A stretch of 38,263 bases of DNA from an uncultured Bacteroidia bacterium (GTDB lineage Bacteria; Bacteroidota; Bacteroidia; Bacteroidales; F082): contig CACXQV010000019.1 of assembly GCA_902769875.1 (NCBI GenBank), positions 1 through 38,263 on the forward strand. Direction: 5' to 3'. Each line of letters begins with the position of its first letter. The first letter of the stretch is position 1. A model generated the notes under the pieces. It saw only the letters and a program-made list of their open reading frames with translations. It was not told where the DNA came from and made no database searches. Positions 1-38,263 of this stretch are shown here, piece after piece. A program made the position numbers and the translations under genes.

Positions 1-1
1 C

Positions 2-85
2 AAGAGAAGCCTAAGGAAAAGGCTCTTCAAGGCCTCCCTCGACCCCAATTATCTCATCGAAATCCTCGCAAATTATCGCATTTGA
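2..85 (+). CDS. 3' end of an unrecognised protein (cut by window edge)
   Basis: The frame opening at base 2 reads 27 codons to a TGA at 83-85. It ends in a hydrophobic/charged stretch (LFKASLDPNYLIEILANYRI) that looks like a genuine protein C-terminus. The other two forward frames give low-complexity proline/arginine-rich translations. It converges on the Thg1-like gene, whose stop lies 37 bases further on. The start and most of the gene lie outside the window, so no function can be proposed. Confidence 0.35.
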   Translation, partial: KRSLRKRLFKASLDPNYLIEILANYRI

Positions 86-122
86 TGCGGTTGCCCTGAC
101 ATTTTACCTCCTTTATAACTTT

Positions 123-905
123 CTAAATTGAATTTACATCCTTGTTTGAATCCTCCAATATCGTCGCAATCATTTGGGAATACTCCTGACCCAAAGGCAA
201 TTCCATCTCCAAATACAACGCTTGCCTAACGAAAAAGGTGGTTTCCTTGGTCTTGGGATTGAAGCCCTGACGCTGTTCGTCACGGTAATACATACCCACG
301 CCGCGCTTTTGCCACAAAGGAAGGTCGTTGTAGTTGATGCCCCGTTCAAACAGGATTTCGTTCTTTTCGCCGTTTGATATGCCCGACATACGTTTCTGTG
401 CCTCATCAGCCGAAACACCTTCTTTCCGCAATGTCCAGTAACAGTATGAATTGAGCGAATTACGGTGGGCATCCTCTTGCCGCCATCTGAAATAGTCAAC
501 CACATTCTCGGCGGTTGGCAACGGAACAAGACGGCAGTCAAACACGGCGGCTTTACCCATTTGCATAGAGAACGCCACCGACGCTTCGGCGGCAAGTATG
601 GATATCAACTTTCGTTCCTTCCTCCCGAAAGTATCATCTTTCAGATGGAACAACAGCGAGATTTCGTCACTTTGGGTGTAGCCATACACCATACGAAAAC
701 CACAGTCCATCAGGTGCTTGGTGGTTTCAATCATTGCATCGCGGAACTTGGTGTCGAAAGGCTTCTCCAAGTTCCATTCCTTTTTGGTAAGCCGCGTAAA
801 GCCGTGGCCATCAAGGCGTGCCACGACATATATTCCTTCCAGCATCGTCCTGTCAAGCGACTGCTCGAAGCGTCTCATCTGTTTGTCAAGGGTGTCGAAG
901 TCCAT
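123..905 (-). CDS. Thg1-like protein, 3'-5' tRNA nucleotidyltransferase family
   Basis: Thg1 family members add nucleotides in the reverse (3'-5') direction to tRNA 5' ends. Eukaryotic Thg1 adds G-1 to tRNAHis, whereas bacterial Thg1-like proteins (TLPs) are known to repair 5'-truncated tRNAs. The 260-residue product has the family length. Its N-terminal palm has the metal-binding DGHGF (D32, F36) and the second catalytic cluster YTQSDE (S79, D80, E81), matching the carboxylates of Thg1. A conserved HRNSLNSYCYW segment follows near residue 147. The start ATG at 905 sits 54 bases after the stop of the upstream ATPase/nuclease gene, with no clear -7 box between them, so co-transcription is likely. 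Family assignment is firm. Whether it acts on tRNAHis or in general repair is not visible here. TLPs are uncommon in Bacteroidota as far as I know. Confidence 0.93.
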   Translation of the reverse strand: MDFDTLDKQMRRFEQSLDRTMLEGIYVVARLDGHGFTRLTKKEWNLEKPFDTKFRDAMIETTKHLMDCGFRMVYGYTQSDEISLLFHLKDDTFGRKERKLISILAAEASVAFSMQMGKAAVFDCRLVPLPTAENVVDYFRWRQEDAHRNSLNSYCYWTLRKEGVSADEAQKRMSGISNGEKNEILFERGINYNDLPLWQKRGVGMYYRDEQRQGFNPKTKETTFFVRQALYLEMELPLGQEYSQMIATILEDSNKDVNSI

Positions 906-959
906 AATTATTAGGCTATTGGGGATAAACTCATACTTCGTGTTGAGAACAAACCATTA

Positions 960-2510
960 CTACACAATCACCTCAAAAATCCGCTTTCCGTTCCATTCAA
1001 TCCATTGTGGCTCTGTGTTTTGCTTGTTTTTCGAGAAGTCGAAAGTGACGAGGTAGCCTTCATCCATTCCGCGAGTGGCAAGATAGCCTGAAAGCTGGTC
1101 GCGGCCAAGTTCCTCGTATTTGTCGCCGTGCCAAATCTTCAATTCCACGATGAACTCTTGCTTGTCGTAGGTCACCACCAAGTCCATACGGCGGTTGTCG
1201 CGGGTCTGCGGCTCCACATAATAGAAGCCGATGCCATTGATGATGGGCTTCAGGAACGACAAGAAAACCAATCTGCCCTGCCGCTCCAAAAATTCCTCGT
1301 CGTTTTTACGGTACTCTTGGTGCATCAAGTCGGCAAACCGCGTGACCACGTGTTCCATATTGAGACTACCATTTTGCACATAGTTCAACTGGAACGGTGA
1401 GAGCTTCGTGCTGTTTTTAATCGTGTAATCCAACGTGAAATAGAGGAAAAGAGCCTCCTCAAAAATCAGGTTATGAATCACTACGCGACCGTCTTTGTCC
1501 CGAATATAGGAAAACATATTGCCCATATTCACCATCGGATTCAATAAGGAGAATGAATAAGACACACTATTGACCGAAACAGAATACATAAACTCCCGAA
1601 ACTCAGGATTGTTTTCCAAGTTTTTGGACAGGTCGTCCATCAAAGTGCTTCCACCTTGCACAAGCACCTTGACAGCCTTCACTATGCTTTCCGAGGTCCA
1701 TTCTTGGTCGAATTCCTCGTCAATCTTCTTGCAGATATAACTCACCAAGAAAGGATAACCTGTCGTGTATTTGTAAATCTCCTCGCTGACGGCCTTGATG
1801 TCCATACCCGTATGCACGTCGTTCTCGTAATCGTTGAGCATCTGGGCGATTTCTTCGGGATGAAAAGTCATATCCACGTTGAAGTCGGCGGCAATGTTCC
1901 AAGGCGAATTATATTTCTTTTCAGCGTCGGGACGAAGTTTCAGTTTGAGGTTTTTTACATCATATACCCCTGCAAGCACCACACTGAAGAAGGTGCTTTG
2001 CATCCCTTTTCGGTTGCGTTCCAGATATTTGTTTCGCAACATGCCAAGAAAGTCAAGAAAAAGTTGGTTATCAAGGCTCTTATCCACCTCGTCTATCGTC
2101 ACCACGACGGGTTTCCGCACCTCCTCGCAGTATGAGCTGATGACATTCGACAACTCTTCTATCGATTTTGCTGTGCAATTCTGCCATATTTCTGCGGCGG
2201 CATCGTCGCGATTGAGCGACAGCAGGTTTTCTCTCATCTGCCGGGCGAACATTGCAGCAAACGCCTTGTGTGATGCGTAGGCGGTGCTGTCAATCCCTTC
2301 AAAGCTCAAAGACACCACGAGGTAGCGGTCGGACAAGTTCCGCCAAATCATATCCAAAGTTGTCGTCTTCCCATACTGCCTCGCACGGTTGATGGTGAAG
2401 TATTCACCCATCTCTATCAATGCTTCCACGGCTTTGAATTGTTTTTCCGTATCCACCATATAGTGCCTTTCAGGGTTGCAACTGCCTGTGACATTGAATC
2501 TTTTTCTCAT
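960..2510 (-). CDS. AAA-like ATPase with C-terminal PD-(D/E)XK nuclease domain
   Basis: The protein has 516 residues from the chosen start. The N-terminal ATPase has a variant Walker A (ARQYGKTTTL), as in the AAA_35-type family common in Bacteroidota, and a Walker B at VVVTIDEVDKS. The C-terminus carries a PD-(D/E)XK nuclease signature: RRMDLVVTY, then VELK with E456 and K458, then a QLSGYLA helix. A longer frame opens at 2555, but the ATG at 2510 is preferred. It yields the usual family start (MRKRFNVTGSCNPERHYMVD), and a TAnnTTTG box lies inside the would-be extension. Function is unknown. Members of this ATPase-nuclease class are numerous per genome and often suspected of roles in defence or mobile-element conflict. 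Here it leads an apparent operon with the Thg1-like gene. Confidence 0.82.
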   Translation of the reverse strand: MRKRFNVTGSCNPERHYMVDTEKQFKAVEALIEMGEYFTINRARQYGKTTTLDMIWRNLSDRYLVVSLSFEGIDSTAYASHKAFAAMFARQMRENLLSLNRDDAAAEIWQNCTAKSIEELSNVISSYCEEVRKPVVVTIDEVDKSLDNQLFLDFLGMLRNKYLERNRKGMQSTFFSVVLAGVYDVKNLKLKLRPDAEKKYNSPWNIAADFNVDMTFHPEEIAQMLNDYENDVHTGMDIKAVSEEIYKYTTGYPFLVSYICKKIDEEFDQEWTSESIVKAVKVLVQGGSTLMDDLSKNLENNPEFREFMYSVSVNSVSYSFSLLNPMVNMGNMFSYIRDKDGRVVIHNLIFEEALFLYFTLDYTIKNSTKLSPFQLNYVQNGSLNMEHVVTRFADLMHQEYRKNDEEFLERQGRLVFLSFLKPIINGIGFYYVEPQTRDNRRMDLVVTYDKQEFIVELKIWHGDKYEELGRDQLSGYLATRGMDEGYLVTFDFSKNKQNTEPQWIEWNGKRIFEVIV

Positions 2511-2532
2511 ATCCAATCTTTGATTAACTTTG

Positions 2533-2566
2533 CAAAAATACACATTTTCATCCATCTTTCATCAAA
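2533..2566 (-). promoter_or_regulatory. Promoter of the AAA/nuclease-Thg1 operon
   Basis: Read on the minus strand, a TATTTTTG -7 box (2540-2533) is followed 22 bases later by the ATG at 2510. A TTTG (-33-like) lies at 2566-2563. This matches the Bacteroidota sigma-ABfr pattern TTTG...TAnnTTTG, although the spacing is slightly long. Confidence 0.6.
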
Positions 2567-2581
2567 TCAATCTTTTTTCAC

Positions 2582-2589
2582 TAACTTTG
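2582..2589 (+). promoter_or_regulatory. Promoter -7 box for the Sir2 gene
   Basis: TAACTTTG matches TAnnTTTG. Transcription would begin near 2596, placing the whole structured repeat at 2612-2768 in a leader of about 190 bases ahead of the Sir2 ATG. It is divergent from, and about 40 bases away from, the promoter of the ATPase operon. No good -33 box is visible. Confidence 0.5.
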
Positions 2590-2611
2590 CGCCTGAAAAA
2601 AAATGAATATG

Positions 2612-2768
2612 TCACAAAACCTACAAAACTTTCAAAACCATCATTTGACGTGGGCGGCTACGCAACCGCGTCGCCGCCGGAAATCCGCCGTTCCGAATCA
2701 AGTTCGGAATGAGAGTCAGGCTTCCCCAAACCCATAATGGGGTTTGTGTGGTTTTGAATGTTTTGTGA
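2612..2768 (+). repeat. Palindromic dispersed repeat, copy A
   Basis: The outer arms are TCACAAAACCTACAAAAC (2612-2629) and, inverted at the other end, GGTTTTGAATGTTTTGTGA (2750-2768). Inside, hairpin 1 pairs GGCGGCTACGC with GCGTCGCCGCC (2653-2678) around AACC. Hairpin 2 is degenerate here: it opens GGAAATCC, closes GGCTTCC, and contains an extra TTCCGAA/TTCGGAA stem (2691-2708). The element ends 17 bases before the Sir2 start. It has two relatives in this window, at 8629 and 27007. Confidence 0.8.
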
Positions 2769-2785
2769 TTAAAAAGCAACACATT

Positions 2786-3538
2786 ATGAACAACGAAGAA
2801 AGAATCAAGCAAGCTGCCGAAATCCTCTCCAAGGCGAAGAACATCGTGGGCTTCACAGGCGCAGGAACATCCGCAGAGAGCGGCATACCACCTTTCCGTG
2901 GCGAGGGCGGCATCTGGAACCAGTACGACCCCAACTCACTCGACATCGACTTCTACTATAGCCACACCAAGGAGTCGTGGAAGATCATCCGCGAGGTGTT
3001 TTACAACTTCTTCAGCAACAAGGACATCAAGCCTAATCCCGGACATCTCGTCTTGGCCAAATGGGAGAAGGAAGGCCGCCTGAGCAGCGTCATCACGCAG
3101 AACATCGACGACCTGCACACCGTGGCGGGCAACACCGTGGTGTATGAGTTCCACGGCAACATGTCGCGCTTCGTGTGCACCAAATGTGGCCACAAGGTGG
3201 ATGCCAAGAGCCTGACACTCACCGAGGAGCCACCCCGTTGCACCCAATGCGGCGGACTGATGAAGCCCGACTTCATCTTCTTCGGAGAGGGCATCCCTGA
3301 AGACGCTTATTATGGCTCGGTGCGCGCTGCCGAAAACTGCGATGCTTTCGTCATCATCGGCACTTCGGGGCAGGTCAGTCCAGCCAATATGATTCCCGGC
3401 ATCGCCAAGCGCAACGGTGCGAAGATCATCGAAATCAACATGGAGCCTTCGACCTATACGAACTACATCACGGACATCTATCTCGAAGGCAAGTCGGGTG
3501 AGATTCTGCCAGCGATTGATGCTCTTATGACTCGGTGA
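2786..3538 (+). CDS. NAD-dependent protein deacylase, Sir2 family
   Basis: Sirtuins remove acyl groups from lysines using NAD. The 250-residue product shows the NAD-binding GAGTSAESGIPPFRG near residue 26, the TQNIDDLH motif, the catalytic histidine in FHGN, and a zinc ribbon CTKC...CTQC around residues 134-155. Length fits a bacterial class III/CobB-type sirtuin. The frame is open from 2744, but the first in-frame ATG there lies inside the palindromic repeat. The ATG at 2786 gives the normal N-terminus (MNNEERIKQAAEIL). The gene stands alone, facing the glycosylase-family gene. Its transcript would carry repeat A as a leader, which may affect expression. Confidence 0.95.
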   Translation: MNNEERIKQAAEILSKAKNIVGFTGAGTSAESGIPPFRGEGGIWNQYDPNSLDIDFYYSHTKESWKIIREVFYNFFSNKDIKPNPGHLVLAKWEKEGRLSSVITQNIDDLHTVAGNTVVYEFHGNMSRFVCTKCGHKVDAKSLTLTEEPPRCTQCGGLMKPDFIFFGEGIPEDAYYGSVRAAENCDAFVIIGTSGQVSPANMIPGIAKRNGAKIIEINMEPSTYTNYITDIYLEGKSGEILPAIDALMTR

Positions 3539-3545
3539 TTTTTGG

Positions 3546-3645
3546 GATTCGCTTCGCGAAGAAATCTTTCAAAAATCAATCAAAAATGAAATTGGTTTTT
3601 ATAGGATTTTGAAACGATTATGAACGATTTCTTGCGAAGCAATTC
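3546..3645. repeat. Imperfect inverted repeat between convergent genes
   Basis: GATTCGCTTCGCGAAGAAATC (3546-3566) is matched in inverted orientation by GATTTCTTGCGAAGCAATTC (3626-3645), with about 18 of 21 bases pairing. It lies between the Sir2 stop and the stop of the oppositely oriented glycosylase gene, so it may serve as a transcript-end structure. There is no classical T-run. Confidence 0.5.
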
Positions 3646-3696
3646 CGATAAAAAGAAATAATGATTGACTGATTTCTTGCCTATGGCAATCCCATA

Positions 3697-4263
3697 TCAG
3701 CAACCAACCACCGCCTCGAACATCCTGCGATAGGCTTCAACCTTTTTGTCAAATGCCAAAGGATAAGCGCGTGAGGATGAGGGCAATCTGTATAGAGTAA
3801 CATTGTCGCCCAAATCAATGTGGTTGTTCGGCGATGGGATGGTAACGGCATTGAAACAAGTGCATACTTCAAGTGTCGCCTTCTCGCCCGTCGTGGCGAT
3901 GGCAAGGCATTGTGGCATCTTGGCAAGCAAAGCCCGAATATCGGTATGTTCAACAATTTCCAAAAATGCATCAGAAGCGTTGTCTTTCAGCCTATTGACA
4001 GCAGTTGCAGTGTCGAAAAAGGCTATACCTTTCTCGTTCAAAAATGCAATAATCTCGTCTTTTTTGAAGCATTTATGCTCCAAATCGATGAAATGATTCT
4101 TGTCGTCAAACCAAATCTGGCCTTCGATGCGCCAATGGTCGTTGATGAAGTTGGGGTAGAAAAAGTCCATGCACCAGCGTTTCTTCGGAGGTGGAAAACT
4201 GCCGAGGAATAAGACTTTTGCGTTCTTTGGGAGAAACGGTTTCAGTGGATGATATTCTATCAT
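3697..4263 (-). CDS. Uracil-DNA glycosylase family protein
   Basis: The 188-residue protein starts with a VLFLGSFPPP motif (from about residue 18), the signature loop of the UDG-superfamily fold seen in mismatch-type (Mug/TDG-like) enzymes. A YPNFINDHW segment follows. Near the C-terminus, LPSSSRAYPL resembles the HPSP-like DNA-intercalation loop in an altered form. Known relatives excise uracil or related bases from mismatches. Whether this member is an active glycosylase cannot be judged, because the canonical catalytic motif is only partly conserved. It lies 87 bases downstream of the fucosidase gene on the same strand, and its upstream sequence resembles that of the metallophosphoesterase gene at 30431. 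Confidence 0.72.
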   Translation of the reverse strand: MIEYHPLKPFLPKNAKVLFLGSFPPPKKRWCMDFFYPNFINDHWRIEGQIWFDDKNHFIDLEHKCFKKDEIIAFLNEKGIAFFDTATAVNRLKDNASDAFLEIVEHTDIRALLAKMPQCLAIATTGEKATLEVCTCFNAVTIPSPNNHIDLGDNVTLYRLPSSSRAYPLAFDKKVEAYRRMFEAVVGC

Positions 4264-4344
4264 TTCTATTTTATCAAGAATTTGAGAATGCAGAGAAAAC
4301 TGAAGTCATATTATTGAATTTGAGACAAAATCGCAAGCGATTTT
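4264..4344 (-). repeat. Upstream element shared with the gene at 30431 (copy 1)
   Basis: On the minus strand this stretch reads GCGATTTTGTCTCAAATTCA, then TTCTCAAATTCTTGATAAAA just before the ATG. The region 30432-30505 upstream of the metallophosphoesterase has the same blocks in the same order. At 4327-4344 there is also a tight hairpin AAAATCGC/GCGATTTT flanked by T's, which may be a weak terminator after the fucosidase gene. Confidence 0.5.
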
Positions 4345-4350
4345 TTTTCA

Positions 4351-5811
4351 TTATTCGACCATGTATGCACCTACTCTATTAATGCACAAAGTCCCCTTAA
4401 ACACCTTGAACCTGATTCTCAGCTTTTCTGCTCTAACGGTCGGGAAACGAAGAAGTCGCTTGTAGCCGATTGTGGTCGTTGGCTCGTTCACCTCGATAGG
4501 CAACCATTTACCATTATTGTAATAGTCCAAACAAAAAGACTCAACATTCTGTCCTAAAGGGATATACTCTTGCAACAGCATACGGTTAAAAGCCGTAGTT
4601 TGATGGAAATCGAAAATGAGTTCGGCACGGGTTACGCCGTCTTCGGTAGCCCAATAATGGGTGAAATCATTGTCCAACACATATTTTGGCCTGAATCGCC
4701 TTGAACGGATATTGCTTGCCGTCACCTTGCAGTTTTTCAACAGGTTTTGGGAAAAATCCTTTTGCAGTTTTTGATACCAATTCACGGCATTGGCCGAATC
4801 AATCGAAGGAATCCTACCCTCTTGATTGACAGGGAAATTGAGCAAGAGATTAGTGTTATGGCCAACACTTTGATAATACAGATCCATCAATTGCTCCACG
4901 CTTCTCACTTGATTGTCCTCGCTCTCGTGATAGAACCACCCCGGACGAATCGAGACATCCACCTCGGCGGGCAGCCAAGCGTCGCCGTCCTTGAAGCCTC
5001 TGACAAGGCTTTTTTCGTCGTTAAGCGACTGGAAATCTGTTTTGTACATACACCATTGAGTAGCCTCAGCAAAGCCTTTTTCGTTGCCAACCCAGCGCAA
5101 GGTGGGCACCGTTCCACCGAAAATGGCCGCATTGGGGCTATGGCTCCAAACGATTTCGCGGGCTTTCTCGTAATTGTAGTATTTTTCGGCAACAATGGAA
5201 CGCATCTCATCGGCACCGCCATACCAGCCCGTGCCGCCGTTGGCTCCGTCGAACCAGAACTCGAACAACTCGCCGTAGTTGCTCGTAAGTTCCTCAATCT
5301 GTTTGTGATAGATGTCCACATAGCCTTGATAGCCATACTCGGCTTGATGCCGGTCCCAAGGCGAGACGTAAATCCCGAACTTCAAGTCGTGTTTGCGGCA
5401 AGCCTCAGAAAGTTCGCGCACCAAATCCCCTTGCCCATCTTTATAATAGGTGTTTTTGATGGAATAATCGGTGGTTTCGGTCGGCCAGAGGCAGAAACCG
5501 TCGTGGTGCTTGGCGGTGAAAATCACGCCTTTCATGCCGGCGGCTTTCAAGGTCAAGACCCATTGCTCGCAATCCAAATTGGTGGGATTGAAGGTGTGGG
5601 AAGGCGTGTTGCCGTAGCCCCATTCCATATCGTTGAAGGTGTTCAGCCCGAAATGGATGAAGGCGTAGGTTTCAAGTTGTTGCCATTCAAGTTGTTGGGC
5701 AGTTGGGATGGGATAACTTGGTTCAGGGTGATGGGCGCAAGAAACCAGGATCAGGAAACCAACAAACAAGGATGCCTTTTTTGGATTGAGTATCAAGTTT
5801 TTAAAGCTCAT
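4351..5811 (-). CDS. GH29 alpha-L-fucosidase, lipoprotein
   Basis: This enzyme hydrolyses alpha-linked L-fucose from glycans. The 486-residue product starts with a lipoprotein signal whose lipobox LVSC ends at about residue 25. The GH29 barrel follows: IHFGLNTF, FTAKHHDGFCLWPT and the nucleophile region FEFWFDGANGG with D188. The last 130 residues look like an F5/8 (CBM32-like) discoidin module with IRSRRFRPKYVLDND and an ATEDG motif. The stop of the secreted M64 peptidase lies 13 bases upstream, so both are in one operon with its promoter at 7407. The pairing suggests joint attack on fucosylated host glycoproteins such as mucin or immunoglobulin. That use is inferred. Confidence 0.93.
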   Translation of the reverse strand: MSFKNLILNPKKASLFVGFLILVSCAHHPEPSYPIPTAQQLEWQQLETYAFIHFGLNTFNDMEWGYGNTPSHTFNPTNLDCEQWVLTLKAAGMKGVIFTAKHHDGFCLWPTETTDYSIKNTYYKDGQGDLVRELSEACRKHDLKFGIYVSPWDRHQAEYGYQGYVDIYHKQIEELTSNYGELFEFWFDGANGGTGWYGGADEMRSIVAEKYYNYEKAREIVWSHSPNAAIFGGTVPTLRWVGNEKGFAEATQWCMYKTDFQSLNDEKSLVRGFKDGDAWLPAEVDVSIRPGWFYHESEDNQVRSVEQLMDLYYQSVGHNTNLLLNFPVNQEGRIPSIDSANAVNWYQKLQKDFSQNLLKNCKVTASNIRSRRFRPKYVLDNDFTHYWATEDGVTRAELIFDFHQTTAFNRMLLQEYIPLGQNVESFCLDYYNNGKWLPIEVNEPTTTIGYKRLLRFPTVRAEKLRIRFKVFKGTLCINRVGAYMVE

Positions 5812-5824
5812 TTCAAATATATAT

Positions 5825-7354
5825 TTATTGTTTCAAAAACTTCCGCACCTCGCCATTCGCACGAAGCATATACACACCCTTCGGCAAGCCGCTGATTGAG
5901 ATTCGGTTTACCTCGTTTTTGAGTTGGACTGTCATCACCACCTTTCCGTTCAAGTCGATGATTTCAGATTGGCCATATTCTTGATTTACAAACACATCGA
6001 TATAGTCAGTGGCGGGATTGGGGCACACACGAAGCGAGGGTTCAGCCTGCATGTGCTCCGATTTCACCGAAACTGGAGTGTCGGAATGTGCTTCTATCAC
6101 GGCTTCAATCGTCCTGTTGCACACGGCGCAAAAAGGCGCGTAGTTGCGCATCATGCAATTGAGTTGCGGACGATACATACCCGATGTCAAATAGCCGCCT
6201 CCCTCAAAAGCTCCTACCGTATTGTAATACTGGGAATTGTTTGGTGTGGGTATCGGGATGCCGGGCTGGACAAGGTCGGCCCATTTTGAGTCAAAATCCA
6301 TCAAAGTGGTTATGTTTGGTTCCCAAGGCTCAACGTTCAGGTTGTAGAGCAAAGCCAGCGGATTGTCAGGCTCTTCGTATTCGTCGGCCAAGCCTCCGAA
6401 AGCGTGGCCAAACTCATGAACAATCACACTGGAAGTCGACATATTGCCAGCCGTGCTCATCGAGTAAAAGTTATAGAATCCGCCGCCGCCATATTGGCTG
6501 CTGTTCACCAAAATGTAGATTTGGTCGTATGGCGCGTTGGCCGCCACGTCCTTCACCGCGAAATAGTTGCGGGTGGTGCAATAGCGGTCGATGTAAAAAG
6601 TGTAGAAATGCGCGTTGAGGATGGTGCGCACCCAATTGTGAGTGGCGGGAATGTCGACACCGCTCTCCTCCGAAGGGGCAAGCACGGCGCGGAAATTGAA
6701 GTCGTTGATATGGCTTGCAAACGGCTCCGCTTGGGCGAACACATTGGCCAAATTCTGGCAATCCTGAAGGAATTGCGACATTTCGTCGGCGGTGTAGCCT
6801 TCGGGCAAAATCACGATGTCAACCTTGCTTTCGGGCGAACCGTTGACCATAATGTCCTCAACAGGAAACACATAGCGTTGCTCGGTGGTGTTGAAGATTT
6901 CGTCAGGCTCATACAATTTCGAGAAAATTTCCTCAAACTCGCCATCGAAATTCCTGATTTCGAGGATGATATAGGCCTCATTGCGCAGCAGCGGAACGCT
7001 CACCGATTCCTCATAGCAGCGTTCCATCACACGGGCTTCGTCGGTGGTTTGCCATTCGCGGAACAAGGTGTTGTAGCCTCTCGAATAAATCAAGGTATTG
7101 GTTTGTGCATCAATGACTTTCACGCGATTAGTGCCGAAATTGAACGGGTCAATCAGATTGACTTTGGAGCCACCGAAATGCGGCTCTATGACGAAACGCT
7201 CAAACACATAATGCGAGCTGTCGGACGTGCCGCATTGGAAAACATCCATACGCAACGAGCCTTCATCAAGGAAATACTGCCCGAAATTGATGTTTTGCGC
7301 CCTCGAAAACAGCGAAAACGCAATGGCAAACAGGAAAACAATGGTCTTTTTCAT
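5825..7354 (-). CDS. Secreted M64-type metallopeptidase with T9SS sorting domain
   Basis: The 509-residue precursor has a signal peptide ending near FSRAQ (residue 20). It has a beta-rich N-terminal domain and a catalytic M64 domain with the zinc motif HEFGHAFGGLADEY (H313 and H317 ligands, E314 general base). M64 is the IgA-peptidase family of Clostridium ramosum, but many Bacteroidota members have unknown substrates. The last 75 residues form a type IX secretion C-terminal domain: PNPATDYIDV, then IDLNGKVV, then LPKGVYMLRANGEVRKFLKQ. The protein should therefore cross the outer membrane through T9SS and be anchored or released. It is first in the operon with the fucosidase. The promoter is visible 46 bases upstream. 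Confidence 0.92.
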   Translation of the reverse strand: MKKTIVFLFAIAFSLFSRAQNINFGQYFLDEGSLRMDVFQCGTSDSSHYVFERFVIEPHFGGSKVNLIDPFNFGTNRVKVIDAQTNTLIYSRGYNTLFREWQTTDEARVMERCYEESVSVPLLRNEAYIILEIRNFDGEFEEIFSKLYEPDEIFNTTEQRYVFPVEDIMVNGSPESKVDIVILPEGYTADEMSQFLQDCQNLANVFAQAEPFASHINDFNFRAVLAPSEESGVDIPATHNWVRTILNAHFYTFYIDRYCTTRNYFAVKDVAANAPYDQIYILVNSSQYGGGGFYNFYSMSTAGNMSTSSVIVHEFGHAFGGLADEYEEPDNPLALLYNLNVEPWEPNITTLMDFDSKWADLVQPGIPIPTPNNSQYYNTVGAFEGGGYLTSGMYRPQLNCMMRNYAPFCAVCNRTIEAVIEAHSDTPVSVKSEHMQAEPSLRVCPNPATDYIDVFVNQEYGQSEIIDLNGKVVMTVQLKNEVNRISISGLPKGVYMLRANGEVRKFLKQ

Positions 7355-7399
7355 CTCTAATTAGGTTTATTTTGTTAGGAATCTGAAAGTTTGAAAGGG

Positions 7400-7407
7400 C
7401 AAAAATA
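7400..7407 (-). promoter_or_regulatory. Promoter -7 box of the M64-fucosidase operon
   Basis: TATTTTTG on the minus strand (7407-7400) fits TAnnTTTG and gives a leader of about 40 bases before the ATG at 7354. Confidence 0.6.
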
Positions 7408-7450
7408 CAAAAATATCCGTCAGTTGATGTTGGGTATCATTGTTTTTTAC

Positions 7451-7458
7451 TAACTTGC
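7451..7458 (+). promoter_or_regulatory. Promoter -7 box of the galactose operon
   Basis: TAACTTGC is one base off TAnnTTTG and lies 22 bases before the galK ATG, with TTG-containing sequence about 20 bases upstream. It is divergent from the M64 promoter about 45 bases away. Confidence 0.5.
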
Positions 7459-7479
7459 GCCCAAATTAATCGAAAGTAT

Positions 7480-8625
7480 ATGAACACTGAAGAATTAAAG
7501 ACTATTTTCAATCAACGCTTTGAAAATGAAGGAGTTATCTACACTTCTCCGGGGCGTATCAACCTCATCGGCGAACACACTGACTACAACGGCGGCTTCG
7601 TTTTTCCGGGGGCTATTGATTCGGGCATCTACGCTTGCATCCGCCTCAACGGGACGGACAAGGTGCGTGCCTACTCCATCGACAAAGAGGATTACCGCGA
7701 GTTTGGCCTGAACGAGGAAGACAACCCTCAAATCCACTGGGCCAACTACATCTTCGGCGTGTGCCGCGAAATCATCAAGCGAGGCTACAAGCTCGAAGGC
7801 TTCGATACGGTGTTTTACGGCAATGTGCCGATTGGCGCGGGAATGTCGTCGTCGGCAGCCTTGGAGAGCACTTTCGCCTTCGCGCTCAATGAATTGCTGA
7901 ACCTCGGCATCGACAAGTTCGAGTTGGCTCGTATCGGTCAGGCCACTGAGCACAACTATGTCGGCGTGAAATGCGGCATCATGGACCAGTTCGCCTCCCT
8001 CTTCGGCAAGGCAGGTCACCTGATGCGCCTCAACTGCGCCACGATGGAGTTTGAGTATTTCCCCTTCAATCCCAAGGGCTACAAGGTGGTATTGCTTGAT
8101 ACCGTGGTGAAACACGAGTTGGCTTCTTCAGCCTACAACAAGCGCCGCGAGTCGTGCGAGAACGCTTGCGCCCACATCGCCGCCAAGCATCCCGAAGTGA
8201 AATATTTGAGCGACGCAACGATGAGAATGCTCAATGAGGTGAAAAACGAGATTCCCGCCGAGGATTACATGCGCGCGGAATATGTAATAGGTGAAAAGCA
8301 GCGCGTCCTCGATGTGTGCAATGCCTTGGAAAAAGGTGATTATGAAACCGTTGGCGACCGTATGTATGGCACACATTACGGAATGAGCAAGCTCTACGAG
8401 GTGAGTTGTGAGGAATTGGATTTCCTCAACGACATCGCCAAGGAATGTGGCGTGACAGGTTCGCGCGTGATGGGCGGCGGCTTCGGCGGTTGCACCATCA
8501 ATTTGGTGAAAGAAGGTCTGTATGAGGCATTTATCGCAACAGCAAAGGAAAAATTTGCCGCCAAATTCGGACACGAACCGAAGGTTTATGATGTGGTGAT
8601 TTCGGACGGAGCGAGAAGATTATAA
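7480..8625 (+). CDS. galK: Galactokinase
   Basis: Galactokinase phosphorylates galactose with ATP to galactose-1-phosphate, the first committed Leloir step. The 381-residue length is typical of the GHMP kinase family. Motifs are the galactokinase signature GRINLIGEHTDYNGG (about residue 25), the ATP-binding GAGMSSSAALE (about residue 120), CGIMDQFASLFG with the catalytic aspartate, and the C-terminal GGGFGGCTINL. It is first in a plus-strand cluster with a nucleotidyltransferase, aldose epimerase and sugar transporter, which supports a galactose role. Repeat B lies directly after its stop. Confidence 0.97.
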   Translation: MNTEELKTIFNQRFENEGVIYTSPGRINLIGEHTDYNGGFVFPGAIDSGIYACIRLNGTDKVRAYSIDKEDYREFGLNEEDNPQIHWANYIFGVCREIIKRGYKLEGFDTVFYGNVPIGAGMSSSAALESTFAFALNELLNLGIDKFELARIGQATEHNYVGVKCGIMDQFASLFGKAGHLMRLNCATMEFEYFPFNPKGYKVVLLDTVVKHELASSAYNKRRESCENACAHIAAKHPEVKYLSDATMRMLNEVKNEIPAEDYMRAEYVIGEKQRVLDVCNALEKGDYETVGDRMYGTHYGMSKLYEVSCEELDFLNDIAKECGVTGSRVMGGGFGGCTINLVKEGLYEAFIATAKEKFAAKFGHEPKVYDVVISDGARRL

Positions 8626-8628
8626 TTA

Positions 8629-8768
8629 TCACAAAACATTCAAAACAATGCAAAACTTCAAAGGAATTGGTGGGCGGCTACACAACTGTGTCGCCGCCGG
8701 AAAGCCGCCGGTTGGCAGGCTTTCCCCAAAATTTGAAATTTGTTTTGTATGTTTTGTAGGTTTTGTGA
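8629..8768 (+). repeat. Palindromic dispersed repeat, copy B
   Basis: The left arm TCACAAAACATTCAAAAC begins three bases after the galK stop. The right arm ends GTTTTGTAGGTTTTGTGA (8751-8768). Hairpin 1 pairs GGCGGCTACAC with GTGTCGCCGCC (8673-8698). Hairpin 2 pairs GGAAAGCC with GGCTTTCC (8699-8725) perfectly, with GCC...GGC inside its loop. Relative to copy A, the CGC:GCG pairs of hairpin 1 have become CAC:GTG on both sides, a compensatory change. Confidence 0.82.
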
Positions 8769-8813
8769 CCAAACAACAATTAAACGATTCAACAACAAAC
8801 AATTAAACATACA

Positions 8814-9719
8814 ATGAAACCAACATTATTAGTATTAGCAGCAGGCATGGGCTCGCGTTATGGTGCCCTGAAGCAAATGGACGGCGTCGGACCCAACAAC
8901 GAAGCCATCCTTGATTATTCCATTTACGACGCCAAGCGCGCCGGTTTCGGCAAGGTGGTCTTCGTCATCCGCGAGGACTTCGCCGAGGCCTTCAAGAAAG
9001 TGAACAACACGGAGAAATTCGGCATCCCCGTAGAGTATGTGTATCAGTCACTTGACAAACTGCCGGAAGGCTTCACAGTCCCCGAAGGGCGCGTCAAGCC
9101 GTGGGGCACTTGCCACGCCGTGCTGATGGCCAAGGATGTGATCCACGAGCCTTTTGCCGCCATCAACGCAGACGATTTCTATGGCAAGGAAGCCTACGAG
9201 GTTCTGGCCAAGTATCTCACTGAATGTGAGGGCAAAACGGGTGCTTACAGCATGGTTGCCTACAAACTGCGCAACACCATGTCGGACTTCGGCACAGTGA
9301 GTCGTGGCATTTGCACTGCCGACGCGGAAGGCAACCTTCAGACCATCGTCGAACGCACGGCCATCGGCCACACCGAAGACGGTGGCGCGGCCTACACCGA
9401 CGAAACTGGCTCGCATCCGCTTGATATGGATTCTCTCGTTTCGATGAACTTCTTCGGCTTCACCCCTGATTTCTTTGCCTATTCAGAGAAGGGCTTCGTA
9501 GAGTTCCTGAAAGGCCCTGCCCAAACCAACATCAAGGCGGAGTTTTTCATTCCGCTGATGGTGAACCAAAGCATCCACGATGGCTCGGCCAAACTGAAGG
9601 TGCTGTCGAGCAACGCCTCTTGGTTCGGCGTGACCTACAAGGAAGACAAGCCTGAAGTGATGCGCAAGATTCGCGAATTGATTGAAAAGGGCGTTTATCC
9701 GAATAAGTTATGGAGTTAA
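8814..9719 (+). CDS. Sugar nucleotidyltransferase (NTP_transferase family)
   Basis: The 301-residue protein starts with the nucleotidyltransferase signature LVLAAGMGSRYGALKQMDGVG, interrupted relative to the usual GxGTRLxPLT motif by RYGALKQ. A metal-binding INADDFYG segment follows at about residue 120. Such enzymes join a sugar-1-phosphate to an NTP, giving NDP-sugar and pyrophosphate. Its position between galK and galM suggests galactose-1-phosphate as substrate. It could then stand in for GalT, which is absent from this cluster. That is inference from context. The family could equally make another NDP-hexose. Confidence 0.85.
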   Translation: MKPTLLVLAAGMGSRYGALKQMDGVGPNNEAILDYSIYDAKRAGFGKVVFVIREDFAEAFKKVNNTEKFGIPVEYVYQSLDKLPEGFTVPEGRVKPWGTCHAVLMAKDVIHEPFAAINADDFYGKEAYEVLAKYLTECEGKTGAYSMVAYKLRNTMSDFGTVSRGICTADAEGNLQTIVERTAIGHTEDGGAAYTDETGSHPLDMDSLVSMNFFGFTPDFFAYSEKGFVEFLKGPAQTNIKAEFFIPLMVNQSIHDGSAKLKVLSSNASWFGVTYKEDKPEVMRKIRELIEKGVYPNKLWS

Positions 9720-9720
9720 A

Positions 9721-9802
9721 AATGCGGAATTATGAATGCGGAATGCGGAATACGCAATGCGACGCGGGGCTTCGCCCTATTCCGCATTCCGAATTCCGAA
9801 TT
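9721..9802. repeat. GAATGCGGAAT-type inverted repeat
   Basis: GAATGCGGAAT (9734-9744) pairs with ATTCCGCATTC (9779-9789), and the outer AATGCGG/GAATT sequences extend the arms. Inside lies GGGC-TTC-GCCC. It fills the whole gap between the nucleotidyltransferase and galM genes. It would form a strong hairpin in the operon transcript and might set differential expression. Confidence 0.6.
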
Positions 9803-9813
9803 AAACAAAAGCA

Positions 9814-10869
9814 ATGAACATCGAAGTAAAAACTTGGGGCAGAACCCCTGACAACAAAGACATCAAGCTCTACACCCTGACCAATGCCAACGGTGTGAAG
9901 GTGCAGTTGAGCGACATCGGCGCGGGGATTGTCAGCATCGTCACGCCCGACCGCTACGGCCACATGGAAGACATCGCCCTCGGCTACCCACATCCATGGG
10001 ACTACTACAACGACGGCCCTTGTGCAGGCAAGATTCCAGGGCGTTTCGCCAATCGCATTGCCAACGGCCGCTTCAAGATTGACGACAAGGAATACCAACT
10101 TGAGCTGAACACCAACGACGGCAAGCACCACCTTCACGGAGGCAGCATCGGCTTCGCCAACCAGAAGTGGGCCAGCCGCATCGTGGGCGAGAATGTGGTG
10201 TTCACCTACCTCAGCGCCGATGGCGAGGCAGGTTATCCCGCCGAACTCGTGGCCAAGGTGCGCTACACCCTCAACGACGAAAACGAGTTGAACATCCACC
10301 TCACCGCCTATTCGTCAGACACCACCATCGTCAACCTGACCAACCACACCTATTTCAACCTGAAAGGCGAAGGCAACGGCGACATCCTTGACCATAGGCT
10401 CAGGCTGAACGCTTCGCGTTTCCTGCCCGCCACCGAGGAGCTCATCACCACGGGCGAAATGCGTCAAGTGGCCGACACCCCGATGGATTTCACCGAAGGC
10501 AAACTCATCGGGCGCGACATCAAGGAGCCCTATCCCGACCTCATCAACGGCAAGGGCTACGACAGCTGTTGGGTCATCGACGGCATCGAGAAGGACAAAC
10601 TTTGCTTTGCCGCCGAGTTGTCGCACGAAGGAACGGGCCGAATGGTGAAGATTTACACTACACAGCCCGGCATCCAAGTGTATACCGGCAACTGGCTTTC
10701 AGGTTGCCCTAAAGGCAAGAACGGCCACATCTACGAAGACTATTCCGGCGTGGCCTTGGAGTGCCAAGCCCTCCCCGACTCGCCCAACAAGCCCAACTTC
10801 CCGAACACCATCTTGCGCTCAGGCGAGGAGTATTTGGAAACGATTATCTTTAAATTTTCAACACTGTAA
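9814..10869 (+). CDS. galM: Aldose 1-epimerase (mutarotase), cytoplasmic
   Basis: GalM interconverts alpha and beta anomers of galactose or glucose so that galactokinase receives alpha-galactose. The 351-residue protein has the family markers GRFANRIANGRF, GKHHLHGGSIGF and TNHTYFNLKGEGNGDILDH (catalytic His region about residue 180), plus a C-terminal VALECQALPDSPN segment with the conserved glutamate. There is no signal peptide, so it is cytoplasmic. It lies between the nucleotidyltransferase and the transporter. A second, lipoprotein-type epimerase occurs at 31283. Confidence 0.95.
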   Translation: MNIEVKTWGRTPDNKDIKLYTLTNANGVKVQLSDIGAGIVSIVTPDRYGHMEDIALGYPHPWDYYNDGPCAGKIPGRFANRIANGRFKIDDKEYQLELNTNDGKHHLHGGSIGFANQKWASRIVGENVVFTYLSADGEAGYPAELVAKVRYTLNDENELNIHLTAYSSDTTIVNLTNHTYFNLKGEGNGDILDHRLRLNASRFLPATEELITTGEMRQVADTPMDFTEGKLIGRDIKEPYPDLINGKGYDSCWVIDGIEKDKLCFAAELSHEGTGRMVKIYTTQPGIQVYTGNWLSGCPKGKNGHIYEDYSGVALECQALPDSPNKPNFPNTILRSGEEYLETIIFKFSTL

Positions 10870-10877
10870 TGAAAGAA

Positions 10878-11021
10878 AACTACGGATTAAACGGATTTTG
10901 CGGAAGACGGTTCGGAATTTTGCAACTATATTGCTGATTGTTAAGGAAATCCGTATAATCTGCAACGAAGTTGCCACATTCAGGACTCAAAAAATCTGTT
11001 TAATCCGCGAAACCCGTAGTT
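10878..11021. repeat. Long inverted repeat between galM and the transporter gene
   Basis: AACTACGGATTAAACGGATT (10878-10897) reappears inverted as AATCTGTTTAATCCGCG ... CCGTAGTT, ending at 11021. The spacer contains a second partly complementary pair (CTATATTGC/ and ATAATCTGC). The arms carry small indels. The element occupies most of the gap and leaves 36 bases to the transporter ATG. Confidence 0.55.
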
Positions 11022-11057
11022 AGAAAAAACATAGTAAAATCCTTAAAATAAAAAACA

Positions 11058-12347
11058 ATGAGTACTAAAACGAAACAATGGGGTGCCATCATTGTGATGA
11101 TAGCCCTCTTTGCCATGATTGCCTTCGTGACCAACCTCTGCTCACCGATGGCCGTCATCGTGAAAAACCAATTCGGTGCCAGCAACTTCCTGTCGCAAAT
11201 CGGCAACTATGGCAACTTCATCGCCTACCTGATCATGGGTATCCCTTCGGGAATGCTCATCAAACGTTTTGGCTACAAGAAGACCTCGCTGATGGCCCTC
11301 GCTGTGGGTATCATCGGCATTTTGGTGCAATGGGCCAGCGGCAAGTACGGCTTCGGCGTCTACCTCATCGGCGCGTTCATCTCCGGCTTTTGCATGTGCA
11401 TGTTGAACACCGTCGTCAACCCGATGCTCAACCTCCTCGGCGGCGGCGGCAACAAGGGCAACCAGCTCATCCAAATCGGTGGCGTGTTCAATTCGGCCGC
11501 TGCCGTTGCCGTCTACATCATCATGGGCGCCCTCATCGGTGAGGCCACCAAGGCCAAGATTTCAGACGCCACCCCAGCCCTGCTGATTGCCTTGGCCATC
11601 TTCGTCATCGGCTTTATCGTCATCCTCTTCACCAAGATTGATGAACCACAACAGCCTGTCGAAGTGAAATCGGAAGTGAAAGACAAATACAGCGCTTTCT
11701 CGTTTCGCCATTTCAAGCTCGGCATCCTTGCCATCTTCCTCTATGGCGGCATCGAAGTCGGCACACCTACTTATATTTTGCAATACCTCACCTCCGAGCC
11801 TACGGCTGCCACGCCCGGCATCGGCATGAGCGGCACCATTGCGGGACTTATTGTGGCCGTTTATTGGCTGATGATGCTCATCGGACGTTTCATCGGTGGT
11901 GCCATTGGCGGCAAAGTCTCGTCAAAAGCCATGGTCACGACGGTTTCCATTGCGGCTATCGTCTTGGTGCTCTTTGGTATGCTGGCTCCGCAGAGCTGGC
12001 TCGTCAAAGTGCCCGGCATCGACTGGGCCAACCTGAAAGTGATTTGGGCTGAGGTTCCAGTGGGCATTTTCGCCTTCATCCTCGTCGGACTTTGCACCTC
12101 AGTGATGTGGGGCGCCATCTTCAACTTGGCCACCGAAGGCTTGGGCAAGTACACCGCCATCGCCTCGGGCGCCTTCATGACGATGGTCTTCGGCTTCGCC
12201 ATCATGGTGGGCCTGCAAGGACTTGTCGCCGACTGGACGGGCAGCTATATGACCAGTTATGTCGTCGTTCTGTTCTGCGCCGCCTACATCCTCTTCTATG
12301 CTTTGGCCGGTTCAAAGAACGTCAACAAGGACATCCCTGTCGACTGA
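11058..12347 (+). CDS. MFS sugar transporter (FucP/GluP-like)
   Basis: The 429-residue protein is almost entirely hydrophobic, with about 12 membrane segments. The N-terminal half has NYGNFIAYLIMGIPSGMLIKRFGYKKTS, a GxxxxRxGxK-type loop of major facilitator symporters. The GAFISGFCMCMLNTVVNPMLN segment is typical of the fucose/glucose/galactose (FHS) family. A central hydrophilic loop lies at about residues 195-220. It probably imports galactose or glucose by proton symport, feeding GalM and GalK. It is last in the cluster, followed 21 bases later by a strong terminator. The exact sugar is inferred from its neighbours. Confidence 0.9.
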   Translation: MSTKTKQWGAIIVMIALFAMIAFVTNLCSPMAVIVKNQFGASNFLSQIGNYGNFIAYLIMGIPSGMLIKRFGYKKTSLMALAVGIIGILVQWASGKYGFGVYLIGAFISGFCMCMLNTVVNPMLNLLGGGGNKGNQLIQIGGVFNSAAAVAVYIIMGALIGEATKAKISDATPALLIALAIFVIGFIVILFTKIDEPQQPVEVKSEVKDKYSAFSFRHFKLGILAIFLYGGIEVGTPTYILQYLTSEPTAATPGIGMSGTIAGLIVAVYWLMMLIGRFIGGAIGGKVSSKAMVTTVSIAAIVLVLFGMLAPQSWLVKVPGIDWANLKVIWAEVPVGIFAFILVGLCTSVMWGAIFNLATEGLGKYTAIASGAFMTMVFGFAIMVGLQGLVADWTGSYMTSYVVVLFCAAYILFYALAGSKNVNKDIPVD

Positions 12348-12368
12348 TTTCGAGCGCAACCATAACAG

Positions 12369-12410
12369 CGACAGCCCGTTGGAGCAAATCCGGCGGGCTG
12401 TCGTTTTTTT
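12369..12410 (+). terminator. Rho-independent terminator of the galactose operon
   Basis: CGACAGCCCG (12369-12378) pairs perfectly with CGGGCTGTCG (12394-12403) and is followed by seven T's. It is one-directional: there is no matching T-run for the opposite strand. Confidence 0.92.
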
Positions 12411-12427
12411 CATCCAATTCGTTCAAT

Positions 12428-13384
12428 TCATCTCACCCGGAGTTTCTTCCCGGCATAAAGCCGGTCGTTTTTTTTCAACTTGTTGAGTTTCCGAATGATG
12501 GAAACAGTTGTGCTGTTTTCGACGGCAATCTGTTCCAAAGTGTCGCCCTTTTTAACGATGTAATACTTCTTTCCGTCATAATTGTAGGGAGAAGAAGCAA
12601 AATCCTTGACCACCAACCTGTTGACATTTTCAAGTTTGTTATAGGCATCGGCCAAAATGGCATCCGACATCTCGAAACTCTTGTTGACCGTCCGATCCGA
12701 ATCGGCCAAAGTATGCGAAAACAGCCAGTCGTAGGTCTGTTCAAGATAGAAAACCCGAGCCAAGCGTGTATGGTTCACTTTTGGTATCTTGTTGAATATC
12801 AGTCGGCTCGTATCGCCACAGGCCGCCATCGCTTGAACCACTTTTTCAGAACGGCCAACGGGCACCGCCCTATCGGCCATCCCGTGGATAATCCACAAGG
12901 GGACTTCGGTGAGGCCACACAAATCATGAGCCGTCGCCCCACCACACAAGGCCATCGCCGCAGCCACCTTGTCGGGATAAGTCGCCACGAAATCCAAAGT
13001 GCCGAAACCACCCATGCTCATCCCAACCACATAAAAACGATTCGTATCGACCGCGTAATGCGCCCTCACCCATTCGTACAGCTTATCAACCTTGGCGGGA
13101 TCCCAAGCATGCTGCGCTTGGGGTGCCACCACAATGGCATCAATGCAAAGCCCTCGTTCCAAAGCGTTGATGCAGCCATAATGACGCACCAATGCGAGGT
13201 TCTCACCGCTGAGGCTTCTGCCATGCAAAAACATCACAACAGGCTTCGGATTGTAAGCATTGTAATCATCAGGCAAATACAGCCAAAAATCGTAGCCATC
13301 CTCAACGACATCCTTACAGGCAAACAATTGTGCCGAAGCAAACATTGGCAACATAACGAACCATAAAAACAAGAATCTTTTCAT
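12428..13384 (-). CDS. Secreted alpha/beta hydrolase with C-terminal LysM domain
   Basis: The 318-residue product has a signal peptide (MKRFLFLWFVMLPMFASAQ) and an esterase/PHB-depolymerase-like alpha/beta-hydrolase core. The core has an oxyanion HGRSLSG segment, nucleophile motif GMSMGGFGT (about residue 142), an HGMADRAVP aspartate loop and a late histidine (VNHTR). The C-terminus is a LysM module (YYIVKKGDTLEQIAVENSTT..KKLRVR), which binds peptidoglycan or other GlcNAc polymers. The frame runs open to 13468, but the ATG at 13384 is chosen because it gives the signal peptide and the -7 box lies upstream of it. An exported esterase tethered to the cell wall is the likely picture. Its substrate is unknown. 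Confidence 0.85.
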   Translation of the reverse strand: MKRFLFLWFVMLPMFASAQLFACKDVVEDGYDFWLYLPDDYNAYNPKPVVMFLHGRSLSGENLALVRHYGCINALERGLCIDAIVVAPQAQHAWDPAKVDKLYEWVRAHYAVDTNRFYVVGMSMGGFGTLDFVATYPDKVAAAMALCGGATAHDLCGLTEVPLWIIHGMADRAVPVGRSEKVVQAMAACGDTSRLIFNKIPKVNHTRLARVFYLEQTYDWLFSHTLADSDRTVNKSFEMSDAILADAYNKLENVNRLVVKDFASSPYNYDGKKYYIVKKGDTLEQIAVENSTTVSIIRKLNKLKKNDRLYAGKKLRVR

Positions 13385-13416
13385 TTGTTGAGAATCAATG
13401 TTTTTTGAAAGAGCGG

Positions 13417-13424
13417 CAAAATTA
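13417..13424 (-). promoter_or_regulatory. Promoter -7 box of the hydrolase-LysM gene
   Basis: TAATTTTG on the minus strand, 33 bases before the ATG at 13384. It lies 14 bases from the oppositely oriented -7 box at 13438, so the two promoters overlap in their -33 regions. Confidence 0.6.
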
Positions 13425-13437
13425 GTAAGTATTTTTG

Positions 13438-13445
13438 TATTTTTG
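13438..13445 (+). promoter_or_regulatory. Promoter -7 box of the flippase gene
   Basis: TATTTTTG, 27 bases before the ATG at 13472, with a second TTTTTG just upstream. Its -33 region overlaps the start of the divergent promoter, so binding of polymerase at one may hinder the other. Confidence 0.55.
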
Positions 13446-13471
13446 CCAATTATTTTGATTTGGGCCATAAA

Positions 13472-14767
13472 ATGTTCAAAAAGATACTTGGAACGGGGGC
13501 GGCGCGGGCCGTCAATGTGCTGACGCAGTTGGCCACGCTCATTATGGGCACCAAATTCCTCGGCGCTGCCGAATGGGGCAAAGCCTTCATTGCGCAGACC
13601 GACATCACATTCCTATTGATCGGCATCGAACTCATCGCAGGCAGCGGATTGGTCTATTTCACGCCACGCAAGAAAACAGCCACACTGATGAAAATTTCCT
13701 ACGGCTGGATTGCCTTTGTGATGATGGTTTATTTCTTGTTGTTCAATATTTTACATTTTTTCCCCAACTTCTTTCACACCATCGTCCCCGAAGGCTACGC
13801 GACATTGGTTTTAATAATGATTTTCGTCTATAGCCTGCACGAGTTCAACCTCAACCATTTCCTTGGAAAGGAAAAAGTTTCGACATATAACTGGCTGTTT
13901 ATCATACAGATACTCACCCAAGTCGCGATAATGGCCGTCTTGATTTTCGTTTTGGACATCAGAACGGCGAAGGCCCTACTCTATTCGCAATTAAGCGGTT
14001 ACACGTTGGCGACACTCATTGGATGGATTTTGCTGTTCCCCAATTTGAGACAAGAAAGCCACGATCCATTGAAAGACAGCTTCAAGGAAATGCTGCATTA
14101 TGGCGCGTTTCTGCAACTTTCCACATTGGTCAGCACGCTCAACAAACGCCTGAGCCTCTATCTGTTGCGCACGAACTGCACTGAATCTCAAATTGGCGTT
14201 TACGCATCGGGAACGCAAGTCACCGAAGGCGTGAACATCGTGGGTCAAAGCATCGGATTGGTGGCGTTTTCCGCCTTGAGCAACACCGAAAACAAGAACC
14301 GAGCCTCACAACTCACCTTGCGCTTTATGAAAGTTTCCATCTTATTGACTTTCACTGCATTATTGGTGATTTGTCTGTTGCCTACATCCTTCTTCGAGTG
14401 GATTTTTTCTGGCGAGTTCAGCGACATCCGCACGGTCATCCTGCTGATGGCACCGGGCATCGTTTTCTTCTCAGCACACACCATTTTGGCCAATTATTTT
14501 TCCGGCACCGGCAAACCGAAATACAACCTCTATTCTTCACTTATCGGATTGATTGTCACACTGATAGCAGCGTTTATCCTGATTCCAGCATTAGGCATCC
14601 GAGGCGCAGCCATCACCACTTCGCTGACTTATACGGCGTTGTTTGTCTATCAGTGGGTTGTGTTTCACAAGCATACTGGGAGAAGGTTAATCCAACTAAT
14701 TCCAAATCAGGAGGATTGGGAATGGGTCAAGGCGGAAATCCGTGGTTTTTGTGGGAAATCAATCTGA
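13472..14767 (+). CDS. Polysaccharide flippase (Wzx/MATE-like, MVF superfamily)
   Basis: The 431-residue protein has about 12 hydrophobic segments. It starts with MFKKILGTGAARAVNVLTQL, the typical N-terminus of O-antigen/teichoic acid flippases, followed by GAAEWGKAFIAQTDI. A GxGKPKYNLYSSLIG motif occurs in the eleventh helix region, as in polysaccharide biosynthesis C-terminal domains. Such proteins move undecaprenyl-linked glycans across the inner membrane. A longer reading from a TTG at 13460 is possible but not preferred. No glycosyltransferase genes lie nearby, so the glycan it serves is unknown. Confidence 0.85.
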   Translation: MFKKILGTGAARAVNVLTQLATLIMGTKFLGAAEWGKAFIAQTDITFLLIGIELIAGSGLVYFTPRKKTATLMKISYGWIAFVMMVYFLLFNILHFFPNFFHTIVPEGYATLVLIMIFVYSLHEFNLNHFLGKEKVSTYNWLFIIQILTQVAIMAVLIFVLDIRTAKALLYSQLSGYTLATLIGWILLFPNLRQESHDPLKDSFKEMLHYGAFLQLSTLVSTLNKRLSLYLLRTNCTESQIGVYASGTQVTEGVNIVGQSIGLVAFSALSNTENKNRASQLTLRFMKVSILLTFTALLVICLLPTSFFEWIFSGEFSDIRTVILLMAPGIVFFSAHTILANYFSGTGKPKYNLYSSLIGLIVTLIAAFILIPALGIRGAAITTSLTYTALFVYQWVVFHKHTGRRLIQLIPNQEDWEWVKAEIRGFCGKSI

Positions 14768-14778
14768 CATTTTTTGCG

Positions 14779-14840
14779 ACTGCCACAATGTGACAGCCCT
14801 ACAGCCTATTGTATTGTAGGGCTGTCGTACCAAGGCAGCC
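14779..14840. repeat. Strong stem-loop after the flippase gene
   Basis: GACAGCCCTACA (14792-14803) and TGTAGGGCTGTC (14815-14826) are perfectly complementary over 12 bases, and an outer CTGCC/GGCAG pair extends the stem. No T-run follows on either strand, so it is not a textbook terminator. The 359 bases between the flippase and topoisomerase genes hold this hairpin, the tandem repeats and the parE promoter. Confidence 0.65.
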
Positions 14841-14900
14841 GAAATAATTATCCCAGACCCTCCATCAGGAACTTTCGCAAATGCAGGTGTGGAACTCTAA

Positions 14901-14995
14901 TTTTATGAAAGCAATTCTCAGGAAAAACGGAAATATTTCTTTTATGGAAGCAATTTTCAGTGAAACCAACAGAAATTTCTTTTATGAAAGCAATT
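14901..14995 (+). repeat. Three tandem copies of a 39-40-base unit
   Basis: TTTTATGAAAGCAATT occurs at 14901, 14940 (one change) and 14980. The material between copies is also similar (CAG..AAAAMMGG..GAAAT). The spacings of 39 and 40 bases break any common reading frame, so it is not a repeated peptide. It lies about 110 bases upstream of the parE promoter. Confidence 0.65.
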
Positions 14996-15101
14996 TTTCA
15001 ACACGAATTATCATCGATTTGCCACGAATTCCCCCAAAACAATTTTTTGGAAATTCGTGTTACATTCAAAAACAGGGAATGCAACTCAACCGTTTTTTTC
15101 G

Positions 15102-15109
15102 TAATTTTG
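15102..15109 (+). promoter_or_regulatory. Promoter -7 box of parE
   Basis: TAATTTTG, 18 bases before the ATG at 15127. Just upstream (15023-15056), CACGAATT and AATTCGTG form an inverted repeat that could be an operator or a structural element. Confidence 0.55.
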
Positions 15110-15126
15110 CACTCAAATAGGCTTTT

Positions 15127-17067
15127 ATGGACAACGACATCAAAGACGAACTGCAAGACGACATCTTCACGCAGAGCGAAGACCCGGCACCAACCACCGA
15201 AAACTATAACGACGACAGCATCGTACACCTTGAGGATATGGAGCACATCCGTCGCCGTCCGGGAATGTACATTGGCAAACTCGGCGACGGCGCCTCGCAA
15301 GACGATGGCATCTATGTACTTATAAAAGAGGTGATTGACAACTCCATCGACGAGTTCACTTCTGGGTTCGGTAAGAAAATCGAGGTGACGGTTAATAAGG
15401 CGGAAAAGAAAGTCAGCATCCGCGACTATGGCCGAGGCATCCCTCTTGGAAAGTTGAAGGAAGCCGTTTCACAACTCAACACCGGCGCGAAATACGATAG
15501 CAAGGTGTTCCAAAAATCCGTCGGCTTGAACGGCGTGGGTACCAAGGCCGTCAATGCGCTTTCTTCTTATTTCAGGGTGCAAGCTATTCGCGAGGGCAAG
15601 ACGAGGATTGTGGAGTTTGCGCAAGGAAAGTTGATCAGCGATTCTGGAATCATTCCATCCAATGGCGACACTGGAACAATCACCGAGTTCATCCCCGATT
15701 CCGCTCTGTTCGGCAACTACCACTATGTGGACGAATACATCGAGAAGCGCATTTGGAACTACGCTTATCTCAATCGCGGCTTGAGCTTGATTTACAACGA
15801 CAAACGCTACTATTCCAAGAATGGCCTCCTCGACCTTCTGCAAAACAATATGGAAGGCGAAGGCCTCTACCCCATCATCCACATCAAGGACGGCGACTTT
15901 GAGGCCGCTTTCACCCACGTCAACGGGCAGTCGAGCGATTATTTCTATTCGTTTGTCAATGGCCAACACACCACCGAAGGCGGCACTCACCAGTCCGCTT
16001 TCCGCGAAGGCTACGCCCGCGTGGTGCGCGAGTTCTACCAAAAGGAATACGAGCCTGCCGACATCCGCCAAGGCTTGATTTGCGCCCTGTGCGTCCGCAT
16101 ACAAGAGCCTGTGTTTGAGGCTCAAACCAAGACCAAACTCGGCTCCACCCACCTCGCGCCCAACAATCCCGACGGCACCAACGACAGTCCCTTCCTCAAA
16201 ACCTACGTCTTCGACATCCTGAAACGCCATTTGGACAACTACCTGCACAAGAACCCTGATACGGTAAGCGTTTTGCAGGCCAAGATCCAAGCCAACGAGA
16301 AGGAACGCAAGGAAATCGCTGGCATCAAGAAAGCAGCCCGCGAGAGTGCAAAAAAAGTCAGCCTGAACAACCGCAAGCTCCGCGACTGCCGCATCCACCT
16401 CAACACCAACCACGAAAAACGCTTAGAAAGCACCATCTTCATCACCGAGGGCGACTCCGCTTCGGGAAGCATCACCAAGAGCCGCGACGTGCAGACCCAG
16501 GCCGTGTTCAGCCTGCGCGGTAAGCCGCTCAACTGCCTGGGAATGACCAAGAAAGTGTGCTACGAAAACGAGGAGTTCAACCTCTTGCAAGCCGCCCTGA
16601 ACATCGACGAGGACATTGAGAACCTGCGCTACAACAACATCGTCATCGCCACCGATGCCGATGTGGACGGCATGCACATCCGCCTGCTGATGCTCACCTT
16701 CTTCCTGCAGTTCTACCCCGATCTCGTGCGCAACGGTCATGTCTACATTTTGCAAACGCCATTGTTCCGTGTACGCAACAAGAAAGAGACCTACTACTGC
16801 TACAGCGACGAGGAACGCATCGCCGCCAAGGAGAAATGCGGCAAGCAGGCCGAAATCACCCGCTTCAAAGGCTTGGGCGAAATCTCCCCTGACGAGTTCC
16901 GAGGCTTCATCGGCCCCTCCATGCGCCTTGAGCCGGTCATCCTTCGCTACGACTTCGGCATCAAGGAGCTGCTGGAATACTATATGGGCAAGAACACCAT
17001 AGAACGGCAGAAATTCATCATCAGCAACCTTCGGATTGAGGATGACTCAGAGATGGATAAGATGTAA
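15127..17067 (+). CDS. parE: DNA topoisomerase IV subunit B
   Basis: The ATPase subunit of the type IIA topoisomerase that decatenates daughter chromosomes. The 646-residue protein has the GHKL ATPase motifs [18 protein letters not shown] and [13 protein letters not shown]. It also has the TOPRIM motifs TEGDSASG (about residue 437) and [10 protein letters not shown] (about residue 511), and ends with the RFKGLGE segment. It is shorter than GyrB and lacks the proteobacterial insert, as in Bacteroidota ParE. An acidic tail-like extension of about 35 residues precedes the conserved [16 protein letters not shown]. The partner parC is not adjacent. The accessory operon and hairpin array begin seven bases after the stop. 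Confidence 0.93.
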
Positions 17068-17073
17068 AGCAAT

Positions 17074-17340
17074 CTCAGTTATCGAGTTTTTCCCAACTAC
17101 TGAGAAACTCCCTTAGTGTGGTTATTTCCATTTTGGAAAATACCACTAATCCATTTCAACGGCAGTTATTGCAAAATTTGCAACAACTGAAGATAAATCG
17201 AAATTTCCGATTTTTCTACTAAACAATTGAATGAACTTGTCGGAATTTCCGACAGCTTGCTTTTCCTCAACTCATCAAATGACTGTTGCATTTTTTGCAA
17301 TGGTCATTGTTGTCAGTTATTTCCATTTTGGAAACAACTG
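17074..17340. repeat. Array of about seven short hairpins
   Basis: Between the parE stop and the RhuM fragment, palindromes follow each other every 30-45 bases: 17074-17104 (CTCAGTT/AACTaCTGAG), 17118-17147 (core TTTCCATTTTGGAAA), 17163-17189 (core TTGCAAAATTTGCAA), 17195-17213 (AAATCG/CGATTT), 17239-17253 (GTCGGAATTTCCGAC), 17278-17308 (core TTGCATTTTTTGCAA) and 17314-17340 (core TTTCCATTTTGGAAA). The third and last have identical outer arms (CAGTT-A...C-AACTG) around different cores, and two core types occur twice. The last two lie within the RhuM-like reading frame. There are no T-runs and no constant repeat/spacer pattern. Confidence 0.8.
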
Positions 17341-17527
17341 AATTTTCTATCAGTTCACCTTCTTCCAGAATATTACTCAAGTGTTTGCTGACGGCAGGCA
17401 CTCCAACTCCGAAAAGCTGAGCCATAGCCTTCTGTGTCGCCCAGATTGTTTCGTCTTTGACAACCACTTGAATTACGCCTTCCTCATCGGGAAGCTGGTA
17501 TAATATGAATTGGGTTTCGTTGGTCAT
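17267..17527 (-). CDS. Truncated RhuM-like protein
   Basis: The 86-residue product matches the N-terminal region of the virulence RhuM family: FILYQLPDEEGVIQVVVKDETIWATQKAMAQLFGVGVPAVSKHLSNILEEGEL, a winged-helix-like DNA-binding domain, then NSVVSKMEIT. Full-length RhuM proteins continue for about 200 more residues with a YNLDxIIxVGYRVNS motif, which is absent. The frame instead ends 20 residues later inside the hairpin array. The ATG lies three bases after the NA37-like stop, so it is the last gene of the operon. It may be a decayed fragment or a deliberately short DNA-binding regulator. RhuM genes often accompany type I restriction loci. Confidence 0.7.
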   Translation of the reverse strand: MTNETQFILYQLPDEEGVIQVVVKDETIWATQKAMAQLFGVGVPAVSKHLSNILEEGELIENSVVSKMEITDNNDHCKKCNSHLMS

Positions 17528-17530
17528 AAA

Positions 17531-18553
17531 TCATTCTTCCTCACTATAATACACCTTATAATATTTGCCTCTTTCGTCCTCGCCTTGCTCCACATTCTGC
17601 CGGTTGCCGTTGATGATGATTTGAATTTTCTTGTCAAGATTGATAATACGCTTGTAACTTCGCTGTTGCTTCTTAAAAGCATGATTAGAGATGGCAAATG
17701 TATCGTCAATGGTAATGTCATTTTCCGATTCGTAATTACGTCTGAAACTATGGAAACTTTCTATCACTTCTGGTTGTTCGATAACTTCATTGGCGAAATC
17801 TTCAATATCAAATGTGTCTTTCTCCTTGAAGAATTTCAACGACTTGTTCAGCAAATCGATTTGGTCTGCTTTTGAAACCTCAAATTCTTTGGGCAATTCC
17901 TTAGTAACGAAGTTCTTGGCCATTGCCATCACATTTTGCGTGTTAGCATATTCGTCCTTGCGTTGGCGGATGTGCAAGAAGTCATCGATCCAATATTGCG
18001 CGTCTTTATTGTTTTTATCTATCACAAATATCCAAGGCTCTCCTTTTGTGAAAACAATCAGACATGCTTTATCAATATTTTTAGACAATATTCCTGAAAG
18101 GATTCTCATAGATGAAACATTTTCATTATTTAAATCAATCTGTAGAAAAGATTCTTTTTGTTCAATTTTATATATACCTAATGCTTCATAATAAGAATCT
18201 TTGATTTGAACATCTTCAAATTTGGCAAATACTAAATCACCGTCTTTAATTTTCGGATGAATCGCAACATCTTTAAGGTAATAGTATATCTTTTTTGATG
18301 TATTTAAAAGATCTTCCTTATCCCAAAATTCCTTCACAATTTTTCTAAGTACATTCAAATCTATATCTATATCATGAACAAACTCATAAACCTCATTATG
18401 GGAAACAAAAACATCTAATAAGATGTTCTTCAACAAAAAATTATCTGCTTTTTCTATACTTGTATTGCGGCTCGAAAGTATGTTGTGAGAATTATCAATA
18501 CAAAATCTATGACAAATTATTTCACTTATATATGTATCAGTTGTAACTATCAT
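17531..18553 (-). CDS. NA37-like nucleoid-associated protein (NdpA/YejK family)
   Basis: The 340-residue product resembles the 37-kDa nucleoid-associated protein family. The C-terminal half has the Bacteroidota version: FVTKELPKEFEVSKADQIDLLNKS (about residue 212), a FHSFRRNYESEN segment, AISNHAFKKQQRSYKR, and the terminal KYYKVYYSEEE. The middle ILSGILSKNIDKACLIVFTK is also family-like. The first 170 residues are divergent, very AT-rich and phenylalanine/isoleucine-loaded. The E. coli relative binds the nucleoid, and its function is poorly known. The gene starts one base after the membrane-protein stop, so translation is probably coupled. A nucleoid-binding protein translated with a membrane protein and a methyltransferase suggests a DNA-sensing part of a defence operon, which is inferred. 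Confidence 0.75.
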   Translation of the reverse strand: MIVTTDTYISEIICHRFCIDNSHNILSSRNTSIEKADNFLLKNILLDVFVSHNEVYEFVHDIDIDLNVLRKIVKEFWDKEDLLNTSKKIYYYLKDVAIHPKIKDGDLVFAKFEDVQIKDSYYEALGIYKIEQKESFLQIDLNNENVSSMRILSGILSKNIDKACLIVFTKGEPWIFVIDKNNKDAQYWIDDFLHIRQRKDEYANTQNVMAMAKNFVTKELPKEFEVSKADQIDLLNKSLKFFKEKDTFDIEDFANEVIEQPEVIESFHSFRRNYESENDITIDDTFAISNHAFKKQQRSYKRIINLDKKIQIIINGNRQNVEQGEDERGKYYKVYYSEEE

Positions 18554-18554
18554 T

Positions 18555-19151
18555 TTATGCTTTTTTTAGATTAATTACATTGGTTAAACTTGAAACTGCG
18601 AAAAGTGTGTTGTAAAAAATTCTAATCATCCAAAAAATAAAAAGAAATCTAAACGTTAAATTGATTACTATTTTGAAAAACAAACACACCGATTCTAAAC
18701 TCTTTTGTGACACAAAAGTGTAGTCGAACGGGTTGTATGATACACCAATCTGCATAAGAATGAAAATAACGATTAGACAATAAACAGATAGTATTGTTGT
18801 ACGTCCAATCATAAAACTGAATTGTTTGTAAAAATTAAATAATTGTATTTTCTTTGTTCGTTCTTTTCCTGATGTGTTTTCGTTTTTCTCTTCTTTGTCT
18901 GGTATTTTTTCAGATACAAACACTAAAATCGTAATAAAAAGACCAATTAATATTGATAGCGCAGATACACAGTACTCGAGCAGTTTTTCAGAAAAACCAT
19001 TTCTTGAAACAAAAAGTAGTAACAATGAAATAAATACAAACACAAACACACGAAAATAAAACTTTAACGGTTTTATTTCATTGCCATTAATATCTATTCG
19101 TTCATATTTATGGGCTTTTTTTCTTACTATTTTCAAATACTTAATCAACAT
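18555..19151 (-). CDS. Four-helix membrane protein of unknown function
   Basis: The 198-residue product has four clear hydrophobic segments, at about 31-50, 60-82, 113-135 and 155-182. A charged cytoplasmic-looking loop (PDKEEKNENTSGKERTKK) sits between helices 2 and 3, and the N-terminus is basic. I recognise no family. The start ATG overlaps the last 11 bases of the upstream gene, and the next gene begins one base after its stop. Composition is extremely AT-rich (15 of 60 bases G or C at 18541-18600, against 29 of 60 at 16201-16260 in parE), indicating transfer. A small four-helix protein paired with a DNA-binding partner is reminiscent of the KwaA-KwaB pair of the Kiwa system, but sequence identity to KwaA is not claimed. 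Confidence 0.7.
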   Translation of the reverse strand: MLIKYLKIVRKKAHKYERIDINGNEIKPLKFYFRVFVFVFISLLLLFVSRNGFSEKLLEYCVSALSILIGLFITILVFVSEKIPDKEEKNENTSGKERTKKIQLFNFYKQFSFMIGRTTILSVYCLIVIFILMQIGVSYNPFDYTFVSQKSLESVCLFFKIVINLTFRFLFIFWMIRIFYNTLFAVSSLTNVINLKKA

Positions 19152-20175
19152 ATTTCATCTGTAAATCTGGTCTTAACTCTGGAAGAATCTGATCATTGAA
19201 CAAATCATTACAATACTTTTTCAAATCTTCAAAATCAGGACTATTGCTACCCGTCATCTTAACCCTACCTTTGAGATAAACAACTGGTGTAAACTCCTTA
19301 TCTTTTGTATTCCACTCAAATGTATTAGAAGAATTAGTGTTAGTGTTTCTCGTACCAACTTTAATCTTATTGAAATCTTTTAATTCGTTTGTTTTCTTAT
19401 GACCCTTAAATGAACCTTTTGAAAATACATCTATTATTTTATTTCCAAGTTTCGCAAAATCCATAGATTTGTTTTTTGGTGTAATTGTTATACTGACATC
19501 ATAACCGTCCATATCATACAAAAAAGGATCGTCACTTGGAATATCATTCAAAATGGTAGTTTTAAAATTTAGACTATATATTGTTGCTCCTTTCCTAAAC
19601 TCATCTTGAAATTTTTGGGGACAAAATCTTTCAACGATAGGCTTTTTGTAATCACCATATTTGAAAAGCTTTGTGACATAATCACGTAATAAGACAGTAA
19701 TAGTATCTTCAGAATTGTCAGAATGAACCATAAAAAAGCCTTCGGTAAAATCGACAGGAAAATAAAGAAAAATATAATAGTACTTAAGTACAGAATTATC
19801 ACGTTTTAGTTTTTGACTAACCTTTTTGTTGGTTATGTCTGATAAAATAGAATCCTGACTATAGGGTCCAGCATTAAGAACGCCACTAATTATACAGGTG
19901 GAAGTATTAAATGATGGTTTTTTGTCATAATGGACATTCACGGTTTTATCGTCAATCCATGTGAGCACTTTTTTCATTCGCTCATTTATTTCAAAACCTT
20001 TTTCTGGGGCATTCATAAAATGAGCAAATAATTTTGTAAAAACTTTGGCATCTGTTGCAGATTTATCCACCCCTAATACTTCGATTGCAAAATCCTTGAA
20101 GGTTTTATTCTTGTCTGTTTTGTGATTAATCGAGAATCTAAAGAATTCCAATTTAGGATTGTTGCTTTTTGCCAT
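19141..20175 (-). CDS. Unrecognised 344-residue soluble protein of the restriction operon
   Basis: No family is recognised. The protein is soluble and lysine-rich, with no signal peptide. The N-terminal 75 residues are charged and helical. A beta-rich middle (YYYIFLYFPVDFTEGFFMVH, about residues 127-146) is followed by a helix (LLRDYVTKLFKYG). A second strand-rich part includes DVSITITPKN, and there is an asparagine/threonine-rich linker (GTRNTNTNSSNTFEWN, about residue 277). The last 40 residues carry EDLKKYCNDLFNDQILPELRP. It begins five bases after the specificity-subunit stop and overlaps the membrane-protein gene by 11 bases, so it is made together with both. Codon use is strongly A/T-biased compared with the upstream restriction genes. 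Confidence 0.75.
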   Translation of the reverse strand: MAKSNNPKLEFFRFSINHKTDKNKTFKDFAIEVLGVDKSATDAKVFTKLFAHFMNAPEKGFEINERMKKVLTWIDDKTVNVHYDKKPSFNTSTCIISGVLNAGPYSQDSILSDITNKKVSQKLKRDNSVLKYYYIFLYFPVDFTEGFFMVHSDNSEDTITVLLRDYVTKLFKYGDYKKPIVERFCPQKFQDEFRKGATIYSLNFKTTILNDIPSDDPFLYDMDGYDVSITITPKNKSMDFAKLGNKIIDVFSKGSFKGHKKTNELKDFNKIKVGTRNTNTNSSNTFEWNTKDKEFTPVVYLKGRVKMTGSNSPDFEDLKKYCNDLFNDQILPELRPDLQMKYVD

Positions 20176-20180
20176 ATTCT

Positions 20181-21617
20181 TTACTTTTTATCATTAATAA
20201 TCTCGTTCATAATTAAAACCGCCTCCCGTTCCTTCAAATACGCCTGATAGCGCAATTCGTTTGCTTTCAACACTTTGCCGTTTATCTCTTTTTGCTTCGA
20301 TTCATTTTTGAGCAATGGAATCTCTATTTTTGCCAACTGACCTGCATCAATTTCATCAATTACTGCACCGAATGTATTACGCTTGATGAGTTGCTGCGCA
20401 TAATCCGTATTCAGCCAACAATACAGATAGCCTGCAATATCATTGTCGGCAGGGATAATCCTAAATATATGGTCGCTACCAATCCAATTTTCCCAATGCT
20501 GAGGGACTAATGCAACCTTGCCTATCGTTCCACTTCGTGTAATCAAGACACTATTAGCCACAAATTTCAGTTCAGAGTCCAAACTTGAATGTGCAAGATA
20601 CTTTTCGGAACTGGGATTCAGTTCGTTTATTTGTTTTCCACCAATGAATTTCAGACCAAAACTTGAACCGACATAAGTCCTTTTAAAACGTGTAGGCAAA
20701 ACAATTGCTTCGGAGATTTCCGGACTTCCACAAGGAACAATCTTTGCAGCACTTGTTTTCAATATCCCGATTAATACGTCATAAGCTGTTGAATGGTATG
20801 AGCAATCCAACCTCCAGTCCGTTCTGCTCAACTTTATCGAATAATTCCTCAAACCTACATTTCCGTCAAAATACTTGGGTTTCAGTTCCTCAATCGGTGG
20901 CAATCGAAGTTCTTGGAACAGAATCTGTTCGGCCTCGTCCATCAAGGAATTGGATTGGTCGCGAAGGTCGTATGATTCCATAACCAAATTGTGTATCTTT
21001 TCCTTTATGGATTCGGGGGCATTGGGTATGACGATGTTTCTAAGATGCTCTGGTTCGATATGCTGAATGACTGCGCCATAATTGTTGTTCTGAACAAGTT
21101 GCTGTCCTGTCGAGGTGCAGAAAAACGCATAAATGTAGCCCGTATCAAATGGACCTTTGCCATACAGACGGAGCAAATCATGACTGAACACAGCATCGTT
21201 CAAATAATCACCCACAATGCTGCATCGTCCTACTGTTCCAGAAACGGACATAAGCAACATTCCTTTTTTTACCCTTAGTGTGTCAATATCCACATTAGTT
21301 CTGTCCGAAATGTATTTGGATGGTTTGGGATAAACATCCATTATCACCGATGGCAAATAAAAGGGTATGGCTTCTTTGCTTTTTTCGACATAAACCCTTT
21401 TGAACCTGTCACAAACAAAAGCGTCCTCCACCAATCCATTTTCTCCCCACAAATATACATATCCGTATTTGCAATGCTCCACGAGGTTTTTGGCGGCTTT
21501 GGCTTCAAGGTTGTAAGCGTCTGCCTCCAATCGGATGTTGTTGGAATACACCTCCGAAAGCAACACGGAAGTGTATTTCAAAGGATCGGGCAACAATATG
21601 GGATTCCCGTTTACCAT
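20181..21617 (-). CDS. Type I-like specificity subunit (HsdS-type, two target recognition domains)
   Basis: The 478-residue protein consists of two similar halves, each a target-recognition domain followed by a coiled-coil spacer. Half 1 has VSGTVGRCSIVG ... NNYGAVIQHIEPEHLRNIVIP (to about residue 210). Half 2 has RSGTIGKVALVPQ ... NTFGAVIDEIDAGQLAKIEIP (to about residue 440). The G(A)VIxxIxxxxLxxIxIP motif is typical of HsdS and BcgIB. Each half reads half of a bipartite DNA site, directing the methyltransferase/nuclease. The start overlaps the methyltransferase stop by seven bases, indicating coupled synthesis. The halves differ in sequence, so the target is asymmetric, but the site itself cannot be predicted. 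Confidence 0.9.
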   Translation of the reverse strand: MVNGNPILLPDPLKYTSVLLSEVYSNNIRLEADAYNLEAKAAKNLVEHCKYGYVYLWGENGLVEDAFVCDRFKRVYVEKSKEAIPFYLPSVIMDVYPKPSKYISDRTNVDIDTLRVKKGMLLMSVSGTVGRCSIVGDYLNDAVFSHDLLRLYGKGPFDTGYIYAFFCTSTGQQLVQNNNYGAVIQHIEPEHLRNIVIPNAPESIKEKIHNLVMESYDLRDQSNSLMDEAEQILFQELRLPPIEELKPKYFDGNVGLRNYSIKLSRTDWRLDCSYHSTAYDVLIGILKTSAAKIVPCGSPEISEAIVLPTRFKRTYVGSSFGLKFIGGKQINELNPSSEKYLAHSSLDSELKFVANSVLITRSGTIGKVALVPQHWENWIGSDHIFRIIPADNDIAGYLYCWLNTDYAQQLIKRNTFGAVIDEIDAGQLAKIEIPLLKNESKQKEINGKVLKANELRYQAYLKEREAVLIMNEIINDKK

Positions 21618-23635
21618 TGTATGCCCTCCTCACGTTTCCATTTTTCAAAAACATCGGCCACTAAAACGGTTTGGTCGTTGACGACTTTTTCTTGCTGCAT
21701 CTCTGTACGATAGGCAAGACTTCCGTCCAAAGCCCGTTCAGTTACCGTTTTTTCCTCCGCCTTGACAATGACATTGCCTTCCTCGTCGCGCTTGTAGATT
21801 TTGTTGCCGCGCTTGTCGTGCCCAATATGGTCAATCATAGCCATAAAAATGCTGTAGTCGATGATTTGTCCGCTCTTTTCCTCCTCATCAATCTCCTTTT
21901 GGGTTTTCTTTTGCAAGAATAGGATTGAGCATTGCGTTCCGTTGTGCGGCTGGAATGTGTCGGCGTGAAGGTCGATACTTGCAACAATCCTTGTCTTGCG
22001 TATCAGCCATTGGCGAATGTATTCCAATCCCGGAGAGCCAAGAATGCTGTCAGGAAGGACAATAGCTGTCCGTCCGCCTTCTTTCAGCAATTGAAGCACT
22101 CGTTCAATGAAAAGTTGCTCAGGCGGCACACTCGATTTCAGTTTTTTCTGCATCGCCCATCTTCCATCTGGTTGTTTCTCCCAAATATGGGCAAGTTCGA
22201 ATTGTTCAAGAATTTGCTGGTCTTGAATCGGTATTTTTGTTCCGAATGGCGGATTGGTGACAATCACATCGAAGAATCCTATCGACTTGTAATTGGTGAT
22301 GCTGTCTGCGTTGATGTGTAAAGTCTCCGCCAAGTGCCGTTTTGTTTCTTCACTCCATTCGTGAGGCGGAAGCAATGTGTTCATCTGCATAATGTTTCCG
22401 CTTCCGTCGTTGTTCATCACCATATTCATCTTGGTGGCCTTAACAAGGTCGGGATTGATGTCGAAGCCGAAGAAGTTTTCGCTTGCAATCTCGGAAATCC
22501 TGTCATTGTAAGCCTTGGTTATATCGTTGTTCCAACCGTCTTTGGGGCCATATTGTTCTTCCATTCTTTTCGTCAAGCGGTTCACGACGCAAGTCATAGC
22601 ATTGACAATGAATCCACCCGTTCCACAACTGCTGTCCAACACTTTCTCGTCGTCTTTGGGATTTATCATCTCCACAGCCATTTTCATCACATTTCGTGGA
22701 GTGAAAAACTCGCCACGGTCGCCGCGAAGATTCGACCCCACTATTTCCTCGTATGCCTTGCCTTTGATGTCGATATTAGTGTTGAGCAAAGTGTATTTCT
22801 GCAACTCGGCCACAAGGAATGTAAGAGTACGCGGATTGAGTTTTATCTCATCGTTGGCATCAAAAATTTGCGGATGGCGCTTTTTAACCGCCTCGAAGAT
22901 TTTATCAATACGTTTCTTTACGGTAATTTGTCCGTCGCGATTATTGCGTTCCTTATTGGTGGTGTAGAACTCAATGGGATTGAGCAGATTGCGCTCGTCT
23001 TGTATTTTGCAGAAAATGACTTTCAAAAACTCGAAAAACGCTGGTTGTTTCTGCAATCCCTCATTGCTGTAAATGATATTGTGGCAAGTGCGGAACGTAA
23101 ACAAAAGATTGTCGTCAGAAGCCTTGGTCAATGTGTTGCGGTTAGGCCGACCATCCTCATCAGTTTTGCCGTCGGCTGAGGGAATGTCGTTGTATTCCAC
23201 AAATGCGAAAGAGCCGTTTTCATCTTTCAGTTTGCGGTAAACGGTCTTGCTAATCCCGTTAGTCCACATTCCCCATTCACAATTGGCACAACTCGACATA
23301 TAAGTCTTCAGTTGCTCAATACCATTATCTTTGTCGGAGGCTTTAACCGACTCCTTCTTACATTCTATAATTAACCAGATTTTATGCTGGTCTTTTTTGT
23401 CGTCCGATGAGGCACCGTCAGGAAATATCACAATATCTGCACGTTTCTTTCCCGAACCCATTTGCACGGGATATTCCACCGCAATGCGTTCTTTGGCATA
23501 TTTGTGTTCATTCACCAGACGTTTTTCAACGGTCTGTCGCACATATTCTTCCGGAGTGTCGTTGCGGATTGTCCCGTCCACATAGTCACGGATTTTCCCT
23601 TCGGGAATGACTAATATTGTTTCCTGATTATCCAT
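21611..23635 (-). CDS. Fused PD-(D/E)XK nuclease and N6-adenine methyltransferase (BcgI-like RM subunit)
   Basis: The 674-residue protein joins an HsdR-N-type nuclease domain to an HsdM-type methyltransferase. In the nuclease, D67 lies in KKRADIVIF and E91/K93 in LIIECKKE, the PD-(D/E)XK pattern. The methyltransferase has motif I VLDSSCGTGGF (about residue 333) and motif IV VTNPPFGTK (about residue 461), with an HsdM N-terminal helical bundle between. No DEAD-box helicase is present in this or any neighbour, so this is not a classical type I system. BcgI-type (type IIB) enzymes have the same R-M fusion plus a separate S subunit. An ATG at 23635 is preferred over the GTG at 23638. It is first in the six-gene operon. 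Confidence 0.9.
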   Translation of the reverse strand: MDNQETILVIPEGKIRDYVDGTIRNDTPEEYVRQTVEKRLVNEHKYAKERIAVEYPVQMGSGKKRADIVIFPDGASSDDKKDQHKIWLIIECKKESVKASDKDNGIEQLKTYMSSCANCEWGMWTNGISKTVYRKLKDENGSFAFVEYNDIPSADGKTDEDGRPNRNTLTKASDDNLLFTFRTCHNIIYSNEGLQKQPAFFEFLKVIFCKIQDERNLLNPIEFYTTNKERNNRDGQITVKKRIDKIFEAVKKRHPQIFDANDEIKLNPRTLTFLVAELQKYTLLNTNIDIKGKAYEEIVGSNLRGDRGEFFTPRNVMKMAVEMINPKDDEKVLDSSCGTGGFIVNAMTCVVNRLTKRMEEQYGPKDGWNNDITKAYNDRISEIASENFFGFDINPDLVKATKMNMVMNNDGSGNIMQMNTLLPPHEWSEETKRHLAETLHINADSITNYKSIGFFDVIVTNPPFGTKIPIQDQQILEQFELAHIWEKQPDGRWAMQKKLKSSVPPEQLFIERVLQLLKEGGRTAIVLPDSILGSPGLEYIRQWLIRKTRIVASIDLHADTFQPHNGTQCSILFLQKKTQKEIDEEEKSGQIIDYSIFMAMIDHIGHDKRGNKIYKRDEEGNVIVKAEEKTVTERALDGSLAYRTEMQQEKVVNDQTVLVADVFEKWKREEGIQW

Positions 23636-23640
23636 CACTT

Positions 23641-23677
23641 AGCGTATAAAATTTTTATTTTTTACGCTGCAAAATTA
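23641..23677 (-). promoter_or_regulatory. Promoter and possible operator of the restriction operon
   Basis: A TAATTTTG -7 box lies at 23677-23670 on the minus strand, with TTTTTG and TTTTG stretches upstream. Exactly at the expected transcription start sits an inverted repeat AGCGTA (23641-23646)/TACGCT (23662-23667). It could be an operator or form a hairpin in the short leader. No controller (C-protein) gene is seen next to it. Confidence 0.55.
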
Positions 23678-23760
23678 GCAAAAATCCAATCAAAACGCAA
23701 TTCTTAATAACATAATTCCAAAATTTGAAATAATATAGACTTTCATTGACTAAATTATCG

Positions 23761-23768
23761 TACTTTTG
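23761..23768 (+). promoter_or_regulatory. Promoter -7 box of the prolyl oligopeptidase gene
   Basis: TACTTTTG, 29 bases before the ATG at 23797, with ATTGAC upstream. It is divergent from the restriction operon promoter about 85 bases away. Confidence 0.6.
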
Positions 23769-23796
23769 TCCCCAACAATCTTAAATCAACACAATA

Positions 23797-25947
23797 ATGA
23801 AAAAACTCACTTTATTAGTTATGGGCACCATCACCCTTTTCGGCTGCAACCAACAACCAAAGCAGCCTGAACGCTATTCCGTCAAGGCTTACCCCGAGAC
23901 GAGAAAAGACACCACCGTCGTTGACGACTACTTCGGAACGAAGGTCGCCGACCCGTACCGTTGGCTCGAAAACGACACCTCCGCCGAGACCGCGAAATGG
24001 GTCAAGGCGCAGAACGAAGTCACGCAAGACTACCTGAGCCACATCCCCTTCCGCAGCGCCCTCAAGGAACGCCTGACGCAGCTTGTGGACTACGAACGCT
24101 ACGGGATGCCTTCGAAGAAACATGGCCGCTACATCTACTCGAAGAACGACGGCCTACAGAACCAAAGCGTAATTTATATGCAAGAAACGCTTGACGGCGA
24201 ACCTACCGTCCTCCTCGACCCCAACAAACTCTCCGACGACGGCACGGTCTCGTTGGGCGGCATCAGCTTCTCCAACGACGGCAAATACATGGCCTACACC
24301 ATCCAACGCAGCGGCTCCGACTGGGTTGAAATCTATGTGAAGGACATGGCCACCCTCGAGCTACTCCCCGACCACATCGAATGGGCCAAGTTCACGGGTG
24401 CATCGTGGTACAAGGACGGCTTCTTCTATGCCGCTTACGACCGTCCCGAAGCCGGCAAGGAGTTCAGCAACGTGAACGAAAACCACAAAATCTACTACCA
24501 CAAACTCGGCACGCCGCAGGAACAGGACGAGCTCTTCTACAGCAACCCCGCCCAGCCACGCTATTTCCACCAAGTGGATTTGACCGAAGACGAGCATTAT
24601 ATGTTCCTCTTCGAGAGCGGTCAAGGCGCGGGCAGCACGCTGTGGATCCGCGACATGCAAGACCCGAAAGGCAAGTTTGTTCAGATTGCCGACGACATGG
24701 ACTACCAGTACGGCCCCATCGACGTGATTGACGGCACTTTGTACATCTTCACCAACTACAACGCGCCGAAGGGTCGTATTTGCAAGGTTTCGGCCAAGAC
24801 CCCACAAATGGAGAATTGGGTGGACGTGATTCCCGAAAGCGAAAATGTCATCGCTGGCATCAGCCTCGCCAAGGGCAAGATGATTGTCACCTACGACAAG
24901 GATGCCGCCAACCACGCCTACGTTTACACCATGGACGGCAAACAGCTCCACGAGATTGCCCTGCCCACTTACGGTTCGGTCGGCTTCAGCAGCGAATATA
25001 AAGAACCCGAAGTGTTCTATGCCTTCACCTCTTTCGTCTTCCCGACCACGATTTACCAATACAACATCGACGACAACACCTCCACCGTGTTCCGCGCTCC
25101 CGCCATCGACTTCAAGTCGGACGACTACGTCACCGAGCAGGTCTTTGTCACCTCGAAGGATGGCACCAAAGTCCCGATGTTCCTGACCTACAAGGCTGGC
25201 TTGCAGAAAGATGGCAACAACCCGACCTTCCTGTACGGTTACGGCGGCTTCAACATCACCCTCAACCCCGGCTTCAGCACCTCGCGCCTGCCCTTCATCG
25301 AGAATGGCGGCATTTATGCCCAGATGAACCTACGCGGCGGCAACGAATATGGTGAGGAATGGCACATTGCAGGAACCAAGTTGCAGAAGCAGAACGTGTT
25401 CGACGACTGCATCGCCTGCGCTGAATACCTCATCAATAACGGCTACACCTCGCCGAAATATTTGGCTCTGAACGGTGGCTCCAATGGCGGTCTGCTCGTC
25501 GGCGCGGTAGTGAACCAGCGCCCCGACCTCTTTGCCGTGGCCGTGCCGCAAGTCGGCGTGATGGATATGTTGCGCTACCACCTCTTCACCATCGGCTGGA
25601 ACTGGGCCAGCGACTACGGCACCAGCGAGGACGACGAGGCCATGTTCAAGGCTTTGTATGCCTACTCACCATTACACACCATCAAGAGCGGTGCTGACGT
25701 ACACTATCCCGCCATCATGGTCACCACTGCCGACCACGACGACCGTGTGGTGCCCGCCCACTCGTTCAAGTATGCTGCCACCTTGCAAGCAGCCCAAACT
25801 GGCGACCAGCCCAAGATTATCCGCATCGACACCAAGGCCGGACACGGCGGCGGCAAGCCCATCTCCAAAGTTTTGGAAGAACAAGCGGATATTTATTCAT
25901 TTGTGCTTTACAATATGGGATTGACTTATCCGAAGGAGGCGAAGTAA
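23797..25947 (+). CDS. Prolyl oligopeptidase, S9A family, lipoprotein
   Basis: The enzyme cleaves short proline-containing peptides after proline. The 716-residue precursor begins with a lipoprotein signal (lipobox LFGC, Cys at about residue 17). A seven-bladed propeller follows, starting at TKVADPYRWLEND (about residue 48), and then the alpha/beta-hydrolase domain. The catalytic triad is visible: S562 in GGSNGGLLVG, D649 in DHDDRVVP and H683 in KAGHGGGKP. Length and order match prolyl endopeptidases. Its periplasmic lipoprotein location suggests uptake-linked peptide digestion. It has its own promoter and a bidirectional terminator. Confidence 0.96.
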   Translation: MKKLTLLVMGTITLFGCNQQPKQPERYSVKAYPETRKDTTVVDDYFGTKVADPYRWLENDTSAETAKWVKAQNEVTQDYLSHIPFRSALKERLTQLVDYERYGMPSKKHGRYIYSKNDGLQNQSVIYMQETLDGEPTVLLDPNKLSDDGTVSLGGISFSNDGKYMAYTIQRSGSDWVEIYVKDMATLELLPDHIEWAKFTGASWYKDGFFYAAYDRPEAGKEFSNVNENHKIYYHKLGTPQEQDELFYSNPAQPRYFHQVDLTEDEHYMFLFESGQGAGSTLWIRDMQDPKGKFVQIADDMDYQYGPIDVIDGTLYIFTNYNAPKGRICKVSAKTPQMENWVDVIPESENVIAGISLAKGKMIVTYDKDAANHAYVYTMDGKQLHEIALPTYGSVGFSSEYKEPEVFYAFTSFVFPTTIYQYNIDDNTSTVFRAPAIDFKSDDYVTEQVFVTSKDGTKVPMFLTYKAGLQKDGNNPTFLYGYGGFNITLNPGFSTSRLPFIENGGIYAQMNLRGGNEYGEEWHIAGTKLQKQNVFDDCIACAEYLINNGYTSPKYLALNGGSNGGLLVGAVVNQRPDLFAVAVPQVGVMDMLRYHLFTIGWNWASDYGTSEDDEAMFKALYAYSPLHTIKSGADVHYPAIMVTTADHDDRVVPAHSFKYAATLQAAQTGDQPKIIRIDTKAGHGGGKPISKVLEEQADIYSFVLYNMGLTYPKEAK

Positions 25948-25968
25948 TTGCCTTACCACTGATAGTGG

Positions 25969-26004
25969 AATCGCCCGTCAGGAGTGTTCTTGGCGGGCGA
26001 TTTT
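25969..26004. terminator. Bidirectional terminator between convergent genes
   Basis: AATCGCCCG (25969-25977) pairs with CGGGCGATT (25994-26002), continuing into TTTTATTATT. It serves the peptidase gene and, less well, the convergent regulator gene whose stop lies at 26006. Confidence 0.8.
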
Positions 26005-26005
26005 A

Positions 26006-26977
26006 TTATTCTTTCGACAATTCCATCACAAACTCCTCTATGCTTCCTCGCGCCTCGGTCATGCCGAGTTTCTTGCGGATGTTGGTGCGGGCCTTGCCAA
26101 TCATTGCGGACGAGACATCCAAAATGTCGGCCACTTCCTTGACGCTGAAAGGCATCATGGAAAGGACGCAGACCTTGGACTCGCTTTCCGTCAAGGCGGG
26201 TTGGTTGTCCTTAATGCGCTGAACCACATTGGGATAGACCTTGTTGTATTCCTCAAAGATGGCATCGTAGGCATTGTCGACATTGCGTCCGCAAACGCAA
26301 GACTTCAACTTTTGGAATGAAGCCTTGTCGATGTCTTTGTTTTCGCCTATCAGGAACACCTTGTAAATCATCATCACCTTGCGAATCAAGTTGTTGCGAT
26401 TGGTTTCGGCCAAGGTTTCAGATTCTTGTTGCAAACGGGCAATGTCAAGGTTCAGTCCGGCTATCGTAGCCCGTTTCTGCGAGGCACGATACAAGAGGAA
26501 AAACACCAAGACAATCGCTGCAACCAACACCAACGAAATGATAACGAGCATTTTGCGCCGGTGCAAAAACACGCTAATCATGTTCTCGCTATGGTCCAAA
26601 TCGCCGTTTAAGGTCGAGATGGTAGTCTGCACCTTTTCCATCAGTTTGATGTCTTCGGAGGAACGTGCCAAAACAATGGCCTCGTTCAAAGCAGACATGG
26701 CGGAATCAAAATCGTTCTGCTGCCAATAGACGCAGCCGCTGTAAAGTGCCGACAAGGTCTTCATCTCGGCATCGTCGGTGAGGTTGAAATAACGCCGCGC
26801 CTGAAAGATGGAGGTGTCTTGCGAGACATCCTCTCCCCTGCTGAATTTGCCTTCAATCTCCAACACCGTCCGCTCCATGTTGTCCATATCGGATTTCACA
26901 TTGCAAGCCGCCAAAAGGCATATCAGCGCGAAGGCCAACCAACATCTTGATTTATAGAGTAGTTCTAACATTTCCAT
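26006..26977 (-). CDS. TPR-membrane-HTH regulator (LuxR-type helix-turn-helix)
   Basis: The 323-residue product has a lipoprotein-like signal (CLLAACN near residue 25) and a TPR-like periplasmic region (residues 60-120, FNLTDDAEMKTLSALYSGCVYWQQNDFDSAMSAL interrupted). A membrane helix lies at about 143-164 (MLVIISLVLVAAIVLVFFLLY), followed by a coiled coil (about 170-200) and a C-terminal helix-turn-helix (LTESESKVCVLSMMPFSVKEVADILDVS, then KARTNIRKKLGM). This is a Bacteroidota one-component architecture that carries a signal from periplasm to DNA. The TPR part is short compared with 500-600-residue relatives. It lies just downstream of the outer membrane receptor gene, separated by repeat C, and may regulate it. 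Confidence 0.78.
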   Translation of the reverse strand: MEMLELLYKSRCWLAFALICLLAACNVKSDMDNMERTVLEIEGKFSRGEDVSQDTSIFQARRYFNLTDDAEMKTLSALYSGCVYWQQNDFDSAMSALNEAIVLARSSEDIKLMEKVQTTISTLNGDLDHSENMISVFLHRRKMLVIISLVLVAAIVLVFFLLYRASQKRATIAGLNLDIARLQQESETLAETNRNNLIRKVMMIYKVFLIGENKDIDKASFQKLKSCVCGRNVDNAYDAIFEEYNKVYPNVVQRIKDNQPALTESESKVCVLSMMPFSVKEVADILDVSSAMIGKARTNIRKKLGMTEARGSIEEFVMELSKE

Positions 26978-26989
26978 TGTTTTTCACTG

Positions 26990-26997
26990 CAAAAATA
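26990..26997 (-). promoter_or_regulatory. Promoter -7 box of the regulator gene
   Basis: TATTTTTG on the minus strand, 12 bases before the ATG. The GTTTTGTGG arm of repeat C lies immediately upstream and supplies TTTTG sequence where a -33 box would be, so the repeat may form part of this promoter. Confidence 0.5.
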
Positions 26998-27006
26998 GTT
27001 TTTTTT

Positions 27007-27142
27007 CCACAAAACCATCAAAACCCACAAAACCTTTTTTATGTTGTGCGGTGGTTCCCAACCGAGTCGCCACCGGAAAGCCAGCCGGTTGGCGTGGCTT
27101 TCCAACTAAATCTTTGTTTTGCTGGTTTTGTAGGTTTTGTGA
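27007..27142 (+). repeat. Palindromic dispersed repeat, copy C
   Basis: The arms are CCACAAAACCATCAAAAC (27007-27024) and GGTTTTGTAGGTTTTGTGA (27124-27142). Hairpin 1 pairs GCGGTGG with CCACCG instead of GGCGGC with GCCGCC, so both sides have changed together. Hairpin 2 keeps GGAAAGCC/GGCTTTCC (27075-27103) exactly, with a different loop. Unlike copies A and B, it lies between two minus-strand genes. Confidence 0.8.
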
Positions 27143-27148
27143 CCATAT

Positions 27149-29377
27149 TCATTGCCCTCCTTTTTCGCCAGCCGTCTGGGCTTCATTCTCCAGCTCAACA
27201 TTCCCGAAACGCAAGGTAAACCCCACACAGAGGTAGGTGGAATTGCTTCGGCTTGAATAACTTCCGCTCGATAATGGATTCGTATAGGTGTTGCTGTAGC
27301 GCATCAGGCCGAAAAGGTCGTTGCCATTGACGAATACTGATAATTTATGGTTGAAGAAATCGGTGCGCATCCCACAATCGATGAAATAATTCGCCCCGAC
27401 TTGGTTGAACAGCGTCTGCATAGGCGAGTTGTAGCGAGCCGAAGCGTGGACTTCCAAACGGTTCCACAGTTTTGCCCACAAACTTAATTGCAGGCTATAC
27501 GACCATAAATCATTCTTTTCCAAGGTTTTCAACACGCCATAATCGGTCTCAAGATAGGAATCGTACACGTTGGCGTAAAACCGCAAGTTGAACATTCCGC
27601 TTGGCCGGTACATCATATTGAACTCGCCGCCAGCCATATAGGAACGTCCCACATTGACCGGCCTCGTGAAGAGAACCACCCGACCGTAATGCTCGTGATA
27701 GCCCGACTCGTTGATGGTGTTGATCTCGTTTTTCTTGCCCTTGTAATAAGCCGTCAAGCCCACCGAGCCGAAGTCGTCCCAGTATTTCGTCCAGCTGGCT
27801 TCCATATTTTGGGTAAAAATGGGCTCCAACTTGGGATTGCCCGTAGTGTACATCTCCTCATCGTAGTGGTTGAAAGGGCTGAGCTGCGTCGCCGTGGGAC
27901 GGTTCACCTTCATGGAATAACTCATCTTGAAGTTGTGCATCGACTTGGTGCGATAAGAGAGATGCAGCGAAGGCGTGACATCGAAATGGTCGTCAACGAA
28001 GTCATAATCAGGTGCTTCGGGAAAGGCAATGCCTGTCCGGAAACAATTCGCGCTGATGCCCGGCTGCACGGTGAAATCGCCAAAACGATGCTGAACCATG
28101 AAATAACCGCCCCAATTCTGGTTCCTATAGTTATAGTCGTAGCTCATCACGGAATCCCTCACATAGCCGTTGTTCGTCAAGGTGTCCACCACATTCCGAT
28201 TCGTCCCGTCCTCCCAACTGCCTCTCAGCCCCATGCTGAACTCGCCGTTTTTGGAATACGGCAGGTTGTAATCGACATTTGCCGAAATGGGTGCATTGGA
28301 AGACAGATAATCCATCTTGAAAACCCTTTCGCGTGGCGAGGGCAAGGTATAGGTGGTGTGGTCTTCCAAGGGCATAGCTTGGCGGTTCAAAAAACCATTC
28401 GTTCGGGCGGTCAGGTTATGGCCTTCCTCGTTGAACTTGTGCTGGTAACGGAAGCCCCCATTGAGATAGAGGTAATTGGAATTTGAGTTATTGACAAACA
28501 TGTACTTATAAATGCCCGCCTGCTCCATATACTCCGTGCGTTCCCTTTCGGTTGTCACTTTCGTCGGGCCGAATGAATCCCAGCAGTTCAGCCAAAAGGC
28601 ATAGGTGTTCTTCTTGTCAGGCGAATAAGTGATGTTCACGGATCCTCCAGGACTGTAGGTGAAGTATTTGGTGTGTCTTATGCTATGGCTCTGGCTGGCC
28701 TGAACGAGGCTGTCGTTTTCATCCTTCCGAAAGAGGTTTCGGTCGAATTCCATATCGTTCTCGCCGTGATAAAAATAGGTGCTGACGTATGCATTCACCG
28801 TCCATTTGTCGTTTTTCCAAACGTAGGATGCCCAAGGCATCACGAAAGGCTGCGAAGATGCATTGGCTCCAAAGCAAAGGAACTCGTTCCGCTTGATTTT
28901 GCTGTTCATCACGATGTTGATGATGCCGTCGGCGGAGGTGGCGTAGCGTGCCGATGGGTTCGTGACGACTTCAATGCGGTCGATGGCATTGGCGGGCAAG
29001 GTCCGAATGTAGCTTTTGAGGTTCTCTCCCGTGAGGTTCGAAGGCTGGCCGTTGATCCAGATTTCCACCGAGGAAGTCCCGCGCAAGGTGATGTTGCCTT
29101 CCACATCCACGCTCACGCCGGGTGCGTTCTGCAAGGCATCGGAGGCCACACCGCCTTGCACGGTAGGGTCGTCGGCGACTTGGTAGAGCGTTTTCTCGCC
29201 TTCCACCGAGAACAATGGCCGCTCCGCCGTGATGGTCACACCTTCCAAAAGCAAAGTGTCCACCGCCATTTGGAGGCTGTCGGCCTTTGGTTTGACTTCA
29301 GGGATTTCGACTTGGGCAAAAGCAGCCGTGGCAAAAGCCGCAAATGCAGCTGTGAGAATCAGGTTCCTTGTTTTCAT
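27149..29377 (-). CDS. TonB-dependent receptor-like outer membrane barrel
   Basis: The 742-residue precursor has a signal peptide (MKTRNLILTAAFAAFATAAFAQ). A short periplasmic stretch follows, then a plug domain with LQNAPGVSVDVEGNITLRGT (about residue 85) and VEIWINGQPS. The long C-terminal part is a beta-barrel of the OMP_b-brl_3 type, ending YLCVGFTLRFGNVELENEAQ. The N-terminal carboxypeptidase-like domain usual in this family is missing. It may import or sense a ligand. The ATG at 29377 is preferred over 29389 because it gives a regular signal peptide and leader. Its stop is seven bases from repeat C, with the membrane-HTH regulator next. Confidence 0.86.
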   Translation of the reverse strand: MKTRNLILTAAFAAFATAAFAQVEIPEVKPKADSLQMAVDTLLLEGVTITAERPLFSVEGEKTLYQVADDPTVQGGVASDALQNAPGVSVDVEGNITLRGTSSVEIWINGQPSNLTGENLKSYIRTLPANAIDRIEVVTNPSARYATSADGIINIVMNSKIKRNEFLCFGANASSQPFVMPWASYVWKNDKWTVNAYVSTYFYHGENDMEFDRNLFRKDENDSLVQASQSHSIRHTKYFTYSPGGSVNITYSPDKKNTYAFWLNCWDSFGPTKVTTERERTEYMEQAGIYKYMFVNNSNSNYLYLNGGFRYQHKFNEEGHNLTARTNGFLNRQAMPLEDHTTYTLPSPRERVFKMDYLSSNAPISANVDYNLPYSKNGEFSMGLRGSWEDGTNRNVVDTLTNNGYVRDSVMSYDYNYRNQNWGGYFMVQHRFGDFTVQPGISANCFRTGIAFPEAPDYDFVDDHFDVTPSLHLSYRTKSMHNFKMSYSMKVNRPTATQLSPFNHYDEEMYTTGNPKLEPIFTQNMEASWTKYWDDFGSVGLTAYYKGKKNEINTINESGYHEHYGRVVLFTRPVNVGRSYMAGGEFNMMYRPSGMFNLRFYANVYDSYLETDYGVLKTLEKNDLWSYSLQLSLWAKLWNRLEVHASARYNSPMQTLFNQVGANYFIDCGMRTDFFNHKLSVFVNGNDLFGLMRYSNTYTNPLSSGSYSSRSNSTYLCVGFTLRFGNVELENEAQTAGEKGGQ

Positions 29378-29405
29378 TGCATGGTACAATTTTAGGTTTG
29401 ACCAT

Positions 29406-29413
29406 GCAAAAGT
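29406..29413 (-). promoter_or_regulatory. Promoter -7 box of the outer membrane barrel gene
   Basis: TACTTTTG on the minus strand, with TTGCCC about 20 bases upstream. It places the start of transcription about 22 bases before the ATG at 29377, which supports that start over 29389. Confidence 0.55.
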
Positions 29414-29449
29414 ATAATGAAAAATCGGGCAATTCGCAAGGCTCGGCTC

Positions 29450-29524
29450 ATGGTAGAGACCTTTGCGGATTACCCAATTTTAATTATTTATGATTCATCG
29501 GATTACAAAACTGATGGTAGAGAC
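29450..29524 (+). repeat. Short direct repeats in the gap before the metallophosphoesterase gene
   Basis: ATGGTAGAGAC occurs at 29450-29460 and 29514-29524, and CGGATTAC occurs twice between them (29465 and 29499). The block looks like a small duplication with rearranged order. No function is visible. Confidence 0.45.
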
Positions 29525-29528
29525 TTTT

Positions 29529-30431
29529 TCATTCCATTTCCAGTCCCTCATACTCATAACTGACCTTCTCCCCAACTGTCAGCACCAAATAACTCGGCTT
29601 TCCGCCATCGTTGAGGTTGTCGGTCATCACATATTGCACGCCGCCGAAATGACGCTGTTCGCGCATGTGGAAGTGACCCATAATGACCATCTCCACATTG
29701 CTGCGGCTCATCAAGTCCATAAAGGCGTATTGCTCGTCTTGCGGCAGGTTGGCAGCAGGAGTGGTGGTATAGTTGTACGACGTGCGGAACAGCCAATTGT
29801 GGCTGACGACGAAGCAGTGACGATAGTCGGCACGATGCTCAAGTTGTTCTTTCAGCCACTCCATCTGTCGCTCGCCAAAGGTGCCGTTGCCCGAATCCAA
29901 AAGGATGAACAAATCTTTATGGCCACCAACGGTCTTCACCGTCACGGTGTAGGTCGAGGTGTGGAAATGTTGCTTGTAGAATTTGGCGCAATCATAATAC
30001 AGGTCGTGGTTGCCAAGGACGGCAAAACACGGGTCGTTTTTGGCTTGGGTCGCGGCATTGAAACGCAGGGAAGAATCCACCCTTATGTAGCCTGCCTCAC
30101 CGCTTTGGTTGGCCAAGTCGCCCACAAGGAGGGAGAAGATGGCCTTCGGGTCGTTGCGCTCAGTGGTCACATATTTGTACAAACGGTCCTTGGGGCCTTG
30201 CAGTTCAAATCCGTCGCGATCAGAATAGTGTGAGTCGGAAGTGGAATAGATGCGGTATTCGTCAGGTACGTTCTCGATGACGGGCATCGGATTCTGGCTG
30301 TTGTAGTCGAGCCAGTCGGCCACGCGCTCCTCGGTGTCGCTGCGGTTGATGACCATTGCGGCGATGTCCAAACGGTCGCAGCCCGTGGCAATAATCATTG
30401 AAGCCAATAATATGAGGTGTGTCTTTTTCAT
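29529..30431 (-). CDS. Calcineurin-like metallophosphoesterase, lipoprotein
   Basis: The 300-residue product has a lipoprotein signal (MKKTHLILLASMIIATGC). Its metallophosphoesterase motifs are SDSHYSD, VGDLAN, LGNHDLYY, VVSHNW and MGHFHMRE, in the canonical order for a two-metal phosphoesterase. The substrate is unknown. A longer frame from a TTG at 30440 exists, but the ATG at 30431 gives the clean lipoprotein signal. Its upstream region shares blocks with that of the glycosylase gene at 4263. It follows the small outer membrane protein gene on the same strand after an 80-base gap. Confidence 0.9.
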   Translation of the reverse strand: MKKTHLILLASMIIATGCDRLDIAAMVINRSDTEERVADWLDYNSQNPMPVIENVPDEYRIYSTSDSHYSDRDGFELQGPKDRLYKYVTTERNDPKAIFSLLVGDLANQSGEAGYIRVDSSLRFNAATQAKNDPCFAVLGNHDLYYDCAKFYKQHFHTSTYTVTVKTVGGHKDLFILLDSGNGTFGERQMEWLKEQLEHRADYRHCFVVSHNWLFRTSYNYTTTPAANLPQDEQYAFMDLMSRSNVEMVIMGHFHMREQRHFGGVQYVMTDNLNDGGKPSYLVLTVGEKVSYEYEGLEME

Positions 30432-30505
30432 TTTTATCAAGGATTAAAGAATTTGAGAATAATGATTTCTATCTGAATTTTAATGAATTAAAACAAAATC
30501 GCTTT
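30432..30505 (-). repeat. Upstream element shared with the gene at 4263 (copy 2)
   Basis: On the minus strand it reads GCGATTTTGTTTTAATTCA, then TTCTCAAATTCTTTAATCC and TTGATAAAA before the ATG. The same blocks in the same order precede the glycosylase-family gene, although the two genes are unrelated. Confidence 0.5.
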
Positions 30506-30511
30506 GCAATT

Positions 30512-31204
30512 TCAGGGTTTCCAGATGAGACCGACATTGCCGAACCAGCCGTTGTATTGTGCCGACAGGTTGAGTATACCGCAGGGATGCACTCCCGCCT
30601 CGGCTGTCAGGCGAAGGCCGTTGCCGAAGTCGTAATAGCCATTGAGGCTATAGAAAAACAAGGTGAAACGCTCGATGACGAAATCCCTGTAATTCGAGAT
30701 GCGTCCACCCACATTCCACGGATGCTCTTGGTCGAACAAATTGCCCTCGACGCAAAAAGTAATGTTCATCGGCTCGAAAGTCACGTCCATGCCGCCGTTC
30801 TTGCGCAATGGAATGGGAGCCGTGTAGCGGTTGGTCAAGCCCAACTGGAAATTGAAATGGCGATTGCGCCAGCCCAAATCCAGCAAGGCATTGAATTCCT
30901 GAAGTTTGTAGTTCGGAAACAGGCGGTACAGGTAGCGGTTTTCCAAATAGAGTGTGCCACTTTTTGCTTTGAGCAAGTTCACCTGATATTGCAGATTCAG
31001 CGAATAGCGACCCAAGGTCGTGGCTTGCAATCCGAGGCCGATATTGAAGTTATCGGCAAGCTGGCAGTCACCTTTGAAGGCGAGCGATGCCGAGCTGCCC
31101 GAAGTGCGGGTGTAGTCGTACTCGCCATAGGTCTGCAAAGTCCATTGTGCCCTTGCGACAAAAGCGAAGAGCAACAGACTAAGTGTGAGAATGGTTTTCT
31201 TCAT
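30512..31204 (-). CDS. Small outer membrane beta-barrel protein, function unknown
   Basis: The 230-residue precursor has a signal peptide (MKKTILTLSLLLFAFVARAQ) and then alternating aromatic/hydrophobic strands rich in tyrosine, asparagine and glycine. Examples are NFNIGLGLQATTLGRYSLNL, HFNFQLGLTNRY and YNGWFGNVGLIWKP, with a C-terminal aromatic end as in outer membrane barrels. It probably spans the outer membrane with 10-12 strands. I recognise no specific family. The terminator of the upstream epimerase gene ends about 28 bases before its start, so it needs its own promoter in a very short space or depends on read-through. Confidence 0.7.
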   Translation of the reverse strand: MKKTILTLSLLLFAFVARAQWTLQTYGEYDYTRTSGSSASLAFKGDCQLADNFNIGLGLQATTLGRYSLNLQYQVNLLKAKSGTLYLENRYLYRLFPNYKLQEFNALLDLGWRNRHFNFQLGLTNRYTAPIPLRKNGGMDVTFEPMNITFCVEGNLFDQEHPWNVGGRISNYRDFVIERFTLFFYSLNGYYDFGNGLRLTAEAGVHPCGILNLSAQYNGWFGNVGLIWKP

Positions 31205-31231
31205 TTGTTTATAGATTAAAAGTTAAATGCG

Positions 31232-31268
31232 AAAAAAAAAGCCTCGCATCATCCGACGCGAGACTTTG
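31232..31268 (-). terminator. Terminator of the epimerase gene
   Basis: On the minus strand AGTCTCGC pairs with GCGAGGCT (one G-T pair), followed by nine T's. Confidence 0.85.
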
Positions 31269-31282
31269 GATTTCCCGAAAAA

Positions 31283-32425
31283 TCACTTCTTTTCATTGGG
31301 AAGGACCTCAAATTTGAATATCGAAATCTGGTGGTACTCCTCGCCTGCATCAAGTATCGGCATTGGTGCCAGGCTTTCATGGTTGATGGCATTCGGGAAG
31401 AACTGAGGCTCCAAAGCCAGACCTTCGCGGTAAGCCAATGCCTTGCCGCACTTGCCCTTGCTCTTGCCATCGAAGAAGTTGCCGCTATAGAACTGCAAAC
31501 CCACTTGGTCGCTCCACAATTGCATTCCACGTCCGCTCTTGGGCTCGGTGAGGGTGGCGCACCAAGTATAGGCCTTCGGATTGCTCTTGTCGATAATCCA
31601 ATTGTGATCATAGCCTTTGGCTTTCTGAAGCTGTTCGTCGGCTTCGTTGATGCGCTCGCCAATGGTGTGTTTCTCGCGGAAGTCGAAAGGTGTGTTCTTC
31701 ACGCCTGAGAACTTGCCGTCGGTCAGCAATTGGTTGTCGATGGTGGTCATATAGCGCGAATTGATTTGCAGATAATGGTCGAGGATGGTGCCGTTGCCTT
31801 CACCTTTGAGGTTGAAGAAGGAATGGTGCGAGAAGTTGCACAAAGTGGTGGCGTCGGTCGTGGCTGAATAACGCACTTGCAGCTGGTTGTCGCGCGTCAG
31901 GGTGTAGCTCATTGTCACATCGAGGTTGCCCGGGAATCCGTCTTCGCCATCGGCGAACAACGTGTGAAGCCGGATGGCGCTATCGTTCACCGAAACCACG
32001 TCCCACACCCGCTTGTCGGCCCCAATCAGGCCACCGTGAAGCGTGTTCCCACCCTCATTTTTGGCCGTATGATACTCAACGCCGTTGAGCGTAAAAGTCC
32101 CATTGGCGATACGGTTGGCGCACCGACCGACAACTGCACCGAGATAGCGTTCGCCATCGTTGTCGAGGTATTTGTCTATCGTATTGTAGCCCAAAACGAT
32201 GTCGTCGAAACTACCGCGACGGTCGGGCATCCAGAGGGCTACGACCCTGCCGCCGTAGTTGGTGACCTGCATCGTCAGGAAACCATTGTGCAGCGTATAG
32301 AGCGATACTAACTTTCCGTCCACTTCCTTCGCGAAGTTTTCGGTTGGAATCAACTTGACTTCTTTCTTTTGGTTGCAACCCACTAAAAATAAGGCGATTG
32401 CAAAAAATGGCAATATTTTCTTCAT
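31283..32425 (-). CDS. Aldose 1-epimerase, lipoprotein
   Basis: The 380-residue precursor has a lipoprotein signal (MKKILPFFAIALFLVGC) followed by a full GalM fold: GRCANRIANGTF, GGNTLHGGLIG, FSHHSFFNLKGEGNGTILDH and LALEPQFFPNAINH with the conserved glutamate. It would act in the periplasm or at the surface and equilibrate sugar anomers before transport, distinct from the cytoplasmic GalM at 9814. A frame opening at 32497 is rejected because the -7 box lies inside it. The gene is preceded by the nucleotidase-type phosphatase gene and has its own promoter and terminator. Confidence 0.93.
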   Translation of the reverse strand: MKKILPFFAIALFLVGCNQKKEVKLIPTENFAKEVDGKLVSLYTLHNGFLTMQVTNYGGRVVALWMPDRRGSFDDIVLGYNTIDKYLDNDGERYLGAVVGRCANRIANGTFTLNGVEYHTAKNEGGNTLHGGLIGADKRVWDVVSVNDSAIRLHTLFADGEDGFPGNLDVTMSYTLTRDNQLQVRYSATTDATTLCNFSHHSFFNLKGEGNGTILDHYLQINSRYMTTIDNQLLTDGKFSGVKNTPFDFREKHTIGERINEADEQLQKAKGYDHNWIIDKSNPKAYTWCATLTEPKSGRGMQLWSDQVGLQFYSGNFFDGKSKGKCGKALAYREGLALEPQFFPNAINHESLAPMPILDAGEEYHQISIFKFEVLPNEKK

Positions 32426-32460
32426 TCCTTTCAAGACGAATTTTTCGATTTTTGAACCTG

Positions 32461-32468
32461 CAAAATTA
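32461..32468 (-). promoter_or_regulatory. Promoter -7 box of the lipoprotein epimerase gene
   Basis: TAATTTTG on the minus strand, 35 bases before the ATG at 32425 and 32 bases after the stop of the upstream phosphatase gene. Confidence 0.6.
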
Positions 32469-32499
32469 CAAAAAGGGATTATATCCTGCAAACACATTT

Positions 32500-33960
32500 T
32501 TATTTTGTTCTCACTACTCCCTGATAATCAACTTCTTTATGTCTCTTCAAAAATTCAATCACCATTTCCTCCGAAGTCATGAACTGGCTTTGGCCCTCAT
32601 CGACGCTCTCGATGTCAACCGTTGAGGCCATATAACTATTCATCGCTACCTTATATGTCTTGCCGGTCGAGAATTTTCCCCCTTTCATATTGACCCACAC
32701 GCTCTTGCCATCGTCGCCGATGGAATAAGTCATGCCGGAAACGTAAGACGGGAAGCCGCCGTTCTTGCGGTAAGTGTTGAGGATGTATTTCTTCACTTGG
32801 GCACCAGTCATCTGATACACAACCACTTCATTGTTGAACGGGTCGATGCTGTAGACATCTTTCACCGTGATGGGGCCCTTTTTCAGGTGCTTGACGCGCA
32901 CGCCTCCCGTGTTTTGGAAGGCGAAGTCGGCACCCGAAATCTCGCAAAGCGCATCGGTGATGAGGCAACCCAACTCTTCAGGATTCCCAAACTTCGTCTT
33001 GGCCACGGCGATGGCCTCGTTCAAGGCAGGCGCATCATTGAACTCCTCCACCAATTCCCTGATCTCGCTTTTTTCTTTCCTGACGTTATTGACATTCAGC
33101 ACAACGGCTTCTTTATTTATCACTTTATGGCCTTTCACCTTGATTTTCACCAAAGTGGCATATTTCAGATGTGAGCCCGACTGGGTAATCAGCACGCCGT
33201 TGGTCTCGGATGGATGTTCAATCAAAGTGTGGCTGTGCCCGCCAATGATGGCATCGAGCCAAGGATTGGATTGAGCCAGTTCCATATCGTCCTCAAGGCC
33301 GCAATGCGAGAGCAAAACGACCACATCGTTCCCGTTTCCAAGGAATTTGTAATCGGGCAGCACATCTTGAGGGCGTTTGAAACTCACTTTGGTCAAATTG
33401 TTGGGATGAGCACCCGGAATGCCGTCGTGGCGCACCTCAATCAATCCCACCACCGCCATCCTGACGCCTTGCAGCTCCATCGTCACGAAAGGCTTGATGT
33501 CGAGGTTTACTGTGTCGGGGACGAAAACATTGGCGCAAATGAAAGGGAATTGCGCCCGATCCATGTCGTTTTGCAAGGCCGTAATATTGCCATCCCACTC
33601 GTGGTTGCCGACGGCGCAAAGGTCGAAGCCCGTGCGATTCATCAGCTCAATCATGGGATAGTTGACGGGTTCGTACTGGTCGTTGACGGGATTGCCCGTG
33701 CGATTGTCGCCAGCCGAAAAAAGCAGCAAATCAGGATAGATAGCCCGCAGGCTGTCGACCATCGTGGCAAACTTCGGGAACTGGTCGATGCTGGCGTGCA
33801 TATCGTTGACCGAAAGGATAACGATTTCGGATTCATCAGCATTTACGGCAGTTTCGGATTGCCGTTTGGCAAGCGTTTCCTCTTCGGGCTGATTGCGAAG
33901 GACGAGGAACAACACCACCGCCAACAAGGCGAGCAAGAGTAATAATTTCTTCTTATTCAT
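32500..33960 (-). CDS. 5'-nucleotidase/UshA-type bifunctional metallophosphatase
   Basis: The 486-residue product has an N-terminal membrane anchor (MNKKKLLLLLALLAVVLFLVL) and then the 5'-nucleotidase fold. Metal-site motifs are LSVNDMHA, FSAGDNRTGNP, VGNHEWDG, LLSHCG and IGGHSHT. The C-terminal substrate domain has DFAFQNTGGVRV and YSIDPFNNEVVV. UshA-like enzymes degrade nucleotides, UDP-sugars or 2',3'-cyclic nucleotides in the periplasm. The anchor lacks an obvious cleavage site, so it may remain attached. Its position near a sugar epimerase fits salvage of sugar nucleotides, but this is only contextual. Confidence 0.9.
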   Translation of the reverse strand: MNKKKLLLLLALLAVVLFLVLRNQPEEETLAKRQSETAVNADESEIVILSVNDMHASIDQFPKFATMVDSLRAIYPDLLLFSAGDNRTGNPVNDQYEPVNYPMIELMNRTGFDLCAVGNHEWDGNITALQNDMDRAQFPFICANVFVPDTVNLDIKPFVTMELQGVRMAVVGLIEVRHDGIPGAHPNNLTKVSFKRPQDVLPDYKFLGNGNDVVVLLSHCGLEDDMELAQSNPWLDAIIGGHSHTLIEHPSETNGVLITQSGSHLKYATLVKIKVKGHKVINKEAVVLNVNNVRKEKSEIRELVEEFNDAPALNEAIAVAKTKFGNPEELGCLITDALCEISGADFAFQNTGGVRVKHLKKGPITVKDVYSIDPFNNEVVVYQMTGAQVKKYILNTYRKNGGFPSYVSGMTYSIGDDGKSVWVNMKGGKFSTGKTYKVAMNSYMASTVDIESVDEGQSQFMTSEEMVIEFLKRHKEVDYQGVVRTK

Positions 33961-34028
33961 AATTTCAATAGCTATTCAAGAATTAAACTGCTATATCTTT
34001 TGACTACAGGATGCGGGACTTTTGGGGG

Positions 34029-36047
34029 TTACGATTCTTGTTCTTTCAATCGTTCCTGCAAAGCCATCATCTCATCGCGATATTTCGCCGCGCTGAGGAA
34101 ATCCATTTCCTTGACGGCTTTTTCCATATTCTTCTTGGCTTGCTGGATGGCTTTTTGCAACTGTTCTTTCGACATATAGACCTCAAGATTCTCAGCTGCC
34201 ATCGTGATGGAATGGCCCTCAACATACTGAACAGGCGTAGGCTGATTGTTCCTCAACGTACCCAACGAATTGTCGATGGCCTTGACGATGGTCTTTGGCA
34301 CAATGCCGTGCGCTTCATTGTAAGCCATTTGCTTGGCGCGGCGGCGGGCGGTCTCGTCGATGGTCTTGCGCATGGAATCCGTAATCGTGTCGGCATACAT
34401 GATGACCTTGCTCTCGGCGTTGCGGGCAGCGCGGCCTGCGGTTTGCGTCAGGGAACGCTCGGAACGGAGAAAGCCTTCCTTGTCGGCATCGAGGATGGCC
34501 ACAAGGCTCACTTCGGGCAAGTCCAAACCCTCACGCAAAAGATTCACGCCAACCAACACGTCAAAATCGCCCATACGCAAGCCTTGCAAAATCTCCACGC
34601 GCTCCATCGTGTCCACATCGGAATGAATGTACCGCGTCTTGATTTTCAAGTTGTTAAGATAGGTATTCAATTCCTCGGCCATACGTTTGGTCAATGTGGT
34701 GACGAGGACGCGCTGGTTCTTCTCCACCACCTTGTGGATTTCATCGATGAGGTCGTCAACTTGGTTCAAGCTGGGACGAACCTCAATTACAGGGTCAAGC
34801 AAACCCGTGGGTCTGATGAGTTGTTCCACATACACGCCTTCGCTCTGCTGCAACTCGAAGTCGGCAGGCGTGGCACTGACATAGATGGTCTGCCCCGTAA
34901 GCGACTCAAACTCATCGAATTGCAATGGTCTGTTATCCAAAGCTGAAGGCAAACGGAAACCGTATTCCACCAAGGTTTGCTTGCGCGAGCGGTCGCCGCC
35001 GTGCATCCCACGAATCTGCGGCACGGTGACGTGGCTCTCGTCTATCACGGTGACGAAATCGTCGGGGAAATAGTCAAGCAGACAGAAAGGCCGCGTCCCG
35101 GGACTGCGCCCGTCAAAATAGCGCGAATAGTTCTCAATGCCAGAGCAATAGCCCAACTCCTTCATCATCTCGATGTCGTAATTCACGCGGTCTTCCAAAC
35201 GCTTGGCTTCCAACGCCTTGCCGATTTCTCGAAAATACTCCGTTTGCTTGAACATATCATCCTGAATCTCGCGCACGGCAGCATTGAGTTTGGCTTGCGA
35301 GGTGACGAAAATGTTGGCAGGGAAAATGGTCAGTTCCGAAAGTTCTTCCATCCTTCTGCCCGTCACAGGGTTGAACATTTCAAGGCTGTCGATTTCGTCG
35401 TCCCAAAACACGATACGGTAGGCATAATCAGCGTAAGCCGGAAACACATCCATCGTCTCCCCTTTTATCCTGAATTTGCCTTGCGTGAACTCGATTTCAT
35501 TGCGCACATACAAGGAACTCACCAATGCTTTGGCCACATCGTCGCGAGTGGTTATCATACCGCGTTCCAAATAGATGATGTTCTTGCCGAAATCATCAGG
35601 ATTGCCGATGCCATAGAGGCACGACACCGACGAAACCACGATAATGTCCCTCCGCCCCGAAAGCAAAGCCGAAGTGGTCGCCAGTCGCATCTTGTCGATT
35701 TCCGAATTGATGGCCAAGTCCTTCTCGATATAGGTGTTCGTGGCGGGAATGAAGGCCTCGGGCTGGTAGTAGTCATAATACGAAACGAAATATTCAACCG
35801 CGTTTTCGGGAAAAAACTGCTTGAACTCGCCGTAAAGTTGCGCCGCAAGGGTCTTGTTGTGACTCAACACCAAGGCCGGACGGTTCAGTTGCGCCAGCAC
35901 ATTGGCGATGGTAAATGTCTTTCCCGAACCCGTCACACCGAGCAGCGTTTGGGCACGGTCGCCGCGCCTAATGCCATCCACAAGTTCCTTGATGGCTTCG
36001 GGCTGGTCGCCGGTAGGGGCAAATTCGGAGGTTAGTTTGAAGTTCAT
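34029..36047 (-). CDS. uvrB: Excinuclease ABC subunit B
   Basis: UvrB verifies damage in nucleotide excision repair together with UvrA and UvrC. The 672-residue protein has Walker A GVTGSGKTF (about residue 30). The damage-probing beta-hairpin region is YYDYYQPEAFIPATNTYIEKD, and the helicase motifs include FLLDYFPDDFVTVIDESHVT-like and TQTAGRAARN. A C-terminal UVR domain (EKAVKEMDFLSAAKYRDEM) contacts UvrC. The frame opens at 36095, but the ATG at 36047 gives the standard start and the -7 box lies upstream of it. Confidence 0.97.
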   Translation of the reverse strand: MNFKLTSEFAPTGDQPEAIKELVDGIRRGDRAQTLLGVTGSGKTFTIANVLAQLNRPALVLSHNKTLAAQLYGEFKQFFPENAVEYFVSYYDYYQPEAFIPATNTYIEKDLAINSEIDKMRLATTSALLSGRRDIIVVSSVSCLYGIGNPDDFGKNIIYLERGMITTRDDVAKALVSSLYVRNEIEFTQGKFRIKGETMDVFPAYADYAYRIVFWDDEIDSLEMFNPVTGRRMEELSELTIFPANIFVTSQAKLNAAVREIQDDMFKQTEYFREIGKALEAKRLEDRVNYDIEMMKELGYCSGIENYSRYFDGRSPGTRPFCLLDYFPDDFVTVIDESHVTVPQIRGMHGGDRSRKQTLVEYGFRLPSALDNRPLQFDEFESLTGQTIYVSATPADFELQQSEGVYVEQLIRPTGLLDPVIEVRPSLNQVDDLIDEIHKVVEKNQRVLVTTLTKRMAEELNTYLNNLKIKTRYIHSDVDTMERVEILQGLRMGDFDVLVGVNLLREGLDLPEVSLVAILDADKEGFLRSERSLTQTAGRAARNAESKVIMYADTITDSMRKTIDETARRRAKQMAYNEAHGIVPKTIVKAIDNSLGTLRNNQPTPVQYVEGHSITMAAENLEVYMSKEQLQKAIQQAKKNMEKAVKEMDFLSAAKYRDEMMALQERLKEQES

Positions 36048-36066
36048 AATGCTTTTCGCAGAAATG

Positions 36067-36074
36067 CAAAAGTA
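36067..36074 (-). promoter_or_regulatory. Promoter -7 box of uvrB
   Basis: TACTTTTG on the minus strand, 19 bases before the ATG at 36047. No LexA-like palindrome was noticed. Confidence 0.55.
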
Positions 36075-36181
36075 CAATTTTTCCACGAACTGCAAGGTGA
36101 TTTTTTCAATTCATTCTTTCGTTTGTTTTAATCCAATTATGTGGAAAAAACGAAATATACACGATTTCTGCAAGAATTGTT

Positions 36182-36189
36182 TATTTTTG
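36182..36189 (+). promoter_or_regulatory. Promoter -7 box of the AAA-ATPase-like gene
   Basis: TATTTTTG, 26 bases before the ATG at 36216, divergent from the uvrB promoter about 110 bases away. Confidence 0.55.
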
Positions 36190-36215
36190 CAGTCGGATTC
36201 CAACTTTAGAATGCT

Positions 36216-37766
36216 ATGACCAAATATCCCATCGGCATACAGACCTTCTCCAAAATCATCGAGGAAGGGTGGGCTTACATCGACAAAACCGCCTTTGTCT
36301 ACCAATTGGGCAAAAACGGTGGCTATTATTTCCTCAGTCGTCCACGCAGGTTCGGCAAAAGCCTGCTGCTCTCCACCATCGAAGCCTATTTCCAAGGCAA
36401 GAAGGAACTCTTCAAAGGTCTGGCCTTGGAACAGTTAGAAAAGGATTGGAAGGTTTATCCCGTGTTGCACTTGGACTTGAACGTTGGAAAATTCGATACC
36501 CCCGAAGCGCTCTATGAAAGGCTTGACCATTATTTGTCTGGCTGGGAGAGAACTTACGAGTTGATTCCCGAAACATCGCAATCACCCGCCACTCGATTTG
36601 AGAACGTCATCAGTCGGGCCTATGAAAAAACAAGACAAAAGGTTGTCATTCTTGTGGACGAGTACGACAAGCCACTTTTGCAAGCCATTGGGAACAAGGA
36701 ACTTCAAGACGAATACCGAGCCATATTGAAGTCGGTTTACGGCGTGGCCAAAACAATGGACGGACACATCCAAATGGCCTTTTTCACTGGCGTGACAAAG
36801 TTTTCAAAGGTCAGTGTCTTCAGCGACTTGAACAACCTGAAAGACATCACATTAAGTCATCAATATGCCGAGATTTGCGGCATCACCGAAAAGGAAATCA
36901 GGGAGAACTTTGATGAAGATGTGGCACGAATGGCTGAGGCCAACCAATTGACCAAAGACGAGTGTTATGCCAAACTGAAAGAGAATTACGACGGGTATCA
37001 TTTCAGCAAAAAATCCGTTGGACTGTATAATCCTTTCAGCCTAATCAATGCTCTTGACGACCAAGATTTCAACGACTATTGGTTTGAGACCGGCACACCT
37101 ACTTTCCTCGTCGAGACTCTGAAACGAACCAATTACGAGCTGGAAAACCTGACCCGCGAGGAAGTCACCGCCGACCTTTTGGGCAGCCTTGACAGTATTG
37201 ACCAAAACCCGTTGCCTCTACTCTATCAGAGTGGTTATCTGACCATTAAAGATTACAACCCAGATTTCTGCACCTACACTTTGGGCTTCCCCAATGGAGA
37301 AGTGGAAAGAGGTTTCACGAGATTCCTGTTTAGATATTATGCACCCATAAAAATATACGAATCCGATTCGTTTGTCAAAAACTTCACCATTGAGGTGCGT
37401 AACGGCCAGCCCGAAAAGTTCATGCCGCGTCTCGAAGCCATGTTTGCCGGTCAGGATTACCAAGTTGTAGGTGATGCAGAACTTTATTTCCACAATGTTA
37501 CCAGCCTTGTTTTCAAACTGTTGGGCTTCTATACTGACGTAGAACGCCACACCACCGACGGAAGGATGGATATGCTGGTGCAAACGAAAGACTACATTTA
37601 CATCTTCGAGTTCAAGATTGACAAATCCGCTGATGAGGCATTGGGGCAAATCGAGGAAAAGCAATATGCAAAGCCGTTTGAAGCGGACTTGCGCAAACTA
37701 TATAAAATAGGTGTGAACTTTTCCTCCGAAACGCGCCGCATCGAGAGTTGGAAGGTGGTTTCGTAA
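36216..37766 (+). CDS. AAA-ATPase-like protein with C-terminal PD-(D/E)XK domain
   Basis: The 516-residue protein belongs to the AAA-ATPase_like/PDDEXK_9 class. It starts with the family hallmark YPIGIQTFSKIIEEGWAYIDKT. It has a variant Walker A (RPRRFGKSLLLST, about residue 45), a Walker B at VVILVDEYDKPL, and a C-terminal nuclease core with D452 in GRMDMLVQ and E465/K467 in FEFKID. Many Bacteroidota carry tens of copies, and the function is undetermined. It differs clearly from the ATPase-nuclease at 960-2510, although the domain order is the same. It stands alone, convergent with rplT and sharing a terminator. Confidence 0.88.
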   Translation: MTKYPIGIQTFSKIIEEGWAYIDKTAFVYQLGKNGGYYFLSRPRRFGKSLLLSTIEAYFQGKKELFKGLALEQLEKDWKVYPVLHLDLNVGKFDTPEALYERLDHYLSGWERTYELIPETSQSPATRFENVISRAYEKTRQKVVILVDEYDKPLLQAIGNKELQDEYRAILKSVYGVAKTMDGHIQMAFFTGVTKFSKVSVFSDLNNLKDITLSHQYAEICGITEKEIRENFDEDVARMAEANQLTKDECYAKLKENYDGYHFSKKSVGLYNPFSLINALDDQDFNDYWFETGTPTFLVETLKRTNYELENLTREEVTADLLGSLDSIDQNPLPLLYQSGYLTIKDYNPDFCTYTLGFPNGEVERGFTRFLFRYYAPIKIYESDSFVKNFTIEVRNGQPEKFMPRLEAMFAGQDYQVVGDAELYFHNVTSLVFKLLGFYTDVERHTTDGRMDMLVQTKDYIYIFEFKIDKSADEALGQIEEKQYAKPFEADLRKLYKIGVNFSSETRRIESWKVVS

Positions 37767-37788
37767 CCAAAAGCGGCATCAGCACACA

Positions 37789-37827
37789 AAAAAATCCCAG
37801 CCTCGCAAAAGACTGGGATTCTTTTTG
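37789..37827. terminator. Bidirectional terminator between the ATPase gene and rplT
   Basis: AATCCCAG (37793-37800) pairs with CTGGGATT (37813-37820). A's precede and T's follow, so it works for both the plus-strand ATPase gene and the minus-strand rplT. Confidence 0.88.
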
Positions 37828-37851
37828 TTATCGCAGCGATTACGCGCTTTC

Positions 37852-38196
37852 TTACTTCACTTGGTCGACGATGGCCTTGAAAGCCTCCGGGTTGTTCAAG
37901 GCGAGGTCGGCGAGGACCTTGCGGTTCATCTCGATGCCAGCCTTCGTCAGCTTGTCGATGAATTGGCTGTAGTTCATGCCATACTCGCGCACGGCGGCGT
38001 TGATACGCACGATCCACAGGCTGCGGAACTCGCGCTTCTTGTTCCTACGGTCGCGATAAGCGTAGGTCTGACCCTTTTCGTAAGAGTTTTTCGCCACAGT
38101 CCACACGTTCTTTCTCGTGCCGAACTGACCTTTGGTCTTCTTCAGGATTTTCTTTCTTCTGGCCCTTGAAGCCACTGCATTGACTGATCTTGTCAT
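37852..38196 (-). CDS. rplT: 50S ribosomal protein L20
   Basis: The 114-residue protein has the full L20 sequence pattern: [50 protein letters not shown], and the C-terminal [26 protein letters not shown] interrupted. L20 is an early 23S rRNA assembly protein. The second residue is T rather than the common P. In most bacteria rpmI and infC precede it. Here the window ends 67 bases upstream. A stop-like TAA at 38259-38257 could end rpmI, but too little is visible to call it. Confidence 0.98.
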
Positions 38197-38263
38197 TTTG
38201 TTTGATTTTTTCGTCCAGCGCCTCGCTCCTTTCGAGAACTTTTCTGCTGAGACAAATTACACA

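Follow-up and report, generated by a model that had tools for sequence, protein, structure and literature searches.

The six-gene operon on the minus strand of the window (the whole 38,263-nucleotide stretch analysed) is a mosaic of three blocks: a restriction-modification (R-M) core, a cassette consisting of a 344-residue orphan protein (U), a small membrane protein (TM) and the N-terminal half of an NA37-type nucleoid-associated protein, and a remainder made up of the C-terminal half of NA37 and a truncated RhuM gene (Table 1). We propose that the operon holds two stacked defences of separate origin, a nuclease-competent R-M pair and, in a slot whose content can be swapped, an exclusion module resembling RexAB, and regard the chances for and against this proposal as evenly balanced. 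The mosaic make-up, seen in the present analysis, had escaped the earlier note on this DNA.

Table 1. Features of the operon and its surroundings in the window, the six genes being given in operon order
Feature	Position	Strand	Remarks
Nuclease-N6-adenine methyltransferase fusion, 675 aa, MAD2 sister	21611..23638	-	PD-ExK motif AD..IECKK retained
Specificity subunit, 478 aa, MAD5 sister	20181..21617	-	
U, 344-aa orphan, pI 9.0	19141..20175	-	Predicted fold nearest RexA/CENP-N-Iml3/RdgC; putative DNA sensor
TM, 198-aa four-TM membrane protein	18555..19151	-	Constant partner of U; putative RexB-like effector
NA37/YejK nucleoid-associated protein, 340 aa, chimeric	17531..18553	-	N-terminal half from cassette, C-terminal half from resident locus
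RhuM fragment, 86 aa	17267..17527	-	DNA homology with the L003 block stops at 17410
Exchanged GC-poor cassette, U, TM and NA37 N-terminal half	18005..20170 (approximate ends)	-	
Whole transferable block shared with L003	17410..23698	-	At another chromosomal place in L003

All six open reading frames were recovered between positions 23638 and 17267, with junctions of -7, +5, -11, +1 and +3 bases. A rumen Bacteroidia metagenome-assembled genome (locus L003) carries the block with 97.9% DNA identity over 6289 bp, flanked by other genes, and since this near-identical copy lies in different surroundings the six genes form a unit and not a chance row; the single operon that had been read from the sequence is thereby borne out. 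The single promoter proposed for it is not, as a scan for sigma-70 sites gave 19 against the 20.8 expected in shuffled sequences. An inverted repeat (AGCGTA/TACGCT, found by eye) at about 23635-23665, just 5' of the first start codon, is possibly an operator or a leader hairpin. The six genes of L003 include a full-length RhuM, and locus L199 of genome G697 carries the same genes. The 86-residue reading frame of the window, named PDC-S05 by PADLOC and which we take to be RhuM, is a fragment of a 328-residue protein that comes after NA37 in L003 and in the same-genus locus L197. The blocks also differ in GC content, which is 0.45 and 0.41 in the two R-M genes, 0.31 in U and 0.27 in TM, and which steps from 0.27 to 0.38 between the 5' and 3' halves of the NA37 gene.

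In the window the block is placed between two genes that we read as parE and a prolyl-oligopeptidase-like gene (POP). Nine same-genus POP loci were aligned, and in four of them (L074-L077) parE and POP are adjacent and represent the empty site; parE is absent from the fetched stretch of the remaining five. Other genes occupy the gap in G641 (L089). In G668 (L197) methyltransferase genes come after this POP gene, including one that is presumably of the C5 type from its motif, and U, TM, NA37 and RhuM come after these. Because the site is found empty, differently filled and bearing U-TM, it is a variable insertion spot. A cluster of near-palindromic repeats (CAGTT...AACTG type, by eye) lies at 17113-17340, in and after the RhuM fragment; L089 has a copy of this stretch close to POP (88.6% over 228 bp), and L088 a partial one.

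A family scan matched the 675-residue protein to N6_Mtase and HSDR_N_2 and the 478-residue protein to Methylase_S. Their nearest named relatives are the MADS subunits MAD2 (645 bits, below the NCBIfam cut-off of 720) and MAD5 (327 bits, below the cut-off of 400), and no match to MAD6, MAD7 or MAD8 was found among the other operon proteins in the NCBIfam scan. The methyltransferase was matched in nine of 295 class genomes (window's own included) at E<=1e-60, with at most four candidates scored per genome and all eight non-self loci mapped. The three best non-self matches fall in MADS loci in two cases and in a MADS-like locus in the third: in L047, MAD2, MAD5, MAD6 and MAD7 are all over cut-off, in L048 MAD6 and MAD7 are over cut-off, and in L046 MAD7 and MAD8 are matched, both below it (of the three methyltransferases, the NCBIfam scan covered that of L047). 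In a comparison of ten proteins, the E-x-K of the PD-ExK site is missing from the methyltransferases of all three of these loci, whereas AD..IECKK is kept in the window and L003, and five other fused enzymes retain ECKK, ELKK or EVKR at the nuclease site. An intact PD-ExK motif and an N6 methyltransferase in one protein, the specificity subunit being a second one, make up an arrangement that we take to resemble BcgI-like type IIB R-M systems. Given the intact motif, the R-M core should be able to restrict by itself.

U and TM exceed no Pfam or NCBIfam cut-off and have no PADLOC hit. The Pfam matches of U to NCBP3 and PFU and its weak PADLOC names (PDC-M13A, E 0.051, and PDC-M09A, E 0.11, with one of 11 members each) were taken as chance. 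In TM, one count gives four hydrophobic segments and another gives five overlapping ones. The gene set had been put forward as undescribed, and this stands for U and TM, which lack any such model; the literature searched, by title or abstract opening and with a phage-defence search too broad to be exhaustive, gave no description of a U-TM-NA37 system. Relatives of U are sparse. A single protein query found them in two of 296 phylum genomes and a profile in nine of 395 class genomes, of which the G636 match is false; four of 60 genomes of the genus have them, and all three counts include the window's own genome. The false match (L070, E 7e-4) lies inside a 744-residue protein unlike U, RelA/SpoT by our reading, and was dropped. 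Searches of plasmids and phages with U of the window and of L055 gave no match, nor did a search of plasmids with U of L066; U of L069 found two Acinetobacter plasmids. In IMG/VR, query A1 gave no match and query A4 one, the same single match being returned with its own U.

Fifteen U loci were compared (the window, L003, L004, L005, L055, L064-L069, L183, L184, L197 and L198; L112 was left out), and these represent about 12 lineages, since the window and L003, L004 and L005, and L183 and L184 are near copies. In 14 of them the gene that directly follows U encodes a membrane protein of 171-213 residues, and in the fifteenth, L065, the copy is broken by an in-frame stop. The view that the downstream genes constitute a module is upheld by this recurrence, and a reading as a membrane protein plus a DNA binder fits; NA37, which had been counted in the module, directly follows TM in seven loci (window, L003, L055, L064, L066, L197, L198) and is not adjacent to it in the other eight, so that the minimal unit is U-TM.

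The linkage of U to R-M genes is loose. The R-M core of the window precedes U in two of the 15 loci (the window and its near copy L003), which speaks against the single interdependent machine suggested before. The outcome that the earlier note named as telling against it, the three downstream genes lying mostly apart from R-M genes, applies by half: most loci lack this particular core, yet close to half have an R-M or methyltransferase gene of some kind in the vicinity. Some R-M or methyltransferase gene lies within the fetched stretch in seven loci (window, L003, L004, L065, L066, L067, L197), a lower bound because the stretches differ in length, the types being type I in L004 and L067, type II in L065 and a partial N6_Mtase in L066. 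These neighbours were assigned by BLAST with the window proteins, PADLOC (ten chosen proteins), PF02384 (eight genomes) and eye. In three of the eight genomes searched, the window's own included, a PF02384 match lies no more than 8 kb from U, against about 0.2 expected by chance (estimated from counts and genome sizes); without the window, whose R-M genes were the reason for its choice, there are two against about 0.15.

Several of these loci have further features. In Flavobacterium sp. SLB02 (L004, 60-16444) the cyclase, TRIP13 and 2TM effector of a CBASS system are placed, together with U-TM, between hsdR and genes that we read as hsdM-hsdS. PADLOC weakly matches the TM protein of L064 (2368-2991) to a model for 2TM effectors of CBASS (E 0.00097), and on this IMG/VR contig (1-10366) U-TM-NA37 has in its vicinity what we read as a recombinase gene and a truncated comM-like one, which suggests an integrative element rather than a phage. 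L065 (4422-10830) has in one block a type II methyltransferase, an REase-like protein, U, the interrupted TM, a presumably AlbA-like protein and a RhuM relative, with RhuM occurring once more at the end.

The 340-residue protein belongs to NA37 (PF04245; 80.3 bits against a cut-off of 24.6) and differs from YejK/NdpA in being chimeric and in an operon with U-TM. Compared with L197 in blocks of 40 columns, it is 23-35% identical in the first four, 50% in the fifth and 93-100% in the last four; against L196, also of the same genus, the values are 18-36, 44 and 72-90%. The DNA similarity detected to these loci begins at 18005 and 18004, and a 30-base profile climbs between about 18028 and 18002. 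A quick tree of the N-terminal half places the window nearest L055 and L064 by path, in a group of 13 rows with nine chromosomal ones (support 99), and the L196-L198 group elsewhere (support 95); in that of the C-terminal half the window is in a clade with L003, L196 and L197 (support 100). In the U tree, the window, L003, L055 and L064 form a clade (100/100) apart from L197-L198 (99/98). U, TM and the N-terminal half of NA37 thus look exchanged as a unit, as the NA37 similarity to two same-genus loci starts only at about 18005, and the simplest reading of these sequences would be that the three came in jointly and were joined, by recombination within NA37, to a C-terminal half that was already resident.

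At L196 the layout is similar, with methyltransferase, specificity subunit and NA37 (residues 40-340) 78, 66 and 57% identical to those of the window, and the places of U and TM are taken by a 304-residue protein and a 169-residue four-TM protein for which BLAST at E 0.01 gives no link to U or TM. A six-sequence profile search for L196 gave E values of 7.5e-5 for the TM profile, 0.05 for the U profile and 0.01 for the RexA profile. The layout is the same with other proteins, so that the slot persists and what it holds varies. A single origin of the NA37 link was rejected when the five NA37 proteins of U-TM-NA37 trios were constrained to one clade (p-AU 0.0004) and was not rejected for four of them without L066 (p 0.185), both with whole NA37 proteins, chimera ignored, and without L196-L198. 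In a genome of the same order (L045, 8424-9436), a remnant of an NA37 3' end (74% over 144 bp) lies directly before a gene that we read as DinD-like, a further sign of exchange at that point.

RexAB is among the oldest known phage-exclusion systems and is regarded as a prophage gene pair. The fold predicted for U appears nearest to that of RexA and its structural kin, RdgC and CENP-N-Iml3, and four phage proteins match U in BFVD. No RexA profile match for U was obtained by hhalign, hmmsearch --max or 60 column shuffles, and homology by sequence was therefore dropped in favour of a fold-level resemblance; as a control in the same test, 37 of 60 shuffles scored as high for U against NA37. TM compared with RexB gave an hhalign P of 0.044 over 27 columns. 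As in lambda RexA-RexB (PF15969, PF15968), a basic soluble protein is followed by a small multi-TM protein, an order found in all 15 loci, the stop-interrupted one included. The pairs differ in the absence of profile support, in length (U is 65 and TM 54 residues longer) and in the NA37 gene that often follows TM; no CI/Cro arrangement was noted at the loci that were read, although L005 has, by reading, an HTH-type gene upstream. By analogy and from the predicted fold, U-TM most likely acts like RexA-RexB.

A different reading is a variant of MADS in which methylation of the MAD2/MAD5 type marks self and U-TM-NA37, in place of MAD6, MAD7 and MAD8, acts on unmethylated DNA, all parts cooperating. 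The kinship of the two R-M subunits, the MADS company of the best methyltransferase matches and the order retained at L196 (methyltransferase-specificity subunit, soluble protein, four-TM protein, NA37), even with a hardly recognizable soluble protein, argue for it. We nevertheless consider it unlikely, since both scores are below cut-off, MAD6, MAD7 and MAD8 are unmatched, with the intact nuclease motif restriction need not depend on another effector and U-TM occurs without this core in 13 of the 15 loci. It is likewise improbable that U-TM-NA37 has no part in defence and is instead a module for housekeeping of nucleoid and membrane, or for the maintenance of mobile elements, that rides along in variable spots. 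No R-M gene was recognized in eight of the 15 loci, the L068 and L069 copies lie among genes without a defence look and NA37 relatives occur in 146 of 295 class genomes at E<=1e-10, all as such a module would have it, but U is patchy among the class genomes, U-TM is carried on plasmids and a recombinase-bearing contig, and U and TM diverge fast relative to the C-terminal half of NA37 and RhuM.

The likeness to Kiwa drawn in the earlier note fares worst. In Kiwa, as reviewed in PMC12904381, KwaA senses phage attachment and KwaB binds DNA, phage DNA being blocked without killing of the cell. TM would correspond to KwaA and U or NA37 to KwaB, and the parts are alike in that a multi-TM protein is combined with a putative DNA binder of 320-340 residues. 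However, profile comparisons gave no similarity (U-KwaB, P 0.9; TM-KwaA, P 0.35; NA37-KwaB, P 0.09), PF16162 (KwaB) is unmatched in the window's own genome (G000), Pfam KwaB was matched by none of the six proteins of the operon at E<=1, and the four fetched KwaB loci have their TM gene in first place, the window in last. PADLOC, which presumably includes Kiwa models, has no hit for the window proteins. Solved KwaB chains exist, and their absence from the best 50 matches listed for U or NA37 excludes nothing. With the predicted fold pointing instead to lambda RexA and RdgC, a Kiwa-like module is very unlikely.

In the two-defence proposal, the R-M pair, with its MAD2/MAD5-type modification and specificity subunits, would work alone as a separate first barrier. 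U, basic and with a predicted RexA/RdgC-type fold, may as a dimer bind either the DNA of a phage or an intermediate of replication or recombination, and then signal to the four-helix TM protein, which would perturb the inner membrane and so stop the infection. In the NA37-bearing subtype the YejK-type nucleoid protein would be added as an adaptor, its N-terminal half probably docking to U-TM, as this half travels with them, and its C-terminal half staying with the resident locus. More tentatively, and with somewhat less confidence than doubt, we suggest that U-TM represents an undescribed cross-phylum family of RexAB-type defences, and that U-TM-NA37(N) is one exchangeable sensor-effector cassette, swapped inside NA37 against a fixed NA37(C)-RhuM part behind different R-M systems, with the nucleoid protein as adaptor.

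The operon also provides a sister to the modification genes of MADS that should be nuclease-competent. If the wider suggestion holds, there would be a family of RexA-type fold, found on chromosomes and plasmids and linked to a nucleoid protein, with many natural variants in which to find the trigger of RexAB, and the recombination point inside NA37 would mark a concrete candidate for a protein interface.
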